Source: Nitrospirota bacterium (GTDB taxonomy: Bacteria; Nitrospirota; Nitrospiria; Nitrospirales; Nitrospiraceae). From it: a DNA stretch of 64,000 bases. The stretch covers positions 62,001 through 126,000 of the forward strand of contig JACRLR010000016.1 in the NCBI GenBank assembly GCA_016219645.1, read 5' to 3'. Both the position numbers and the translations under genes were made by a program. Position 1 is the first letter of the stretch. Each line of letters starts with the position of its first letter. The notes beneath the pieces were generated by a model, which saw nothing but the letters and a program-made list of their open reading frames with translations, did no database searches and had not been told where the DNA came from. This document shows positions 1 to 64,000 of the stretch, in pieces.

Positions 1-72
1 CTGGTTCATCTGGTCTATCTGGTTGGTCTGGTTTAACCAAACAAACGAGACAAACCAAATAAACCAAATAAC
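1..72. repeat. Periodic TGGT/AACCA hairpin (A-type), copy 1
   Basis: A 9-base word of the form CTGGTNNAT is repeated about four times on the left arm, followed by TTAACC and then about four 9-base words of the form AACCARAYA on the right arm. The arms are near-complementary, with differences mostly transitions, so an RNA stem would keep G-U pairs. It may start before the window. It is followed at 86-111 by the right end of an R-type repeat. Confidence 0.8.
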
Positions 73-85
73 AGTCTTATTTTTC

Positions 86-111
86 TGGCGGACTTTTTCA
101 GCATCCTGCTA
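86..111. repeat. R-type repeat, right end
   Basis: Carries CTGGCGGACTTTTTCAGC followed by ATCCTGCT. This is the inverse complement of the left ends seen at 39486, 45755 and 48249. Together with the A-type hairpin at 1-72 it looks like the right half of a composite element whose left end lies outside the window. Confidence 0.7.
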
Positions 112-179
112 GAGGTGACGTCGTAGTACCGTGGAGGGTAATCAGTCCGCTGATCTGATACGAGTAGAAAAGGGAGAAG

Positions 180-998
180 ATGATGTCAAAAGACAAGGGG
201 CAGGAAGACAAGGGTCACTCTAAACTGAAGCGCAAAGAATACGAGAAGGAGCTGCGCAAGCTGCAGGCCGAGCTCTGCCACCTTCAGGCCTGGGTGAAAG
301 CCAAAGGCCTGAAAGTGATGGTGGTATTCGAGGGCCGCGACGGCGCCGGGAAGGGCGGCACGATTCGCGCCATCACGGAGCGTGTGAGTCCGCGCATATT
401 CCGCGTCGTGGCGCTCCCTGCGCCCTCCGACCGCGAGAAGACCCAGATGTATATTCAGCGTTACATGGCGCATTTCCCGGCGGCCGGCGAAATCGTCATT
501 TGGGACCGCAGTTGGTACAATCGCGTCGGGGTCGAACATGTCATGGGCTTTTGCACCAAAGAACAGTACGAAGGCTTTCTCGAACATGCCCCGATCGTCG
601 AAGGGTATATCACGAGGGCAGGGATCATCCTGATCAAGTACTGGCTCGAAGTGGGCAACGAGGAGCAGGAGCGTCGGTTCGAGGCCCGAGTCGAAGATCC
701 ATTGCGCCAGTGGAAGCTCAGCCCCATGGACTTGCCGTCACGCGAGAGGTGGTACGACTACTCCCGCGCACGCGACCGGATGCTGGAGGCCACGGACTCG
801 AAGCATGCGCCGTGGTATCTCGTGCACTCGGATGACAAAAAGCGCGCGCGCCTCAACGTCATGACCCATTTGTTGTCGCTGATTCCCTATGAAAAGCTGC
901 CACGTGAAAAAATAAAGATACCCAAGCGATCGAACAAAGGCAAATACGATGACGAGGCGACGTTGAAGGGCAAACGGTTTATCCCGGAGAAATATTGA
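180..998 (+). CDS. ppk2: Polyphosphate kinase 2 family protein
   Basis: A cytoplasmic P-loop kinase that transfers phosphate between polyphosphate and a nucleotide. The 272-residue length fits single-domain class I PPK2. Walker A GRDGAGKGG is at residues 52-60 and the Walker B/lid motif WDRSWYNR at 108-115; both are intact. The N-terminal 40 residues are charged and helical (Lys/Glu rich). The start could be either of two adjacent ATGs (180 or 183), behind a GGGAGAAG ribosome site. It stands alone upstream of glucan-processing genes, so a role in polyphosphate and energy storage next to carbon storage is plausible. Nucleotide preference cannot be read from sequence alone. Confidence 0.93.
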   Translation: MMSKDKGQEDKGHSKLKRKEYEKELRKLQAELCHLQAWVKAKGLKVMVVFEGRDGAGKGGTIRAITERVSPRIFRVVALPAPSDREKTQMYIQRYMAHFPAAGEIVIWDRSWYNRVGVEHVMGFCTKEQYEGFLEHAPIVEGYITRAGIILIKYWLEVGNEEQERRFEARVEDPLRQWKLSPMDLPSRERWYDYSRARDRMLEATDSKHAPWYLVHSDDKKRARLNVMTHLLSLIPYEKLPREKIKIPKRSNKGKYDDEATLKGKRFIPEKY

Positions 999-1011
999 GG
1001 TTGGGCCCGAC

Positions 1012-1037
1012 CTTCAGCCTTCAGCCTTCAGCCTTCG
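1012..1037. repeat. CCTTCAG tandem heptamer
   Basis: About three and a half copies of CCTTCAG in the gap between ppk2 and the GH63 gene. The same word forms one arm of the hairpin at 38126-38200. Confidence 0.6.
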
Positions 1038-1089
1038 GACTTCTGGCACTCGTGGGCGACTATTCGAAAATCTTTGGAGGAGACTGACC

Positions 1090-3879
1090 ATGGCCGACTC
1101 AGCAAAAGGTGTCCAAGCTCAGAAGATCAACGACGAATCTCGCCGCCTCCAGGAGGCGCGCGACGGCAAGGAGGCATGGAAGAAATGGGGCCCCTACCTG
1201 AGCGAGCGCCAGTGGGGCACGGTGCGGGAAGACTATAGCCCTAACGGGGACGCCTGGAATTTCTTCACCCACGATCAGGCCCGCTCGCGCGCCTATCGCT
1301 GGGGCGAGGACGGTCTCGCCGGGGTCTCCGATGCCCAACAGCACCTCTGCTTTGCGCTGGCCCTCTGGAATGGGAAAGATCCAATCCTCAAAGAACGGCT
1401 CTTCGGGCTCACGAACAGCGAAGGCAACCACGGCGAGGACGTGAAAGAATATTACTTCTACCTCGACAGCACGCCGACACATTCCTACATGAAGTACCTC
1501 TACAAGTATCCGCAGGCAGCGTTCCCCTATGCCGATCTGGTGGAGACGAACCGCCGGCGCTCCCGGAATGAAATGGAGTATGAACTGCTCGATACCGGCG
1601 TGTTCAAGGACGACCGCTACTTCGACGTCTTCGTAGAATATGCCAAAGACGGCCCGGATGACATGCTGGTACAGATCACTGCGGTCAACCGGGGGCCGGA
1701 GCAGGCCGAGCTGCATCTGTTGCCGACTCTGTGGTTTCGCAACGACTGGGCATTTTGGATTGCCCCAGCCAACAGGGCGGCCGGGAGGCCACACCTCAAA
1801 CAGATCACCCCCCCTCAATCCCCCCCTTACCAAGGGGGGGCACAGGGGGGTATCACTGCGATAGAGGCGCAGCATTCTACCCTGGGCACGTACTATCTGT
1901 ACTGCGACGGCGAGGCGCCGCTGCTCTTTTGCGATAACACCACGAACAACGACCGGCTCTTTCCCGGCCAGCCCAATACCAGTCTCTACTCCAAGGACGG
2001 GATCAATGATGCGGTGGTGCAGGGTCGCCAGAAGGCGGTGAATCCTGAACAGCAGGGCACGAAGGCCTCGGCGCACTACCGGCAGATGGTGGGGCCCGGC
2101 CAATCGATGACGGTGCGAGTGCGCCTCACGAACCAGGCCTCTACCGTCCCCTTCGGGCCGGCGTTTGCCAGGACCGTTGCGGCCCGCCTCAAGGAGGCGG
2201 ACGAATTCTACCGCTCCGTCACCCCGCCGTCCGCCTCCCCGGACGCAGCCAACGTGATGCGCCAGGCTCTCGCCGGTATGCTGTGGAGCAAGCAGTTCTT
2301 CTTCTTCGACGGGGATAGCTGGCTGGAGGAGCACCACTCCAACCCCCTCCATGCCGGCTATCAGGCCTCTCGAAACTCGGAATGGTTCCATATGGTCAAC
2401 AAGGACATCATCTCGATGCCGGACAAGTGGGAATACCCCTGGTACGCGGCCTGGGACCTGGCCTTCCACACGGTCCCGCTTGCGATTGTGGACTCGGACT
2501 TCGCGAAAGAGCAGATGCAACTGATGTTTCATGGGCTCTACCTGCACCCCAACGGGCAGATTCCCGCCTATGAATGGAACTTCAGCGACGTGAACCCCCC
2601 GGTCCACGCCTTTGCGACCCTCTTCCTCCACCGCGCCGAGCAGGCCCTTGGCCGCGAGATGGACGTAGAATTTCTCAAGTCGTCCTTCAACAAGCTCTTG
2701 CTGAACTTCACCTGGTGGGTGAACCGCAAGGACCGGTTCGGCAAGAACGTGTTCGAAGGCGGGTTCCTCGGTCTCGACAACATCGGCATCTTCGACCGGA
2801 GCGCTCCGCTGCCTACCGGTGGCCACCTGGAGCAGGCGGACGGCACAGCCTGGATGGCCCTGTTTAGCCAGAACATGGGCGAGCTGGCAGTGGAACTGGT
2901 GCCCCACGACCCAGCCTACGAAGAAATGGCGACGAAATTCGTCGAGCACTTCCTCTATATCGCCGCGGGGATGAACAAGTCAGGACCGGAGGGCATGTGG
3001 GACGAAGAGGACGGCTTCTACTACGATATGCTGCGGCTGCCGGACGGCAGCGCGCAGCGGCTCAAAGTGCGTTCGATGGTGGGACTGCTGCCTTTGTGCG
3101 CCACCTCGGTGACCGAGGCGTGGCAGCGGGAACGCATTCCGAATACGACCGCCGCGTTTCGGGCCCGTGCCCGCCAGATGCCTGAGGTAATGAAGTCCAT
3201 CCACCCCACCGGCCCGGGGCATTTTGGAGTGAACGAGCGAGGTATCCTGGCCCTGATCAACCAGGATCGGCTGCGCCGGATCCTCACCAAAATGCTTGAC
3301 GAGCACGAGTTCCTGAGCCCCTACGGCATCCGCTCCCTCTCCAAGTTTCACGAGCAGCACCCGTACATTTTGCATGTCGGAGGCCAGGAGTTCCGGGTGG
3401 ACTACCTGCCGGCTGAGTCGAACACCGGCATGTTCGGCGGCAACTCCAACTGGCGAGGGCCGGTCTGGATGCCGGTGAACGCCATGATCATCCGGGCGCT
3501 CCACAATTTCTATCTCTACTACGGCGACAATTTTACAATTGAATGTCCCACCGGGTCCGGCAAGATGATGAACCTCTTCGAGGTCGCCAAGGACATCGCG
3601 GATCGGCTGAGCCGGATCTTTTTGCGTGATGAACAGGGCAAGCGGCCTGTGTATGGCGGGACGGAGAAGTTCCAGTCCGATCCCCACTGGCGCGACCACG
3701 TTCTGTTCTATGAATATTTTCACGGCGACAACGGGGCGGGCCTGGGCGCGAGCCACCAGACAGGCTGGACCGGGGTCGTGGCGAGAATGATCCAGATGTA
3801 TGGGTTGATGGACGCCCAGCGGGCCCTGGAAGGGGGCAAGCGGGCTGTGTTCATGAAAAAGAACGAAAGGAACCTATGA
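1090..3879 (+). CDS. GH63-type glucosidase
   Basis: A large (929-residue) alpha-glucosidase-like enzyme of the GH63 / mannosyl-oligosaccharide glucosidase clan with an (alpha/alpha)6 barrel. The barrel half carries the AWDLAF segment (Asp near residue 456) and a C-terminal Glu near 859 in GGTEKF, positions expected for the catalytic acid and base. HWRDHVLFYEYFHGDNG-type C-terminal sequence is typical. GGAGG precedes the ATG. No signal peptide is seen, so it is likely cytoplasmic, acting on alpha-glucans, mannosylglycerate-type or glucosylglycerate-type substrates (substrate not determinable). Its last bases overlap the next gene (ATGA), so the two are co-translated. Residues about 240-255 derive from an inserted C-rich/G-rich palindrome (see 1808-1850). 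Confidence 0.85.
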   Translation: MADSAKGVQAQKINDESRRLQEARDGKEAWKKWGPYLSERQWGTVREDYSPNGDAWNFFTHDQARSRAYRWGEDGLAGVSDAQQHLCFALALWNGKDPILKERLFGLTNSEGNHGEDVKEYYFYLDSTPTHSYMKYLYKYPQAAFPYADLVETNRRRSRNEMEYELLDTGVFKDDRYFDVFVEYAKDGPDDMLVQITAVNRGPEQAELHLLPTLWFRNDWAFWIAPANRAAGRPHLKQITPPQSPPYQGGAQGGITAIEAQHSTLGTYYLYCDGEAPLLFCDNTTNNDRLFPGQPNTSLYSKDGINDAVVQGRQKAVNPEQQGTKASAHYRQMVGPGQSMTVRVRLTNQASTVPFGPAFARTVAARLKEADEFYRSVTPPSASPDAANVMRQALAGMLWSKQFFFFDGDSWLEEHHSNPLHAGYQASRNSEWFHMVNKDIISMPDKWEYPWYAAWDLAFHTVPLAIVDSDFAKEQMQLMFHGLYLHPNGQIPAYEWNFSDVNPPVHAFATLFLHRAEQALGREMDVEFLKSSFNKLLLNFTWWVNRKDRFGKNVFEGGFLGLDNIGIFDRSAPLPTGGHLEQADGTAWMALFSQNMGELAVELVPHDPAYEEMATKFVEHFLYIAAGMNKSGPEGMWDEEDGFYYDMLRLPDGSAQRLKVRSMVGLLPLCATSVTEAWQRERIPNTTAAFRARARQMPEVMKSIHPTGPGHFGVNERGILALINQDRLRRILTKMLDEHEFLSPYGIRSLSKFHEQHPYILHVGGQEFRVDYLPAESNTGMFGGNSNWRGPVWMPVNAMIIRALHNFYLYYGDNFTIECPTGSGKMMNLFEVAKDIADRLSRIFLRDEQGKRPVYGGTEKFQSDPHWRDHVLFYEYFHGDNGAGLGASHQTGWTGVVARMIQMYGLMDAQRALEGGKRAVFMKKNERNL
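1808..1850. repeat. C-run/G-run palindrome inside GH63 gene
   Basis: A run of seven C, the spacer TTACCAA and a run of seven G form the core, flanked by a second C6 and G6 pair. It lies inside the GH63 reading frame and is translated as TPPQSPPYQGGAQGG, between otherwise ordinary beta-rich sequence. It resembles dispersed palindromes known in several bacterial groups that insert in frame. Confidence 0.8.
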
Positions 3880-5354
3880 AAGCCTGGAGCAGATATCCCG
3901 TCATCTATGAGATCAACACCTGGGTCTGGCTGAGTGAGTTGAGCCGGACACACCGGAGGCCCGTGACCCTGGCCACGGTGCCAGATCAGGAATGGGATGC
4001 CCTTGCCGCTCACGACTTCGACGCCGTCTGGTTCATGGGCGTATGGGAACGGAGCCCTGCCGGCATCGCCATTTCGATGAAGAACGGGGGGCTGCTGGAG
4101 GATTTCAGGAGAGCCCTCCCTGACTTTTCGTCGGAGGACAATGTCGGTTCGCCCTATTGCGTGCGGCGCTATGTCGTCGACCAGCACCTGGGAGGGCCGG
4201 CAGGGCTTGCCGCCGCCAGAAAAAAGCTGGCCGACCGGGGCATGCGACTGATACTGGATTTCGTCCCGAACCACGTGGCGCCGGATCATCCCTGGGTCAC
4301 GGAGCATCCGGACTATTTCATCCAGGGCAGCACCGACGATCTGGCCCGGAAGCCTGGCGAGTTTTTCCAGGCCGGTGGTAAGGTCCTGGCCCTGGGGAGA
4401 GATCCGTACTTTGCGCCCTGGCCTGATGTGGCGCAGCTCAACGGGTTTCATCCGGGATTGCGCGAGGCCATCATCGAGACCGTGGGATCGATTGCCGGGC
4501 AATGCGACGGCATGCGCTGCGATATGGCGATGCTGCTCATGACGCCCATCTTCGAGCGCACGTGGGGGCACCGTGCCGGGCCACATCCGGAGAAAGAATA
4601 TTGGCCGGAGGTGATCCAGGGGGTGCGGAAGCGTTACCCCGATGTTCTCTTTATCGCTGAGGCCTATTGGGATAAGGAATGGGAGCTGCAGCAACAGGGG
4701 TTCGACTACTGCTACGACAAACGGCTGTACGACCGGCTGGAACACGACCCTGCGGAACAGGTCCGGCTCCATCTGTGCGCCGACCTGGCGTACCAGGAGA
4801 AACTGGTCCGGTTCATCGAGAACCACGACGAGCCGCGCGCCGCAGCGACGTTCTCTTCGGAGAAAGAGCGAGCGGCCGCGATTACGGCGTCAACCCTGCA
4901 AGGAGCCAGACTGTTTCACGAAGGGCAGTTCGAAGGACGCCGCGTGAGACTCCCGGTGTTCCTGCGTCGCCGTCCCGAGGAAGTCCCGGACAAGAGTCTC
5001 CAGGAATTCTATAAGTCCCTTCTTCAAGCTCTCAGGAGCAAAGATCTCAGGGAAGGGGAGTGGTCATTGTGCGAACGGACCGGCTGGCCGGACAATGACA
5101 GCTACCTGAATGTGGTTGCCTGGAGCTGGCATCAGGGGGCAGACCGCCACCTGATCGTCGTGAATCTTTCAGGGGTCCGTTCCCAGACGATGGTCAGGCT
5201 GCCGTGGGGAGATCTCGCCGGCCGTTCCTGGCGGTTGAGCGATCCGCTGCAGAAGGCAGTCTATGATCGAGCGGGCGACGACCTTCAAACGGCGGGCTTT
5301 TACGCGGACCTGCAGCCCTGGAGCTATCACGTCCTTCACTGCGAGCGCAGTTGA
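3876..5354 (+). CDS. GH13 family alpha-amylase-like enzyme
   Basis: A 492-residue (beta/alpha)8 enzyme of the alpha-amylase family. All four conserved regions are visible: DFVPNH (region I), GMRCDMAML with the nucleophile Asp near 216, EAYWD with the acid/base Glu near 262, and FIENHDEPR with Asp near 318. A beta-sandwich C-terminal domain ends the protein (VVNLSG). No signal peptide, so probably cytoplasmic. It is translationally coupled to the GH63 gene (4-base ATGA overlap), which points to a shared substrate such as glycogen, trehalose or a glucosyl osmolyte. The exact specificity (amylase, trehalose synthase-like or phosphorylase-like) cannot be assigned here. Confidence 0.88.
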   Translation: MKAWSRYPVIYEINTWVWLSELSRTHRRPVTLATVPDQEWDALAAHDFDAVWFMGVWERSPAGIAISMKNGGLLEDFRRALPDFSSEDNVGSPYCVRRYVVDQHLGGPAGLAAARKKLADRGMRLILDFVPNHVAPDHPWVTEHPDYFIQGSTDDLARKPGEFFQAGGKVLALGRDPYFAPWPDVAQLNGFHPGLREAIIETVGSIAGQCDGMRCDMAMLLMTPIFERTWGHRAGPHPEKEYWPEVIQGVRKRYPDVLFIAEAYWDKEWELQQQGFDYCYDKRLYDRLEHDPAEQVRLHLCADLAYQEKLVRFIENHDEPRAAATFSSEKERAAAITASTLQGARLFHEGQFEGRRVRLPVFLRRRPEEVPDKSLQEFYKSLLQALRSKDLREGEWSLCERTGWPDNDSYLNVVAWSWHQGADRHLIVVNLSGVRSQTMVRLPWGDLAGRSWRLSDPLQKAVYDRAGDDLQTAGFYADLQPWSYHVLHCERS

Positions 5355-5396
5355 TCGAGCCGGATTTGGACGACGGGCTCAGCGAGAGGGACTTGG

Positions 5397-5717
5397 ATGG
5401 AAGCAGAATGGATCGAATGGCATTCGCTCATCGGTATCGTGGCGGGATTCGGCACCACCTTTGCTGCCGCTCCGGATTTGATTGCGATGTTCAAGCGAGG
5501 GAGCTCCAAAGGCATGAATCCAACCATGGCTGGCATGATGGGCACGTTTCAAATCGTGTGGGTATATTACGGGTTCTTGATCAATTCGATGCCGGTGGTG
5601 ATATGGAATGTGATCGCGGTGGTGATCAATTTCCTCATGGTGGGCGCGTTTTTTTACTTTGTCCGCAAAGAGAAAATGGCCGGCTTGAGGCAAGGAGTCA
5701 CGGGTAAAGAACCATAG
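5397..5717 (+). CDS. SemiSWEET / PQ-loop sugar transporter
   Basis: A 106-residue protein with three predicted membrane helices, the size and layout of bacterial SemiSWEET porters that work as dimers. The first helix and loop (GIVAGFGTTFAAAPDLIAMF, then a Lys/Arg-Gly-Ser-Ser-Lys-Gly turn) match the conserved Pro-containing half-transporter pattern of the MtN3/saliva family. It lies 42 bases after the GH13 gene on the same strand, which suggests movement of mono- or disaccharides linked to glucan breakdown. The GAGAGGGACTTGG region precedes the ATG. The family call is firm; the transported sugar is unknown. Confidence 0.82.
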   Translation: MEAEWIEWHSLIGIVAGFGTTFAAAPDLIAMFKRGSSKGMNPTMAGMMGTFQIVWVYYGFLINSMPVVIWNVIAVVINFLMVGAFFYFVRKEKMAGLRQGVTGKEP

Positions 5718-5777
5718 GCGGGCTAGGCGTGCCGCCGGTCGGTATGCCTGCGCAGACATTGCCGTGGACAGGGCGTA

Positions 5778-6269
5778 ATGACTGAAGAAACCCGATCCGC
5801 CGGCGAGTTTGCGGAAGGAGGTCCGGTTCGCGGGTGGCGCGCGGTGTTTCCCCCGGCGCAGTGGCTCGCTGCCTATGGCATTCCGGTGTCGCTCGCCTAT
5901 GCCTCGCTCGCCGGACTCCCGCCGCAATACGGTATTTACTGCTATCTGGTCGGCGGCCTGTTCTACGCGCTGTTCGGCTCATCGCGCCAGCTTGCGATCG
6001 GGCCGACTTCGGCGATCTCGATGCTCGTCGGGGTCACGGTCGCCGGCATGGCACAGGGCGACCCGGGGCGCTGGGCGGACATCGCGGCGCTGACAGCGCT
6101 GGTCATGGCCGCCATGTGCGTGCTCGCCTGGCTGCTGCTGGGCGAAAAGCTGCTGCCGGGCCTCCCGGTCGCGCTGTTCGTGGTGGTGATTTCCATCATC
6201 GTATTATCGGTCACTCCGCTGGCTGATCTCGGGTTCAACGTCGTCGGCGCGCTGCCGCCTTGCTACTAG
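5778..6269 (+). pseudogene. Remnant of a SulP-family anion transporter
   Basis: The first ~110 residues match the N-terminus of SulP permeases (PAQWLAAYGIPVSLAYASLA, then GLPPQYGIYCYLVGGLFYAL and FGSSRQLAIGPTSAISMLVG). After LAWLL the sequence jumps straight to LGEKLLPGLPVALFVV, which in full-length relatives sits after several more membrane helices. The protein then ends at residue 163 (ALPPCY), well before the rest of the permease and any STAS domain; full SulP proteins are about 500 or more residues. This implies an in-frame internal deletion plus C-terminal loss. The reading frame is still open, so a short membrane peptide may be made, but transport function is very unlikely. Confidence 0.75.
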
Positions 6270-6327
6270 AACACTCACTTGGCACAAACGTCTTGGGCAG
6301 AGCCAACCGTATTTATGAGGAGCAGCC

Positions 6328-7401
6328 ATGGCAGAACGGCAATTTGATCTCACCCGCGACACCCTCGCGGTCGTGTTCCTGTTCGTGTTGATCGGAGCCT
6401 CTGTCTGGATCCTCTTGCCGTTTCTCACCGCGGCCGTGTGGGCGACCATGATCGTGGTCGCTACCTGGCCCCTGCTCTTGATGCTCCAACGCTGGCTGCT
6501 GGGGCGGCGGTGGCTCGCCGTGACGGCAATGACGCTCCTGTTGCTGACAATCTTCCTTCTGCCGTTCTTGTTCGCCATCGGCACCTTCATAGAAAACTTC
6601 AAGGAGATTACCGCTTGGACGACCTCGCTCGCCACGTTCACGGTACCTCCGCCGCCAGACTGGCTGGGCAAGATCCCGCTGGTCGGTACGAAAGCGGCGT
6701 CGCAGTGGCAGCAAATTGCCGAGCTGAGCCGTGAGGAACTGGCGACGCGCCTGTCACCATACCTGGGCGGCGTCTTGCAATGGGTCGCTGCGCAGATCGG
6801 GGGGCTCGGCATGTTGCTGGGCCAAATCATCTTGACCGTGCTCATCTCGGCCGTGCTTTACGCTACGGGAGAGTCTGCCGGTGCGATGGCCCTGCGGTTC
6901 GGCGCTCGGCTGGCAGAGGAACAGGGAGAGCAGGCCATCCGCCTGGCCGGTCAGGCGATCTACGGGGTGGCGTTGGGGGTAGTGTTAACGGCGTTAGTGC
7001 ATGCCGTGCTCGCCGGGATCGGCCTGGCGATCGTCGGCGTGCCGTTCGCCGTGATGTTGACCGCGCTGATGTTTTTTTTAGGGATCGTGGAAATCGGGCC
7101 TGGTCCCGTGCTGATCTGCGCGGTCGGGTGGCTCTACTGGACTGGCGACACCACGTGGGGGACCGTGTTGCTGGTGTGGACCCTGCTCGTCTCCCCTGTC
7201 GATAATATTCTACGACCCATTCTGATTAAGAAAGGGGCGGACCTCCCGCTGTTGCTGATCATCGCCGGTGTGATCGGGGGGATGTTCGCCTTCGGGCTCA
7301 TCGGGATTTTTGTCGGTCCGGTGATCCTTGCGGTGGCCTACACGCTGTTCACGGCCTGGATCAACCGGGACGGGGCAATTCCCAAGAACCGTGAAGCGTG
7401 A
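6328..7401 (+). CDS. AI-2E family transporter (PerM/YdiK type)
   Basis: A 357-residue integral membrane protein with about eight hydrophobic helices and the family architecture: two N-terminal helices, a middle soluble segment (residues ~90-155) and a C-terminal helix cluster ending in LIGIFVGPVILAVAYTLFTAWI. Members are annotated as AI-2 exporters or as Na+/H+ or lipid-related permeases; true substrates are mostly unproven. GAGGAGCAGCC precedes the ATG. The stop codon falls within a GTGAAGCGTGAGGCGTGAAA repeat word, so the last residues (KNREA) may derive from repeat sequence. Confidence 0.85.
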   Translation: MAERQFDLTRDTLAVVFLFVLIGASVWILLPFLTAAVWATMIVVATWPLLLMLQRWLLGRRWLAVTAMTLLLLTIFLLPFLFAIGTFIENFKEITAWTTSLATFTVPPPPDWLGKIPLVGTKAASQWQQIAELSREELATRLSPYLGGVLQWVAAQIGGLGMLLGQIILTVLISAVLYATGESAGAMALRFGARLAEEQGEQAIRLAGQAIYGVALGVVLTALVHAVLAGIGLAIVGVPFAVMLTALMFFLGIVEIGPGPVLICAVGWLYWTGDTTWGTVLLVWTLLVSPVDNILRPILIKKGADLPLLLIIAGVIGGMFAFGLIGIFVGPVILAVAYTLFTAWINRDGAIPKNREA

Positions 7402-7530
7402 GGCGTGAAACGAGGGTCAACCTCGGAGCTAGTCAGTGTCGGACAGGCTCCTAGCAGTCTGCGGAAAAACTCGGTTTGTACACAAAATACCGTGAGAACG
7501 CGTTCATGTGGAACTGACGCTCAAGTCGTA

Positions 7531-7789
7531 CAGGATGCTCAAAAAGGCCACTGGTCTCACCCACCCTGCCCCGGCGCGCCGAGACGCGCCGCTCCACAGG
7601 CAAGGCCGTAGCGAGCGAACAAAGATAGGTCTTCCAGGCTCGCTTGTGTACGGTATCGAAAGGATGACCCGGATGAGTCCCCCCACTGCGCGCGTCGAAC
7701 GAGCACATTCATATCGTGCGCGTTCCGCGAGCACAGGGGACTCACCGGGCCATCCTCCCCTCTGCTGGCGGTCTTTTTCAGCATCCTGC
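7531..7789. repeat. R-type composite repeat between convergent genes
   Basis: The left end CAGGATGCTCAAAAAGGCCA and right end CTGGCGGTCTTTTTCAGC then ATCCTG are inverted, about 260 bases apart. The core contains the CGCGCGTCGAACGAGCACAT / GTGCGCGTTCCGCGAGCAC hairpin also found at 10930, 45820 and 48310. It sits between the converging AI-2E and MltF-like genes, and the GC-rich stem ends next to A/T runs are suitable for bidirectional termination. This fills most of the 397-base gene-free gap; 7402-7530 shows only degraded repeat words. Confidence 0.75.
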
Positions 7790-7798
7790 GAGGGAGTT

Positions 7799-9268
7799 CT
7801 ATTGCTTGGGAACGTCCTGCTGCAGTTCGCTTCGGGCCTTCTCTCCCGCGGCTCGCTGTTGCTCGACCAGCGTATAGGCCACGTAGTACTTGTAGATGTT
7901 GGCCACGTAGGTCACCGTCTCCTCCCCGATCCGTTTCGCGGCGATGACCTCGACGTTGTTGAACCAGACGTTCGGATCGAGCCCCTGCTTTTCGGCTTCT
8001 TTCCGGAGTTTCTGGACGCGGCCTGGCCCGGCGTTGTACGCGGCAAATGAAAAGAGGGTCTTATTGCGTGGGTCCATCGGCTCGTTTCCGAAGAACTCGT
8101 CCCGCATCATGCTGATGTACTTGACGCCGGCGTGGATGTTGGGTTCCACCTGTGAAATGTCGCCGGTGTTCATCTCCTTGCCGGTGGCAGGCATCAGCTG
8201 CATCACGCCGATCGCGCCGACATCGCTCTTGGCATCCTGATCGAGCAGGGATTCCTGATAGCCCTGTGCCATCATGAGCAGATAGTCCATGCCGTACTGG
8301 GCTCCGTATTTTCGAAAGAACTCGACTGTCGCCTGGTACTTCTTGATCTCGCCGGCCGACGTCGCGGGCTTTACGACCCGTGGGCTGCCGGTGTACTTCT
8401 TGACCAGCGCCTTTCCGAAGTCGGTTTTCTGGCCATAGTTCTTCGCGAATGTGGCGATCTCCGCTTTCAGCTTCGGACTGTCTTTGCGGATCATCCAGGC
8501 GATGTCGCCTCCCTTGTGCACCACCAGGTCTTCCCGGGGCTTGAGCTTCTTGAACACTTTTGCCCACAGCAATGCCTGATACCGGTTGACGACGATGGTG
8601 CCGACGAGTCCCGCATGGACCATTTCCAGCAGATCGTCGTCCTGCAGATCTTCCGGCGCGGCTTTGAGGATGACCGGTGGCTTCTGCTCTTTCGCGAAAC
8701 GCTCGTTGAGATCTTCGAGATGAGTCCAGTAGCTTGACGATTTGCGGACGAACACTTCCTTGCCGGAAAGATCGTCGAGAGATGCCAGTTCGGGCGACGC
8801 CGGTCCCGTCACCACGATTTGTTTGACGCCGCGGAAGAACGGCTCACCGAAATCGACCTGTTCGAGGCGTTCCGGCGTGAGCGTCAGGATACCGGCCGCG
8901 ATATCGCCGCGGCCTTCCAACAGCCCCGATATCAGCTGGTCGTGCCTCGTCGGGATAATGGTCACAAACGTACGGATATGCTTTCCCTGCGTCTTGTATT
9001 TTTCGTTGATTTCTTTCTCGAAGGCCTTGAGGAGTTCATATTCGACGCCGGTCTGACGGGCGCCATTGAGCCAGTACGACGTGCGGGACGGCGCAACCAG
9101 GACACGAATCACGCGGCGCTTGATCATCCCGTCGAGGTCCCCCGTCCACGGCTTAAAGGCCAGGGGCTGTGCCAATCCCTGCTTCGGCTGCGATGGTGTG
9201 TCTTGTGCGAAGGCGGGGATGACGAGCACGGCGCAGATGCACAGGATGGTCAGAAGAACATGCTTCAT
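7799..9268 (-). CDS. MltF-like lytic transglycosylase with solute-binding domain
   Basis: A 489-residue exported murein enzyme. After a signal peptide (MKHVLLTILCICAVLVIPAF, cleavage near AFA-QD), residues ~35-270 form a periplasmic solute-binding (SBP family 3) domain, and residues ~310-470 are an SLT lytic transglycosylase domain with catalytic Glu339 in YQESLLDQ, followed by GAIGVMQLMPATG and SFAAYNAGPGRV. This is the MltF domain order. The ATG at 9268 is chosen because GGAG lies just upstream and a signal peptide follows. A longer frame to 9397 only reads through an A-type repeat. Expected role: cleaving peptidoglycan during growth or assembly. Confidence 0.9.
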   Translation of the reverse strand: MKHVLLTILCICAVLVIPAFAQDTPSQPKQGLAQPLAFKPWTGDLDGMIKRRVIRVLVAPSRTSYWLNGARQTGVEYELLKAFEKEINEKYKTQGKHIRTFVTIIPTRHDQLISGLLEGRGDIAAGILTLTPERLEQVDFGEPFFRGVKQIVVTGPASPELASLDDLSGKEVFVRKSSSYWTHLEDLNERFAKEQKPPVILKAAPEDLQDDDLLEMVHAGLVGTIVVNRYQALLWAKVFKKLKPREDLVVHKGGDIAWMIRKDSPKLKAEIATFAKNYGQKTDFGKALVKKYTGSPRVVKPATSAGEIKKYQATVEFFRKYGAQYGMDYLLMMAQGYQESLLDQDAKSDVGAIGVMQLMPATGKEMNTGDISQVEPNIHAGVKYISMMRDEFFGNEPMDPRNKTLFSFAAYNAGPGRVQKLRKEAEKQGLDPNVWFNNVEVIAAKRIGEETVTYVANIYKYYVAYTLVEQQRAAGEKARSELQQDVPKQ

Positions 9269-9280
9269 GGAGACTCCTCG

Positions 9281-9409
9281 GTTGGTCTCGTGTGTCTGGT
9301 TCATCTGGTTTGTATGGTCTGTTTGGTTTGTCTGGTTTAATCGTTGAACGAAACTAACCAGATAAACAAAACAAACCAGAGCAACCAAAGCAACCAACCA
9401 AACCAGAGG
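9281..9409. repeat. A-type periodic hairpin, copy 2
   Basis: A long left arm of TGGTTYRTM-type words (GTCTGGTTCATCTGGTTTGT and onward), a loop around TTGAACGAAACT, and a right arm of AACCARAYA words. It lies in the leader of the minus-strand MltF-like gene and extends into the gap before the GH15-like gene. The remainder, 9410-9555, shows nothing recognisable beyond an AACCAGGAGTC ribosome site. Confidence 0.8.
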
Positions 9410-9555
9410 AAGGCGAGGCTATCATTGGCCGGTTTACGAAATCAAGGAAGTAGCGGAGAGTGAGGGAGTGGGCGGGGTTTTTATTTGATGTCGTGCATCT
9501 CTTGGAGTAGATTTCAGCCACACAAAGCGCTCGTAGAGTAACCAGGAGTCTGGAT

Positions 9556-10872
9556 ATGCCCCCAATCGTTGTGCAGAACGAGAAGCTCCTGCCCTACATG
9601 ACGGACCATTACGATCCGGCGCGTCTGAGACAGCTCCGACGTTTTCTTGAGCGTCAGGGCACGTTCAAGTTGGGGTCGCTTCGCACGCACTTGTTTCCTG
9701 CTGCCGTCGTCACTCGTTCAACCAGCCAGAGCGGATACCAGCATGTCTGGGTCCGGGATAACGTCCATGTGAGTCATGCCTTGTATGTCTCCGGTCATGT
9801 GCGTGCCGCTGCGCAAACCATGTCCGCCCTGATGCAGTTCTTCGCCCGGCACCGGCACCGGTTTGAGGACATCATCCAGGGGAGAGCCAAGGCTGCCGAT
9901 CCCATGTCCCGCCCTCATGTCCGCTTCAATGGTGCCACCCTTCAGGAGTCCCGGGAAACGTGGGCCCATGCTCAGAACGATGCGCTCGGCATCTTTCTGT
10001 GGATGTACTGCACGCTTGCTTGCGAAGGGGTTGTAAAGCCGCATCGTAAGGAGGTGGAGACTCTGACTCTTTTCCCGCGTTACTTTGAGGCCATTCGCTA
10101 TTGGGCGGACGAGGACAGTGGGCATTGGGAAGAAGGACGGAAGATCGAAGCCTCAAGTATCGGAGCTGTGGTGGCCGGGCTGGCAAAGCTTCGAGCGTTC
10201 TTATCTGAAGGACGCGCAAGCGCAGCTCTCAGTGACCGGAGCCCGCAGATCTCCGACACCTTCCTGAGCACGCTGGAGCGACGTGGACGAAACGAACTCA
10301 AGAGGATTCTGCCTTACGAATGTATCCAAACGTCTTCAGCGAAGAAGCGACGATACGACGGCGCGCTCTTATTTCTCATCTACCCCCTTGAGGTTGTGGG
10401 AGAGGCGATGGGCAGGCGTATTCTCAAGGACATCGCCGAAAGTCTGGAGGGTCCATATGGAATCAAGCGGTATGTCGGTGATTCCTATTGGGCTGCCGAC
10501 TATAAGGAGAAATTAGACCCGAACCAACGCACCGTCGATTTCAGCGACAGGGTTGAGATGAGAAATAAACTCCTTGCACCAGGGGAAGAGGCGCAGTGGT
10601 GTTTGTTCGACCCCATCATGTCGGCGGCGTACGGCCGAAGATACCAACGTACCGGAAGGGAAGGGGATCTCACCTTACAGACCTACTACTTCAATCGTTC
10701 GATTGGCCAGCTTACGGGGAAGGTCAAGGGCATTCGAGAATTCCAATGCCCGGAGGCGTACTATCTTGAGAGAGGAAGATATGTGCCGAACGACCAAACA
10801 CCGCTCTTGTGGACACAAGCGAACCTGCTCGTGGCCCTCAAGATGATGGAAAAGAGTGTGGCAGGCCGTTGA
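9556..10872 (+). CDS. GH15-like glucosidase
   Basis: A 438-residue (alpha/alpha)6 protein resembling glucoamylase / phosphorylase-kinase alpha-type GH15 enzymes. Features include YQHVWVRDNVHVSHALYVSG near residues 56-75 (substrate-binding Trp-Arg-Asp), ETWAHAQNDALGIFLWMY near 135-152 and a C-terminal CPEAYYLERGRYVPN with a candidate catalytic Glu. No signal peptide, so cytoplasmic. Start ATG follows AACCAGGAGTC. It is separated from the GH63/GH13 pair by the MltF-like gene but fits the same alpha-glucan theme. Exact substrate is not determinable; the kinase-regulatory resemblance is only a shared fold. Confidence 0.75.
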   Translation: MPPIVVQNEKLLPYMTDHYDPARLRQLRRFLERQGTFKLGSLRTHLFPAAVVTRSTSQSGYQHVWVRDNVHVSHALYVSGHVRAAAQTMSALMQFFARHRHRFEDIIQGRAKAADPMSRPHVRFNGATLQESRETWAHAQNDALGIFLWMYCTLACEGVVKPHRKEVETLTLFPRYFEAIRYWADEDSGHWEEGRKIEASSIGAVVAGLAKLRAFLSEGRASAALSDRSPQISDTFLSTLERRGRNELKRILPYECIQTSSAKKRRYDGALLFLIYPLEVVGEAMGRRILKDIAESLEGPYGIKRYVGDSYWAADYKEKLDPNQRTVDFSDRVEMRNKLLAPGEEAQWCLFDPIMSAAYGRRYQRTGREGDLTLQTYYFNRSIGQLTGKVKGIREFQCPEAYYLERGRYVPNDQTPLLWTQANLLVALKMMEKSVAGR

Positions 10873-11150
10873 CAAAGTCCGCCAGCAGTGGGAGGGGTGG
10901 CCTGGTCGTCCTCCTGCTCGCGGAACGCGCACGATAGGAATGTGCTCGTTCGACGCGCGCAATCGAGGATCGACCAGGCCACCCCCCTGAGAGAGATGGA
11001 GTGGGGAAGGAATAGGAATGGACGCGCGCAGTGGAAGATCAATCAGACTCCATCCCTAGAGAGAAAACGAGCAAGCTTGGAGGGGAGCATACATATCGTT
11101 CGACGCGCGCAATCGAGGATCGACCAGGCCACCCCCTGAGAGAGATATGG
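10873..11150. repeat. R-type repeat with internal duplication
   Basis: Starts with a degraded left end (AAAGTCCGCCAGCAGTGGGA) and carries the CGCGCACGATAGGAATGTGC core. A segment of about 54 bases starting CGTTCGACGCGCGCAATCGA occurs twice almost exactly, at about 10947-11000 and 11097-11150, suggesting a partial duplication of the element. Confidence 0.7.
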
Positions 11151-11567
11151 AACGGGGAAAGGCAAGCAGTGACGCACTCTATCCACAATAACGTTTTTTA
11201 ATTGGACCTTAGCCTGGAACCGTGACGCGAAAGGTGCGAGACCGCCTCACCCGCCCCGCTCTTTCCGTCATCCCCTAACTCAGAACCCAGAACTTAGAAC
11301 TCAGAACATCTGCGCTCATCCCACCCGTCTCGCTTGAGTCGCACATCGCCTTCGTGATTCTTCCGTAGTTGCATTTCGCCACAGTGCCCTGTTACTAATT
11401 GGCGCATAATTCCCTGCTAACGTAGGCAGGACAAGGTGCGACAGGCATATCCATTGCCGAACCGCCTGTTAATCCATGCCTACTGAAACTGTGCTCTTTT
11501 TGTCTCATTGGCATCGGAGTTGCTGAATCAGTACGAGAGTTTAGAGAAGTGTAGTAAGGAGACGTCA
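11151..11567. other. Gene-free leader of the RND operon
   Basis: Apart from a short tandem of AACTCAGAACCCAGAACTTA words at about 11275-11308, no gene or clear structured element is visible. It must contain the promoter for the efflux operon, but no convincing -35/-10 pair or operator palindrome stands out by eye. Confidence 0.4.
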
Positions 11568-12830
11568 ATGGCCCATCAGCAGAGCCGCGGTTGCCTGCCT
11601 AAGGCGGGAGCATCGTGCTGGTTGTTGGTCCTGCTGGCGTTGACGCTCGTCCACTGCAAAGGTGAGACCGCTTCTGCCCCGGCAGCTCCCGTGCGACAGG
11701 TCGAAGTCGCCGAAGTGATACAGAAAGATGTGCCGATTTACTCCGAGTGGATCGGCACCACGGACGGCCTTGTGAACGCGGAAATCCGGTCGCAAGTCAC
11801 CGGATATTTATTGAAGCGGGAATACCGGGAAGGTGGGGCAGTCAAAAAAGGCGACGTCCTGTTTCAGATTGATCCGCGAAAGTTTCAGGCCGCTCTCGGT
11901 CAGGCTCAAGGCGATCTCAAGCAGGCGCAGGCGCAGCTCACCAAGACAAAGCTCGATGTGGCGCGGAACGAGCCGCTGGCAAAGGAAGGCGCGATCAGCC
12001 AAAAGGAGTTCCAAGATTCCGTGCAGGCCAATCGGGCCGCGGAGGCCTCGGTGGAGTCCGCCAAGGCGGCGGTGGAGCAGGCGAAGCTGAACCTGGAATG
12101 GACGAAAATCCTCGCGCCGATCGACGGAGTCGTGGGCATCGCCAAGGCGCAGGTCGGCGATCTGATTGATGCCAACAGCGCGTTGACGTCGATGTCTACT
12201 CTCGACCCGCTCCGGGTCTATTTTCCGATCAGCGAACAGGAATACCTCAAGCTCTCAGGGCTGATGGAGCAGCGTTATCAGGAGAAGGTAGATCCCACGA
12301 TAGCGCGTCAAGATGCCCGCATCGAAATGGTGCTCAGCAGCGGCGACATCTATCCCCACAAGGGGTGGTTTTTCCTCGCGGACCGGCAAGTTGATGTGAA
12401 GACCGGCACGATCCGCGTCGCCGCGCTGTTTCCCAACCCCGGGAATGTGATGCGCCCTGGCCAATACGCAAAGGTCCGTGCCTCCGTCACGGTCCGTCAG
12501 GGCGCCCTGCTGGTTCCCCAGCGTGCTGTGAGCGAACTGCAGGGCAGCTACCAGGTCGGCGTCGTCACGCCGGAGAACAAGGTGGAGATCCGGCCGGTGA
12601 CTGTCGGTGAACGCGTCGGCTCGCAGTGGATCATCGCGCAGGGGCTCAAGCCAGGCGAGAAGGTGGTTGTCGAGGGCCTCCAGAAACTGAAAGCCGGCGA
12701 CTCCGTCCGCCCCCTCCCGTTCGGAGGAACGGAGCCGCAGACAGTACCGGATACGCCTGCCGAGCAACCGAAACCCTCTTCGCAACCAGAACCCTCTGCG
12801 CAATCAGAGCCCTCTTCGAAGGACAACTGA
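11568..12830 (+). CDS. RND efflux periplasmic adaptor (membrane fusion) lipoprotein
   Basis: A 420-residue adaptor of the MexA/AcrA type linking the inner-membrane pump to the outer-membrane channel. The signal ends in a lipobox with Cys30 (LTLVHC). The order is beta-barrel strand, biotinyl-lipoyl half (VTGYLLKREYREGGAVKKGD), an Ala/Gln-rich alpha-hairpin at about residues 115-180, second lipoyl half (APIDGVVGIAKAQVGDLI), then a C-terminal barrel and a Pro/Gln/Glu-Ser tail. The ATG at 11568 has AAGGAG upstream; a TTG 60 bases earlier is in frame but lacks support. The stop overlaps the pump start (TGATG). Confidence 0.92.
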   Translation: MAHQQSRGCLPKAGASCWLLVLLALTLVHCKGETASAPAAPVRQVEVAEVIQKDVPIYSEWIGTTDGLVNAEIRSQVTGYLLKREYREGGAVKKGDVLFQIDPRKFQAALGQAQGDLKQAQAQLTKTKLDVARNEPLAKEGAISQKEFQDSVQANRAAEASVESAKAAVEQAKLNLEWTKILAPIDGVVGIAKAQVGDLIDANSALTSMSTLDPLRVYFPISEQEYLKLSGLMEQRYQEKVDPTIARQDARIEMVLSSGDIYPHKGWFFLADRQVDVKTGTIRVAALFPNPGNVMRPGQYAKVRASVTVRQGALLVPQRAVSELQGSYQVGVVTPENKVEIRPVTVGERVGSQWIIAQGLKPGEKVVVEGLQKLKAGDSVRPLPFGGTEPQTVPDTPAEQPKPSSQPEPSAQSEPSSKDN

Positions 12831-15800
12831 TGGCCAGGTTCTTCATCAACCGTCCGATCGTCGCGATGGTCATCTCGATCCTCATGACGATCCTCGGCGT
12901 CATCGCGATGGTGCAGCTTCCGATCGCGCAGTTTCCGGACATCGCGCCACCGGAAATCCAGCTGCAAGCCACGTATGTCGGGGCCGATGCGGTCGCTCTC
13001 GAAAAATCGGTTGCCACTCCCATCGAGCAGATGATGAGCGGGGTGGACAACATGATCTATATGTATTCGGTGAACGCAAGCAACGGCCAGATGACCCTGC
13101 GGGTGGATTTCGACCTCAACACCAGGCCGAACGACGACCAGATCCTGACGCAGATGCGCTACACGCAGGCCGAATCCCAGTTGCCGCAGGAAGTGCGCAA
13201 TTTCGGGGTCACGATCAAGAAATCCACGACCAGTCCACTTGCCATATTCGCGGTCTATTCGCCAAACGGCACCTACGACGCCAAATTCCTGGCCAACTAT
13301 GCCTATGTCAACATCAATGATCCGATGACCCGTGTGCCGGGCATCGGCCAGGTGACAATCTTCGGGGCCGGTCAATATGCCATGCGTTTCTGGGTGCGCC
13401 CGGACCAGTTGTCCAAACTGGGGATCACCGTGACGGAGATTCTCAACGCCATCAAGGCCCAGAACACTGTGAACCCCGCCGGCCAGGTCGGCATGGAGCC
13501 GGTGCCGCCAGGACAGGAGTTCACGTACACCGTACGCGCGCAGGGCCGATTGGAGACGGAAGAAGAATTCGGGAACATTGTGGTCCGGGCCAACCCGGAC
13601 GGCTCCATGGTTCGGTTGAAGGATGTGGCCAGGGCCGAACTCGGCGCGCAGATGTACAACATGATCGGCCGGATGAACGGGAAACCTGCCGCCCTCGTCT
13701 TAATCTACCAACTGCCGGGGTCCAATGCGATTCAGACGATGGATGCGGCCACGAAGCTGATGCAGGAGATGAAAGGGCGCTTCCCGGCAGATCTCGACTA
13801 TGTGACCTCGCTCGATACGACGCAGGCAGTGCGAGAGGGGATCAACGAGATCGTGCATACCCTCTTCGAGGCCCTCGTTCTCGTGATTATCGTCGTGTAT
13901 ATCTTCCTCCAGGGCTGGCGCGCCACGCTGATCCCGTTGTTGGCCGTGCCGGTGTCGTTGATCGGCACGTTCATGCTGTTCCCGATGCTCGGATTCTCGA
14001 TCAACACCCTGTCCCTTTTCGGTCTCGTGCTCGCCATCGGACTGGTCGTGGACGACGCCATCGTCGTGGTCGAAGCGGTCGAGCACCACATCGACCATGG
14101 CTTGTCGCCGAAGGAGGCGAGTCTCAAGGCCATGGAACAGGTGTCAGGGCCTGTGGTGGCCATTGCGCTCATCCTGGCCGCTGTGTTCGTGCCCACTGCC
14201 TTCATTCCCGGTATTACGGGAAGGCTCTATCAACAATTCGCTGTCACCATCGCCCTGTCCGTGCTCATCTCGGCGTTCAACGCGCTCACCCTCAGCCCGG
14301 CTCTCTCAGCCCTCTTACTCCGACCGAAGAAACCGGCGCGGGGTCCGCTCGGTTGGTTCTTCGGATGGTTCAACCGGGGGTTCGGCCGCGTCACCAATGG
14401 CTACGTGAGTGCCTGCGGTCATCTCATTCGTAAAGCCTGGTTCTCGATGCTGCTGCTTCTGGGATTCGCCGTCGTGTCCGGTTGGCTGGGGGGTCAATTA
14501 CCGACCGGGTTTCTTCCGCTCGAGGACCAGGGCTATGTGTTCCTGAATGTCCAGCTGCCTGAGGCATCCTCTCTCCAGCGAACGGACCAGCTCACCAAAC
14601 AGATCGAGACTATTCTCCAAGACACGCCGGGCATCAAATATGCCACCAGCATCGTCGGCTTTAGCCTGTTGAGCACGGTCAGTACCACCTACAATGCGTT
14701 TTTATTCGTCACGCTCGACCCCTGGGAAGAGCGCAAGAAACCCGAAGAGCAGCTCCTGCCGATTTTCAAGAAGGTCAACGCACGACTGGCTGAGTTGCCT
14801 GAGGCCAAGGCTTTCCTGTTTCCGCCGCCCGCGATCCCCGGGGTCGGCACGTCCGGCGGCGTGACGTTTATCCTGGAAGACCGCGCTGGAAAGGATATCG
14901 ATTTCCTGGCGGAGAATACTCAGAAGTTCATGGAGGCCGCCAGGAAGCGTCCTGAGATTTCGAGAATCGATACGACCTTCATCCCCGAAGTGCCACAAGT
15001 ATTCGCCAAGGTGGATCGCGATAAGGTGCTCAAGCAGGGAGTGAGCCTCTCTGACGTCTACCAGACGCTGCAGGCCTTTATGGGCGGCGTGATGGTGAAT
15101 TACTTCAACCGGTTCGGTCGCACCTGGCAAGTGTATGTGCAGGCGGAAGGAGAATTCCGCACGGAAGCCGAAAACGTCGGACAATTCCATGTCCGCAACA
15201 GCGCCGGGGATATGGTTCCGCTCTCTACGCTGGTGACAATGGAGACCTCCCACGGACCCGAGTTCACGATCCGCTACAACGGGTACCGTTCCTCGCAAAT
15301 GCTTGTGGGGACCAACACGGGCTACAGCTCTGGCCAGGGGATGAAGGCGTTAGAGGAAGTCTTTGCGGAAACGATGCCGTCGGGCATGGGGTTCGATTAC
15401 ATGGGCATGTCGTTCCAGGAGAAAGTGGCTTCCGAAGGCGTGCCGGCCAGCGTGATTTTCGGGTTCTCTCTACTTTTCGTCTTTTTGATTCTTGCGGCGC
15501 AGTATGAAAGCTGGGGCTTGCCGTTCAGCGTTCTTCTCGTCACACCGATCGCCGTCTTTGGGGCATTCGGCGCCTTGTGGCTTCTCAAGCTTGTGGCTCC
15601 TCAGGCAAGCGAGAACGACGTGTTTACCCAGATCGGCCTGGTGATGCTGATCGGACTGTCCGCCAAGAACGCGATCCTCATCGTGGAGTTTGCGAAAGTC
15701 GAGTATGAGGGAGGAAAGTCCCTCATGGACGCAGCCCTGGCTGCAGCCCAAGTGCGGCTCCGGCCTATTCTCATGACGGCCTTCGCCTTCATCCTCGGCG

Positions 15801-16099
15801 TCGTCCCCCTTGTTCTGGCCACAGGAGCCGGAGCGCATGGACGGGTCCTCCTTGGTCTCGCCGTCTTCGGCGGCATGCTGACCTCGAGCGTCATCGCGAT
15901 CTTCCTCATCCCGGTTTCCTTTTATTTCGTGGAGAATCTGCTGCATCGTGGCGGGAAACATGAGAAACCAAAACCTGGCGGACCTGCGCCAGGGGCCCCC
16001 GAGAAGACCGGCGATGGAGAACTCTCCCATCCGATCCCGCGCCCGGTGCTGTCGCCAACCCCTGTACCAGAAGGCGGAAGTTACGGAGGAGGTCACTGA
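12830..16099 (+). CDS. RND multidrug efflux pump (HAE1 family)
   Basis: A 1089-residue inner-membrane proton-driven exporter, the usual length for AcrB/MexB-type HAE1 pumps. The N-terminal helix starts MARFFINRPIVAMVISILMT. The TM4 proton-relay motif GLVVDDAIVVVEAVE and the later GLSAKNAILIVEFAK are intact, and LSPALSALLLRP follows the first TM bundle. The ATG at 12830 overlaps the adaptor stop codon, so translation is coupled; in-frame codons further upstream lie inside the adaptor gene. With the adaptor and NodT-type channel it forms a tripartite efflux system. Substrate range cannot be inferred. Confidence 0.95.
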   Translation: MARFFINRPIVAMVISILMTILGVIAMVQLPIAQFPDIAPPEIQLQATYVGADAVALEKSVATPIEQMMSGVDNMIYMYSVNASNGQMTLRVDFDLNTRPNDDQILTQMRYTQAESQLPQEVRNFGVTIKKSTTSPLAIFAVYSPNGTYDAKFLANYAYVNINDPMTRVPGIGQVTIFGAGQYAMRFWVRPDQLSKLGITVTEILNAIKAQNTVNPAGQVGMEPVPPGQEFTYTVRAQGRLETEEEFGNIVVRANPDGSMVRLKDVARAELGAQMYNMIGRMNGKPAALVLIYQLPGSNAIQTMDAATKLMQEMKGRFPADLDYVTSLDTTQAVREGINEIVHTLFEALVLVIIVVYIFLQGWRATLIPLLAVPVSLIGTFMLFPMLGFSINTLSLFGLVLAIGLVVDDAIVVVEAVEHHIDHGLSPKEASLKAMEQVSGPVVAIALILAAVFVPTAFIPGITGRLYQQFAVTIALSVLISAFNALTLSPALSALLLRPKKPARGPLGWFFGWFNRGFGRVTNGYVSACGHLIRKAWFSMLLLLGFAVVSGWLGGQLPTGFLPLEDQGYVFLNVQLPEASSLQRTDQLTKQIETILQDTPGIKYATSIVGFSLLSTVSTTYNAFLFVTLDPWEERKKPEEQLLPIFKKVNARLAELPEAKAFLFPPPAIPGVGTSGGVTFILEDRAGKDIDFLAENTQKFMEAARKRPEISRIDTTFIPEVPQVFAKVDRDKVLKQGVSLSDVYQTLQAFMGGVMVNYFNRFGRTWQVYVQAEGEFRTEAENVGQFHVRNSAGDMVPLSTLVTMETSHGPEFTIRYNGYRSSQMLVGTNTGYSSGQGMKALEEVFAETMPSGMGFDYMGMSFQEKVASEGVPASVIFGFSLLFVFLILAAQYESWGLPFSVLLVTPIAVFGAFGALWLLKLVAPQASENDVFTQIGLVMLIGLSAKNAILIVEFAKVEYEGGKSLMDAALAAAQVRLRPILMTAFAFILGVVPLVLATGAGAHGRVLLGLAVFGGMLTSSVIAIFLIPVSFYFVENLLHRGGKHEKPKPGGPAPGAPEKTGDGELSHPIPRPVLSPTPVPEGGSYGGGH

Positions 16100-16100
16100 G

Positions 16101-17777
16101 ATGATGCACTCGGAGCGAGACAGGCGGGAAGAGGAAGGGTTGATCTGGTTTATCTGGTCTGTCTTGTCCATCTGGTTAGTCTCGTTCAACCAAACAAACC
16201 AAATAGACCAAACAAACAAGAGAGACCAGCTGAGTCTCGCGTTTCACGGGGCACGGTCTGCTGTGCGCTTGTGTATATATATAATGGTAGTGGCCGCAGG
16301 TGTGTCATTTGTGCTACAGGGCTGCATGATGGGCCCGGATTACAAACGGCCGGAGACGCCGCAAGCCGACTCCTGGCGTGTGTCGCCCTCCACCTCGGAA
16401 TCCATGGCTAACCTGCCCTGGTGGGAATTGCTCAAGGATGAGACGTTGCAGCAGTTGATCCGCACCGCTCTGATGGAAAACCTGGACCTCCAGATCGCCA
16501 CCGCAAACATTGATCAATTTCAAGCCCAGCTCACGATCGCCAAGTTCGACCTCATTCCGTCTTTCTCATACCAGGGCACCGCTTTCGGCTTTCGGAACAC
16601 GAACACCTCATCCTTCCCGGCTGGCGGCGGCGCGGTTTCAACCAGTCAGAAAAACGGGTTGTCACTCAACTATGAATCCATCGGCGTCGGCCTCAAGTGG
16701 GAACTGGATATATGGGGGCGCATCCGCCGCTCGATCGAGGCGGCCCGCGCGCAATTGCTGTCGAAACAGGAAAATCAGCGGGTCGTGATCCTGAGCCTGG
16801 TCAGTGGTGTCGCGGAGAGCTATTTCGACCTCCGCGCCCTGGATCTGCAGATAGATATCGCCAAGCGGACGCTGAAGGCCTGGGATGAGTCGGTCAGGAT
16901 TTCGAAGCTTCGCTATCAGCAGGGCGACATTCCCAAGCTTGATCTCGACCGGTTCGTGGCGGAGCGGGCCGGCGCCGCGGCTCAGCTGGCCGATCTGGAA
17001 AGGCAGGTCGTCCAGCGGGAGAACCAGATCAGCGTGCTGCTGGGACACAAGCCCTCGGCAGTTCCACGGGGACGTCTGCTTATCGAGCAGCCCATGCCCC
17101 CGGACGTGCCGCCAGGCCTGCCCTCCGAGCTGCTTCAGCGGCGGCCTGACATCATGAAAGCCGAGCAGGACCTGGTGGCAGCATCGGCCAACATCGGCGT
17201 GGCGCAGGCGGCTCGGTTTCCTCAACTGTCAATCACCGGCGATATGGCCGGAAACAGTCTCACGGTGGATTCGAACTCCACCAAGCCCTATGCAACGTTC
17301 AAAGGCAACGCTTCGCTGACCGGACCGATCTTCAACGCAAGTGCGCTCGGGTATCAGGTGAAGGCCGCCGAGGCGCAGGGTAACCAGGCCATCGCACAGT
17401 ATCTCAAGACGATCTTACAGGCGCTTCAGGAAGTCGAAGACTCGCTGATCAGTGTGCAGAAAACCCGCGAGCAGCGCGAGGCGCTGGAGCAGCAGGTGGA
17501 GGCGTTACAGTCCGCGTTGCGGCTGGCAGACCTGCGCTACCAGGGTGGCCGAGCCAGCTATCTTGACGTGCTGACCGCCCAGCGCGCCCTGTTTGATGCG
17601 GAGCTGTCCCTGGCGCGGACGCGCCGCAATCAACTGGTCTCGGTCGTTCAACTCTATAAGGCTCTTGGAGGAGGGTGGTCTCCCGGCCCAGCCGCGCCAG
17701 GGCAGGAGACCGAAGGGATGCGCGGGGGAACCGCCAAACCGGTCGAATCACCTACGGTGAGACCCGTTGCTCGGTAG
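16101..17777 (+). CDS. NodT/OprM-type outer-membrane efflux channel
   Basis: Third component of the RND system. The mature part begins with Cys in VLQGCMMGPDYKRPE, typical of lipid-anchored OprM/NodT channels, followed by two TolC repeats (ending near ALRLADLRYQGGRASYLDVL). Two starts are possible. The ATG at 16101 has a strong GGAGGAGG site and is 1 base past the pump stop, but would add ~54 residues, many of them translated from an A-type repeat. A GTG at 16263 gives a compact lipoprotein signal (VRLCIYIMVVAAG). The repeat probably inserted between the ribosome site and the original start. The C-terminus is Pro-rich. Confidence 0.88.
   Translation: MMHSERDRREEEGLIWFIWSVLSIWLVSFNQTNQIDQTNKRDQLSLAFHGARSAVRLCIYIMVVAAGVSFVLQGCMMGPDYKRPETPQADSWRVSPSTSESMANLPWWELLKDETLQQLIRTALMENLDLQIATANIDQFQAQLTIAKFDLIPSFSYQGTAFGFRNTNTSSFPAGGGAVSTSQKNGLSLNYESIGVGLKWELDIWGRIRRSIEAARAQLLSKQENQRVVILSLVSGVAESYFDLRALDLQIDIAKRTLKAWDESVRISKLRYQQGDIPKLDLDRFVAERAGAAAQLADLERQVVQRENQISVLLGHKPSAVPRGRLLIEQPMPPDVPPGLPSELLQRRPDIMKAEQDLVAASANIGVAQAARFPQLSITGDMAGNSLTVDSNSTKPYATFKGNASLTGPIFNASALGYQVKAAEAQGNQAIAQYLKTILQALQEVEDSLISVQKTREQREALEQQVEALQSALRLADLRYQGGRASYLDVLTAQRALFDAELSLARTRRNQLVSVVQLYKALGGGWSPGPAAPGQETEGMRGGTAKPVESPTVRPVAR
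16142..16229. repeat. A-type periodic hairpin, copy 3
   Basis: Left arm of TCTGGTTTATCTGGTCTGTC-type words and right arm AACCAAACAAACCAAATAGA and onward, within the 5' part of the NodT-type gene. If translated it would give Trp/Phe/Ile-rich then Asn/Gln/Thr-rich peptide. Confidence 0.8.
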
Positions 17778-17839
17778 CGGTGGTATCAGTGAGACGGGCG
17801 AGACCGCCGCGCGCGGCTTGCCGGGTTGTGCATTTGATA

Positions 17840-17999
17840 TCGTCTATCTGGTTGGGTTATTCTCTTAAGGGGAATCTGGTTGCTCTGGTTTGTTCAGTTC
17901 ATCGAGTGAGTTTTGTTGAACCAAACAAACGAGATAGACCAAATAAACCAGACAGACGAGATAGACAAGACAGACCAAATAGACGAGACAGACCAGACA
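17840..17999. repeat. A-type periodic hairpin, copy 4 (longest)
   Basis: About 160 bases. The left arm is degenerate (CTATCTGGTTGGGT, ATCTGGTTGCTCTGGTTTGT); the right arm is about 85 bases of AACCAAATAAACCAGACAGA-type words ending in GACCAGACAT. It directly abuts the start codon of the first PqiA-like gene and so forms its entire visible leader. Confidence 0.8.
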
Positions 18000-18000
18000 T

Positions 18001-18609
18001 ATGACGCCGCACACGCTTACCGCCTGTCATGAATGCGATCTCTTGCAACAGGAGCCGATCCTCCCGCCTGGTGGCGTCGCCTGTTGCCCGCGCTGCGGCG
18101 CGGTGCTCTTTCGTGACATCCCTGACAGTATCGACCGCGGACTCGCCTTTACGCTCGGAGCGGCGTTCCTGTTCATTATTGCCAATGTGTTTCCGATCGT
18201 CGGCTTGGAGGCGGCGGGCATTAGAAGCGCGACGAGTCTCTATGGGGCGGTCGAGACCATCTGGAAGAGTGATATGGAAGGCGTGGCCGCACTGGTGTTC
18301 ATCACGACCATTCTGATCCCTGCCGTGGAACTGTCTCTGATGCTGTATGTGCTCTTGCCGTTGAAGCTGGGGCAGATGCCGCAGGGATTGGCCACGATTC
18401 TCCGGATTTTGCAGTCGGTGCGGCCGTGGAGCATGACGCAGGTGTTCATTCTCGGCGTGCTCGTCGCGCTGGTGAAACTCGTGCACCTCGCGCATGTCGT
18501 GCCGGGAGTCGCCCTCTGGTCGTTCGGGGGCCTCATTCTCTTACTCACAGGCGCCATCGCTTCATTCAATGTGCATGACCTGTGGAGCATGGTGAAGGAG
18601 GACGAGTGA
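18001..18609 (+). CDS. pqiA: PqiA-like membrane protein, first half
   Basis: A 202-residue inner-membrane protein with four hydrophobic helices. The N-terminal zinc-ribbon-like Cys pairs are C9/C12 and C29/C32. E. coli PqiA is one protein with two such repeats; here each repeat is its own gene. It probably works with PqiB and PqiC in moving lipids between membranes. The start is fixed by the short distance to the first Cys pair, yet no clear ribosome site is present: the ATG directly follows an A-type repeat. The stop overlaps the next gene's GTG. Confidence 0.85.
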   Translation: MTPHTLTACHECDLLQQEPILPPGGVACCPRCGAVLFRDIPDSIDRGLAFTLGAAFLFIIANVFPIVGLEAAGIRSATSLYGAVETIWKSDMEGVAALVFITTILIPAVELSLMLYVLLPLKLGQMPQGLATILRILQSVRPWSMTQVFILGVLVALVKLVHLAHVVPGVALWSFGGLILLLTGAIASFNVHDLWSMVKEDE

Positions 18610-19238
18610 ACGAGTCGGCTGTCACGGCGAGCCAGTTGGGATTGTGCACCTGTCATGGGTGCGGCAGCTTATCGCGGCTGGCTGCCGGGAGCCACGATGT
18701 GTGCTGCCGGCGGTGCGGCGCCGCGCTTCATCTCCGCAAGCCTGACAGTATCGCGCGGACCTGGGCCCTTCTCATTGCCGCCTATATTCTCTACGTGCCG
18801 GCAAACGTCCTGCCGATGATGCGTACAGGCTCGTTGTTCGGCGCTCAATCCGACACCATCATGAGCGGTGTCGTGTACCTCTGGCACTCGGGTTCGTGGC
18901 ATATCGCGTTGGTGGTCTTTATCGCGAGCATCGTGGTACCCTTGGCCAAGATGCTTTCTCTTACCTATCTTCTCATCTCGGTACAGCTGGGGTGGACGAC
19001 ACGGTCGCTGGAACGTACGAAACTCTACCGGATTCTTGAATTCGTCGGCCCCTGGTCGATGCTGGATGTGTATGTGGTCTTGATTCTCGTGGCGCTCGTC
19101 CAACTGAAAGGGCTCGCGTCGATTCAACCCGGCATGGCGGTGGCGGCGTTCGGCGCCGTGGTGGTCCTGACGATGTTTGCCGCGATGGCGTTCGACCCGC
19201 GGCTGCTCTGGGAGCCGAAAGAGAGGCATCATGTTTGA
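18606..19238 (+). CDS. PqiA-like membrane protein, second half
   Basis: A 210-residue paralogue of the preceding protein, with Cys pairs C16/C19 and C34/C37 and four membrane helices (for example WALLIAAYILYVPANVLPMM). A GTG start at 18606 overlaps the previous stop by four bases (GTGA) and has GGAGGACGA upstream; an in-frame ATG further upstream lies inside the previous gene. Its own stop overlaps the PqiB ATG by eight bases. The pair appears equivalent to one full PqiA. Confidence 0.85.
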   Translation: MNESAVTASQLGLCTCHGCGSLSRLAAGSHDVCCRRCGAALHLRKPDSIARTWALLIAAYILYVPANVLPMMRTGSLFGAQSDTIMSGVVYLWHSGSWHIALVVFIASIVVPLAKMLSLTYLLISVQLGWTTRSLERTKLYRILEFVGPWSMLDVYVVLILVALVQLKGLASIQPGMAVAAFGAVVVLTMFAAMAFDPRLLWEPKERHHV

Positions 19239-20868
19239 AGGATCGCGCGGACCTGATCTCTCGGACATTCCGTCAGCGGTTGCCAGGCCTAAGCGGAAGT
19301 CGTCGCCTCAACTCATCTGGCTGATTCCGATCGTGGCTGTCCTCATCGGAGGCTGGCTGGCAGTCAAAACGATCCTCGAGAAAGGGCCCACGATCACCAT
19401 CACCTTTAAGACGGCGGAAGGCATCGAGGCAGGCAAGACCAAAGTCAAGTATAAGAACATCGATATCGGCGAGGTAAAATCTGTCGGTTTCTCCAAGGAT
19501 CTGGAGAACATCGTGTTGACGGTGGAGATGAATAAGGGGGCAGCGCCTCATCTCGTGGAGGATGTCCGGTTCTGGATCGTCAAGCCGAGGATCTCGGGCG
19601 GTCAGGTGTCGGGGATCGGGACGCTCTTCTCCGGGTCCTACATCGAGATGGATCGCGGCAAGTCCTCGACCAGGCGGGAGCATTTTGAAGGCCTGGAAAT
19701 ACAGCCGGCCGTCACCGGCGACATGCCGGGCCGCCAGTTCGTTCTCCATGGCAAAGAGCTCGGGTCGCACGACGTCGGGACACCGGTCCTGTTTCGGCGC
19801 ATTCAAGTGGGGAAGGTAGCGGTCAATGAGCTGAACCAGGACGGCTCGGGCATCACGCTGAAAGTCTTCGTCGAGTCGCCGTATGACAAGTTCGTGAACG
19901 CCAACACGCGCTTCTGGGACGTGAGCGGCATTGACATCACCGCCGATGCGTCCGGCGTCAAGGTCAATACCGAGGGGCTGATGGCCATCCTGCTCGGCGG
20001 CGTGGCCTTCGAATCGCCGGCCGGGTCAGAGGCGTTGCCTGAAGCCGACCCCGATACGGTCTTTCCTCTGTTTCCTGATCGCTCCGCTGCCATGAAGCAG
20101 CCGGAGCGCGAGACGCTGGTGTTTACCATGTATTTTGAGGAATCACTGCGCGGGTTGACGGTGGGGGCTCCCGTTGAGCTCAACGGAGTGGCGATCGGTG
20201 AAGTGAAAAGCATCTTGACGGGATACGACAGCCAGTCTGGGCGATTCCGTTTCCCGGTTGATGTAGCGATCTTTCCGGGACGTCTCCGGGCGCTGAGCCG
20301 AGAAAAGATAGCAGATCCGACTCCGGCTGAACAGAAGGCCAGGATCGACAAAATGATTGAAGTGGGGCTTCGCGCGCAAATGAAGACCGGGAGTCTCCTG
20401 ACCGGACAGATGTATATTACGCTCGGCATGTTCCCCGATGCCGCTCCGGCCAAAATCAATTGGGCGACGAGCCCTCCGGAGTTTCCGACCCAACCAGGCA
20501 TGATGATCGAATTGCAAGCCACCTTGATGAACATTTCGAAGAAATTGGAGCACATGCCGATCGATAAAATCGGCGGAGATCTGCGCACAACGCTGCAATC
20601 GCTGAACCGCACGCTGGTTGGCGCGGAGCAAATGGTGAAACGGATGGATAAAGAGGTCGCGCCGGCGGCCAAGTCCGCCTTGGAAGACGCGCGGCGTCTG
20701 CTGATCACGACCGAACAGACGTTGGCCTCCGATTCCCCGCTGCAGCAGGATCTCCGGACGTCGCTGCGGGACCTATCGAGGGCCGCGCAATCGCTCCGCG
20801 AACTGACTGAATTATTGGAGCGTCAACCTGAATCGTTGATTCGTGGGAAGAAGGAGAGCAAACGGTGA
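19231..20868 (+). CDS. pqiB: PqiB-like MCE-domain protein
   Basis: A 545-residue protein anchored by one N-terminal helix (QLIWLIPIVAVLIGGWLAVK) and carrying three MCE domains: about residues 45-140 (GIEAGKTKVKYKNIDIGEV), 155-235 (GKELGSHDVGTPVLFRRIQV) and 280-400 (GLTVGAPVELNGVAIGEVKS). A long helical C-terminal segment follows. Three MCE domains match PqiB. In E. coli the protein forms a tube across the periplasm for lipid transport. Start ATG overlaps the preceding gene; the stop overlaps the GTG of the lipoprotein gene. Confidence 0.9.
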   Translation: MFEGSRGPDLSDIPSAVARPKRKSSPQLIWLIPIVAVLIGGWLAVKTILEKGPTITITFKTAEGIEAGKTKVKYKNIDIGEVKSVGFSKDLENIVLTVEMNKGAAPHLVEDVRFWIVKPRISGGQVSGIGTLFSGSYIEMDRGKSSTRREHFEGLEIQPAVTGDMPGRQFVLHGKELGSHDVGTPVLFRRIQVGKVAVNELNQDGSGITLKVFVESPYDKFVNANTRFWDVSGIDITADASGVKVNTEGLMAILLGGVAFESPAGSEALPEADPDTVFPLFPDRSAAMKQPERETLVFTMYFEESLRGLTVGAPVELNGVAIGEVKSILTGYDSQSGRFRFPVDVAIFPGRLRALSREKIADPTPAEQKARIDKMIEVGLRAQMKTGSLLTGQMYITLGMFPDAAPAKINWATSPPEFPTQPGMMIELQATLMNISKKLEHMPIDKIGGDLRTTLQSLNRTLVGAEQMVKRMDKEVAPAAKSALEDARRLLITTEQTLASDSPLQQDLRTSLRDLSRAAQSLRELTELLERQPESLIRGKKESKR

Positions 20869-21476
20869 GATACGGATACCTGTGGTCGGTGGCTCTATTC
20901 CTGGCGATCTCGTCGCTCACCGGCTGCCTCGGTTCGCCAAGAGAAACATACTATACGCTCAGCGCCGGCGCAGCGGTCAATCCGGCAACTTCGGCAAGCG
21001 GCGAGTCTGCCTACAGCATTGCGGTGGGGTCCATCACGCTGCCGGAGGTCGTTGATCGTCCTCAGTTTGTGCTTCGAACCGGCCCGAATGAGGTCAGCAT
21101 TGTGGAATTGCATCGCTGGGCCGGGCCGCTCAGGAGTGAAATTCCACGTATTATTGCGGACAATCTGGCTGCCGAATTGAACGTGAAACGGGTGGCGGCC
21201 CATCCACAAAGTGCAGGGGATAATGCCGATTATCGAGTCCTCGTAGACATCCAACGATTCGACTCGACCATGGGGGAGTCGGTGACTATCGATGCCCTCT
21301 GGACCGTCAAGCGTGTCTCCGATGGAGTCCTGCGCACAGGCCGCTCGACGGCCCGGGAATCCGGTAGCGGCGGGAGCTATGATGCGTTGGCCGCTGCACA
21401 CAGCCGTGCCTTGGCGACGATCAGCCGAGAAATTGCCGAAGCCATCCGTGCCTTCGGTCCCCTACCTCAGAAATAA
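20865..21476 (+). CDS. pqiC: PqiC-like lipoprotein (DUF330/ABC auxiliary lipoprotein)
   Basis: A 203-residue outer-membrane lipoprotein. The lipobox SLTGC gives Cys21 after a short signal. The body has the family pattern: YYTLSAG, VGSITLPEVVDRPQFVLRTG, then LHRWAGPLRSEIPRIIADNL. It begins with a GTG overlapping the PqiB stop, so all four pqi genes are translationally coupled. It would anchor the PqiB tube at the outer membrane. Confidence 0.87.
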   Translation: MRYGYLWSVALFLAISSLTGCLGSPRETYYTLSAGAAVNPATSASGESAYSIAVGSITLPEVVDRPQFVLRTGPNEVSIVELHRWAGPLRSEIPRIIADNLAAELNVKRVAAHPQSAGDNADYRVLVDIQRFDSTMGESVTIDALWTVKRVSDGVLRTGRSTARESGSGGSYDALAAAHSRALATISREIAEAIRAFGPLPQK

Positions 21477-21485
21477 CCCGTTCCT

Positions 21486-21590
21486 GTTATTTGGTTTGTT
21501 TGGTTTGTTTTGTTTATTTGGTTGAACGAAACTAACCAGATGAACCAAATCAACCAGATACACAAAACACACCAGACAGACCAGACAACA
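21486..21590. repeat. A-type periodic hairpin, copy 5
   Basis: Nine bases after the pqiC stop. Left arm TTTGGTTTGTTTGGTTTGTT and onward, loop GAACGAAACT, right arm AACCAGATGAACCAAATCAA and onward. Directly followed by a degraded R-type right end at 21601-21628, so it may be the operon's transcription terminator. Confidence 0.8.
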
Positions 21591-21600
21591 GTCCACATAC

Positions 21601-21628
21601 AGTGGCGAACTTTTTCAGCATTGTGCTA
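21601..21628. repeat. R-type repeat, right end
   Basis: AGTGGCGAACTTTTTCAGCA followed by TTGTGCTA, a slightly diverged copy of the R-type right end, placed after an A-type hairpin exactly as at 1-111. Confidence 0.65.
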
Positions 21629-21682
21629 AGCCAAGACCGTTGCAATGAGCATCTCAATGTCTTGCAGACATCATCGTGAGGA

Positions 21683-22702
21683 ATGAGGGCGGTTATGCGT
21701 TACGGAAAACATTTTACAGTGTCTACGTTGTTCTTCGGTCTGATTATAATGTCCATAACAATTTCCACGCTGGCTCAACAAACGCCGGCGAATGACTCTT
21801 GGCTTGACCGCCCGTTTGTGAACTGGAACAGACAAGCCGGAAGTCTCCCGGAATTGCCCCAACCGTCGGCGGCGCAAGGTGAATCTGCGATGACAAACAG
21901 ATGTCGTGCGCAGGTGCGTCAGCCTGCAACTGCGGCGGAAAGAGCCTTGGTTCGGCGCGGGTGGATGCTGTACGGCCCGGTGCAGAGTTACGAGATGACG
22001 AACATTGTCACGGCGCTGTCGGGGTTTGACGGAATGTGCCGCCCGCTCGGATTCCAGGCTTTTGTGTACTGGGAAGGCAGGTATGCCGGAACGCTCTCGC
22101 CCCTGCTGATGAACTCGCGCACGAACGATTCGCTCACAGGTATTCATCTTATCAGCGCAACAAGCATCATGGCAGATTTTGTTCGATACACCGAATCTGA
22201 CGCGCTCTGCTGTCCATCGAGAACAAGCTCTGTACTGTATGATCTCAGGCGCGACGACATTCCCACCCTCACGCCCAAGAGCGTCACGCATCGCGCGACG
22301 TGCCCGACAAGCCAGCCGGGTAATCCAGGCCCTGACGGCACGATGGCTTCGCTGTTCAAGAAAAAGTGGGCGTTGACCCAGATAAGAGAACGCAGGTTCG
22401 ACGCGGGCGAGCCCTATATCGAATTTGACCGTGAACAAGTGCGCTTCTCCGGCTCAAGCGGGTGCAATCGCTTCACCGGCATATTTGAGATGGACGGTGC
22501 CATATTGAGACTGTCGCGTATTGCCAGTACGAAGCGGCCGTGTCTCGATGCTGACGCGCAGCAGGTTGAGACGGATTTATTGCAATTGTTGGAGTCGACA
22601 ACTCGCTTCGAGGTTCAAGGAAAAACGCTGCGCTTGTATGTAAACGAGGACGTAGTTCTTGTTTTCGGAGTAGTTGAAGGAAATGGCATGGGGCAGTCTT
22701 GA
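21683..22702 (+). CDS. Exported META-domain protein
   Basis: A 339-residue exported protein. An N-terminal signal segment (FTVSTLFFGLIIMSITISTL) is followed by a ~180-residue region of six or so Cys and a GWMLYGPVQ / CRPLGFQAFVYW pattern like LppP/LprE-type lipoproteins. The C-terminal ~110 residues form a META/HslJ-like domain (FSGSSGCNRFTGIFEMDGA; RIASTKRPCLDADAQQVE). META domains are linked to stress resistance and protease-inhibitor-like folds. A second ATG at 21695 is an equally possible start. Function unknown. Confidence 0.7.
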   Translation: MRAVMRYGKHFTVSTLFFGLIIMSITISTLAQQTPANDSWLDRPFVNWNRQAGSLPELPQPSAAQGESAMTNRCRAQVRQPATAAERALVRRGWMLYGPVQSYEMTNIVTALSGFDGMCRPLGFQAFVYWEGRYAGTLSPLLMNSRTNDSLTGIHLISATSIMADFVRYTESDALCCPSRTSSVLYDLRRDDIPTLTPKSVTHRATCPTSQPGNPGPDGTMASLFKKKWALTQIRERRFDAGEPYIEFDREQVRFSGSSGCNRFTGIFEMDGAILRLSRIASTKRPCLDADAQQVETDLLQLLESTTRFEVQGKTLRLYVNEDVVLVFGVVEGNGMGQS

Positions 22703-23131
22703 ACCGACCCCCGCCGAATTCCTGATCCCTATCAAATCTGGAGAGGGGTCGAGGAAGGGCGAGAAATATCTCTAGAAAGGTCAAGAAAAATTTTCACAAA
22801 ACTCTCTCCCCAGCTTCTGTGGATAACCTTGTTCATAAGTCTCTCCGCCCATCAATTTCCTGCCACTTTCTCGGCTGAAATACGTCTTTGCCTATAAATT
22901 AGGCATTGGTTTAATCCTGGGCACGACCACAAGATATGGTGGTCCTAAGGGTTAAACCTAAAAGAAACACCAAATACTAGATCTTTGTTGGTGTTTACTG
23001 GTCCGTGCGACGGATTGTCTATCCTATCGCGGTATCTCGCGCATGGTTATGCACAGGCTTAACGCCAGACTGGGCTTTCAGCTTCATTATTAGGACTCCA
23101 ATAAGAGGGCTTGACAGTCGAATGTAATGTG
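22703..23131. other. AT-richer gap with two DnaA-box-like sites
   Basis: TGTGGATAA at 22818-22826 is a perfect DnaA box on the minus strand. TTATGCACA at 23047-23055 matches the relaxed TTWTNCACA consensus, and ATTTTCACA near 22790 is an 8/9 match. The stretch also holds short A/T-rich words. It could be a DnaA-regulated or origin-like region, but no dnaA, dnaN or gidA gene is nearby. Confidence 0.35.
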
Positions 23132-23139
23132 TGTAACCA
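23111..23139 (+). promoter_or_regulatory. Probable promoter of the S24 repressor gene
   Basis: A perfect -35 TTGACA (23111-23116), 17 bases, then a weak -10 TAACCA (23134-23139). The predicted transcript would start within about 5 bases of the ATG at 23151, which would make the mRNA essentially leaderless. No ribosome site is visible. Confidence 0.5.
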
Positions 23140-23148
23140 TTGGTTACA
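23132..23148. promoter_or_regulatory. Operator palindrome TGTAACC-N3-GGTTACA
   Basis: A perfect 7-base inverted repeat with a 3-base spacer, covering the presumed -10 element and ending 2 bases before the start codon of the S24 repressor. Its place and symmetry fit autorepression by the HTH-S24 dimer. Confidence 0.65.
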
Positions 23149-23150
23149 TC

Positions 23151-23696
23151 ATGAGGCCGACAGAGCTTAAACGAGTGCGAGAACAGTTGGGACTGACGCA
23201 ACAGCAACTGGCTGACACGTTGCGGACGACGCGCGTGTCGGTGGCCCGTTATGAAGCAGGGATGAGGCGCATTCCTGGACTGGTGAAAGTGGCAATCGAC
23301 CAACTCGTCCGATCGCCAGAAGTTCCCATGGCAGGATTAGTGGCAGCTGGTTCACCAATTGAGCCAGTCCCCCAGTCCGAATTGATCGATGTTCCGCCCA
23401 GCATGTTGCGGGGTGGAAATACGTTTGCGCTCCGCGTCAAAGGAGAATCCATGAAAGATGACGGCATTCTCCCCGGTGATCTTGTGGTGGTGCGGAAACA
23501 GGAGACGGCCAGGAACGGGCAGACCATCGTCGCGCTGGTCAATCATGACGCGACGATCAAGATCTACTTCAAGAAGGACTCGCACATTGAACTGCATCCG
23601 GCAAATGCGGCGATGCAGCCGATACTCGTGAGACCTTCGGATATATTTCATATTGAGGGGCTTCTCATCGGAGTGATTCGTCATTGTACGGTCTAA
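23151..23696 (+). CDS. XRE-family LexA-like repressor with S24 peptidase domain
   Basis: A 181-residue self-cleaving repressor. An XRE-type HTH (residues ~5-55, LGLTQQQLADTLRTTRVSVA) replaces LexA's winged helix. The S24 domain has the cleavage site Ala66-Gly67 (LVAAGSP), nucleophile Ser100 (KGESMKDDG) and Lys137 (ATIKIYF), all intact. It is likely a DNA-damage or stress-responsive repressor. The ATG at 23151 gives the HTH its usual N-terminus; an in-frame ATG at 23127 lies inside the promoter. A palindrome right at the start suggests self-control. Whether it is the organism's LexA or a phage-type repressor is not decided by sequence. Confidence 0.88.
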   Translation: MRPTELKRVREQLGLTQQQLADTLRTTRVSVARYEAGMRRIPGLVKVAIDQLVRSPEVPMAGLVAAGSPIEPVPQSELIDVPPSMLRGGNTFALRVKGESMKDDGILPGDLVVVRKQETARNGQTIVALVNHDATIKIYFKKDSHIELHPANAAMQPILVRPSDIFHIEGLLIGVIRHCTV

Positions 23697-23751
23697 CATC
23701 TTGCAGAAAAACTATGTCGCGGCTTCACGCGATAATGAGAGGAGGAACGAC

Positions 23752-24003
23752 ATGCTGCCCACAGTAGATAGACCCATTGGGACAGACCGGCTCGTTGAGT
23801 TGAAACGAACCGTGGAGTCATTGAAGGGACAGTTACGTGAAGTGCAGGGAGAGTTGTACCGAACCAAAACGGAGCCAACTCCGATTCGGTTGTGGCGGAA
23901 TCTGGCAAACCTCACAGGCGGGCGGGAGTTTATGTCGGCTGTCTGTAATCGGCGCGCTCGCCCGAACACAAGAATACCACTCCATGCTGACTCAAGATTG
24001 TAG
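23752..24003 (+). CDS. Small hypothetical protein
   Basis: An 83-residue protein with a good GAGAGGAGGAACGAC ribosome site before its ATG. A helical, possibly coiled-coil segment (LVELKRTVESLKGQLREVQG, residues ~13-32) is followed by a basic tail. A TTG start 51 bases earlier is less likely. It follows the S24 repressor by 55 bases and may be co-transcribed with it. No family recognised. Confidence 0.5.
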   Translation: MLPTVDRPIGTDRLVELKRTVESLKGQLREVQGELYRTKTEPTPIRLWRNLANLTGGREFMSAVCNRRARPNTRIPLHADSRL

Positions 24004-24166
24004 GGCAGACAATCCAGTCGCCGGCGCCTGTGCCGACTGCGGGGCGATGGTCCCGCGACGAATAGCCTGCGTCGATGGGATGACCCACGCAACCGTCGAA
24101 CTCTGTGATCGCTGCTGCTGTGTCGCCCAGCAGCAGCAGGTGTTTGCCGGTGGCTGTTGCGAATAA
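23984..24166 (+). CDS. Small Cys-rich, zinc-ribbon-like protein
   Basis: A 60-residue frame whose start overlaps the end of the previous gene. Cys pairs C16/C19 (CADCG) and C41/C44 (CDRCC) could bind one zinc ion; CCC and GCC clusters follow. No strong ribosome site is visible, so translation may be coupled to the upstream gene. Small four-Cys proteins near stress repressors are often regulators, but no family is recognised. Confidence 0.45.
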   Translation: MLTQDCRADNPVAGACADCGAMVPRRIACVDGMTHATVELCDRCCCVAQQQQVFAGGCCE

Positions 24167-24177
24167 AGAACGCAGCA

Positions 24178-24270
24178 TCTGGTTTCTTTGGTCTCTCTCG
24201 TTTGTGTAGTTGGTGTGGTTCGAAGAACCAAAGAAACCAAACGAACCAAATAAACCAGACAGACAATCGA
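24178..24270. repeat. A-type periodic hairpin, copy 6
   Basis: Left arm CTGGTTTCTTTGGTCTCTCT and onward, loop near TTCGAAGAA, right arm AACCAAACGAACCAAATAAA and onward. It lies between the small Cys-rich gene (plus strand) and tRNA-Met (minus strand), 10 bases beyond the tRNA 3' end, where it may terminate both transcripts. Confidence 0.8.
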
Positions 24271-24279
24271 ACTGTGATT

Positions 24280-24355
24280 TGGTGGCGGTGCCCCGGATTG
24301 AACGGGGGACCCGCGGCTTATGAGTCCGCTGCTCTACCAACTGAGCTACACCGCC
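24280..24355 (-). tRNA. tRNA-Met (anticodon CAT)
   Basis: Read on the minus strand: acceptor GGCGGTG/CACCGCC, D arm GCTC...GAGC, anticodon loop CTCATAA (anticodon CAT), T arm CCCCG TTCAATC CGGGG, discriminator A and an encoded CCA. This is 73 bases plus CCA. One A-G mismatch closes the anticodon stem (positions 31 and 39). CAT could also be read as Ile2 after lysidine modification, but the loop and stem fit elongator Met better. Confidence 0.92.
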
Positions 24356-24492
24356 ACGCGGTTGGGGGTACAGGCGAGCTTGCACTTGGGGCTACCGACA
24401 GAAGCCTGAAGGATGCGACTCAGGATACAACACATCCCTACAGAGGCGTGGACTATATCACGCCGGCGATCAGAAGGACAAATGCCCCTGCG

Positions 24493-25017
24493 CTATCGGC
24501 GGCCCATATCGTCGATGACTCCCGCCGGCGTGGAGAGAAGATAGTTTGCGTCAACGGCATCTTCCCATGATCCGTCATGGGCTGCCTGAGAACCCCTGCC
24601 GCGCACATAGACCATCTTGAGAACCGGCTCTTTCCCCGGTGCCAAAACGGCGACCCGTCCGACGACGATCATGTCTCCCCAATAACGGTACGAATCGGGA
24701 AAATTCATCCGGTTCCCGACCACGACCCAGTAGGACCCGCCTTCAGGATCGTTCGGGCTGGGCGGGAGTTGTGGCCGGTAATCCCGATCGAGCGGCCGAT
24801 TCACCACGTGCAACCATAACCGTCCGTCCCTCATTTCCTCCTCCACGATCGTGCCACCCAGAATCACGAGCTTGTCCTGGTAGTAATTGGAAGTATTCTG
24901 AAGCGACGTGAGAGTGACGCCGGGCTCCGCGTCACGCAGATATTTACTCGGGATCGGGCTACACCCGACGACCAGGCACAGGGTCAGGAGAAACAGGATT
25001 CGGTTCAGAGATTTCAT
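24493..25017 (-). CDS. Slp-family outer-membrane lipoprotein
   Basis: A 174-residue lipoprotein resembling E. coli Slp (starvation lipoprotein): signal MKSLNRILFLLTLCLVVGCS with Cys at about position 19, then an OB-like domain (VTLTSLQNTSNYYQDKLVIL, GGTIVEEEMRDGRLWLHVVN). The internal ATG at 25017 is chosen since AGAAGG lies 9 bases upstream; an ATG 18 bases earlier is in frame. It is read toward the tRNA. Likely part of envelope stress or stationary-phase adaptation. Confidence 0.78.
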   Translation of the reverse strand: MKSLNRILFLLTLCLVVGCSPIPSKYLRDAEPGVTLTSLQNTSNYYQDKLVILGGTIVEEEMRDGRLWLHVVNRPLDRDYRPQLPPSPNDPEGGSYWVVVGNRMNFPDSYRYWGDMIVVGRVAVLAPGKEPVLKMVYVRGRGSQAAHDGSWEDAVDANYLLSTPAGVIDDMGRR

Positions 25018-25040
25018 GCCCAGATGCCTTCTCATGCTCT

Positions 25041-25165
25041 GGCGCGTGAGACGTGCGCGACTGGCGGGAAAAACGAGACGCGCGTGACTCGTAAGACGGG
25101 CAAGACGGGGTGGGAATCCAGTCTGTCCACGTCGCGCCTTTCTCGCATGTCTCGCACGGTTGTTC
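25041..25165. repeat. CGAGACGCGCGTGA-word hairpin (F-type)
   Basis: Purine-led words (GAGACGTGCGCGACTGGCGG; ACGAGACGCGCGTGACTCGT) on the left and their complements (GTCGCGCCTTTCTCGCATGT, CTCGC) on the right, in the gap between two minus-strand lipoprotein genes. Similar words recur at 26585-26628 and near 31130-31165. Confidence 0.6.
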
Positions 25166-25167
25166 GC

Positions 25168-25752
25168 CTACAATGCGCCCGCTGTCTGTGCCCTTGTCAT
25201 GAATTCCTTGATACAGTCCGTAATGCCCCGATCAATCAGCAGCCCGCTACCCATCCAGTCGATTGAACGCTGCGGTTCTGCACGGCAGGATGTTGTGAAC
25301 AGCGGAGCATCCTTCCGCACGATGGTGAAAGTCGCCTGAATCTGGAAACGTTGGTCGGTCTCGCCGACATACTCGATCAAGAAGTGTTCGATCGCGCCTG
25401 ATACGATGCGCGTTGAGGCTGGTTGGACGTCGTATCCTCCAAAGGCTAATTCTGCCTTGAGCGCATTGGTAAAAAATATGCTGATATCCTGCGAGAGATA
25501 GAGGGCCTCGGGGTTTTTGACGATCGATTCAAGCTCTTTTTCCTTCACGAGACGGGTTGGATGGCCGGCGTAGTGGAAAGGATCAACCTGTATTGTTCCA
25601 CTCCCCTTGATCGGCGTGGAGGGCTGATAGTTCAGATGCAACACTCGTGGACAGCCGGACGTCAGTAGCGTCATCACCAGGAGTGACACGACTGTCCATC
25701 GATGCCGAATGTCATTCAGATGACTGGGTCTCACGCTGCCACCAGAGATCAA
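25168..25752 (-). CDS. Hypothetical lipoprotein
   Basis: A 194-residue protein with a signal (RWTVVSLLVMTLLTSGC) whose lipobox Cys lies near position 34 of the listed start; an internal start is possible. The body has a pattern like YajG/LptE-type outer-membrane lipoproteins: a beta strand, a long helix region around ALYLSQDISIFFTNALKAEL, then GAIEHFLIEYVGETDQRFQI. A C-terminal helix ends in TAGAL. No specific function can be assigned. Confidence 0.6.
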   Translation of the reverse strand: MISGGSVRPSHLNDIRHRWTVVSLLVMTLLTSGCPRVLHLNYQPSTPIKGSGTIQVDPFHYAGHPTRLVKEKELESIVKNPEALYLSQDISIFFTNALKAELAFGGYDVQPASTRIVSGAIEHFLIEYVGETDQRFQIQATFTIVRKDAPLFTTSCRAEPQRSIDWMGSGLLIDRGITDCIKEFMTRAQTAGAL

Positions 25753-25939
25753 AGGGCTTTCACAGTATTTTCCGTGAGCCTACGGAGAGAAGGCAGGTAT
25801 GTCAATAGCACGTATTGCGCCGTCTAAAATCTTACCCAGAAAAAAGGGGTCGCCCATCTCGAAGGCTCCGGTCAAGAGGACAACACACCGCATTTCCCCT
25901 GATGTTGGTTCCGCCAGGACGTTCCGGTAGACTGGGCGC

Positions 25940-26527
25940 ATGACCTATCAGCTTCCCTCCACCTGTGAACGGGCGATCCTGGAACAGTTTCTTAAGGCGG
26001 AGGCCATGGCCTTGTGGGCTGTACGCTCCGCGCAGGCGCAAGACGTTCCGGCCGCGGCGCTCAAGTTTTTGCGGCGCCATGAGGAAGAAGAAGCGCAGCA
26101 TCTCAAACAGTTTGAGCTGCTGTTAGGAGTCAGTTCCCATGACAAGACGGCGCTGCCTCGTATGCCTAGTCAATGGAGGATCCTCGTGGTGCATCTCTAC
26201 GGGTATGAAGCGTTGGGGTTAGAGTTTGCGAGGCTGTTGGTCTCCTTGCGGCCCGATCTGACCTCGATTTTGGAAGATGAAGAGGGGCATGTGGAGTTTT
26301 TCGAGCGTGAAGTCCTTAGCGTACTTATTCAAGGTGGACCTGTGGCACAGAGTACAAGACAGGCTGCCCAGGCTTGGAGGCGGCGGCTGCCTCGCACGGT
26401 CGATCGCTATCTCCGCGATGGTAGTCTTGCGCCATTTCGTGAGGGGCTGCGGCGGCATCTTCTCGATGCGATCGATGAACGTTTTCTGGCTGTTGGATTA
26501 TCGGCAGGGCAGAAGGCAGAAGACTGA
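25940..26527 (+). CDS. Ferritin-like diiron-type protein
   Basis: A 195-residue all-helical protein with the four-helix iron-ligand pattern: Glu21 on helix 1, E51-x-x-H54 (EEEEAQH) on helix 2, a Glu in GYEALGLEF on helix 3, and EDEEGH on helix 4. This is the ferritin-like/rubrerythrin-type superfamily; roles include peroxide defence or tRNA/fatty-acid hydroxylation (the Coq7/MiaE group). No rubredoxin domain is present. The C-terminal GQKAED falls in repeat-like DNA (GCAGAAGGCAGAAGACTGAA). Start ATG is close to a poor ribosome site. Confidence 0.72.
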   Translation: MTYQLPSTCERAILEQFLKAEAMALWAVRSAQAQDVPAAALKFLRRHEEEEAQHLKQFELLLGVSSHDKTALPRMPSQWRILVVHLYGYEALGLEFARLLVSLRPDLTSILEDEEGHVEFFEREVLSVLIQGGPVAQSTRQAAQAWRRRLPRTVDRYLRDGSLAPFREGLRRHLLDAIDERFLAVGLSAGQKAED

Positions 26528-26628
26528 AGGCCGAAGTGTTCGAAGTTCCGGAAACCTGGCACCTCGAACTTCACACCTCGAACCATCGCGTCGCGCGCGT
26601 CTCGCCTTTCCCGCCAGTCTCGCGTGTG
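26528..26628. repeat. Hairpin words between convergent genes
   Basis: CTGAAGGCCGAAGTGTTCGA, then TTCGAAGTTCC / CCTCGAACTTC complements, then GTCGCGCGCGTCTCGCC and CCCGCCAGTCTCGCG. It fills the gap between the convergent ferritin-like and sthA genes and could act as a two-way terminator. Confidence 0.5.
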
Positions 26629-28041
26629 TTATGCGGCGGCGGAGAGGCGTTTCTGACGTTGGCCCACGATATCAAGCGCTGCCACACGATAGGATTCAGC
26701 CAGCGTGGGGAAGTTGAAGATGTTTTCGACAAATGAGTCAATCGAGGCAGCATGCTGAAGCGCCATCTGGCCCATATGAATCAGTTCCGTCGCTCCCTCC
26801 CCGACAATTTGGACGCCGAGAAGGTGTTCCCCTGTCGGATCAGCGATCATTTTCAGTAAGCCGTGGCTGATCCCTGAGATCTGACCGCGGGCGATTTCGT
26901 CGAACCGTGCCCGGCCTGCTATGATTCCACGGTACCTTGTACGGGCCGCTGCTTCGTCCATGCCGATGCTGGACATTTCGGGGATCGTGTATATTCCGAC
27001 CGGAATGAGGCCTCCGGATGGTCCTTCCGAGAGACCCAAGGCATGGCAGACGGCACGCCGGCCCTGTTCCATGGCAGAGGAGGCAAGACCAGGTGGGCCG
27101 ATGAGATCGCCGACGCCGTAAATGTGTGGCACAACGGTTTGGCAGTGCTCGTTGACGGCCAGGGCTCCTTTTTCTGTGAGGGTCAAGCCGGTGGCGCTGA
27201 AGTTGAGGTCCTCCAGGTTTGGTTGCCGCCCCAAGGCCACGAGCATCTTATCGCTTGCAAACACCTGCCCGTCCTGGAGGGTTGTCACCACCTGAGAGAT
27301 CCCATCCCACCGAACGTCCTGGATCGTCTGTCCCCCATAATAGCGCCCCCCCTCCAGTTCGAAGCATTGCGTAAACACACGAACGAGTTCTTCATCGAAA
27401 AACTGGAGAGGCCGAGGCGCTCGATCGATGAGGGTGACTTGGACGCCGAGCGCGGCGAAGATCGACGCGTATTCCGATGCAATGATGCCTCCGCCCAGTA
27501 CCGTGAGCGAGCGTGGCAGGTAGATCATGGAGAGAATGGAGTCGCTGTCCAGGATATGTTCATGGTCGATCGGGATGTTGACCGGGGCGCGAGGCCTGGA
27601 CCCTGTGGCGATGACGATCGTGTCGGCGGTGACCGTTTGTGTCATGCCGTCAACCGTCAGCAGTTCGATCAAGTGGTCGGAGAGAAAACGGGCCCGGCCA
27701 TGGAACAATGTGATGCCGTTGCGCGTCAGCTGGTTCATCATATAGTCGCCGTGCGATGCAACGACTTCGTCCAAGTGGCGCATCAGAGCGGAGACCATCA
27801 GACCCGATGGGGCAGGCATGTCTGGCGTCCCGGAGGACCGTTTCATCCGGCTGGTTTGCAGCGCGCTCTCGCGGAGCGTTTTGCTGGGAATCGTTCCCCG
27901 GTACACACAGCCGCCGCCCACCCCCGGCTCGCGTTCGATCATTGCCACGTGCCTGCCGGCTTTGGCGCCCTGGATGGCAGCCTTTTGACCGGACGGGCCG
28001 CTCCCGATCACCACAATGTCATAGTGGATTACGGTACTCAT
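26629..28041 (-). CDS. sthA: Soluble pyridine nucleotide transhydrogenase
   Basis: A 470-residue FAD flavoprotein that interconverts NADPH and NADH in the cytoplasm. N-terminal FAD motif GSGPSGQKAA; GGGCVYRGTIPSKTLRES matches the SthA version of the pyridine-disulfide signature, which keeps only one of the two redox cysteines. NAD(P)-binding GGGIIASEYASI, FAD motif GVGDLIGPPGLASSAM and C-terminal dimerisation domain are present. The start overlaps the HDOD gene's stop by four bases (ATGA), so they are co-translated. Well conserved in length. Confidence 0.9.
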   Translation of the reverse strand: MSTVIHYDIVVIGSGPSGQKAAIQGAKAGRHVAMIEREPGVGGGCVYRGTIPSKTLRESALQTSRMKRSSGTPDMPAPSGLMVSALMRHLDEVVASHGDYMMNQLTRNGITLFHGRARFLSDHLIELLTVDGMTQTVTADTIVIATGSRPRAPVNIPIDHEHILDSDSILSMIYLPRSLTVLGGGIIASEYASIFAALGVQVTLIDRAPRPLQFFDEELVRVFTQCFELEGGRYYGGQTIQDVRWDGISQVVTTLQDGQVFASDKMLVALGRQPNLEDLNFSATGLTLTEKGALAVNEHCQTVVPHIYGVGDLIGPPGLASSAMEQGRRAVCHALGLSEGPSGGLIPVGIYTIPEMSSIGMDEAAARTRYRGIIAGRARFDEIARGQISGISHGLLKMIADPTGEHLLGVQIVGEGATELIHMGQMALQHAASIDSFVENIFNFPTLAESYRVAALDIVGQRQKRLSAAA

Positions 28042-28907
28042 TGCGCCATTGTATCCACGAGATTGAGGATCTTCTCTTTGAGGCTGAGCAAGGAGTCGAT
28101 ATCGTTGGGATAGAGATTAAGATCGGCAAAGACGCTGTGTTCACGAATCGTGTTGTCATCGAATGAATCGGGAATGAGCAGATAGGTTGCCAACCGGTCT
28201 GCCAGGCACGTCATCATGACTTCCTGCCGATGCGAAGGCGCCTGTTCATAGACTCTATAAAAGGTGATGGCTTCCGCCACTTGCGGGGGCAAGGCCCATT
28301 CAACCGCGATCAAGCTGCCGATGCGGGAGTGGTAGCCGTCGAGGAGGGAGGCCAGCAAGCTCGGGGCGAGTGGTCTATGCAGTTCTGCGGCAATGGTCGT
28401 GACGGTTTTGAGCACCACCGGTTTCCCAACCGCATGCAGGAGTCCGCAGAGGTAGGCGCCTTCGACATTGTATCGGCGCGTGCGCGCGATTTCCTTGGCG
28501 TAGGCTCCGCTGGCCAGGGCGTGGCGCCAGAGTTGCTTTAAGTCGGCCTCGTGTCCCGGCACCTTGACAGCCCCGCTCTTCAGAGAGATCGTGACGGCGA
28601 TCTCCGATAGTTGATTCACACCGAGCATGGCGACGGCATGTTGGAGCGAGGCAATCGGAGTCCGTGGCATATAGGCGGGAGAGTTGGCCACTCTCAGCAC
28701 GTGGGCTGCCAATGCCTGGTCGTGGTGAATGAGGGCCGACAGACGGGCTGCATCAGCCGAGGGATCGTTGGCCAGCGCCATGACCTTGCCCGCGACCTGT
28801 GGCAGCACGGGGAGGTCGATGCGATCCTTGTCGATCCGTTCGACCAACAGTTGTTCAGCCTGCTCCGGCAGTCCTACATTGTGAGGCTGTTGTGTTGTCG
28901 TATCCAT
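28038..28907 (-). CDS. HDOD-domain signalling protein
   Basis: A 289-residue cytoplasmic protein with an HDOD domain (residues ~35-230; LPVLPQVAGKVMALANDPSA, LSALIHHDQALAAHVLRVAN, ASLQHAVAMLG) and no recognisable output domain. HDOD proteins are non-catalytic HD-like modules tied to chemosensory, biofilm and type IV pilus or polarity control. It sits between two bactofilins and sthA on the minus strand, with 18 bases to the bactofilin and a 4-base overlap with sthA, so it is probably in one operon. Confidence 0.85.
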   Translation of the reverse strand: MDTTTQQPHNVGLPEQAEQLLVERIDKDRIDLPVLPQVAGKVMALANDPSADAARLSALIHHDQALAAHVLRVANSPAYMPRTPIASLQHAVAMLGVNQLSEIAVTISLKSGAVKVPGHEADLKQLWRHALASGAYAKEIARTRRYNVEGAYLCGLLHAVGKPVVLKTVTTIAAELHRPLAPSLLASLLDGYHSRIGSLIAVEWALPPQVAEAITFYRVYEQAPSHRQEVMMTCLADRLATYLLIPDSFDDNTIREHSVFADLNLYPNDIDSLLSLKEKILNLVDTMAQ

Positions 28908-28925
28908 AATAGGGGCAATCTGGTC

Positions 28926-29375
28926 TCACGATTGCTGTCTGTCGGAACACTTGTCGGCAGAAAGATTCTGAATCGTGTACACCTTCTCGTCCGATAGACG
29001 GTTGCTTTCGACTCCGGTATTGGCTCCCATGTCGGACGAGCCGTGAAAACGCGCTCCTCCTTCAATGGAAATCGCGGGCGTGCGGATATCTCCGATCAAA
29101 ATGGCTGGTTTGAGGATCTTGATTTTTTTCGAGGCAATGACATAGCCGTTAATCTTGCCGCTCGTGATCAAGATTCCCGCCTTGACGGTGCCTTTGACGA
29201 TTGCATCTTCTCCGACAGTCAGCGTCCCGGTGGTGTGGAGTTCGCCCCTAAGCCGGCCATCAAGCCGCACGTCTCCCTCCATGGTCAGGATGCCTTCGAA
29301 GACTACGTCCTTTCCCAGGAATGTCATCTCGCCCGGTCTTGTCACTTGCCCCGGCTGATTTCTCCCAAAGGCCAC
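28926..29375 (-). CDS. Bactofilin
   Basis: A 149-residue cytoskeletal protein with the bactofilin beta-helix: FLGKDVVFEGILTMEGDVRL, DGRLRGELHTTGTLTVGEDA and following rungs up to about residue 115, then a 30-residue polar tail. Bactofilins polymerise without nucleotide and position cell-wall or motility machinery. It is the second of two adjacent bactofilin genes. Confidence 0.9.
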   Translation of the reverse strand: MAFGRNQPGQVTRPGEMTFLGKDVVFEGILTMEGDVRLDGRLRGELHTTGTLTVGEDAIVKGTVKAGILITSGKINGYVIASKKIKILKPAILIGDIRTPAISIEGGARFHGSSDMGANTGVESNRLSDEKVYTIQNLSADKCSDRQQS

Positions 29376-29435
29376 GATCCCATCCTCCTCATAGAGGGCT
29401 CCTGCTCATCTGAATGACGACTCCTTGCGTCTGCC

Positions 29436-29966
29436 CTAGGCGGTGGCTCGCTTGAGAGCCACGGCCTCCGAATCCTCGACGGGGCGAGGTGGCTTCACTC
29501 GCGGCACCTCGCGAGGTACGTCTCGGGGTACTTCGCGAGGCACTTCGCGAACCATTTGGGTCATCTCGAGCGACCCGTTGAAGAGGACCCCCTCTTCAAT
29601 CGAAAGTACCGGCGTCTTCACCCCGCCGCTGAGGACAGCGGGAGCCTGCAGTTTGACCTTTTCTTTGGCCGTGACATCGCCTGTTATTTTACCCATGCAC
29701 ACAATGGTTCCCGCCGTCACCTTCGCGGTGATCACGGCTCCTTCTCCGACCAACAGGCTCCCATCTGTATGGATCTCTCCATCAAGCGCCCCGTCGATCC
29801 TCACCGTCCCGCTGTAGGTGATCGTTCCCTTAAATTCGACGCCTTTGCCGACGAAGGCGACGATGGTCTCAGACGATTCCGGCCTGGTGCCGGCAGACGT
29901 CGGGAGGCTTTCGCTTGAGAGGGGGTAGGTCGAACGTCTGTTGTCCTGTTTATCCGGCTGCCACAT
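29436..29966 (-). CDS. Bactofilin with repeated Val-Pro-Arg-Glu tail
   Basis: A 176-residue bactofilin: variable N-terminus (~30 residues), beta-helix at about 33-125 (FVGKGVEFKGTITYSGTVRI), then four tandem VPRE/VPRD tetrads in the tail (VREVPREVPRDVPREVPR) and a Pro-rich end. The tetrads come from a 12-base tandem DNA repeat at about 29500-29550. Adjacent to a second bactofilin and an HDOD gene, suggesting a paired scaffold and regulator. The basic, Pro-rich tail could bind membranes or partners. Confidence 0.9.
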   Translation of the reverse strand: MWQPDKQDNRRSTYPLSSESLPTSAGTRPESSETIVAFVGKGVEFKGTITYSGTVRIDGALDGEIHTDGSLLVGEGAVITAKVTAGTIVCMGKITGDVTAKEKVKLQAPAVLSGGVKTPVLSIEEGVLFNGSLEMTQMVREVPREVPRDVPREVPRVKPPRPVEDSEAVALKRATA

Positions 29967-30318
29967 CGTGGGTCCTCCTCTAGTTGTTCAGACAGGAATA
30001 GCCGTGCCCGGAGTCTGTCAGCAACTGTATCGGTTGGGCGGAGAGAAATATTGAGCATGCTGTGTGGATGTAGTCAGGCCAACAGTATGTCGGACTGGCT
30101 CGCTGCCAAAAGGAAGGCCGGGTATGGTCCACTCTCATGGCGCCATAGCAAGGCCTGGTACATATACGTAGGACACGATAATCCGTATTTGTTGCAATTT
30201 CCCTGAAAGTATTAGGCTTGCTGTCAGATTTCTAGAGCTGAATAGCATTATTGTCATTAGGGGTGGATGCATATAGATTCTGCTGCCACATGCCGCATTT
30301 TTCTTATAGGGGTTCCAG
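29967..30318. other. Divergent gap between bactofilin and LuxR-type regulator
   Basis: Separates the minus-strand bactofilin operon from the plus-strand regulator, so it must hold two promoters. It is AT-richer toward 30180-30300 (TTGTTGCAATTTCCC, TAATGTCATT-like words), but no clear -35/-10 pair, palindrome or sigma-54 element is seen. Confidence 0.4.
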
Positions 30319-31047
30319 ATGAAAACGAAACTTCTCGCGACGACTCAACCGGTCAGGGTGTTACTGGTGGACGATCATGAAGTCACCAGAGTCGGGTTGC
30401 GGGCCGTGCTCACTCGAGCGCGCGACATCAAGGTTGTCGGAGAAGCCGCTACTGCCGACGCTGCCATAGCTGCAGCTCTCGATCTCAATCCGGATGTGGT
30501 GCTCATGGATGTCCGCTTGCCCACTGGCGACGGAGTGGAGGCCTGTCGCGCCATCAGAGAGTCCTGCCCTGCCACGAAGGTACTCTTCCTCACCTCCTAT
30601 CCGGATAATGAGGCCGTGTTGGCGGCAGTTATCGGGGGGGCAGCCGGCTATCTGTTGAAACAAGTGGATGCTGAAGGCTTGCGGCAGGCTATTCATGCAG
30701 TGGCCCAGGGCCAGTCGATTCTTGACCCCGCGATTACCCAGCCGCTCTTGACCCGGGTGCGGCGACAAACAGATGAGGAATCCGAGCCCAAGCGAACGAC
30801 CCTCTCCACCCAGCAGCAACGAGTGCTTGCGCTTGTTGCCGAGGGAAAAACCAACAAGGAAATCGGTTCATCGCTCGACCTGAGCGATAAGACGGTGAAG
30901 AACTATATCCGGTTCATCTTCCAGAAGCTGAAAGTAACCAGACGCGCTCAAGCTGCGGCTCTTTTCATCCGTGACTCTGCCTCAGCGAGCCAGTCGGGCC
31001 AGGATTCATTTCCGAGGTTGGGTAAGACTTCCGCGTACCTCCGGTAA
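30319..31047 (+). CDS. NarL/DevR-type response regulator (orphan)
   Basis: A 242-residue two-domain regulator. The receiver (residues ~13-130) has acidic residues D18/D19 in LLVDDH, phosphoacceptor D64 in VLMDVRLP, the FLTSY switch and the Lys in LLKQVD. The C-terminal LuxR HTH (residues ~165-225) has LSTQQQRVLALVAEGKTNKE and LDLSDKTVKNYIRFIFQKL. No histidine kinase gene is beside it, so its partner is elsewhere. It precedes the FleQ-like gene by 418 bases on the same strand; regulatory linkage to motility is only inference. Confidence 0.85.
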   Translation: MKTKLLATTQPVRVLLVDDHEVTRVGLRAVLTRARDIKVVGEAATADAAIAAALDLNPDVVLMDVRLPTGDGVEACRAIRESCPATKVLFLTSYPDNEAVLAAVIGGAAGYLLKQVDAEGLRQAIHAVAQGQSILDPAITQPLLTRVRRQTDEESEPKRTTLSTQQQRVLALVAEGKTNKEIGSSLDLSDKTVKNYIRFIFQKLKVTRRAQAAALFIRDSASASQSGQDSFPRLGKTSAYLR

Positions 31048-31465
31048 CCGACCGCGATCCGGCTGTGCCCCCCCCCGCGCGCGATCCTGCGAATCGCTTC
31101 CTCTCTTTCCTTCAAGATCTCTAGTCGCGCCTTCGTGAGGACCTCGCATGTCTCGCTTGCGAGTCACTGCAACCATCCGACAGAACATGTAGTCCAAAAC
31201 AATAGAGCCGTAATAGAGCGTATAGGCTCTGCTTAATAGAGCCAATTGCGATATTAAGTAACCCCATAATCTCAGCATCAGTAGAGCTATTAAGCACTTT
31301 CTGATCTGGAGATCTCTAATACGCTTAGTATTGACGCGTTGCGTGTAGTTCGTCACAGCAAATCCCCGATAAGGTCGGTTTACGCCTATCACGTAATGAC
31401 CGGGATTCTCTGTGCCAGTAACGAACTGGTGTCATAGGCCATCACATTATTATGAGGAATACAGC
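31048..31465. other. AT-rich leader of the FleQ-like gene with inverted repeats
   Basis: Within 31200-31332: three copies of AATAGAGC, an inverted pair GCTTAATAG (31231-31239) / CTATTAAGC (31287-31295), and a short palindrome AATACGCTTAGTATT (31318-31332). The base composition is clearly lower in GC than its surroundings. It could hold operators or a structured leader for the downstream regulator. An open frame on the opposite strand (31006-31392) looks spurious. Confidence 0.4.
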
Positions 31466-32875
31466 ATGAGTCTCTTGTCTATTCTTGTGGTAGAGGACGA
31501 CACAGGCCTGCAGAGTCTGCTTCAGCGGCTGTTATCTCGGGAAGGTCGTCGGGTGACGATTGTCGGGAGCGGGCAGGAGGCCATACGCGTAGCCCAGGAG
31601 ATGCCTGTTCACATGCTGGTGACGGATTTGAAGCTGCCCGATATCGACGGCTGTGCCGTCCTGGAGCGCATTCTCCAGATCGATTCCAACGTGATTGGGA
31701 TTGTGATGACCGGCCACGGCTCAATCGACAGTGCTGTCAAAGCGATGAAGGCCGGCGCCTTTGATTTTCTCGCAAAACCGTTCGACAACGAAGTCCTTGC
31801 GAATCTGGTCGACAAGGCCGTGGAGGTGCATCGCCGTCGCGAGAACAAGCCATCGTCCCGGAGAGCCGTCAGTGAGCAATACCGGATGGAGCAGTTCGTC
31901 GGTACGAGCGAACCGATCCGGCGCGTGCTTGATTTTGTGGCAAAGGTTGCGGACTGCGACAGCACCGTCTTGATTCAAGGGGAGAGCGGGACCGGCAAGG
32001 AGTTGGTCGCGCGCATGCTGCATTTTAACAGTGAAACCAAAGACCGTCCGCTTGTCCCGGTCAATTGCGGCGCGATTCCCGAGAATCTCCTCGAATCTGA
32101 ATTATTCGGACACGAGAAGGGAGCGTTCACTGGCGCGGCGCATACGCGAATAGGCCGGTTTGAGGCGGCGCACGGCGGGACGATCTTTCTGGATGAAATC
32201 GGTGAGTTGAGCCTCGCACTGCAAGTCAAGCTGCTGCGGGTGCTGCAAGAGCGTTCGTTCGAACGGGTGGGGGGCAGCAGAACGATCGACGTGGATGTCC
32301 GTGTCGTGGCCGCGACCAATCAGGACCTGGAGCTGGCCGTGCAGCAGAAGCGGTTCCGTGAAGATCTCTACTATCGTCTGAATGTCATCCCTGTCACCAT
32401 TCCACCGTTGAGAGAGCGGCGCAGCGACATTCCCCAATTAGTGAATCATTTCTTGAAAAGAATGATGCGCGGGAGACGGGCTTCCGCGGCGAGCTGTTCT
32501 CCTGAGGCGCTGAGCTGTCTCATGGACTATCACTGGCCTGGAAATATCCGGGAATTGGAGAATATCATCGAGCGTCTCGTGGTCTTGAGTCGCTCGGGAA
32601 CGATCGAAGTCGCCGATCTTCCGGAGCGGCTGCAGCGCCGCCCGGTCTCTGCCGATCCGGCCGAGGCGCAGTTCATTCCCTTCAGCGATCAGGGGGTGAA
32701 CCTGTCGCGAGAGGTTGAGCAATTAGAGAACCGTCTCATCATCGGCGCGCTTCGACAAGCCAACGGGATTACGAGCAAGGCCGCCCAGCTGCTCCATGTA
32801 AACCGCACCACCCTCGTCGAGAAGATGAAGCGCAAGGGGTTTGCCTCGAAGACTCAAGGCTGCCCGGTCTTTTAG
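31466..32875 (+). CDS. fleQ: FleQ-like sigma-54 dependent transcription activator
   Basis: A 469-residue enhancer-binding protein, probably the flagellar master regulator. Receiver (1-120) with D11/D12 and phosphoacceptor D54 (VTDLKLPD); AAA+ domain (~150-385) with Walker A GESGTGKE, the sigma-54 contact GAFTGA and Walker B FLDEIGE; and a Fis-type HTH (~425-469) ending in NRTTLVEKMKRKGF, which closely matches the FleQ recognition-helix signature. Unlike classical FleQ, its receiver appears phosphorylatable. The ATG at 31466 has TGAGGAATACAGC upstream. A FleQ-box-like palindrome and sigma-54 promoter lie just downstream (33060, 33181). Confidence 0.85.
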   Translation: MSLLSILVVEDDTGLQSLLQRLLSREGRRVTIVGSGQEAIRVAQEMPVHMLVTDLKLPDIDGCAVLERILQIDSNVIGIVMTGHGSIDSAVKAMKAGAFDFLAKPFDNEVLANLVDKAVEVHRRRENKPSSRRAVSEQYRMEQFVGTSEPIRRVLDFVAKVADCDSTVLIQGESGTGKELVARMLHFNSETKDRPLVPVNCGAIPENLLESELFGHEKGAFTGAAHTRIGRFEAAHGGTIFLDEIGELSLALQVKLLRVLQERSFERVGGSRTIDVDVRVVAATNQDLELAVQQKRFREDLYYRLNVIPVTIPPLRERRSDIPQLVNHFLKRMMRGRRASAASCSPEALSCLMDYHWPGNIRELENIIERLVVLSRSGTIEVADLPERLQRRPVSADPAEAQFIPFSDQGVNLSREVEQLENRLIIGALRQANGITSKAAQLLHVNRTTLVEKMKRKGFASKTQGCPVF

Positions 32876-32889
32876 CGGGGCGCTGAACA

Positions 32890-32973
32890 CGGTCTCTCTG
32901 GTCTGTCTTGTTCATCTGGTTAGTCTGGTTGTTGGGTTGAACGAAATGAACCAGAGAGACCAGATGAACCTGT
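32890..32973. repeat. A-type periodic hairpin, copy 7
   Basis: Left arm GTCTCTCTGGTCTGTCTTGT and onward, loop TTGAACGAAATG, right arm AACCAGAGAGACCAGATGAA. Placed 15 bases after the fleQ-like stop, so it probably ends that transcript before the next operon's promoter. Confidence 0.8.
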
Positions 32974-33053
32974 CTCGCGTGATCCTCCTCCAGCACATCA
33001 TTCCTGATCGTCCCCTGACGCCATCGTGTTGAATATGTGCGGCGCTCCCAGTA

Positions 33054-33090
33054 CCCGCTCCGTCAATCGATTGACGGATGAGCGAGCGGG
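33054..33090. promoter_or_regulatory. Palindromic FleQ-box-like site
   Basis: A perfect 18-base palindrome CCGTCAATCGATTGACGG (33060-33077), containing GTCA-N6-TGAC, flanked by CCCGCTC / GAGCGGG. The 14-base centre GTCAATCGATTGAC is close to the GTCaNTAAAtTGAC consensus described for Pseudomonas FleQ. It lies about 112 bases upstream of the sigma-54 -24 element, a usual enhancer distance. Confidence 0.6.
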
Positions 33091-33179
33091 GCGTCGGATG
33101 TTTGACGGGTTTCGATGAATCGTGGCGCGGCAAGCCGCATGTTCATTCGTTACGCCAGAAATTCGCGACGCCATTCAAA

Positions 33180-33195
33180 GGGCACAGAAATTGCT
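33180..33195 (+). promoter_or_regulatory. Sigma-54 promoter of TPR-fleS-fleR operon
   Basis: GGGCACAGAAATTGCT matches TGGCACG-N4-TTGCW, with GG (33181-33182) and GC (33193-33194) separated by exactly 10 bases. The transcript would start about 33206, a few bases before the first ATGs (33213, 33222) of the TPR gene. Confidence 0.7.
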
Positions 33196-33212
33196 GACTG
33201 CTCTGTGTGGGT

Positions 33213-35369
33213 ATGAGTACCATGAACTCTTGCAATTGGTGCATCCTCGGCTCGCTTATGCTGGGCCTTCCACTGTATTCCGGTTTTGCCGGTGAGCTGA
33301 CAGATGCGTCGGTCACGCCATCACCGACCACTGTGAGTTCATCTCAAGCGGGCCTGGGGACGTCCCCAACGCGCATGGCCCTGCCGGACGATGGGCCCCG
33401 CTATGATCGAACCGTGGAGGGGGCCGGGGCCTTACAATTCCAGGCTGCGGTTGACGCACTTGGCAGCGGGCAGCATGCCATCGCCCGTGCCGGCTTCGAC
33501 AAGCTTGCCACTCTGGATTCCTCCAGCTCATTGATCCCGCCGTTGAAGGCCTTCCTGGCGGAACTTACCCTGATCGAGAATCCAACCGACCATGGCCGGC
33601 GAGACGCGATTGAGCAATATCGCAGCATCATCGGCCAGTATCCAAAAAATCCCAATGCGTTCCGGGCGCTCTGGCGAGTCGGCGATCTGTATGTCGAATT
33701 GCGATGGTATCAAGAGGCTGTCGGCGCCTATGAGTATGCGCTTTCCCTCGACCTGCCTCGTCCGGATGCGGACCGCTCCCTGCTTGCTTTGGGGGGCGTA
33801 CTTGGCGAGTTGGGTCGATGGACGGAAGCGGAACGGGCCTTCGACCAGGTTCGAAAACGGGCTACGGACGATCGCCTTGTCAAGAGAGCCACGTTGGAGC
33901 TGGCCAATGCGCTCTATGCCCAGTGGCGTAAGCCTGATGCAGTGCCGATATACGATCTCCTGTCCCGGCGCTGGCCTGATTTCCTCAAACACAATCCTGA
34001 TGCATTGCAGCAGTATGGCGACGCCCTCTTTGATATTCAGGAACTGAGAAGGGCCTGTGCAATCGATATGCTCTTGTACAACCTGTTTCCGTCAAACCGG
34101 CATGCTGGTACGGCGCTCGTCCGCCTCGGGGACAGCCATAGCCGGCTCGGCTTGCGAAGGCCGGCTGAGATTTTTTACACGGCTGCCCAAACCCAGTATC
34201 CAGATACAGCGGCAGGCGCTGTGGCTCGCATGCGGTTGTCGCAAATCGAACAGGAAATTGCGGCGTCGGCGGGAGAAGGACTCCTGCGTAAAAAGGTGGA
34301 GGGTATCATCCGGGGTAGCGGCATCTCGTATCTGGAGCCGTCCAGCGCAGAGGATCTCTATAAGACCATTGCGCTGGAACATCGTGATGACATGCTCGGC
34401 AGCGAAGCGCTGTTCCATTTGGCAGAGCACTATGAATTGCAAGGGAATCCTGCTCGCGGTATCCAGGTGTACCAAGACGTCACCCGGCGGGCAGGCGTCA
34501 TTCTCCATGATCCCTGGCCCCCGGCTGCGGGACTCCATCTGACCTCAGTATTGAAACCCCAGTTGGAAGCGGCACTCAAGGACAAGAAGGATATCCAGGC
34601 GCTCACGCTGTTTCATAGCCACGGGCAGGCTCCGGAACAGTATTACATCGGGACGCCTACGTTACTGGAGGTCGCCGATGTCCATCGACGGCTCGGTTTC
34701 CCGACCGAGGCGGTCCACCTCTATCAGACATTTGTGAAGGGCCGGAAGGTGCCCCCCCTTCACGAAGCGGTGCTTATCGGCCTGGGCGAAAGTTATATGG
34801 ATCAGTCAGACCCGTCGGCCGCCAGAAACGTATTCGAAAGTTTCCGTCTTCAGTATCCGCAGAGCCCGCGGTCTCCGTTGGTCTCACGGCAATTGACCGC
34901 GGCCATGCTTGAACAGGGAGATCGCCGGAGCGCCATCAGGGTTCTGAAGCGATGGGCGCGATTAGAACCGCGCGATGCGGCGCAAGACTGGATCTATGTG
35001 ACGCTTGCGCGGACGTTGGCAGAAGATCAACAGCCGGAGGAGGCTGTGGCGGCATTCGAGCGCGCATGGCGCCACAATGCGCTCCGGGCGCCACACGATA
35101 TTCTGCTGTATGCCGATCTGCTCGTGAAACTGCATCAACCGGAACGGGCTGCGGATCTCTACAAGGAGGCACTGAAGGCAGGGCCTGACCAGCCGGCGGC
35201 GGAATGGGCGCGTGTGCAGCTCGCCATGAACTCAGCGGCCAAGGATGGGAAAGAACCAGGGCCGAGGGCCGTGGCATCGGAGGCAGGCTTTGACGATCCG
35301 CTGCTCCATCGTGTTGCAGCGGCGGTGCAGATAAGCCTCCAAGCGGCCATGGGAAAGGAAGGGGAATAA
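33213..35369 (+). CDS. Exported TPR-repeat protein
   Basis: A ~718-residue protein with an N-terminal signal (CILGSLMLGLPLYSGFAG) and mostly tetratricopeptide-type helical repeats through to the C-terminus (examples: GRRDAIEQYRSIIGQYPKNP; LGGVLGELGRWTEAERAFDQ; AEDQQPEEAVAAFERAWRHN). It probably lies in the periplasm. It is the first gene of the sigma-54-driven operon, and its stop overlaps the kinase start (TAATG), so it is tightly coupled to FleSR signalling. Start may be ATG 33213 or 33222. No family-specific function is known; a scaffold or sensor role in flagellar assembly is an inference. Confidence 0.75.
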   Translation: MSTMNSCNWCILGSLMLGLPLYSGFAGELTDASVTPSPTTVSSSQAGLGTSPTRMALPDDGPRYDRTVEGAGALQFQAAVDALGSGQHAIARAGFDKLATLDSSSSLIPPLKAFLAELTLIENPTDHGRRDAIEQYRSIIGQYPKNPNAFRALWRVGDLYVELRWYQEAVGAYEYALSLDLPRPDADRSLLALGGVLGELGRWTEAERAFDQVRKRATDDRLVKRATLELANALYAQWRKPDAVPIYDLLSRRWPDFLKHNPDALQQYGDALFDIQELRRACAIDMLLYNLFPSNRHAGTALVRLGDSHSRLGLRRPAEIFYTAAQTQYPDTAAGAVARMRLSQIEQEIAASAGEGLLRKKVEGIIRGSGISYLEPSSAEDLYKTIALEHRDDMLGSEALFHLAEHYELQGNPARGIQVYQDVTRRAGVILHDPWPPAAGLHLTSVLKPQLEAALKDKKDIQALTLFHSHGQAPEQYYIGTPTLLEVADVHRRLGFPTEAVHLYQTFVKGRKVPPLHEAVLIGLGESYMDQSDPSAARNVFESFRLQYPQSPRSPLVSRQLTAAMLEQGDRRSAIRVLKRWARLEPRDAAQDWIYVTLARTLAEDQQPEEAVAAFERAWRHNALRAPHDILLYADLLVKLHQPERAADLYKEALKAGPDQPAAEWARVQLAMNSAAKDGKEPGPRAVASEAGFDDPLLHRVAAAVQISLQAAMGKEGE

Positions 35370-36643
35370 TGTTGAACGTACAGCCTGTCTCGGGAGCCAC
35401 GGATAGTGCGTTGTTGCATGAAGCGTTTCGAAGTTTCGACGATGCAGCTGCGACGTTGCAACAATCCTATCAGACCCTGACGTCACGGTTGGAGGAGCTG
35501 GACGTGGAACTTGCCGACCGCAACGAGGCGCTCGGCCGGAATCTGCGCGCCAATGAAGAATTGCGGGAGCACCTGACGGCGATTGTCGAGTCCCTCTCGA
35601 CCGGCTTGCTCGTGCTGGATACTGGAGGGACGATCACCCGTTGTAACCAGGCCGGCGAGCAACTGCTCGGACTGAAGCGTGAACAGATTCTGGGCCGTTC
35701 CTTAGCCGCCTGTCTCAAGGAGGCGCAGTTGGACGGCGATGCCTACCCCTTGACGACGCGACAGGGTGCGGCCGTCGCACTCTCCACACGCGCCTTGGAG
35801 ACCGGCGAAGGGCGCCACACAGGAAGTGTGGTCTTGATTCAGGACGTCACGGCGGTGCGGGAACTGGAGGACCGGCTGCAGCGCCGCAATCGGCTGGCGG
35901 CCATGGGTGAGATGGTCGGGCGGATTGCCCACGAAATTCGAAACCCCCTCGGCAGCATCGAACTGTTCGCGTCGATGTTGCGGCGCGATTTGAATGGTGT
36001 CCCGGCCTTGCGCGGATACGCCGAGCATATTTCATCGTCCGTCCACATGATGAATCGCCTCCTGACCAATCTTCTGGTCTATACCAAACCTGACTGCCCC
36101 CACGGCGAATGGCATGAGACAGAAGCCCTCATGCTGGATTCATTGACGTTGGCCGCCCATGCGATCGCGAACACCAGAGTCGACATTCGTCTGGAAGTCG
36201 ATCCTCTTGCGGCTCGAATCTGGTGCGATACAGGGCAACTCAAACAAGTCCTGCTGAACCTGATTTTGAACGGCATCCACGCCATGCCAGGCAGCGGGAC
36301 TCTGACGCTGTCGGCCTCCCTCATGGAGGGACAGGTTCCCGGAGGGCCGGCGCTCCGTCTCTCCGTTTCGGATACCGGTGCCGGGATCCCTGCGGCCCAG
36401 CGATCGAGGATTTTCGACCCCTTCTTTACGACAAAGGATGAAGGGACCGGATTAGGGTTGGCCATCGTCCACGCGATTGTCGAAGCGCATCAGGGCCGGA
36501 TCGACGTGGAGAGCTCTGAGGGGCGAGGGACGACGTTTACCATCGTGCTTCCACACGGTCCTGTCTCCGATCGGGATGATGGGATCGACATCTCGATGGC
36601 GACTGATGAGGGCCACTTCGTTGAAGAGGAGACATCCGCATGA
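35369..36643 (+). CDS. fleS: FleS-type PAS histidine kinase
   Basis: A 424-residue soluble kinase with no membrane helices. A coiled-coil N-terminus (LTSRLEELDVELADRNEALG) leads to a PAS domain (~70-170, VLDTGGTITRCNQAGEQLLG), an HisKA box with phospho-His in IAHEIRNPLGSIELFASML, and the HATPase motifs QVLLNLILNGIHAM (N), VSDTGAGIP (G1) and FDPFFTTKDEGTGLGLAIV (G2). This matches cytoplasmic FleS/FlrB kinases of the flagellar class III cascade. Start overlaps the TPR stop; its stop overlaps the regulator's ATG. Confidence 0.87.
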   Translation: MLNVQPVSGATDSALLHEAFRSFDDAAATLQQSYQTLTSRLEELDVELADRNEALGRNLRANEELREHLTAIVESLSTGLLVLDTGGTITRCNQAGEQLLGLKREQILGRSLAACLKEAQLDGDAYPLTTRQGAAVALSTRALETGEGRHTGSVVLIQDVTAVRELEDRLQRRNRLAAMGEMVGRIAHEIRNPLGSIELFASMLRRDLNGVPALRGYAEHISSSVHMMNRLLTNLLVYTKPDCPHGEWHETEALMLDSLTLAAHAIANTRVDIRLEVDPLAARIWCDTGQLKQVLLNLILNGIHAMPGSGTLTLSASLMEGQVPGGPALRLSVSDTGAGIPAAQRSRIFDPFFTTKDEGTGLGLAIVHAIVEAHQGRIDVESSEGRGTTFTIVLPHGPVSDRDDGIDISMATDEGHFVEEETSA

Positions 36644-38046
36644 ACGACCACGACATGGAAGGCCTTCCGGCGGATAGTCCTGCGCAGGGCGAGCGGATCT
36701 TAATCGTCGATGACGATCCATCTATGCGGATGGCGTTGATGGAGTCAGTTCGTCGCCTCGGGTATGACGTGCAGGGGGCGGTGGATGGTGTCGATGCAGT
36801 CGAACGTGTCAGCCGCTACAGGCCCTGGTTGGTGGTGACCGATCTGAAGATGCCTCGGCTTGGTGGTCTCGACCTGATCAAGGAGATCAAGAATCGCTCA
36901 CCACAGACGTTGATGGTCCTGATGACCGCCTACGGGACGGTGGAGACCGCCGTGGAGGCGATGAAGTACGGAGCAAGCGATTACATTCTCAAGCCGTTCT
37001 CCACCGATCTGTTCGAGCGGGTGATCGGGAATCTGAAAGCATCAGGCGCCCAGGCCTCGACGTCATCGTCTGAGCCGATCGACCCGCGGTCGATCCTGAC
37101 ACAAGACCCCGGCATGGTCCGTCTCCTCAGTACCGTTGAAGGGGTTGCCGTAAGCCAGGCGACGATCCTTATCAACGGAGAGAGCGGCACAGGGAAGGAA
37201 CTGTTGGCCCGTTTTATCCATAGCAGAAGCCCTCGCGCGCACCGCCCGTTTATCGCCGTCAATTGTGCGGCCTTGCCGGATGGACTCTTGGAGAGTGAAC
37301 TGTTCGGCCATGAGCGTGGCGCATTTACCGGGGCCATCATGAAGAAGATCGGCAAGTTCGAAATGGCGCACACCGGCACCCTGCTGCTCGATGAAATCAG
37401 CGAAATGAACATGGGTCTACAGGCCAAGTTGCTCCGTGTGATCCAGGAACGGGAAGTGGATCGAGTGGGAGGTCGTGAGCCGGTCTCCGTCAATATCCGG
37501 GTCATTGCGACGACAAACCGCTCGCTCTATCACGAAGTGGAGCAGGGGCGGTTTCGGGAGGACCTGTATTACCGACTGAATGTGTTTCCCATCATGGTCC
37601 CGCCGTTACGGGAACGGCCTGCGGACATCCCGTTGCTCGCGAGGCATTTCGTGGCCGTCTCCGCGGCGCGCAATAGCCTTCCGTTGCCGACGGTATCGGC
37701 GGAGGCCTATGCCACACTTCAAGATAGACGGTGGAAAGGGAACGTGCGTGAACTGGAGAATGTCATGGAACGTGCCGTGCTGTTAGCCGGGAAAGAGCCG
37801 ATTCTCCCGTGCCACTTGTTGCTGGAGTCCGACGGACAACCGCTGTCTCCTACTCCGGCCCCATCCGTGCCACAGCCTTCCGGGAACGGGTCGTTGTGGG
37901 AAATGGAGCGGGAACTGATTTTTCAAACTCTGGCGCGGGTGAGGGAGAATCGCACCCATGCGGCGAAAGAACTGGGCATCAGCATTCGCACCTTGCGGAA
38001 CAAGCTTCGAGAGTATCGGGGGGCCGGTTGTCAGCTCGCTCCATAA
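36640..38046 (+). CDS. fleR: FleR-type sigma-54 response regulator
   Basis: A 468-residue NtrC-type activator, the likely partner of the adjacent FleS-type kinase. The receiver (residues ~18-135) has D24/D25 and phosphoacceptor D68 (VVTDLKMPR); the AAA+ domain (~155-385) has GESGTGKE, GAFTGA and LLDEISE; a Fis HTH closes the protein (NRTHAAKELGISIRTLRNKL). All catalytic motifs are intact. The 4-base ATGA overlap with fleS shows co-translation. It would drive a later flagellar class, matching its position just before flgB. Confidence 0.88.
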   Translation: MNDHDMEGLPADSPAQGERILIVDDDPSMRMALMESVRRLGYDVQGAVDGVDAVERVSRYRPWLVVTDLKMPRLGGLDLIKEIKNRSPQTLMVLMTAYGTVETAVEAMKYGASDYILKPFSTDLFERVIGNLKASGAQASTSSSEPIDPRSILTQDPGMVRLLSTVEGVAVSQATILINGESGTGKELLARFIHSRSPRAHRPFIAVNCAALPDGLLESELFGHERGAFTGAIMKKIGKFEMAHTGTLLLDEISEMNMGLQAKLLRVIQEREVDRVGGREPVSVNIRVIATTNRSLYHEVEQGRFREDLYYRLNVFPIMVPPLRERPADIPLLARHFVAVSAARNSLPLPTVSAEAYATLQDRRWKGNVRELENVMERAVLLAGKEPILPCHLLLESDGQPLSPTPAPSVPQPSGNGSLWEMERELIFQTLARVRENRTHAAKELGISIRTLRNKLREYRGAGCQLAP

Positions 38047-38125
38047 CCGGCCAACCGGCATGATGGGGGTAAAAACAGCCGGCAGGTTTTGCCGGTCGGC
38101 AAAGATGCCTAGATAGGTAGGTAGC

Positions 38126-38200
38126 TAGGCTGAAGGGGTTCAGGCTGAAGGTCGAAGTTCCGAGCACTTCGGCCTGAACCCCTTCAGCCTGAATCCCTGA
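38126..38200. repeat. CTGAAGG/CCTTCAG hairpin (D-type)
   Basis: GGCTGAAGGGGTTCAGGCTG ... CGAAGTTCCGAGCACTTCGG ... CCTGAACCCCTTCAGCCTGA: two nearly complementary arms built from CTGAAGG words. It fills most of the fleR-flgB gap, together with a small CCGGCA/TGCCGG stem at 38079-38095. Confidence 0.7.
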
Positions 38201-38231
38201 ATGTGCGGCACAGCATCAGGAGGGACGTATC

Positions 38232-38639
38232 ATGACGCTCATTGATCACACCATGCAATTGCTCCATCGCACTCTGGATTTACGACAAGCCAGACAACGG
38301 GTGATTGCCTCGAATATCGCGAATGAAGAAACACCCGGGTATCGCGCAGCCGACTTCAACTTTCAGGATTCCTTGCAGGCGGCACAGCGGGGGAGAGGTC
38401 CCGTCACGCTTGTGGTGACTCAGAGCCAGCACATGGGTGTGCACGGGGATGCGGTGCAACAGGTCACGGGAGATCTCAACCCCGTGCCTGCCGGGGATCT
38501 TCCCTTGGATGCCAACACCGTGAACATCGAACTGGAAATGGCCAAGATGTCGGATAACGCGATGCAGTATAACAGCGCTGCGTCGATCATGGCGATTCGG
38601 TTTCGCCACTTGATGGGGGCGATCCGCGAGGGGCGATAA
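38232..38639 (+). CDS. flgB: Flagellar rod protein FlgB
   Basis: A 135-residue proximal-rod subunit: N-terminal heptad and rod signature LRQARQRVIASNIANEETPG then YRAADFNF, and C-terminal helix ELEMAKMSDNAMQYNSAASI. Exported by the flagellar type III system and assembled on the MS ring/FliE. Ribosome site AGGAGGGAC precedes ATG. It starts the basal-body gene block. Confidence 0.93.
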   Translation: MTLIDHTMQLLHRTLDLRQARQRVIASNIANEETPGYRAADFNFQDSLQAAQRGRGPVTLVVTQSQHMGVHGDAVQQVTGDLNPVPAGDLPLDANTVNIELEMAKMSDNAMQYNSAASIMAIRFRHLMGAIREGR

Positions 38640-38645
38640 CCCATC

Positions 38646-38712
38646 AGGCTGAGGTTAAGGTTCAGGTTGAGTAAAGAACTCTCGGCTCACTTGACCTCAA
38701 CCTTAACCTTCT
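38646..38712. repeat. GGTTAAGG/CCTTAACC hairpin (C-type)
   Basis: GGCTGAGGTTAAGGTTCAGG on the left and CTTGACCTCAACCTTAACCT on the right, about 30 bases apart, between flgB and flgC. The same words reappear inside the composite R-type repeat at 50168-50336. Confidence 0.7.
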
Positions 38713-38727
38713 TCCACGGAGGTCGAT

Positions 38728-39177
38728 ATGGAGATGACTGACAGCATGGCAGTGTCAGTGACGGCCCTTGATGCGCAACGTCAACGGCTCAATGTGATTT
38801 CCAGCAATCTGGCGAACGCACAGTCCACCCATACGGCAGGAGGAGGGCCCTATAAGCGCCGGGACGTGGTGTTTCAATCCACGCCGGTCGCCAGTCCCTT
38901 CCAACGGGCATTTCGCCAGGTGTCGACGGGGCCAGGGGCCCACGCTCTTGATGGCGTCAAGGTACTGCGGGTGAAAGAAGATGCCAGGCCCGGACAGGTG
39001 ATCTATGATCCGCGCCATCCGGACGCAGACAAGAAGGGGTTCGTCAAGATGCCCAATATCAATGTCATGGAAGAAATGGTGAACATGATCGGGGCATCCC
39101 GCTCATACGAAGCCAACGTGCAAGCGATTAACGCGACCCGCGCCATGTGGAATAAGGCGCTGGAGATCGGGAGGTAG
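38728..39177 (+). CDS. flgC: Flagellar rod protein FlgC
   Basis: A 149-residue rod subunit: N-terminal VTALDAQRQRLNVISSNLAN and C-terminal NINVMEEMVNMIGASRSYEA, both standard for rod/hook proteins. Polar residues between (TAGGGPYKRRDVVF) are typical of FlgC. Start follows GGAGGTCGAT. Stops 3 bases before fliE. Confidence 0.93.
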   Translation: MEMTDSMAVSVTALDAQRQRLNVISSNLANAQSTHTAGGGPYKRRDVVFQSTPVASPFQRAFRQVSTGPGAHALDGVKVLRVKEDARPGQVIYDPRHPDADKKGFVKMPNINVMEEMVNMIGASRSYEANVQAINATRAMWNKALEIGR

Positions 39178-39179
39178 CC

Positions 39180-39485
39180 ATGGACCAGATCAAAGCGATC
39201 GCAATTCCTGCATCATCCTTCATCGGTAATGCCCCAGCCGCTCATCCGGCCGGTGCTGCTCCATCTGGTGGATTTATGAATTCACTGCAGTCTGCGATCA
39301 GTAAGGCCAATGACATTCAAATTCAAGCCAACCAGGCGACTGAAGCATTGATGACCGGTCAGACACAGAACATCCACCAGACGATGGTGGCCTTACAGGA
39401 AGCCGATGTGTCGTTCCAACTGATGATGCAGATCAGGAACAAGATATTGTCGGCATATGAAGAAATTCAGCGGATGCAAATCTGA
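39180..39485 (+). CDS. fliE: Flagellar hook-basal body protein FliE
   Basis: A 101-residue adaptor that links the MS ring to the rod. Predominantly helical with the FliE core SLQSAISKANDIQIQANQAT and the C-terminal VSFQLMMQIRNKILSAYEEI. It starts within 3 bases of the flgC stop. The stop codon is immediately followed by an R-type repeat. Confidence 0.92.
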   Translation: MDQIKAIAIPASSFIGNAPAAHPAGAAPSGGFMNSLQSAISKANDIQIQANQATEALMTGQTQNIHQTMVALQEADVSFQLMMQIRNKILSAYEEIQRMQI

Positions 39486-39613
39486 CAGGATGCTGAAAAA
39501 GTCCGCCAGCATCGTTCTCGGCTCATCGAAATCCTCAACGTACCCCTGAGGGTACGCCTCCGGTTTCGATTCGCCTGCGGCCTTGCTGGACGAACTTTTT
39601 GAGCATCCTGCAG
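39486..39613. repeat. R-type repeat after fliE stop
   Basis: Left end CAGGATGCTGAAAAAGTCCG then CCAGC starts at the base after the stop codon TGA; right end GGACGAACTTTTTGAGCATC then CTGCAGG. The core holds a short GTACCCCTGAGGGTAC palindrome. It could be a bidirectional terminator placed within an apparent operon. Confidence 0.75.
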
Positions 39614-39661
39614 GAGCCGTTCGTATTGTGCCATGTGGGCTATTGAGGAATAGGGACGCGT

Positions 39662-41218
39662 ATGCTGTCTAAGTTTTCCATCAACCAACGCATGATCATT
39701 CTGGTGGCGCTGGCCGGTTCCATTGCGGGCCTCATCGCCGTGACGCTCTGGACACAGCAGCCTGACATGCAAGTGCTGTTTACGAACCTCAATCCCGAGG
39801 ATGCGGCAGGGATAGTAGACAAGCTGAAAGAAACGAAAGTGCCGTATGAAACGACCGGCGGAGGGACGACCGTTCTTGTCCCCAGCGCGCAAGTCCATGA
39901 ACTGCGATTGCAGCTGGCCACGCAGGGACTTCCCCATGGTGGTGGAGTCGGTTTCGAAATCTTCGATCGCTCATCGATCGGCGTATCCGATTTTGTTCAG
40001 AAGCTCAATTATCGGCGCGCACTGCAGGGGGAGCTGGCCAGGACCATTGCGCAAATGCCGGAAATTGAACGGGCGCGGGTCCACCTGGCCACCCCGGAGC
40101 GTCGTTTGTTCTCTAGTGACGAGAATCGGGCTCGCGCTTCGGTTGTCGTCTCGTTGCGGAACGGACAGGCCCTCGCCAAGACACAAGTCAACGGGATCGT
40201 TCACCTCGTGTCGAGCAGCGTCGAGGGCCTCCAGGTCAAGGATGTGACCGTGGTGGATGGACATGGGCGACTCCTCTCGTCGGCGGCCGGTGGCGACGAT
40301 GCAGCAGGGTTGACCGGGTCACAGTTGGAGTATCAGCGGACGCTTGAAAAGGATATCGAAACACGCATCCAAACGATGTTGGAGCGGATCGTCGGGGTGA
40401 ATAAAGCCGTGGTGCGGGTGTCCAGCATTCTCGACTTCCGAAAAATAGAAACCACTGAGGAGCGATACGATCCCAACAGTCAAGTCGTGAGGAGCGAGCA
40501 GCGCGGCCAGGAAAAAGCCAGTGGGGTCAACGGTGTCTCCGGTGGCGTACCCGGTGTCCAGTCAAATGTCCCGGAGGGGGCAATCCAGGAGCCGGCTCAA
40601 ACGAGTTCGAGCGCAAATCAGACCAAGAACGAAACCGTGAATTACGAAATCAGCCGGACGGTGTCCCGGGTCGTGGAGTCCACCGGTACCATCAAACAAC
40701 TGTCCGTGGCGGTGCTCGTGGACGGCATGTACGAAAGCGCGAAGGCGTCTGAGGATGGCAAGCCTGTATCCGATGCGGCCAAGAAGTACATCGCACGGCC
40801 TGAAGAAGACATGAAGCGCATCGAAGAGATCGTGAAAAAAGCCATGGGTTATTCGGCAGAGCGGCAGGATCAAGTCCAGGTGACCAACGTGCAATTTGAC
40901 ATTGCGACTGAAGAGCCTCCCGCGCAGGGGATTGAGGCGGCGGCGGAACCGACCAATTCCTTCATTCCGTATATTCGCTATGCGGTTGGAGGAGGGCTCT
41001 TTCTCCTGATCCTCTTCATGGTTGTTCGCCCCTTGATGGCGATGTTGGGGACGACCGGGTCATCGTCCGAGGGGTCAGCGCTGGGTCTTCCCGCTTCGGT
41101 GAGCCAGGTCGAAGCGTCATTGGCGGGAAAGCCCCGTTCACAGATCGTCGATATGGCCCGGGGTAATCCTGATGCCACGGCTGTGGTGGTCAAGCAATGG
41201 CTGAAGGCCGGTCAGTGA
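39662..41218 (+). CDS. fliF: Flagellar MS-ring protein FliF
   Basis: A 518-residue membrane ring protein. TM helix 1 (MIILVALAGSIAGLIAVTLW, residues ~11-30) and TM helix 2 (YAVGGGLFLLILFMVVRPLM, near 440-460) bracket a periplasmic domain with the YscJ/FliF motifs ETTGGGTTVLVPSAQVHELR and FVQKLNYRRALQGELARTI. The C-terminal cytoplasmic tail (RSQIVDMARGNPDATAVVVK) is the FliG-binding segment. It is shorter than many FliF proteins but complete at both ends. No clear promoter precedes it. Confidence 0.94.
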   Translation: MLSKFSINQRMIILVALAGSIAGLIAVTLWTQQPDMQVLFTNLNPEDAAGIVDKLKETKVPYETTGGGTTVLVPSAQVHELRLQLATQGLPHGGGVGFEIFDRSSIGVSDFVQKLNYRRALQGELARTIAQMPEIERARVHLATPERRLFSSDENRARASVVVSLRNGQALAKTQVNGIVHLVSSSVEGLQVKDVTVVDGHGRLLSSAAGGDDAAGLTGSQLEYQRTLEKDIETRIQTMLERIVGVNKAVVRVSSILDFRKIETTEERYDPNSQVVRSEQRGQEKASGVNGVSGGVPGVQSNVPEGAIQEPAQTSSSANQTKNETVNYEISRTVSRVVESTGTIKQLSVAVLVDGMYESAKASEDGKPVSDAAKKYIARPEEDMKRIEEIVKKAMGYSAERQDQVQVTNVQFDIATEEPPAQGIEAAAEPTNSFIPYIRYAVGGGLFLLILFMVVRPLMAMLGTTGSSSEGSALGLPASVSQVEASLAGKPRSQIVDMARGNPDATAVVVKQWLKAGQ

Positions 41219-41231
41219 GGCGCAGGTAGCG

Positions 41232-42230
41232 ATGTCCACACCACTCACCGGCGAGCAAAAGGCGGCCATTCTTCTGAAAGCCATCGGGGAGGACGCCGCG
41301 GCGATGGTCATGAAGAGCCTTGATCCCAAGGAGATCCGTCGGCTAGGGGCCTCTATGAACGCGACGGCCAATATTACAAGGGAAGAAGAATCGGCCGTCA
41401 TCGACGAGTTTGAAAAGGCGAGCGCAAGCGGTGACGTGGCATTTCATGGAAAAGAATACATCAAAACTATTCTCTCCAAGGCGCTCGGTCAGGAAAAAGC
41501 GAACCGACTGCTCGAGTCTATGACCAGTAAGGTGTATCCGGGACTCGACGCCATGAAGTGGGTTGATGCCAAGGCCGCTTCACAAATGATCAAGACCGAG
41601 CATCCCCAAACGATCTCCGTGATTCTCGCGCATATGGATCCGGACCAGGCCGGCACCGTTATGAGGGACTTACCCGAAGCCCTTCGAGCGGATGTCGCCT
41701 TGCGCCTTGCGACGATGGAGGACTTGCAGCCGAGCGTGCTCGAAGAACTCAGCGATGCGCTGCAGAGTTCTCTCATCGCGAGCGCCGGCACTCGCGCGAC
41801 GACGGTCGGAGGCGCTGAAGCCGCGGCCAATATTCTTACGACCCTCGACAAGGCTACCGAGGGGAGCATCCTGTCGAAAATCGCCGAACGGGATCAGCTT
41901 TTGGCCGATACGATCAGAGGACTGATGTTTGTCTTCGACGACCTGATCAAGCTCGACGACCGTGGCATGCAAGAGCTCATGAAAGAAATCAGTAAAGAGG
42001 ATCTTCCTGTGGCGCTCCGTGGAGCGAGTCCGGAAACCAAGGAGAAGTTCCTCAAGAATATGTCAAGCCGAGCGGCGGAGATGTTGAAGGACGACATGGA
42101 GGCGAGGGGACCGGTGAAGGTGGCGGATGTCGAGAAGGCGCAGCAGAACATCCTCAAAGTCTGCCGGAAGCTTGAAGAGGAAGGGCGCATCGTCATTGCC
42201 GGGGGGGGCGAAGGGGAGGCGGTGCTGTAA
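41232..42230 (+). CDS. fliG: Flagellar motor switch protein FliG
   Basis: A 332-residue rotor protein with N, middle and C domains. N-domain AILLKAIGEDAAAMVMKSLD; middle EHPQTISVILAHMDPDQAG (the EHPQT motif); C-domain FDDLIKLDDRGMQELMKEIS and charged torque helix near DDMEARGPVKVADVEKAQQN. The stop TAA directly abuts the next ATG (TAAATG). Confidence 0.95.
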   Translation: MSTPLTGEQKAAILLKAIGEDAAAMVMKSLDPKEIRRLGASMNATANITREEESAVIDEFEKASASGDVAFHGKEYIKTILSKALGQEKANRLLESMTSKVYPGLDAMKWVDAKAASQMIKTEHPQTISVILAHMDPDQAGTVMRDLPEALRADVALRLATMEDLQPSVLEELSDALQSSLIASAGTRATTVGGAEAAANILTTLDKATEGSILSKIAERDQLLADTIRGLMFVFDDLIKLDDRGMQELMKEISKEDLPVALRGASPETKEKFLKNMSSRAAEMLKDDMEARGPVKVADVEKAQQNILKVCRKLEEEGRIVIAGGGEGEAVL

Positions 42231-43289
42231 ATGGAACTTGCGTCGAACGGACAGGCGACTCTCACCCAGCCCTGCGTCAGTTCCGGTGGGCGACGGGAGA
42301 GCGCAATCTTGGTGGTCGACGATGAAGAGGCGATCCGTGAATTGTTGGTGAGGCTGCTGCAGTCGGCGGGGCACCGCGTGCGCGCGGTTGGATCGGCGCG
42401 GGAAGCTCGTGCGGCACTAAAAGAATTTCCGGTGTCGCTGATGATTACGGACGTCAAACTGCCGGATCAGGATGGCATCGCGTTGCTCCAGCAGGCCTGT
42501 GATCTCGATCACCGCATGATGGGGCTGGTGATGACCGGATATGGAACCGTCGATCTCGCAGTTCAGGCGATGAAGGCAGGAGCGGCGGAGTTTCTGATGA
42601 AGCCGTTCGACAACAAGGCGCTCCAATTGACCGTCAATCGCCTCCTCGATCTCTATCACCTGCGGTCGGAGAATACGATCCTCAAGCAGGCGGTGGTTCG
42701 TGCTGCGGGGGTTCGCTGTCGCAGTCTCGCGCTGACCGATTTCGATACCGGCCATCGATTTGTCGGAGATCAGAGCCAATCAGACTATGATCAAGGGATT
42801 GCGGAGGGTGAACGGCGAGCCGGCGCACGAGTTGCGGAAGCCAGACGGCAGGAGCAGCAGCTCTTGGCCGAAACAGTCCGGCGTTTCGACGACCGGTGGA
42901 CGTCGCTTCATCAGACCGTCGAAGAGGACGTGACGGCCCTGGCGTTCAGTCTGGCGACACGCATCCTGCGCGATATGGTGATCGATCGGCGGGATGCCGT
43001 ACTTGGATTGTTGAAATCGGCCTTGGCGACGGTTCGGGATGCGGGAGTCGTCACTGTCAGAACGCATCCGTCCGACGCACCGATACTTGAATCGGCTTGC
43101 GCGGAGTTGTGCCGCGACCGGCCGACATCGTTTACGCTGCATGTGGAAGGCGATTCGTCTCTCTCCAGGGGAAGTTGCGTGGTGGAAACCATGAATCGAC
43201 TGGTCGACGCCTCGCTGGACCGGCAGTTGCTGAGGCTCGGAGAGGTCTTACAGAAACGAGGCCGCCATGAATCTCGTCGATCTGATTGA
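42231..43289 (+). CDS. fliH: Receiver-FliH fusion (flagellar export ATPase regulator)
   Basis: A 352-residue protein, much longer than normal FliH (about 220-240). Residues ~25-140 form a complete CheY/NtrC-type receiver: acidic pair D30/D31, phosphoacceptor D74 (ITDVKLPDQDG), T102 (VMTGYGT) and K124 (FLMKPFDN). Residues ~185-345 form FliH: a coiled helix (GIAEGERRAGARVAEARRQE) then the C-domain (LATRILRD, TVRTHPSD, GSCVVETMNRLVDASLDRQL). Position between fliG and fliI confirms the FliH role, holding FliI and FliN. It overlaps fliI by 23 bases. The receiver resembles that of the FleQ-like protein (MTGxGxxDxAVxAMKAGA, KPFDN). Phosphorylation could tune export. Confidence 0.9.
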   Translation: MELASNGQATLTQPCVSSGGRRESAILVVDDEEAIRELLVRLLQSAGHRVRAVGSAREARAALKEFPVSLMITDVKLPDQDGIALLQQACDLDHRMMGLVMTGYGTVDLAVQAMKAGAAEFLMKPFDNKALQLTVNRLLDLYHLRSENTILKQAVVRAAGVRCRSLALTDFDTGHRFVGDQSQSDYDQGIAEGERRAGARVAEARRQEQQLLAETVRRFDDRWTSLHQTVEEDVTALAFSLATRILRDMVIDRRDAVLGLLKSALATVRDAGVVTVRTHPSDAPILESACAELCRDRPTSFTLHVEGDSSLSRGSCVVETMNRLVDASLDRQLLRLGEVLQKRGRHESRRSD

Positions 43290-44574
43290 AGATACAAATC
43301 CTCTTGTCGTCTCGGGCCGTGTGGCCCAGGCCGTCGGGATCGTGATCGAGGGCTATGGCCCCATGACGTCGGTCGGGGAATTGTGCGATGTCACGCGCGA
43401 AGATGGAGAGGGAAATGTGCCGGCTGAAGTGGTCGGGTTTCGCGGCGATCGTGTGTTGCTGATGCCGCTCGGAGAGATGCGCGGGATCGGCCCCGGCAGC
43501 CGGCTCTTCATGAAAGGCCACTGCGCCTCGGTCCCAGTCGGTCCCCAACTGCTCGGGCGCGTGCTCAATGGGCTGGGAGAGCCGTTGGACGGGCGCGGTC
43601 CTCTGATGACCGAGCACCGATACCCGCTGCATGCCGCGCCGATCAATCCTCTGATGAGAACCCGCATTACCGAACCGCTTGATCTGGGCATCCGGGCGAT
43701 CAATGCCTGTTTGACTTGTGGCCGGGGTCAGAAGGTCGGCATCTTCGCCAGTTCCGGCGTCGGGAAGAGCGTCTTGCTCGGGATGATCAGCCGCTATACG
43801 AAGGCCGACGTGAATGTCATCGCCCTCATCGGCGAGCGGGGACGTGAAGTCAACGAATTCCTGGAACGAGACCTGACTCCTGAGGCGCTCAGTCGCTCGG
43901 TGGTGATCGTGGCGACGTCGGACCAGCCGCCGTTAGTGCGGTTACGAGGTGCGTTGGTTGCGACGGCGGTTGCGGAGTACTTTCGAGACTGCGGCAGACA
44001 GGTGCTCTTGATGATGGACTCACTCACCCGCCTGGCCCATAGCCAACGGGAAGTCGGGCTCGCCATCGGGGAGCCACCGACGACAAAAGGGTACACCCCC
44101 TCTGTTTTTACGATGTTGCCCAAGCTCCTGGAGCGAGTCGGGACTTGCTCCGGTTCCGGCGCCATCACCGGACTCTATACGGTCCTCATGGAGAGTGATG
44201 AGCTCGCCGATCCCATTGCGGAGACGGCTCGATCGATTCTGGACGGCCACATTGTGCTCTCACGGCAGTTGGCCGCGCGCAATCATTTCCCGGCAATCGA
44301 CCTCCTGAACAGCACGAGTCGGGTGATGAAAGACATTGTGGGGCGAGACCACTATAGGGCGGCCCGGTCCATGCTCGAGCTTCAGGCGCGGTATCAGCAA
44401 TCCGAGGATCTCATTTTGCTCGGCGCCTATAAAGCAGGCGCCAATCGTGATCTCGACAAGGCCGTGGGGGCTCAAGACGGCATCAATGCCTTTCTTCGTC
44501 AGGACATCGAACGATCTTTCTCACTCGATGCTTCGATCGACGACTTGCTGACGCTGGTGAAGGCGACAGCATGA
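43267..44574 (+). CDS. fliI: Flagellum-specific ATPase FliI
   Basis: A 435-residue F1-type ATPase that energises flagellar type III export. Walker A in FASSGVGKSVLLG (about residues 160-172), Walker B VLLMMDSLTRLAHSQREVGL, and the YTPSVFTMLPKLLERVG region. It begins inside the fusion-fliH gene (23-base overlap) and ends with an ATGA overlap with fliJ, so the three are co-translated and probably co-assembled. Confidence 0.95.
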   Translation: MNLVDLIEDTNPLVVSGRVAQAVGIVIEGYGPMTSVGELCDVTREDGEGNVPAEVVGFRGDRVLLMPLGEMRGIGPGSRLFMKGHCASVPVGPQLLGRVLNGLGEPLDGRGPLMTEHRYPLHAAPINPLMRTRITEPLDLGIRAINACLTCGRGQKVGIFASSGVGKSVLLGMISRYTKADVNVIALIGERGREVNEFLERDLTPEALSRSVVIVATSDQPPLVRLRGALVATAVAEYFRDCGRQVLLMMDSLTRLAHSQREVGLAIGEPPTTKGYTPSVFTMLPKLLERVGTCSGSGAITGLYTVLMESDELADPIAETARSILDGHIVLSRQLAARNHFPAIDLLNSTSRVMKDIVGRDHYRAARSMLELQARYQQSEDLILLGAYKAGANRDLDKAVGAQDGINAFLRQDIERSFSLDASIDDLLTLVKATA

Positions 44575-44993
44575 AGCTCGGCCTGTTGCGGCGCTATCGT
44601 GCACAGGTGGAAGAGATCGTACGGGTGGACCTCTTCCGATTGCGCCAGGAACTGCACGAGCTCGAAGCGCGCGCTCGTCTGCTTGAGGAGCGCATGAGGC
44701 GCACGACAGATGAGTACTCGGGCAAGGCTGCTGGAGGACTGGCGCTGGATGAATTTCTTGTGTGGCAGTCCAGACTGGCCGCAGACACGTCGAAGTCGGT
44801 GGCCGCGAGACAGATGGAAGAGCAGCTCCGTGGAGCATGGGACCAGAAGCAGGGTGAGTTGCGCGAAGCCATGCAGGATCGCCGCACACTCGATCGTCTG
44901 GCAGAGCGGATAGGCCAACGACGTCGTCTTGTGCAAAACAGAGTTGATCAAATGGAAATGGATGAAGCGGCGCGCCGAACGACCATGATGTGA
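44571..44993 (+). CDS. fliJ: Flagellar export protein FliJ
   Basis: A 140-residue coiled-coil protein that inserts into the FliI ring as a rotor-like stalk. Entirely helical with heptads (LRQELHELEARARLLEERMR) and a Lys/Arg-rich N-terminus (MKLGLLRRYRAQVEEIVRVD). Starts with ATGA overlap to fliI. Confidence 0.85.
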   Translation: MKLGLLRRYRAQVEEIVRVDLFRLRQELHELEARARLLEERMRRTTDEYSGKAAGGLALDEFLVWQSRLAADTSKSVAARQMEEQLRGAWDQKQGELREAMQDRRTLDRLAERIGQRRRLVQNRVDQMEMDEAARRTTMM

Positions 44994-45100
44994 TTGCAGC
45001 AGCGTAACACGGGAACAGTGATTCGGGGAGCGCGAACTGATAGCGCAGGGCGTATTGCGGGAGTGAAGAGCGTATGGCCCGGAGGAGATACGGTGGTCTT

Positions 45101-45140
45101 TGTGACACGTTTCACGCTTCACGTTTCACGCTTCACGAAT
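45101..45140. repeat. ACGTTTCACGCTTCACG tandem (B-type)
   Basis: Repeated CGTTTCACGCTTCACGTTTC-type words on one strand in the leader of the motE-like gene. The complementary word GTGAAGCG forms arms elsewhere (62922-62994, 49733-49785). Confidence 0.6.
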
Positions 45141-45152
45141 AACGGTCCTCTG

Positions 45153-45755
45153 ATGTGGTCTGTCCGTGCCGGGATTGCGGTGCTCATCGCCCTGTCTTGG
45201 GCAACGGCCCAACCGGCTCCGGCCTCAGCTGAGCAGGGGCCGGAGCCTCCCTCTGTATCAGCGGAACCGAGTAAGGTATCGGGGAGCGATTCTCTCACTC
45301 CGGCAGCTGAATCGGCTCAAGGGCCGGCGCTGATTGTGCCGGAGGAAATGGTGGCCATGTTCCAGCAGCGAAAGCAGGATCTGGAACGTCGCGAGAGCGC
45401 GGTTCGTGCGGCGGAGGGACGACTGACGATTCTCAAAGCTGAGGTTGAGCAGATCCTGAACAGGGTCGAGGCGGCAGAACAGCGTCGTCTCGAAAGGGAG
45501 AAGGCCGTCCTGAGTCAAAAGGGCTTACAAAGCGACCAGGCGGCCGACTTGCGCAAGCAACAGCTTGGACAGTTGGCGAAGATGTATGAAAGCATGCCTG
45601 CGGAAGAGGCGGCCGCACGCATTGAACGAATGCCCGATCGAAAAGCGTTGGAGATTCTCCGCTCCCTGAAGAGTAAATCTGCGGGGGCCATCCTGTCACA
45701 GGTGAAAGTCGAACGTGCTGCGAAATTGACCGAAGAACTCCTCGCTGCTCCTTAG
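45153..45755 (+). CDS. MotE-like flagellar protein
   Basis: A 200-residue exported or membrane-anchored protein. N-terminal signal/anchor (SVRAGIAVLIALSWATAQPA) and a Pro/Glu linker, then a long coiled coil (~70-135; MVAMFQQRKQDLERRESAVR), ending in the MgtE-N-like module MYESMPAEEAAARIERMPDR and AILSQVKVERAAKLTEELL. This is the MotE/FlaA-chaperone type layout and fits the gap between fliJ and fliK in related loci. A TTG at 44994 in frame would only add repeat-derived sequence; the ATG at 45153 gives a clean signal. The TAG stop begins an R-type repeat. Confidence 0.72.
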   Translation: MWSVRAGIAVLIALSWATAQPAPASAEQGPEPPSVSAEPSKVSGSDSLTPAAESAQGPALIVPEEMVAMFQQRKQDLERRESAVRAAEGRLTILKAEVEQILNRVEAAEQRRLEREKAVLSQKGLQSDQAADLRKQQLGQLAKMYESMPAEEAAARIERMPDRKALEILRSLKSKSAGAILSQVKVERAAKLTEELLAAP

Positions 45756-46045
45756 CAGGATGCTGAAAAAGTCCGCCAGCAGGGGGATGGGATGGCCCGG
45801 TGAGTCCCCTGTGCTCGCGGAACGCGCACGATAGGAATGTGCTCGTTCGACGCGCGCAGTGGGGGACTCATCCGAGCCATCCCAGGGACAAGGTCCATGA
45901 GCAATCTTGGAAAGGATCATTTGTAGTCGCCCGCTGCGGCCTTGCTGGACGGCTGGTGTGGTCTCCACCGCGCGCGTCGAACGAGGGCCTTCCTAGGCCG
46001 CGCGTTGCGCGAGCACGGAAGATCATCAGGCTCCATCCCTTCCTC
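45755..46045. repeat. R-type repeat after motE-like stop
   Basis: GCAGGATGCTGAAAAAGTCC then GCCAGC directly after the TAG stop. The core has CGCGCACGATAGGAATGTGC / CGTTCGACGCGCGCAGTGGG, then a CGCGCGTCGAACGAGGGCCT segment. No clean right end is visible. Bases 46046-46268 that follow show no gene and no clear promoter; GATGGCATGGGGATTGAAG at 46193 is only a near-miss to sigma-54. Confidence 0.7.
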
Positions 46046-46268
46046 TGTTCCGCTATATTCCGAGAGTCCCTTCATTTCGTCGGCCCGGAAATTTTTGCCT
46101 GCTTACCCTGCATCTTCTTCCCTGTTTCTTTTCCCTAGGCTCGTAATCCCTGCGATAACTCTACGCCGGATGAGACTTCCAGTGATTTTTAAGATGGCAT
46201 GGGGATTGAAGATGCCAGGTCCAGCATCCGGGGCATCTTTACAAAGGGTAAAGGAGTTCGTCGCAACC

Positions 46269-47819
46269 ATGGCTATTGGGCTTCTCAATCCCGCCACAGA
46301 CTGTTCGACTGCTCAACCCTGTTCGAACGCGTCGGCAGAGACAGGTCAGACTCAGCAGCGTCCTCAGTGCGGAGCCTTTTCTGTCCTCCTCAAAGACGTG
46401 GTACGGAACATAGATCACGGGCCGACCACCCAACTTCCCGACGCCGACGATCCGGTTGCACCAACTCCAGTCACGGCAGTCGGTGACCAGGCAACGGGAC
46501 CTTCGTTGACCGGTATCGTGGTCGTGTCGCTCCCTCAAGCGCCCGATATTCAGGAGGTAACATCCACAATGGCCGACAGGGCTGAGTCCCCACCGATCGT
46601 GGATGCAAACGCAAGCGTGGACCAGAATTCGAGCCCGAGCCAGAATCCTAATGGGCCTGCTGTACAACAACTTGCATCGATACCTCTTCTCCTGCTGAAT
46701 CCGACGGTCGCCGAACCTTCTGACGATCGCACTCCGGGCCTTGAGCCTGTGGCGAACAATCCGTCACAGCCCAAGACCACGGATACTTCCCACGCGTCCC
46801 TGCCGCAGCCCGTGTTCAATCCAAATAGCTCGAATGAAGTCCCTGCGACACAATCTGCCTCACCGACCACGAATAAGCCACACAGTCGGAATGGCCATGC
46901 TGCTCCAGTTCATGTCGGGCCTGTTCCTCTCGAACAACCGTCCGATGCTTCGGCTCCTTCCGAAAGACGGCCACCGAGTTCACCGATTCCCGATCAAGGG
47001 CCAACTCCTATGATGGAGAATCACGGGAGCACCGATCTCCATTCTACGGCGCAGGGGAATGCGCTCGTTCAATCTCTTGTCCGCCCTTCGGCAGACATTC
47101 GCCCATCGACAATTATCCAAGAGCAGGGAGATCCTGGGGCCACGCCGGTGAGCCAATCTCTAGCGGTTCGGGTGATTGAAGCGAGTGGAGGTGGGGCACA
47201 AGGCTCATTCGGTGACCCGGCGCAGGGAGAGGCAGAAGGAGGCCCGGTTCAACTCAACGCCAGTGGAGCTCCGGAATCGGCGCTGCGAGGGAGCCAGCCC
47301 TCGTTGTTCAGCGACCTATTCACGTCGGCGCGGCAGACACAGTTCTTGCCGCAGGGAGCCATCGCGTCCAATCTGACGCCGGCGGCGGATCAACTCAAGC
47401 TGGCACAGGCCGTCCTCGGTGAAGATCATTCTGCAACCATGACGGCGGCGCGTGGAATGACCCAAACCGTTCAGGTGGAGCTGCCCTCTCACGAGGCAGG
47501 GCCAATGAGTGTGCGAATTTCCATGATGGACCAGACGGTGCATACACAGTTCACCACCGATCGCGGCGATCTTGGCGCAATCCTCATCGGGCGCCAGGAT
47601 CAGCTCCAGCAGAGTCTGGCCAAGTCTGGCCTGGAACTCGGCCAATTTCAGGTGCACGTCAATCAGGAGGGTCGGCAAGAAGCATTTCCCGATCGGCAGT
47701 CTCGACGAAACGGTGGCGCGTCGGAACAGCAGCCGGCGGCACAGGGCCAGAGCGAACAATCTCATGATCAAGAACGGCCCAATTATCGATCCACACGCAC
47801 ATTGAGTCTGTTCGCATAG
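46269..47819 (+). CDS. fliK: Flagellar hook-length control protein FliK
   Basis: A ~516-residue exported ruler protein. Residues 1-350 are low-complexity Pro/Ser/Gln/Asn sequence typical of the variable ruler part; residues ~395-490 form the FliK C-domain (VQVELPSHEAGPMSVRISMM, LSKSGLELGQF-type, FQVHVNQEGRQ). The tail is Arg/Gln-rich. ATG 46269 is preferred because AAAGGAG lies 12 bases upstream; in-frame ATGs at 46170, 46194 and 46212 are possible. The TAG stop begins an R-type repeat followed by an A-type hairpin. Confidence 0.82.
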   Translation: MAIGLLNPATDCSTAQPCSNASAETGQTQQRPQCGAFSVLLKDVVRNIDHGPTTQLPDADDPVAPTPVTAVGDQATGPSLTGIVVVSLPQAPDIQEVTSTMADRAESPPIVDANASVDQNSSPSQNPNGPAVQQLASIPLLLLNPTVAEPSDDRTPGLEPVANNPSQPKTTDTSHASLPQPVFNPNSSNEVPATQSASPTTNKPHSRNGHAAPVHVGPVPLEQPSDASAPSERRPPSSPIPDQGPTPMMENHGSTDLHSTAQGNALVQSLVRPSADIRPSTIIQEQGDPGATPVSQSLAVRVIEASGGGAQGSFGDPAQGEAEGGPVQLNASGAPESALRGSQPSLFSDLFTSARQTQFLPQGAIASNLTPAADQLKLAQAVLGEDHSATMTAARGMTQTVQVELPSHEAGPMSVRISMMDQTVHTQFTTDRGDLGAILIGRQDQLQQSLAKSGLELGQFQVHVNQEGRQEAFPDRQSRRNGGASEQQPAAQGQSEQSHDQERPNYRSTRTLSLFA

Positions 47820-47840
47820 CAAGATGGTGAAAAAGCCAGC
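47820..47840. repeat. R-type repeat, left end (after fliK stop)
   Basis: CAAGATGGTGAAAAAGCCAG directly after the fliK TAG stop: a diverged left end that runs straight into A-type hairpin copy 8. Confidence 0.6.
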
Positions 47841-47937
47841 CGGTCTATCTGGTCTATTCGGTCTATCTGGTTCCTTTGGTCCGGAAACGAGACAGACCAG
47901 ATAGACGAGACAGACCGAACAGACCAGAAAGACCCAA
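47841..47937. repeat. A-type periodic hairpin, copy 8
   Basis: Left arm GGTCTATCTGGTCTATTCGG and onward, loop GGTCCGGAAACGAGAC, right arm AGACCAGATAGACGAGACAG and onward. It fills the fliK-flgD gap. Confidence 0.8.
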
Positions 47938-47965
47938 ACACTGTGTTGAATGAAAGGAGACAGTC

Positions 47966-48247
47966 ATGATCGACATCGCTGCGCTTACCAATTCGACTGT
48001 GACAACTTCCCCGCCGGCGACTGGGCCGAAAGAGCTTGGCCAGGACGAGTTCTTGAAACTCCTCGTCACCCAGCTCAAGTATCAGGACCCGCTCAAACCT
48101 CTTGAAAACCAGGATTTCATCGCGCAGACGGCGCAGTTCAGTCAACTGAATCAAATGACCGACCTTGTCAGGTTGATGAAGCGGAGCGTGGAACTACAAG
48201 AATCCACCCTTGCGTCGAGTCAGAAGCCAAGCGTGCAACAGGCGTAG
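47966..48247 (+). CDS. flgD: Short FlgD-like hook scaffolding protein
   Basis: Only 93 residues, while usual FlgD is about 200-240. It keeps just the N-terminal conserved core ([38 protein letters not shown]) that is the export and capping segment, then ends in a short helix and polar tail. The C-terminal Tudor and fibronectin-like domains are missing. Ribosome site AAAGGAGACAGTC precedes the ATG. The TAG stop is 1 base from the start of an R-type repeat, which could have removed a longer C-terminus; alternatively a minimal FlgD. Confidence 0.85.
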
Positions 48248-48248
48248 T

Positions 48249-48384
48249 AGGATGCTGAAAAAGTCCGCCAGCAGGGGGGGAGTGGCCAGGTGCCCTTCTT
48301 GCTCGCAGAACGCGCACGATAAAACTGTGCTCGTTCGATGCGCGCAGTAAAGGGCAGCCTTGGCCGCTCTCCCTAAGAGAGGTA
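48249..48384. repeat. R-type repeat after flgD stop
   Basis: AGGATGCTGAAAAAGTCCGC then CAGC one base after flgD's TAG. The core has TTGCTCGCAGAACGCGCACG / CTGTGCTCGTTCGATGCGCG, with imperfect outer pairing (GGGCAGCCTTGGCC). No clear right end. Confidence 0.7.
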
Positions 48385-48465
48385 GAGAGAATTGTAGGGA
48401 CCATGCTGGGCGGTCTTATAGTCGAGTCGGCTGTTAGAACATCATAATAAAAAAGGAGATGGATC

Positions 48466-49692
48466 ATGGGAATTTTGACCTCGCTTTTTTCGGCTGTCAG
48501 CGGACTCGATTCATACGGCAACGCCATGTCCGTGATCGGAAACAATATTGCGAATGTCGGGACCGTAGGGTTCAAGTCGAGCCGGGCGTCGTTCGCCGAT
48601 TTAGTCTCGGCTTCGCTTGGTGGTGGGTCGAGCGCCAACCAGGTCGGATTGGGTGTTTTTTTGAACGATGTGCAGACGAGTTTTACCCAGGGCTCCCTCT
48701 CGAACACGGGGAATTCGTTGGACCTTGCGATCGATGGGGGCGGATTTTTTCAGTTGCGGGATAACACGGGGGTTACGACGTATTCTCGCGCAGGACAATT
48801 TGAAGTGAACAATCTCGGAGAGATTGTGGACCCGAGCGGTCGTTTGTTGCAGGGCTATCAAGCGTCAACGACGGGGGTCATTTTGGGAACAGTCGGAAAT
48901 ATCACCCTGTCCACCGCCACGGTTCCGCCGCAAGCGACCAGCGCCGCAGCGGTGGAGGCCAATCTCAATGCAGCCTCTACCGTTCCGGTGACTGCATTCG
49001 ACGCCGCCGATCCCACGACATACAACTTCTCAAACGGCCTGACTGTCTATGACACACTCGGCGCCCAGCACCAGCTACGGATGTATTATGTAAAAGACGC
49101 GACGGCCAACACGTGGAACCTGCATTCTCAAATCGATGGTGGTGCCACAACGGCACAAACCGATTTGGTGTTTGATTCGAGCGGTGTGCTGACAGGAGGC
49201 GGTGCGCAGACATTTTCATTGCCGATTGCCGGCGGGGCGGCCACGCCACTGACGGTTGCCATGGATTTCTCAGGCATGACGCAATTTGGGGCTGCATCAA
49301 ATTTGACTAACCAAACTCAAGATGGGTTCAGCTCCGGGTCGTTTCAAGGGTTCTCGATCGATTCGGCAGGGCAAGTCGTGGCGCAGTTCAGCAATGGTCA
49401 AACGAGCACCCTTGCCCAGGTCGTGTTGAGCCGGTTCACAAATCCAGACGGACTGGCACGTTCCGGTGAGAACGGGTTTACCGAAACGATGGAGTCCGGC
49501 GCGCCACTGGCCGGGGCTCCAATGAACAATGGGTTAGGGCGGCTCATTTCCCAGACCATTGAGCAGTCCAATGTGGATCTCGGCAAAGAATTTGTCGATA
49601 TGATTATCACACAGCGCGCATTTCAAGCGAACTCCCGAGTCATTACCACAAGCGATGAGATGCTTCAGGAGCTCGTGAATCTCAAGCGGTAG
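48466..49692 (+). CDS. flgE: Flagellar hook protein FlgE
   Basis: A 408-residue hook subunit. N-terminal rod/hook motif (LTSLFSAVSGLDSYGNAMSV, IGNNIANVGTVGFKSSRASF), FlgE D1 elements (NSLDLAIDGGGFFQLRDNTG) and C-terminal helix (IEQSNVDLGKEFVDMIITQR, AFQANSRVITTSDEML). GGAG precedes ATG. The TAG stop begins an R-type repeat with a GTGAAGCG core. Confidence 0.93.
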   Translation: MGILTSLFSAVSGLDSYGNAMSVIGNNIANVGTVGFKSSRASFADLVSASLGGGSSANQVGLGVFLNDVQTSFTQGSLSNTGNSLDLAIDGGGFFQLRDNTGVTTYSRAGQFEVNNLGEIVDPSGRLLQGYQASTTGVILGTVGNITLSTATVPPQATSAAAVEANLNAASTVPVTAFDAADPTTYNFSNGLTVYDTLGAQHQLRMYYVKDATANTWNLHSQIDGGATTAQTDLVFDSSGVLTGGGAQTFSLPIAGGAATPLTVAMDFSGMTQFGAASNLTNQTQDGFSSGSFQGFSIDSAGQVVAQFSNGQTSTLAQVVLSRFTNPDGLARSGENGFTETMESGAPLAGAPMNNGLGRLISQTIEQSNVDLGKEFVDMIITQRAFQANSRVITTSDEMLQELVNLKR

Positions 49693-49809
49693 CAGAATGC
49701 TGAAAAAGTCCGCCAGCGGCTCGATCGAACCCGTGAAGCGTCGTTCGTTTCCGGATTTGGACGTTTCACGTTTCACGAACGACGAGAACGGCCTTTTTGA
49801 GCATCTGCA
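49693..49809. repeat. R-type repeat with GTGAAGCG core, after flgE stop
   Basis: Left end CAGAATGCTGAAAAAGTCCG then CCAGC directly after flgE's stop; core CCGTGAAGCGTCGTTCGTTT ... ACGTTTCACGTTTCACGAAC (B-type words); right end ACGGCCTTTTTGAGCATCTG. Confidence 0.75.
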
Positions 49810-49915
49810 ATAGTTTTTTCACAGACTCCTAGTCGCGTCAGTCTCGGAGGGTCGGGACGCCGTCTCTCGGCGTTCCGATCGCCGATTCTTTTCTTCTCCC
49901 ACACCGCCGTCCGGC

Positions 49916-49929
49916 GTCAGTTTTTTGAC
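49916..49929. promoter_or_regulatory. Second GTCA-N6-TGAC site upstream of fliL
   Basis: GTCAGTTTTTTGAC, the same half-site spacing as the FleQ-box-like palindrome at 33060. It lies about 122 bases upstream of the sigma-54-like element at 50044. Only the half-sites are symmetric, so it is a weaker match. Confidence 0.45.
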
Positions 49930-50043
49930 ATTGTCAAGCCTCTGGCAGAGGCGCGCATCGTTTTCCCCGCTGCAGCCCATCATATTCATACGCCAATTGC
50001 ACGGTTGCGGCTGATGCGTCAGTTGCATCAACCTTTTTGCCGA

Positions 50044-50059
50044 TGGCATAGCCATTGCA
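50044..50059 (+). promoter_or_regulatory. Sigma-54 promoter of fliL operon
   Basis: TGGCATAGCCATTGCA matches TGGCAC-N5-TTGCA with GG and GC separated by 10 bases. Transcript start about 50070, giving a leader of ~275 bases that contains a composite R-type repeat before fliL. A small opposing frame (about 49819-50055, minus) overlaps it and is doubted. Confidence 0.55.
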
Positions 50060-50167
50060 AAACTCCCATTCGTTCTCATTGTTCAAGTAGCAGGTTATGA
50101 AAATACGATGTTTGTCCTGATGGGGTTCGGCGAATGAGACGCACGTAATGATTACCGATGAGCCCCC

Positions 50168-50336
50168 AGGATGCTCAAAAAGGCCGTCAGCGAGGCGCCA
50201 TTGTATGAAGCAGGCTTAGGTCGAGGTTAAGGTTAAGCGTCGAACAGGTTCTTGTTTACTCAACCTTAGCCTCAACCTTGACTTTTGATAACGCTGGCGG
50301 CCTTTTTCAGCATCCAGTTTTCAGCATTCTGTTAGA
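50168..50336. repeat. R-type repeat with GGTTAAGG core, upstream of fliL
   Basis: Left end AGGATGCTCAAAAAGGCCGT; core TCGAGGTTAAGGTTAAGCGT and ACTCAACCTTAGCCTCAACC (C-type words); right end GCTGGCGGCCTTTTTCAGCA then TCC, followed by a second partial end TTCAGCATTCTGTTAG. It lies between the putative sigma-54 start and fliL, so it would sit in the leader RNA. Confidence 0.75.
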
Positions 50337-50346
50337 GGAGGAGTCT

Positions 50347-50892
50347 ATGGCAGAGCCAGAAAGCGCGCTACCACCAGCGTCAAAGTCAGTTGCAGCGGGA
50401 ATTCCGGTGAAAATGGTCATTATCATCGTCGCCGGGACGCTCGCGCTTGGTATTGGAGGAGCATTCGTGATGTTTAAACTCATGGGGGGGGAATCTGGGG
50501 GGGAAGGCCAGAAAGCCGAGGCGACGGTTGCGAAGGCGGCGGGGTCCGGTGAAACGCAAACGAAGCATGGTGGCGGCAAAACCAGCAGCCCCGGCGCGAT
50601 TTACGAGGTAGAGCCGTTTATCGTGAACCTGGCCGATACGCCGGAGGTGCGCTATCTGAAACTGACGGTAAAGTTGGAACTCGATAATCAGGACGCCTCG
50701 GCCGAACTCGCCAGCCGTGTCCCACAGGTACGCGACACGATTCTTGTCCTACTCACGAGCAAGGATGCGGCATCGATCCGCACTCCCCAGGGTAAGTTCC
50801 AATTGCGCGATGAGATTACTCAACGCGTCAACAGTCTGCTTCCCAAGCCAGGTGTGCGGGCAGCCTACTTCACAGATTTTGTCGTGCAATAA
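50347..50892 (+). CDS. fliL: Flagellar basal body-associated protein FliL
   Basis: A 181-residue protein with one TM helix (MVIIIVAGTLALGIGGAFVM, residues ~22-42) and a periplasmic FliL domain (VEPFIVNLADTPEVRYLKLT; AELASRVPQVRDTILVLLTS). It stabilises stators and torque. GGAGGAGTCT precedes the ATG at 50347. Confidence 0.88.
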   Translation: MAEPESALPPASKSVAAGIPVKMVIIIVAGTLALGIGGAFVMFKLMGGESGGEGQKAEATVAKAAGSGETQTKHGGGKTSSPGAIYEVEPFIVNLADTPEVRYLKLTVKLELDNQDASAELASRVPQVRDTILVLLTSKDAASIRTPQGKFQLRDEITQRVNSLLPKPGVRAAYFTDFVVQ

Positions 50893-50911
50893 CCGGAAGC
50901 CCCTCGCCACG

Positions 50912-51886
50912 ATGGAAAAAATACTTTCACAAGACGAAATCGATGCGCTGTTGAAGGGAGTCGCCTCCGGGGAAGTTGAGACCCAGGCAGGCGACGAGGA
51001 CCAATCAGCCGGCGGGGTCAAATCGTACGATCTCTTCAATCAAGAACGCATCATTCGCGGACGCATGCCGACGCTCGAGTTGGTGACGGACCGTTTTACG
51101 AGGCATCAGTCTTTGTCGTGGAGCCTTCTGCTGAACACGAAGGTAGAGTTCAATATTATCGGGACGCAGATCATGAAGTTCGGCGCGTTCCTGAATACCA
51201 TTCCGATTCCCTCCTCGCTGAATGTGTTTCGAATGGAACCGCTTCGGGGGAACGGTCTATTCGTCTTGAATGCGTTCCTGGTCTACCTCGTCGTGGACTT
51301 TTTCTACGGAGGTAAGGCGCAAACGCATGTCAAGCCTGAAGGCCGGGACTTTACGCCAATTCAGTTACGGATCATCAAGAAGCTGGTGCAATCGGCGTTT
51401 GAGGACATGGAGAAAGCCTGGCGCGCGGTGCTCACTGTCAAGATCGATCTGGCCCGTTCTGAAGTCAATCCGCAGTTCGCCATGGTGGTGTCTTCATCCG
51501 AAATCGTATTCGTTACCACCCTCCAGGTGCAATTCGGCGAAACCACCAGCGACTTCTTCCTTGTGTACCCCTATTCGATGCTCGAACCCATTAAAGAGAA
51601 ACTCTATTCGGGCATTGTCTCGGATCAGGTCGAGCAGGATGACAGCTGGGCCAACAGATTTCATGAAAAACTGCAGGAATGTCCCGTCGCCGTGTCCGTT
51701 CGGCTTGGAACCGTCTCGGTCAAGGTGCGGGATGTATTGGATTTCGCTCCGGGGGATCTGATCCTGTTGGATCAGCGCCCCGGCGATCCGCTCGATTGTT
51801 TTGTCGAAGGGTTCTTGAAATTTCAAGGGAGCCCCGGCGTGTCGAAAGGGAACCACGCCTGCCGCATTGAAAAGGTGATCGCGTAA
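50912..51886 (+). CDS. fliM: Flagellar motor switch protein FliM
   Basis: A 324-residue C-ring protein. The N-terminal CheY-binding segment is present (MEKILSQDEIDALLKGVASG), followed by the middle CheC-like domain (RGNGLFVLNAFLVYLVVDFF) and a C-terminal SpoA domain (VAVSVRLGTVSVKVRDVLDF). ATG at 50912 fits the conserved N-terminus; the larger frame upstream lies inside fliL. Phospho-CheY probably controls rotation here. Confidence 0.94.
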   Translation: MEKILSQDEIDALLKGVASGEVETQAGDEDQSAGGVKSYDLFNQERIIRGRMPTLELVTDRFTRHQSLSWSLLLNTKVEFNIIGTQIMKFGAFLNTIPIPSSLNVFRMEPLRGNGLFVLNAFLVYLVVDFFYGGKAQTHVKPEGRDFTPIQLRIIKKLVQSAFEDMEKAWRAVLTVKIDLARSEVNPQFAMVVSSSEIVFVTTLQVQFGETTSDFFLVYPYSMLEPIKEKLYSGIVSDQVEQDDSWANRFHEKLQECPVAVSVRLGTVSVKVRDVLDFAPGDLILLDQRPGDPLDCFVEGFLKFQGSPGVSKGNHACRIEKVIA

Positions 51887-51915
51887 ACGATGTATAGGTC
51901 TGAGGAGAACCGTCC

Positions 51916-52296
51916 ATGGCTGACAATGAAGTAGCAACCTCCGGAACGAGTACGCCCACCGCCGCGACTGCTTCCTCTCCTCCACCGTCTCCTGCGTCAT
52001 TTCCCTCGCTCGACGGGGGAGGGGCAGTCCCTGCGCCAAAGAACATAGACTTTATCCTCGATATCCCGATGCAAGTAACCGTACAGGTCGGGTCGACCAA
52101 GATGGTGATTCGAGAGTTACTGCAGCTTGGACAGGGGTCGGTGATCGAGCTCGAAAAGCTCGCGGGAGAGCCGATGGAAGTGCTCGTCAACAACAAGCTG
52201 GTGGCGAGGGGCGAAGTCGTCGTCGTGAATGAAAAATTCGGCATTCGCCTCACCGACGTGATCAGCGCGGCAGAGCGGGTGCAGCAGCTCGCATAA
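51916..52296 (+). CDS. fliN: Flagellar motor switch protein FliN
   Basis: A 126-residue C-ring protein with a Pro/Ala/Ser-rich N-terminus (~45 residues) and a C-terminal SpoA domain (ILDIPMQVTVQVGSTKMVIR; LGQGSVIELEKLAGEPMEVL; NNKLVARGEVVVVNEKFGIR). Start follows GAGGAGAACCGTCC. An A-type repeat begins directly after its stop. Confidence 0.94.
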   Translation: MADNEVATSGTSTPTAATASSPPPSPASFPSLDGGGAVPAPKNIDFILDIPMQVTVQVGSTKMVIRELLQLGQGSVIELEKLAGEPMEVLVNNKLVARGEVVVVNEKFGIRLTDVISAAERVQQLA

Positions 52297-52383
52297 GGGT
52301 TTGTTTGGTTCATTTGGTTCGTTTTGTTTATTTGGTCCAACCAAATAAACGAGACAAACCAAACAAACTAAATAAACAAGACC
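52297..52383. repeat. A-type periodic hairpin, copy 9
   Basis: GGTTTGTTTGGTTCATTTGG and onward, loop TTTGGTCCAACC, right arm AAATAAACGAGACAAACCAA and onward. It lies between fliN and fliO, so it is probably in the transcript. Confidence 0.8.
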
Positions 52384-52391
52384 GGAGGAAC

Positions 52392-52790
52392 GTGATCGAT
52401 TTCTGGGACAGTTTTATACGAATGGTGTCGGCGCTGGCCCTTGTGCTCGCACTCATAGGAGGGCTCGTGTTTTTGATTCGCAGGTTTGCCGGAACCAGGC
52501 TGGGCGCACCTGTGTCGGCACAGGTCATCCAGGTGCTCGCCAGCGGGTACATCGGTCCACGCAAGACGATTTCTCTCGTGTCGGTCGCGGGGGAATTCTT
52601 CGCTGTCGGCATGACCCAGACAGAGATGGTGTCTCTCGGTCATATCACAGACCGGGAACGGGTCCAGCAGTTTCTCTCCGGTGCGACATCTGGTCGGCCG
52701 GTCGTACCCGGCAGATCGGCACCATACGATGGAGCCCAGGGCCCCCCGCGCGACAGGACGACAGAGACCGGGGGTGGCCATGCCGACTGA
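52392..52790 (+). CDS. fliO: Flagellar export membrane protein FliO
   Basis: A 132-residue single-TM protein (MVSALALVLALIGGLVFLI-type helix near residues 10-30) with a cytoplasmic domain (LASGYIGPRKTISLVSVAGE). It helps assemble FliP. GTG start at 52392, with GGAGGAAC upstream; upstream in-frame codons fall in the A-type repeat. Its stop overlaps fliP. Confidence 0.8.
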   Translation: MIDFWDSFIRMVSALALVLALIGGLVFLIRRFAGTRLGAPVSAQVIQVLASGYIGPRKTISLVSVAGEFFAVGMTQTEMVSLGHITDRERVQQFLSGATSGRPVVPGRSAPYDGAQGPPRDRTTETGGGHAD

Positions 52791-53583
52791 TGCCCGCACC
52801 TGCCCATCGGTGACCTCTCCTGCGAAACGGCACCAGGGCTCTCGAACGTGCCTTCTGCTTGCCGCCCTATTCTGCCTGTTTCTCGGCATGACACAGGATG
52901 CCATCGGGGGGGCCAATCCTTCTGTCACGATTGATCTCGGCCAGACAGGCCCCAAGCAGACTGCCGTCGTCTTCCAAATTCTTGCACTGTTGACGGTGCT
53001 CTCTCTGGCACCGGCATTCTTCATCATGGTGACGTCTTTCACGAGAGTCGTCATCGTCCTGTCCTTTCTGCGTCAGGCGATCGGGACGCAGGCGGTTCCG
53101 CCCAATCAGATCATCATCAGCCTGGCCTTGTTCATCACGGTCTTTGTGATGGCTCCAGTGGGGGAGGCCGTCTATAGCCAGGCTATGCAGCCTCTGCTCG
53201 CGGAACAGATCTCCTACGAGGAAGCCTGGGCAAAAGGTATCAAGCCGATTCGGGCCTTTATGCTGAAGCAGGTGCGCGACAAAGATCTCGATCTCTTTAT
53301 CGACCTCAGCAAGCTGCCCAAGCCTGAGACGGTCGATCAGGTGCCCATCCATGTGGTGATCCCCGCCTATATCTTGAGCGAATTACGCGTCGCCTTTCAG
53401 ATCGGCTTTCTCATCTATATACCGTTCTTGATTGTCGACATGGTCGTGGCCAGCATTTTGATGTCCATGGGCATGATGTTGTTGCCTCCGGCCATGATTT
53501 CCCTCCCATTCAAACTCATTCTCTTTGTGTTGGCCGATGGGTGGAATTTGGTCGTCGGGTCGCTGGTGAAAAGCTTTCAATGA
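52780..53583 (+). CDS. fliP: Flagellar export gate protein FliP
   Basis: A 267-residue export-gate subunit with a cleavable signal (CLLLAALFCLFLGMTQDAIG) and four main membrane helices (FQILALLTVLSLAPAFFIMV; QAIGTQAVPPNQIIISLALF; GFLIYIPFLIVDMVVASIL). The conserved MGMMLLPPAMISLPFK motif is present. ATG at 52780 overlaps fliO's end. Confidence 0.95.
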   Translation: MPTDARTCPSVTSPAKRHQGSRTCLLLAALFCLFLGMTQDAIGGANPSVTIDLGQTGPKQTAVVFQILALLTVLSLAPAFFIMVTSFTRVVIVLSFLRQAIGTQAVPPNQIIISLALFITVFVMAPVGEAVYSQAMQPLLAEQISYEEAWAKGIKPIRAFMLKQVRDKDLDLFIDLSKLPKPETVDQVPIHVVIPAYILSELRVAFQIGFLIYIPFLIVDMVVASILMSMGMMLLPPAMISLPFKLILFVLADGWNLVVGSLVKSFQ

Positions 53584-53608
53584 CCGAGATTGGAAAGGGT
53601 AGAGCGAG

Positions 53609-53878
53609 ATGACGCCAGAGATGGTTTCAGAATTAGGCCGCCAAGCCATCGAAACCACGCTGATCGTCGCAACGCCCATCCTGGGGCTCACGCTGGTCGT
53701 GGGGCTTGCAGTCAGTGTGTTCCAGGCCATGACGCAATTGAATGAATCGACGCTCACGTTCGTGCCGAAAGTGGTGGCCGTGTTCGTCGCATGTATCTTC
53801 TTTTTGCCCTGGATGTTGAGCGTGCTCACATCGTTTATGACGCAGGTGTTTCTGAACATCCCCCTTTATGGGCAGTGA
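53609..53878 (+). CDS. fliQ: Flagellar export gate protein FliQ
   Basis: An 89-residue protein with two helices (TLIVATPILGLTLVVGLAVS; VVAVFVACIFFLPWMLSVLT) separated by FQAMTQLNESTLTFVPKV, the standard FliQ layout. Part of the FliPQR pore. Confidence 0.95.
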   Translation: MTPEMVSELGRQAIETTLIVATPILGLTLVVGLAVSVFQAMTQLNESTLTFVPKVVAVFVACIFFLPWMLSVLTSFMTQVFLNIPLYGQ

Positions 53879-53911
53879 CGCGGCGCCCAGGGGATCGACC
53901 ATGAGAGCAGC

Positions 53912-54700
53912 ATGAATATGGCGCCCGCACTTCATCTTGTCCTGCCGGAATTCCAGTCGTTTCTGGTGTTGGTGTCCCGTATCGGGGGCATTGTCGCGGC
54001 ATTTCCGATGCTGGGTGGGCGGACGGTTCCGCACCAGATCAAGATCGCGCTTGTCGTGATGTTGGGGATTGCGCTCTCACCGCTCATTCGGCTTCCCCAA
54101 CTGTCGCAGGACGCCTTCGAAATGACGGCGGGGCTGGCGAGCGAACTACTCATCGGCCTGATGATCGGGCTGGCCGTCCGATTGGTGTTCGGGGCGCTGG
54201 AGGTCGCCGGCGATCTGATCGGAGTCCAGATGGGATTCGGCGCAGTACAGCTGTTGGATCCCATGACGGCCCAACACTCGTCGGTGATCAGCGAATACTT
54301 TCGAATCATCGCCATGCTGGTCTTCCTTTCCCTGAATGCGCACATGGTTGTCGTGGCTGCGATCGTGTCGAGCTACGAGACGATCCCCCCGTTCGGCGCG
54401 AGGCTATCTCCGGATGTCGGCGAGGAAGTGCTCCAGCTGTCCCAGCATATGTTCGTGGTCGCCCTGCAACTGGCGGCGCCGGTACTCGTCGTGATCATCC
54501 TCATCAATATCTTGCTGGCCATGTTGGGGCGCGCCGTCGTGCAGATCAACGTCTTTGTATTGAGCTTCCCCATCACGATCTTGGGAGGCCTGCTGGTGTT
54601 AGGGCTGGCGTTGCCCTATACCGTCTCGCTGTTTGAACGGGAGTTTATCGGACTGCACGACACGATCGAGAGGCTCATGAGGATTCTTGGACATGGCTGA
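53912..54700 (+). CDS. fliR: Flagellar export gate protein FliR
   Basis: A 262-residue protein with about six membrane helices (LVSRIGGIVAAFPMLGGRTV; IKIALVVMLGIALSPLIRL; PVLVVIILINILLAMLGRAV), the FliR family pattern with GFGAVQLLDPMT. Its end overlaps flhB's ATG by eight bases. Confidence 0.95.
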   Translation: MNMAPALHLVLPEFQSFLVLVSRIGGIVAAFPMLGGRTVPHQIKIALVVMLGIALSPLIRLPQLSQDAFEMTAGLASELLIGLMIGLAVRLVFGALEVAGDLIGVQMGFGAVQLLDPMTAQHSSVISEYFRIIAMLVFLSLNAHMVVVAAIVSSYETIPPFGARLSPDVGEEVLQLSQHMFVVALQLAAPVLVVIILINILLAMLGRAVVQINVFVLSFPITILGGLLVLGLALPYTVSLFEREFIGLHDTIERLMRILGHG

Positions 54701-55781
54701 AGGCGCCAACGATAAGACAGAACCGGCGAGTGAGAAACGAAAAGCCGATGCCCGGCGGAAGGGCAACGTCGCAGTGAGCCGCGATGTGACGACCGCGGCC
54801 CTCCTGCTCGCCGCCATCGGGCTCATGGCGCTATTCGCCGGTCCTGGTCTGCATCGGCTGACCGATGTGACCCGTTTGGGTCTCGCCATGTCGTTCGACC
54901 CTGTCGTTCAGGCCAGTCTGACGATCGAACAGATTCACGGGCTGGTCATGCAGTACGGTCTCACTAGCCTGCTGCTCATGCTGCCGTTTCTCGCAGCGCT
55001 AGCGCTCGTAGGCAGCGGCGCCATCCTCGCTCAGACAGGATTCCTGTGGAAAGAGTCTCTTCCATTCGACATCGGCCGGTTGAACCCGATCAAGGGATTC
55101 GGCCGCCTCTTTACGCTCCGGTCTGTCGCTGAGCTGATCAAGGCCTTGATGGTCATCGCGATTATCGGAGGCATCGGCGCGTTCGTCATCGGGCGGGACC
55201 TGCGGCGCCTTCCGGAACTCGTGCACTATGACATGTGGGGGCTCCTCACGGTCATGGGATGGTTGACGTTCAAATTGGCGATCATGATCGCGGGGGCGAT
55301 CGCCGTCGTTGCAGGGTTGGACTTTGTCTATCAGCGGTACGAGTGGGAGCGTTCCCTTCGGATGACCCGCCAAGAGGTGAAAGAAGAACATCGGGACGCG
55401 GAAGGCGATCCGATGATCAAAAGCCGGGTGCGGACCGTTCAGCGGGACATGATGAGGAAACGCATGATGGCAGCCGTGCCGATGGCGGATGTCGTCGTGA
55501 CGAATCCCACACACCTGGCCGTCGCGCTGAAGTATGACCAGACGAATATGTCCGCCCCGATCGTCATCGCAAAGGGCGCCGGTCACCTCGCAGAACGGAT
55601 TCGCGCAGTGGCGAGACAGCATGGGGTTGTGGTCGTCGAGAATAAATTCGTGGCCCGAACGCTCTATAAGCTCGTCGAGATCGGTCGGGAAATTCCCGTC
55701 GATCTCTACCGTGCCGTGGCTGAGATTCTTGCGTTCGTGTTCCGCGCGCGTGGGCTCACATCTGAACGGGCCATCCGATAA
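54693..55781 (+). CDS. flhB: Flagellar export gate protein FlhB
   Basis: A 362-residue substrate-specificity switch protein. N-terminal charged KTEPASEKRKADARRKGNVA, four TM helices, and the self-cleaving C-domain with the NPTH motif (VVVTNPTHLAVALKYD). ATG at 54693 preferred over TTG at 54687. Confidence 0.95.
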   Translation: MAEGANDKTEPASEKRKADARRKGNVAVSRDVTTAALLLAAIGLMALFAGPGLHRLTDVTRLGLAMSFDPVVQASLTIEQIHGLVMQYGLTSLLLMLPFLAALALVGSGAILAQTGFLWKESLPFDIGRLNPIKGFGRLFTLRSVAELIKALMVIAIIGGIGAFVIGRDLRRLPELVHYDMWGLLTVMGWLTFKLAIMIAGAIAVVAGLDFVYQRYEWERSLRMTRQEVKEEHRDAEGDPMIKSRVRTVQRDMMRKRMMAAVPMADVVVTNPTHLAVALKYDQTNMSAPIVIAKGAGHLAERIRAVARQHGVVVVENKFVARTLYKLVEIGREIPVDLYRAVAEILAFVFRARGLTSERAIR

Positions 55782-55795
55782 GGGACAAGGAGATC

Positions 55796-57889
55796 ATGGC
55801 GTCCGAAACCAAAACGTTGTCCCCATCGGCATTCATCAAGCATCCCGATATTCTGGTGTCGCTGGGCGTGGTGGGCGTCATTATGCTGATGATCCTGCCG
55901 TTGCCGCGGTTTGTCCTGGACCTTCTGCTGGCCTTCAACATTACGGTGTCGGTCATTATCCTGCTCGTCGGATTGCAAGTCAGGCGCCCCATCGAGTTTT
56001 CCGCCTTTCCCTCCATTCTGCTCATCGTGACGTTGTTCCGGTTGTCTCTCAATATTGCATCGACGCGCTTGATCCTGCTGCACGGGAACGAAGGGGCAGC
56101 CGCAGCGGGCGAGGTCATTCGGGCATTCGGCAATTTCGTCGTGGGCGGGAACTACACGGTCGGCCTCGTCGTGTTCGCCATTCTGGTGGTCATTAATTTC
56201 GTCGTCGTGACGAAAGGCGCGGGGCGGGTTGCGGAAGTGGCTGCGCGATTCACATTGGACGCGATGCCCGGCAAGCAGATGAGCATCGATGCCGATTTGA
56301 ATGCCGGACTGATCAACGAGACGGAAGCGCGGCGGCGGCGGAGGGAGATCTCGGAAGAAGCCGATTTCTACGGCTCCATGGACGGCGCGAGCAAGTTTGT
56401 CCGGGGAGACGCCATCGCGGCGATCATCATCGTGCTGGTCAACATCGTCGGTGGACTCACGATCGGAGTTCTGCAGCAGGGCATGAGCCCCGGATTGGCC
56501 GCGCAAACCTATACGCTCTTGACGGTCGGAGAAGGACTAGTCGCGCAGATTCCCGCATTGTTCATCTCGACTGCTGCCGGCATTGTGGTGACTCGGGCCG
56601 CGGCGGATGCCGATCTGGGAAACCAGATCACCGGGCAGATGTTGCTGTCACCCAAAGCTGTCGGCACGGCTGCCGGGATTCTGCTGGCTCTCGGAGTCGT
56701 TCCCGGCTTGCCCCATCTGGCGTTTCTCGGGTTGGGGGCTGGCGCAGCCTGGTTAGCCTATCGCTTGTCGCAGGAGGCCAAGTCCTCCTCCGAGCCGGCG
56801 CCTGCAACCGATGCGCCGCAGGCTGAAAACACCACGCCCCAACTGGCTCCGCTTGATTTGATGGAAGTCCAGGTGGGGTATGGACTCATCGGGTTAGTGG
56901 AAGGCAAACATGGAACCGCGTTGCTGGAGCGGATCAAGGGACTCAGAAAACAGTTTGCGGATACGATGGGATTTCTCCTGCCGCCCATTCATATTCGGGA
57001 CAATCTTCAGCTGCGCCCTAACGAGTATGCGGTCATGCTCAAAGGTGTGGAACTCACGAAGGCCGATGTGTTGCCGTCGCACGTGCTGGCTATCGATCCG
57101 GGAACAGCCCAACGAGGCCTCATACAGGGTGTGCCGACAAAGGAGCCGGCGTTCGGGTTGCCGGCACTGTGGGTACCGGAGGCTACGCGCGAACAAGCGC
57201 AACTGGCCGGCTATACCGTCGTGGATGCCAGTTCGGCTATCGCCACGCATCTCTCGGAAATTATTAAGCGTCATGGGCATGAATTGTTGGGCCGGCAGGA
57301 GGTGCAATCGCTGCTCGATGAACTGGCGAAGGCCCATCCCAAATTGGTGGAAGAATTGATTCCCACCCTGTTGCCGCTTGGAACGGTCGTCCGTGTCCTG
57401 GGCAATCTGCTGCACGAAGGTATCCCGATCCGCGACCTTCGTTCGATTATCGAAGCGCTGGCCGATCACGCCGGCACCACCAAAGATCCTGAACTATTGA
57501 CGGAGATGGCACGGCAGGCCCTGGGACGGACGATTACGCGTCAGTATCAGGCTCCAGACGGCACGTTACCCGTGATCACGCTCGATCCGCGGCTCGATCG
57601 GTCCTTGAGCGAGCAGGCTGCGGCGATTCCTCAAGGGGGTATGCTGAACTTGGATCCCGGCCTCTCTCACACACTGTTGGCGGTGATGAAACAGACCGTG
57701 GAACGTGTCGCTGCCCGTGGTCATCAGCCTGTCCTGCTCTGCTCGCCGACACTCCGTCGCCATATCCGTCGATTGACCGATCGAATCCTTCATGCCGTTC
57801 CGGTAGTCGGATTCAACGAACTCGATTCGATGGTCCGGCTTCAGTCGGTGGATACGATCAGGCTTGATGGAGAGGCGCTTCTACCTTGA
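55796..57889 (+). CDS. flhA: Flagellar export gate protein FlhA
   Basis: A 697-residue export-gate protein with about eight N-terminal TM helices and the conserved FHIPEP signature region (NITVSVIILLVGLQVRRPIE, SAFPSILLIVTLFRLSLNIA, VVTKGAGRVAEVAARFTLDA, MPGKQMSIDADLNAGLINET), then a large cytoplasmic domain that receives chaperone-substrate complexes. Start follows AAGGAGATC. Confidence 0.96.
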   Translation: MASETKTLSPSAFIKHPDILVSLGVVGVIMLMILPLPRFVLDLLLAFNITVSVIILLVGLQVRRPIEFSAFPSILLIVTLFRLSLNIASTRLILLHGNEGAAAAGEVIRAFGNFVVGGNYTVGLVVFAILVVINFVVVTKGAGRVAEVAARFTLDAMPGKQMSIDADLNAGLINETEARRRRREISEEADFYGSMDGASKFVRGDAIAAIIIVLVNIVGGLTIGVLQQGMSPGLAAQTYTLLTVGEGLVAQIPALFISTAAGIVVTRAAADADLGNQITGQMLLSPKAVGTAAGILLALGVVPGLPHLAFLGLGAGAAWLAYRLSQEAKSSSEPAPATDAPQAENTTPQLAPLDLMEVQVGYGLIGLVEGKHGTALLERIKGLRKQFADTMGFLLPPIHIRDNLQLRPNEYAVMLKGVELTKADVLPSHVLAIDPGTAQRGLIQGVPTKEPAFGLPALWVPEATREQAQLAGYTVVDASSAIATHLSEIIKRHGHELLGRQEVQSLLDELAKAHPKLVEELIPTLLPLGTVVRVLGNLLHEGIPIRDLRSIIEALADHAGTTKDPELLTEMARQALGRTITRQYQAPDGTLPVITLDPRLDRSLSEQAAAIPQGGMLNLDPGLSHTLLAVMKQTVERVAARGHQPVLLCSPTLRRHIRRLTDRILHAVPVVGFNELDSMVRLQSVDTIRLDGEALLP

Positions 57890-57897
57890 GGTGAACG

Positions 57898-59250
57898 ATG
57901 AAGATGAAAGTGTTTCAAGCCGAGACCATGCATGATGCGATCCGGGCCATCAAGGACGAGTTGGGACCGGATGCCCTCATCCTCTCCACGAAGCGGGTGC
58001 GGCGAGGGAGCCTGCCGTTCTCGATGTTCGGCCGATCGTTTTTGGAGGTGACTGCTGCGACCGATTCGATTGTCGACCAGGTTGTTGCCGATACTCAGAC
58101 GACTCCTCCTGCCACAGAGGAGGGGCAGCCTTCTGTCGAGAAGCAGCGAGAGCACTCTCCCGCATTTCAGGACCACCTGAGCGCCCTGCTGTACTCGAAT
58201 AAGCCATCGGAGTCTGGGCCGGCGGACGTCCAGATCCCCTCGCCTCCCGCAAAGCCGGAGCTACGGCCGGCCTCGCAGGGGCGCTTTCGCCAGCTCAAGA
58301 ATGAACTCCTTGACCTCCAGCAGCGTCTCACCGCTTCGTTGCCCGATGAATCGCAGACGGCAGGATCGAGTTTGCCTGCGCCCTTGGCGCGAGCCTGTCG
58401 CCTCCTGGTCGCACAGGGATTGCGTCCTTCAACGGCCGAAAGTCTCTGCCTCTTGCTTCGCCGGCATCTCCCCCAGGAGTCTCTCCAATCGGATCGCGAC
58501 ATTCAGGATGGTTTGCACCGTCTTTGTGAGGAGCAGATCCGGGTCAGTGGCCCCTTGCTGGATACGGCGAACGATTGCAAGGTTGCCATGTTTGTCGGGC
58601 CAAGCGGGGTGGGGAAGACTACGGCGATCGTGAAGCTTGCGGCCCACTACCGGCTTCAGGAAAACAAATCGGTCGCCCTGATCACACTCGATACCTGCCG
58701 TATGGCCGCCGTCGAACAGCTCCGACTGTATGCAAAAGTTCTGGGTGTTCCCCTGGAAACGGCTCAGACCACGGCTGATGTGGTTGACGGCGTACGCCGT
58801 CATCGCCAGGCCAACCTGATCCTGATCGACACCCCCGGGTTTGGTTCTCATGAGACGGCGCAGATCATGAGTCTCGGTCGACTGAAAGACATGTGCGGAT
58901 CGATCGACACGCACCTGGTCTTGTCCGCCACTACGCGAATGCAGGATCTCCGTCGCATCGTGGCGCAACACGCCGCCTGCGCTCCTTCCCGTCTGCTCTT
59001 TACCAAGCTGGACGAGACGGAGGAATACGGCAATCTCTTCGAACTGGTGTACCAGACGACCTTGCCATTGTCCTATTGGAGCAATGGCCAGCGGGTACCG
59101 GAAGATTTCGAGCTGGCGGATTCTTCGCGATTGGCAGATCTGTTGCTCGACAAGGACTCAGCCCGATTTATATCCCCAGGCCTCTCGTCATCCAGCGGAC
59201 AGGACTTGGCTCTGTCCGTGGGCGGAACGACGCCACAACAAGCGCAGTAG
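57898..59250 (+). CDS. flhF: Flagellar SRP-like GTPase FlhF
   Basis: A 450-residue protein. Basic N-terminus (MKMKVFQAETMHDAIRAIKD), a variable linker, then NG domain with G1 GPSGVGKTT (about 234-242), DTCRMAAVEQLR, and G3 DTPGFG. It sets the number and site of polar flagella with FlhG. Confidence 0.93.
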   Translation: MKMKVFQAETMHDAIRAIKDELGPDALILSTKRVRRGSLPFSMFGRSFLEVTAATDSIVDQVVADTQTTPPATEEGQPSVEKQREHSPAFQDHLSALLYSNKPSESGPADVQIPSPPAKPELRPASQGRFRQLKNELLDLQQRLTASLPDESQTAGSSLPAPLARACRLLVAQGLRPSTAESLCLLLRRHLPQESLQSDRDIQDGLHRLCEEQIRVSGPLLDTANDCKVAMFVGPSGVGKTTAIVKLAAHYRLQENKSVALITLDTCRMAAVEQLRLYAKVLGVPLETAQTTADVVDGVRRHRQANLILIDTPGFGSHETAQIMSLGRLKDMCGSIDTHLVLSATTRMQDLRRIVAQHAACAPSRLLFTKLDETEEYGNLFELVYQTTLPLSYWSNGQRVPEDFELADSSRLADLLLDKDSARFISPGLSSSSGQDLALSVGGTTPQQAQ

Positions 59251-59261
59251 GGAGGTTCCGC

Positions 59262-60122
59262 ATGAAGGACAGATTCCACGAAGCGAAGGCCGCGATGCCG
59301 CCAACGGTTCAAGAGGGCCTCTGCACCAGGGTCATTACCGTGACCAGCGGGAAGGGCGGGGTGGGGAAAACGAATGTCGTTGCCAACCTTGCGATAGGAT
59401 TGGCGCGAATCGGAAAGCGCGTGCTGGTGCTGGATGCAGATCTGGGCCTGGGCAATATCGACGTACTGTTGGGATTGGTGCCCCGGTATACGTTAGAGCA
59501 TGTGCTGAGTGGGTCTCACCACCTGTCCGACATCATCATTGAAGGGCCGGCGGGAATCCGCGTATTGCCGGCAGGCTCCGGCCTGCCGCGCCTCACCTCC
59601 TTGACAGACGTACAGCAACTCATCTTACAGACTGAGTTGGAGATGGTAACCGACAAGGCAGACGTGTTGTTGATCGATACGGGAGCCGGCATCTCGCCCA
59701 ATGTCACGTATTTCGCCTCAGCGGCTCAAGAGACCATCGTCGTCATCTCACCGGAGCCGACGTCGCTGACTGACGCCTATGCGTTGATCAAGGTGTTATG
59801 CCGGGAACATCGTGAACGCCGGTTTCACGTGCTGGTCAACATGGTGAAAAGTCGACGTGAAGCGGCTCAGACTTTCCGCAAGCTCGATGTCGCCGCGGAG
59901 CGCTTTCTGAACGTCAGTCTTGAGTATCTGGGGTTCATTCCGCTCGATGATTATCTGCCGATGGCCGTCATCGAGCAGAAGGCAGTGACAGAGCGCTTTC
60001 CCTGCTCGCCTGCCGCCAGAACCTTTGGGGAGTTGGCAAAAACCGTCGCAGCGTGGCCTGAGCCTCAGTTGCCGAAGAGTACTGTGCAGTTTCTGTGGCA
60101 GCAATTGATACCGATGTCCTAG
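59262..60122 (+). CDS. flhG: MinD-like ATPase FlhG (FleN)
   Basis: A 286-residue ATPase with deviant Walker A TSGKGGVGKTNVVANLA, VLVLDADLGLGNIDVLLGL and LLIDTGAGIS. It limits flagellar number, partnered with FlhF and often restraining FleQ. GGAGG lies upstream of the ATG at 59262. Confidence 0.93.
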   Translation: MKDRFHEAKAAMPPTVQEGLCTRVITVTSGKGGVGKTNVVANLAIGLARIGKRVLVLDADLGLGNIDVLLGLVPRYTLEHVLSGSHHLSDIIIEGPAGIRVLPAGSGLPRLTSLTDVQQLILQTELEMVTDKADVLLIDTGAGISPNVTYFASAAQETIVVISPEPTSLTDAYALIKVLCREHRERRFHVLVNMVKSRREAAQTFRKLDVAAERFLNVSLEYLGFIPLDDYLPMAVIEQKAVTERFPCSPAARTFGELAKTVAAWPEPQLPKSTVQFLWQQLIPMS

Positions 60123-60135
60123 CCGCATCGCGGTC

Positions 60136-60232
60136 GGGAGTTTTAAGTTCCGCGTTTCTGGTTTCAAGTTTTCGGAGGCTGATCCTGACAGCATGCTACC
60201 TGAAACAAGAAACCAGAAACTTTTAATACGAA
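60136..60232. repeat. AAACCAGAAACTT-word hairpin (E-type)
   Basis: GTTTTAAGTTCCGCGTTTCT and GGTTTCAAGTTTTCGG on the left; CCTGAAACAAGAAACCAGAA and ACTTTTAATACG on the right, between flhG and fliA. Confidence 0.65.
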
Positions 60233-60248
60233 CACAGAAGGCGCACTG

Positions 60249-61001
60249 ATGATGAACAATGTAGCGATGCAAAAAACCCGAGAGACGGGCCCTGCGTCCG
60301 ATTCGCACCGCGAAACGATCATCCAGGAATTCGCGCATGTCGTGAAGGCAATGGCCTATCGCTTGGCCTATCGCCTCCCGGCATATATGGATGCGGAGGA
60401 CCTTGTCTCGGTCGGGATTATGGGATTGATGGATGCGATGGATAAGTACGATCCAAACCGGGAAGCGAAGTTCAAGACCTATGCGGAGTTCCGTATCAGA
60501 GGCGCCATGTTGGACGAAATTCGCTCCATGGATTGGATCCCTCGGTCGGTGCACGAGCGCGTCTCGTTGTTGCAGCGGACGCATACCAGACTGTTGAACA
60601 GGCTGGGCCGCCCTCCGACTGATGAGGAGATCGCGGCAGAGATGAATCTGTCTCCTGCCGAACTGGATGAATTCCTCGTTCGGTCACGGGGAGCCGTCCT
60701 GGTCAGCTTGGATGACATCAACCTGCATGAGCCGGACGGGCCGAAAATTCTTGACATGCTTGCGGACACGCATCAATCCGACCCCCTTGCAACCATCCTC
60801 AATGATCAGGAGCGCGGGCGGGTTGCCGATGCGATCCAGCAATTGCCTGAAAAGGAACGGCTCGTGCTCACGTTGTATTACTTCGAAGAGTTGACGATGA
60901 AGGAGATCGGCGGAATTTTAAAAATTACCGAGTCTCGTGTCTGTCAGATCCATACCAAGGCGATTCTTCACCTCAAGGGGAAGCTCGAAGTGCTGCAATG
61001 A
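60249..61001 (+). CDS. fliA: Flagellar sigma factor FliA (sigma-28)
   Basis: A 250-residue sigma factor for late flagellar genes. Regions 2 (YDPNREAKFKTYAEFRIRGA, MLDEIRSMDWIPRSV), 3 (LNRLGRPPTDEEIAAEMNLS) and 4 (LPEKERLVLTLYYFEELTMK, EIGGILKITESRVCQIHTKA) are complete. Two adjacent ATGs are possible starts (60249, 60252). The region just after its stop is GTGAAGCG-rich repeat. Confidence 0.95.
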   Translation: MMNNVAMQKTRETGPASDSHRETIIQEFAHVVKAMAYRLAYRLPAYMDAEDLVSVGIMGLMDAMDKYDPNREAKFKTYAEFRIRGAMLDEIRSMDWIPRSVHERVSLLQRTHTRLLNRLGRPPTDEEIAAEMNLSPAELDEFLVRSRGAVLVSLDDINLHEPDGPKILDMLADTHQSDPLATILNDQERGRVADAIQQLPEKERLVLTLYYFEELTMKEIGGILKITESRVCQIHTKAILHLKGKLEVLQ

Positions 61002-61113
61002 GGCGTGAAGCGTATCTCGTGAAGCGTGAAGCGCCAGACGAGATGCGAAAGATGCGTAAAGCGTCTCCGGTGAGTGAAGCCTCTGAGTCCGGAACGAAAA
61101 ACGTTTCACGCAG
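61000..61113. repeat. GTGAAGCG/CGCTTCAC-word hairpin (B-type)
   Basis: AGGCGTGAAGCGTATCTCGT and GAAGCGTGAAGCGCCAGACG on the left; complements AACGTTTCACGCAGCGG on the right, starting at the fliA stop codon. Confidence 0.6.
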
Positions 61114-61208
61114 CGGAGTGCCGCCCCTGTTCGTTCTACCCCGCTGATGTCCGTTTCTGCTCGTCCCGCGCTCCTCAAGTCTGCTCCGAAATCAACCGAA
61201 ACACCTGC

Positions 61209-61916
61209 ATGGGTAATTTCCCCGTCATATCTCCTCTTGTGGCGGTCGTAGCTCTCTGTGTCATCGGTCTCCTGTTGCTTGGCGGGCTGTGGCTGAAGGG
61301 CCGCTATCCGAGCTTCCGAGTCCAGCGGGAAAGTCCCGCTGGAAAATCCAATGAGCTGTCATCGACCTATGATTACGTGACGGGCTTGCCCACCAGACGA
61401 TTGTTCGGGACGCTGCTCGAACAGGCTGTAGGCCGCGCAGCTAAAACCGGACGACCCCTTGCGCTGCTTGTCGTAGAGCTGGATCACTTCCGGATGGTGG
61501 CGGAGCGTCAAGGCCAGGCGAATGGGAATGTCCTCGTGCGGGTTCAGGCAGCCAGAGTCAAAGGCGTCATACGATCCACGGAAACCGTCGCGCGTTTGGC
61601 GCAGGATCAACTCGCGATGATCCTCGACAACCTCGCTTCTCCTGAGGAGGTCACAGCCATTGTCGATAAACTGCAGGCTACTGTGGGGCTTCCCCTCACC
61701 CTTGAAGGGCAAGAGCTGTTTCTGACATGCCGCATCGGCGTCGCACTATACCCTCAAGATGCCACGGAGCCGGACGAATTGGTCAAACAGGCTATGCGCG
61801 CGCTGAAGTCCGCAAAGTCTGAGGGACAGGCTATTCATTTTGCCTCACCTACCGTTGTTGTATCATCCTCTGACCCAGCGCCAGTGTCTCCTCCTTTCGC
61901 AGGCCGCCTTCGGTAG
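61209..61916 (+). CDS. Degenerate GGDEF-domain membrane protein
   Basis: A 235-residue protein with one N-terminal TM helix (LVAVVALCVIGLLLLGGLWL) and a cytoplasmic GGDEF-fold domain (~55-215: YDYVTGLPTRRLFGTLLEQA, LALLVVELDHFRMVAERQGQ, TCRIGVALYPQDATEPDELV). The catalytic GG(D/E)EF motif is replaced by LAQDQLA, so it probably cannot make c-di-GMP; it may bind GTP or c-di-GMP or act by protein contact. The ATG at 61209 starts a clean TM segment; an upstream ATG in frame at 61074 reads through the repeat. It lies between fliA and flgF, so c-di-GMP-linked motility control is an inference. Confidence 0.75.
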   Translation: MGNFPVISPLVAVVALCVIGLLLLGGLWLKGRYPSFRVQRESPAGKSNELSSTYDYVTGLPTRRLFGTLLEQAVGRAAKTGRPLALLVVELDHFRMVAERQGQANGNVLVRVQAARVKGVIRSTETVARLAQDQLAMILDNLASPEEVTAIVDKLQATVGLPLTLEGQELFLTCRIGVALYPQDATEPDELVKQAMRALKSAKSEGQAIHFASPTVVVSSSDPAPVSPPFAGRLR

Positions 61917-62148
61917 CACGTAACTTTCTTCCCTCTCCGGCAATCTTTTCCTAGCCCGGCATCTTCATTCCCATGCTGCTCTCGATGAGTTCGGAATTCA
62001 CATGGGCGGTGTGTCCTTCCCATTGCCCTGTATTTACAGCGTCCTGACCGGCAGGTGGTTCGCGCAACCTGTGAAATGACAGACATGGATGGTTGGCATG
62101 TATGTTGCGATGTCACAGGGTCGAGCGGACCAGCATGAGAGGACACAC

Positions 62149-62919
62149 ATGAACCGAGCCATCTATCCCATTCTTTCCGGTGCCCTGGCGCAAGAACGTC
62201 AGATGCAGGTCTTCTCCAATAATATGGCGAATGTGAATACGGCCGGATTCAAACAGGACGGCCAGGCGTTCAAGGCGGTGATGGGGCGAGTCCAGATTGC
62301 CGCACCGATCTTTACGCCTTCAGCAGGATTTGGTCGGCAGATCGGCGTCAGTCCGTTCGGTCCGGCTGAGCGGGTGTTCACAGCACCCCACGCGGTTCGC
62401 ACATCGTTTGAGGCAGGTAGGATCAGAATCACCGGGAACCCCCTTGACGCGGCGATCCAGGGCAGCGGATTTTTCGAGATCAAGACTCCCCAGGGGGTTC
62501 GCTACACCAGGAACGGGATGTTCTCGCTGGATGCTCAGCGCCGATTGGTGACGAACCTGGGTTATCCGGTCATGGGCACAAAGGGGGAGATCAAGGTCCC
62601 GCCCGGCACGGTCCAGGTCAGTTCGCAAGGGGCGATCCATGTCGATGGACAACCAGTGGCGACGCTTAAAGTGATGGATTTCCCCGTGGATCAGATGCCG
62701 GAAAAACATCTCGAAGGGCTCTTCGCATCGGATGCCGCCACCGCGGCGAAGAATCCGCAAGTCCAGGGGGGCCACATCGAAGAGTCGAATGTGAATTCAA
62801 TCGGCGAGATGGTCAAAATGATTCAGGGTACGCGGAACTACGAGTCGTCGCAGAAGCTGATTCAAACCCTGGATCACATGGCGGAAATCTCGATCCGGGA
62901 CGTCGGTCGGGTGTTGTAA
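62149..62919 (+). CDS. flgF: Flagellar rod protein FlgF
   Basis: A 256-residue rod subunit: N-terminal MNRAIYPILSGALAQERQMQ, FSNNMANVNTAGFKQDG; core AAIQGSGFFEIKTPQGVRYT; C-terminal EESNVNSIGEMVKMIQGTRN and YESSQKLIQTLDHM. ATG 62149 with GAGAGGACACAC upstream. Paired with flgG directly downstream. Confidence 0.88.
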   Translation: MNRAIYPILSGALAQERQMQVFSNNMANVNTAGFKQDGQAFKAVMGRVQIAAPIFTPSAGFGRQIGVSPFGPAERVFTAPHAVRTSFEAGRIRITGNPLDAAIQGSGFFEIKTPQGVRYTRNGMFSLDAQRRLVTNLGYPVMGTKGEIKVPPGTVQVSSQGAIHVDGQPVATLKVMDFPVDQMPEKHLEGLFASDAATAAKNPQVQGGHIEESNVNSIGEMVKMIQGTRNYESSQKLIQTLDHMAEISIRDVGRVL

Positions 62920-62921
62920 AC

Positions 62922-62994
62922 ACGTGAAGCGTATCTCGTGAAGCGTCGTTCGTTTCCACTCGGACGTTTCACGCTTCACGAATCACGAGAGACG
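62922..62994. repeat. GTGAAGCG/CGCTTCAC-word hairpin (B-type)
   Basis: ACACGTGAAGCGTATCTCGT and GAAGCGTCGTTCG on the left; CACTCGGACGTTTCACGCTT and CACGAATCACGAGA on the right. It fills the flgF-flgG gap. Confidence 0.7.
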
Positions 62995-63007
62995 CAGGAG
63001 GGTTTGT

Positions 63008-63799
63008 ATGATTCGAGCGATGTGGACGGCGGCTACCGGAATGACCGCCCAACAGATCAATGTCGATACGATCGCGCACAATCTGGCGAACGTCAATACC
63101 AACTCGTTCAAGCGTAGTCGCGCAGAGTTTGCCGATTTGTTGTATCAAGTTCAACGCTTGCCTGGTACCAATGCGTCGAACGTCGGTGTCTTTCCCGTCG
63201 GCATCCAGATCGGGGCCGGAGTCCGCCCCGTGACGGTGGCCAAGGAATGGATGCAGGGAAATATGCGGCAGACGAACAACGAATTGGACATCGCGATCGA
63301 TGGCGCAGGCTTCTTCCAGGTCTCGCGGCCGGATGGAACGGTCATGTATACCCGCAACGGTTCGTTCAAGCGTGACAACGTCGGCAATCTGGTGACGGGA
63401 GACGGCGATCTTCTGAATCCCGTCATTACGATTCCGTCGGGGGCATTGAAACTCGACATCGGCCAAGACGGCACCGTATCCGTATTGCTTCCCGGTGTCA
63501 CCCAGGCATCGCAAGTGGGGCAGATCCAATTGACCCGGTTTGACAATCCATCGGGGCTTGTCGCGACGGGGAACAACCTCTTTCTGGATAGTTTCGCCTC
63601 CGGTCCTCCGTTGCAAGGCACCGGTGGTTTCTCGACCGGGTTCGGCACGATCCAACAGGGTTTCCTGGAAAGTTCCAACGTGAACCTGGCAGAGGAAATG
63701 GTCAACATGATCATTGCGCAACGCAGCTATGAAATTAACTCGAAGACGATTCAAGCTTCCGATGAAATGATGTCGATCGCGAACAATCTGAAGCGGTAA
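63008..63799 (+). CDS. flgG: Flagellar distal rod protein FlgG
   Basis: A 263-residue distal-rod protein: IRAMWTAATGMTAQQINVDT, IAHNLANVNTNSFKRSRAEF, LDIAIDGAGFFQVSRPDGTV and C-terminal ESSNVNLAEEMVNMIIAQRS. Start after CAGGAGGGTTTGT. Confidence 0.95.
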   Translation: MIRAMWTAATGMTAQQINVDTIAHNLANVNTNSFKRSRAEFADLLYQVQRLPGTNASNVGVFPVGIQIGAGVRPVTVAKEWMQGNMRQTNNELDIAIDGAGFFQVSRPDGTVMYTRNGSFKRDNVGNLVTGDGDLLNPVITIPSGALKLDIGQDGTVSVLLPGVTQASQVGQIQLTRFDNPSGLVATGNNLFLDSFASGPPLQGTGGFSTGFGTIQQGFLESSNVNLAEEMVNMIIAQRSYEINSKTIQASDEMMSIANNLKR

Positions 63800-63825
63800 G
63801 TCCGATTCAGGAAGGAGTCTTTTTC

Positions 63826-64000
63826 ATGACCGCACCTCGTGTACACATTCCGTTCGCCCTATCGACCGTCCTCTGGTTCTGGCCGCTCATGACGGAGGCG
63901 GCCACCCTGCAACAACCTCAAGCAGGATTCGTTGGAGAAACCGGACGGGAAGATCGCTCAGTCTTGAAGCGCAGTGAGTCAAGGCCCGCCCTTCAGCAAT
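63826..64000 (+). CDS. Exported protein, partial (probable FlgA)
   Basis: The first 58 residues of a gene cut by the window edge. A signal peptide (FALSTVLWFWPLMTEAA) is followed by a polar segment. GGAGT precedes ATG. The order flgF-flgG-flgA is common, so FlgA (P-ring chaperone) is likely, but the visible part has no diagnostic motif. Confidence 0.5.
   Translation, partial: MTAPRVHIPFALSTVLWFWPLMTEAATLQQPQAGFVGETGREDRSVLKRSESRPALQQ

Follow-up and report, generated by a model that had tools for sequence, protein, structure and literature searches.

A response-regulator receiver fused to FliH across flagellated Nitrospiraceae suggests a signalling input to the flagellar export apparatus

Why should the gene that occupies the fliH position of a flagellar cluster encode, ahead of FliH itself, a receiver of the kind that response regulators carry? 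The question is raised by a gene in the window, the 64,000-nucleotide stretch of a Nitrospirota contig analysed here (Table 1), in which one unbroken reading frame starts with an ATG directly after the fliG stop codon (42228-42230) and runs at its 3' end into fliI (start 43267). A Pfam search recovers both Response_reg, at residues 26-135 (E 1e-24; 87.3 bits against a curated cutoff of 30.2), and the FliH domain (PF02108), at residues 207-334 (E 8e-16; 58.6 bits, cutoff 24.1), each far above its threshold. The first-pass annotation had described a receiver joined to FliH with a complete set of phosphorylation residues, and both points hold: the five residues D30, D31, D74, T102 and K124 are all found. 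The protein gave no Pfam match to a sigma-54 AAA+ domain or HTH, and shares only its receiver with the NtrC/FleQ class. It is the sole FliH of the genome, in which no second, ordinary FliH was found.

The gene lies in a flagellar cluster. Its Pfam-assigned neighbours are FliG, FliI and FliJ; upstream are a FleQ-like sigma-54 activator, a TPR protein, a FleS-like kinase and FleR, and downstream an SRP54-type GTPase (FlhF-like), a ParA-type ATPase (FlhG-like), FlhA and a sigma-70-family factor. The TPR protein (720 residues, 33207-35369), between the FleQ-like gene and fleS, keeps this place throughout the family and in the loci of order and class outgroups, and a LuxR-type response regulator (receiver plus GerE) is encoded at 30319-31047, just upstream of the FleQ-like gene.

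Table 1. Features of the receiver-FliH locus and its surroundings (window coordinates).
Feature	Coordinates	Strand	Basis
Receiver-FliH fusion gene, 352 aa	42231..43289	+	ORF, Pfam, genome search
Receiver domain (residues 24-136), FleQ-like type, with D30, D31, D74, T102, K124	42300..42638	+	Pfam, conservation, tree
Codon of predicted phosphoacceptor D74	42450..42452	+	Invariant in 65/65 and 80/80 fusions
Alpha-5 extended as signalling helix (residues 128-158, ...LRSENTILKQ...)	42612..42704	+	AlphaFold2; dN/dS
Conserved linker (residues 159-184), low model confidence, aligns with N-terminal stretch of ordinary FliH	42705..42782	+	AlphaFold2, alignment, dN/dS 0.14
FliH stalk helix (185-252) and C-terminal domain (253-352)	42783..43286	+	Pfam FliH 207-334, AlphaFold2
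fliG, directly upstream of fusion gene	41232..42230	+	ORF, Pfam
fliI, export ATPase, overlaps fusion gene 3' end	43267..44574	+	ORF, Pfam
FleQ-like regulator receiver, inferred source lineage of FliH receiver	31481..31810	+	Pfam, genome search, tree, residue comparison
FleS-like kinase and FleR-like regulator, two-component pair of flagellar cluster	35369..38046	+	Pfam, contact residues

We considered how widely this architecture is distributed, using two overlapping sets of fusions: 65 loci read in a survey of Nitrospiraceae, and 80 loci from a separate scan of named genomes with patterns specific to the fusion's receiver and linker. Both domains sit in one ORF at all 80 loci retrieved from named genomes, among them the chromosomes of Candidatus Nitrospira defluvii (FP929003.1) and Nitrospira moscoviensis (NZ_CP011801.1), and the same fusion was read in the 65 family loci. 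Nitrospira are common nitrite-oxidising bacteria. A FliH match is present in 129 of 175 family genomes and FliG in 131 of 172, so that where a family genome has no FliH, FliG is mostly missing too; many of the other in-family FliH matches are open frames of fusion size, judged by that size rather than by individual reading. The fusion is present in nearly all sampled flagellated Nitrospira relatives (Nitrospiraceae). Five genomes, spread over three sister genera within the family (L047, L048, L051, L067, L068), have plain FliH in an unchanged gene order, and ordinary FliH with this gene order is found as well in relatives at the level of order and class. Among the matches listed from 296 Nitrospirota genomes, FliH open frames outside the family span 170-313 residues and none is an independent receiver-FliH fusion; the longest (313 residues, in G347) has no receiver match. 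Within the phylum Nitrospirota, and among the matches listed, the fusion appears restricted to Nitrospiraceae. On a FliF+FliG+FliI tree rooted on plain-FliH outgroups from the order and class, fused versus plain FliH needs a single change (support of the split, 79). One gain of the receiver is therefore the simplest reading, with the deepest branching of the family not firmly resolved. The two most divergent confirmed fusions (L049 and L050; G187 and G065) carry longer N-terminal tails, and their acidic pair reads E-D rather than D-D.

Where did the receiver come from? Besides its own gene, the best match in the genome to the FliH receiver is the receiver of the FleQ-like regulator (45%, 1e-32; the next match, 38%, 5e-22; 57 matching places). 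The motif MTGxGxxDxAVxAMKAGA...KPFDN is common to the fusion and the FleQ-like protein (ORF 31412, Met 31466) and absent from FleR (36640), which agrees with an earlier suggestion that the resemblance to the FleQ-like protein is the closer one and that the domain may have been copied from it. A receiver tree (125 columns) built from FliH receivers, 25 further receivers encoded in the genome, and those of FleQ-like and FleR proteins from the family and outgroups places the FliH receivers as one group (87/88) within a FleQ-like plus FliH group (96/91), apart from FleR, although 125 columns do not fix their exact place inside the FleQ-like clade. Residues L77, D81, D93 and G103 are likewise common to the FleQ-like and FliH receivers and not found in FleR. 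Because genome match, tree and shared residues agree, the view that the FliH receiver arose by copying of the FleQ-like one is well supported; FleR was rejected as the source by the tree. The FleQ-like gene, complete with receiver, occurs in outgroups that have plain FliH and is thus older than the fusion. The receiver of the FleQ-like regulator (31412-32875) is itself intact, with equivalents of D74, T102 and K124 in 34 of 34 rows, and this regulator may therefore be phosphorylated in its own right. Pseudomonas FleQ, by contrast, is not known to keep an intact receiver.

For most members, a degenerate receiver is rejected by the conserved active-site residues. D74 and K124 are invariant in both sets of fusions (65/65 and 80/80, overlapping), position 102 is T or S in every fusion row but one, and position 30 is D or E in all rows that cover it. 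D31 is kept in 58 of 64 rows and lost in one subclade (L058, L060, L061, L078, L081) and in G033. In that subclade and in L064 the residue is A, H or G instead (VDADE, VDHDE, VDGDA), with D74 and K124 kept; such fusions are possibly a phosphorylation-impaired variant. The median dN/dS within the genus comes to 0.07 in the signalling helix (137-158), 0.11 in the receiver, 0.13 in FliH and 0.14 in the linker, compared with 0.39 over the initial 23 residues; purifying selection on the receiver equals that on FliH. In addition, L86, R95, R137, L138 and L139 are fixed or nearly so in FliH receivers and uncommon in FleQ-like ones, as would be expected of a new interface. Together the invariant D74 and K124, the low dN/dS and these FliH-specific residues make a conserved phosphorylation-type function of the receiver likely. 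We also rejected an internal translation start that would yield a receiver-free FliH: no start codon within residues 132-215 is shared by as many as half of the 65 fusions, the one start that common lies at residue 131, within the receiver, and no clear ribosome site precedes the few internal starts of the gene.

An AlphaFold2 model of the fusion (mean pLDDT 77, pTM 0.41) has a confident receiver whose alpha-5 continues unbroken to the end of the signalling helix, a low-confidence linker (160-181), the stalk helix and then the C-terminal domain; at this pTM the mutual placement of receiver and FliH domains in the model is not reliable. The nearest solved folds of the modelled receiver, by Foldseek, are the NtrC1 and FleR receivers, and 1zy2 and 1qkk/1l5y are among its best structure and sequence matches. 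Receivers with this helix type (NtrC1/DctD) commonly dimerise. The join coincides with the N-terminus of ordinary FliH, where the conserved linker aligns. In Salmonella, FliH contacts FliN and FlhA through its N-terminal end, dimerises through its middle and binds FliI with its C-terminus (PMC9114704). Since the join falls at what is, in Salmonella, the FliN/FlhA-binding end, we favour control of docking at the C-ring and FlhA rather than of FliI/FliJ binding. No Salmonella-type Trp motif (Trp-7/Trp-10) can be recognised in the linker alignment, and it is by position and homology only that the linker would be the FliN/FlhA docking segment.

We suggest the following model. A receiver copied from a FleQ-like regulator would have been gained once, early in Nitrospiraceae, as the trees support, and the FliH half would still be a dimeric stalk carrying FliI, as expected from homology. 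Phosphorylation of D74 would then probably rearrange the receiver pair together with the helix running on into the stalk, this rearrangement would alter docking of FliH2-FliI on FliN/FlhA, and a two-component signal would thereby tune flagellar export post-transcriptionally. With D74 and K124 invariant and the receiver's dN/dS low, phospho-regulation of FliH is plausible. To the proposal as a whole, a sole FliH with a receiver at its basal-body-docking end and phosphorylation tuning export, we give an even chance of being correct.

Among the alternatives, the one that survives best, while still unlikely in our estimation, is that receiver and helix serve the FliH stalk constitutively, as a dimer cap or a docking knob, with phosphorylation vestigial or absent. 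The readiness of such receivers to dimerise, the presence of 1zy2 and 1qkk/1l5y among the best matches and the disappearance of D31 from a subclade all suit this explanation, and the FliH-specific fixed surface residues would fit a fixed interface as well. FliH, moreover, acts as a dimer (PMC9114704). A pure scaffold, however, would have no need of D74, K124 and T/S102, which nearly all fusions retain.

If the receiver is indeed phosphorylated, which kinase might act on it, and to what end? We compared 11 kinase-contact positions, six in alpha-1 and five in beta-5/alpha-5, chosen from general knowledge of kinase-receiver pairs. On average the FliH receiver matches the FleR of its own genome at 2.8/11 of these (about 8/11 differ) and the FleQ-like regulator at 2.9/11, so this comparison with the same-genome FleR and FleQ-like receivers picks out no donor kinase. 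The numbers bear on a second alternative, in which the receiver is a phosphate sink or assembly reporter that draws phosphate from a flagellar kinase and lowers phosphorylation of the FleQ-like regulator or FleR, so that FliH availability would inform transcription rather than export being gated. Descent of the receiver from a FleQ-like regulator fits this idea, as does the dependence of the FleS-type kinase of P. aeruginosa on basal body and export apparatus for its activity (PMC7064773), but contact residues that track neither same-genome partner speak against it and make it quite unlikely.

The first-pass annotation had offered a more specific scheme, in which FleS phosphorylates the receiver and so gates FliI/FliJ docking. 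FleS is the kinase of the same conserved cluster, and its relatives are basal-body dependent (PMC7064773), but FleR hardly varies at its alpha-1 contact positions, and FliH receivers lack most of these residues. Since their contact residues are unlike those of FleR, FleS is not specially favoured as phosphate donor. The gating half of the scheme is less well supported too, because the receiver sits at the putative FliN/FlhA end and FliI, in Salmonella, binds the opposite, C-terminal end of FliH (PMC9114704); we regard the combination as improbable. Least credible of all is an artefact of frameshift, misassembly or chance gene joining, to which the same one-ORF architecture in close relatives, at 80/80 named-genome and 65 family loci with closed chromosomes included, leaves a negligible probability.

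How does a FliH regulated by phosphorylation, as we favour, compare with known systems? With ordinary FliH (PF02108; SctL/YscL family), the stalk of FliI, the fusion shares the stalk helix, the C-terminal domain, the fliG-fliH-fliI-fliJ order and its single copy; what ordinary FliH lacks is the N-terminal receiver and signalling helix. With FleQ-like and NtrC-class sigma-54 regulators it shares the DD-D-T-K set and the MTGxG and AMKAGA motifs, its receiver being nested in the FleQ-like clade, whereas their AAA+ and HTH domains are missing and FliH stands as the output. FlgSR, FlrBC and FleSR likewise tie two-component signalling to assembly of the basal body and export apparatus (PMC7064773), but there the apparatus informs transcription, and the fusion hints at signalling that reaches the apparatus itself. 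For the export ATPase complex, a direct signalling input is known from c-di-GMP, a second messenger acting on FliI (PMC4591828); in the fusion the input would be the predicted aspartyl phosphorylation of a receiver on FliH. Finally, like CheY at the rotor switch, the fused receiver would act at the C-ring region, but CheY is a free protein that controls rotation, and the receiver here is a covalent part of FliH and NtrC/FleQ-like rather than CheY-like.

In the open-access literature we found no published description of a receiver on FliH, nor of aspartyl phosphorylation acting on the export ATPase, and a Nitrospira genome paper that covers flagella, FleQ and FleSR leaves FliH unmentioned (PMC5767232). 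We rate receiver-bearing FliH as a new form both of FliH and of response-regulator output. The known targets of flagellar two-component systems are genes (FleSR, FlgSR) or rotation (CheY), and a receiver in FliH would add the export apparatus. The claim hinges on one Asp of one protein and is hence simply testable. The sequences suggest that in these bacteria a two-component signal acts directly on the building of the flagellum, instead of on genes alone. The broader reading, an ancient rewiring throughout the family that transferred the receiver of a transcription regulator to the export ATPase stalk and made the machine itself a direct target of aspartyl phosphorylation, is in our judgement evenly poised between right and wrong; the fusion itself has been kept under purifying selection in nearly all sampled flagellated members of a globally important nitrifier family.
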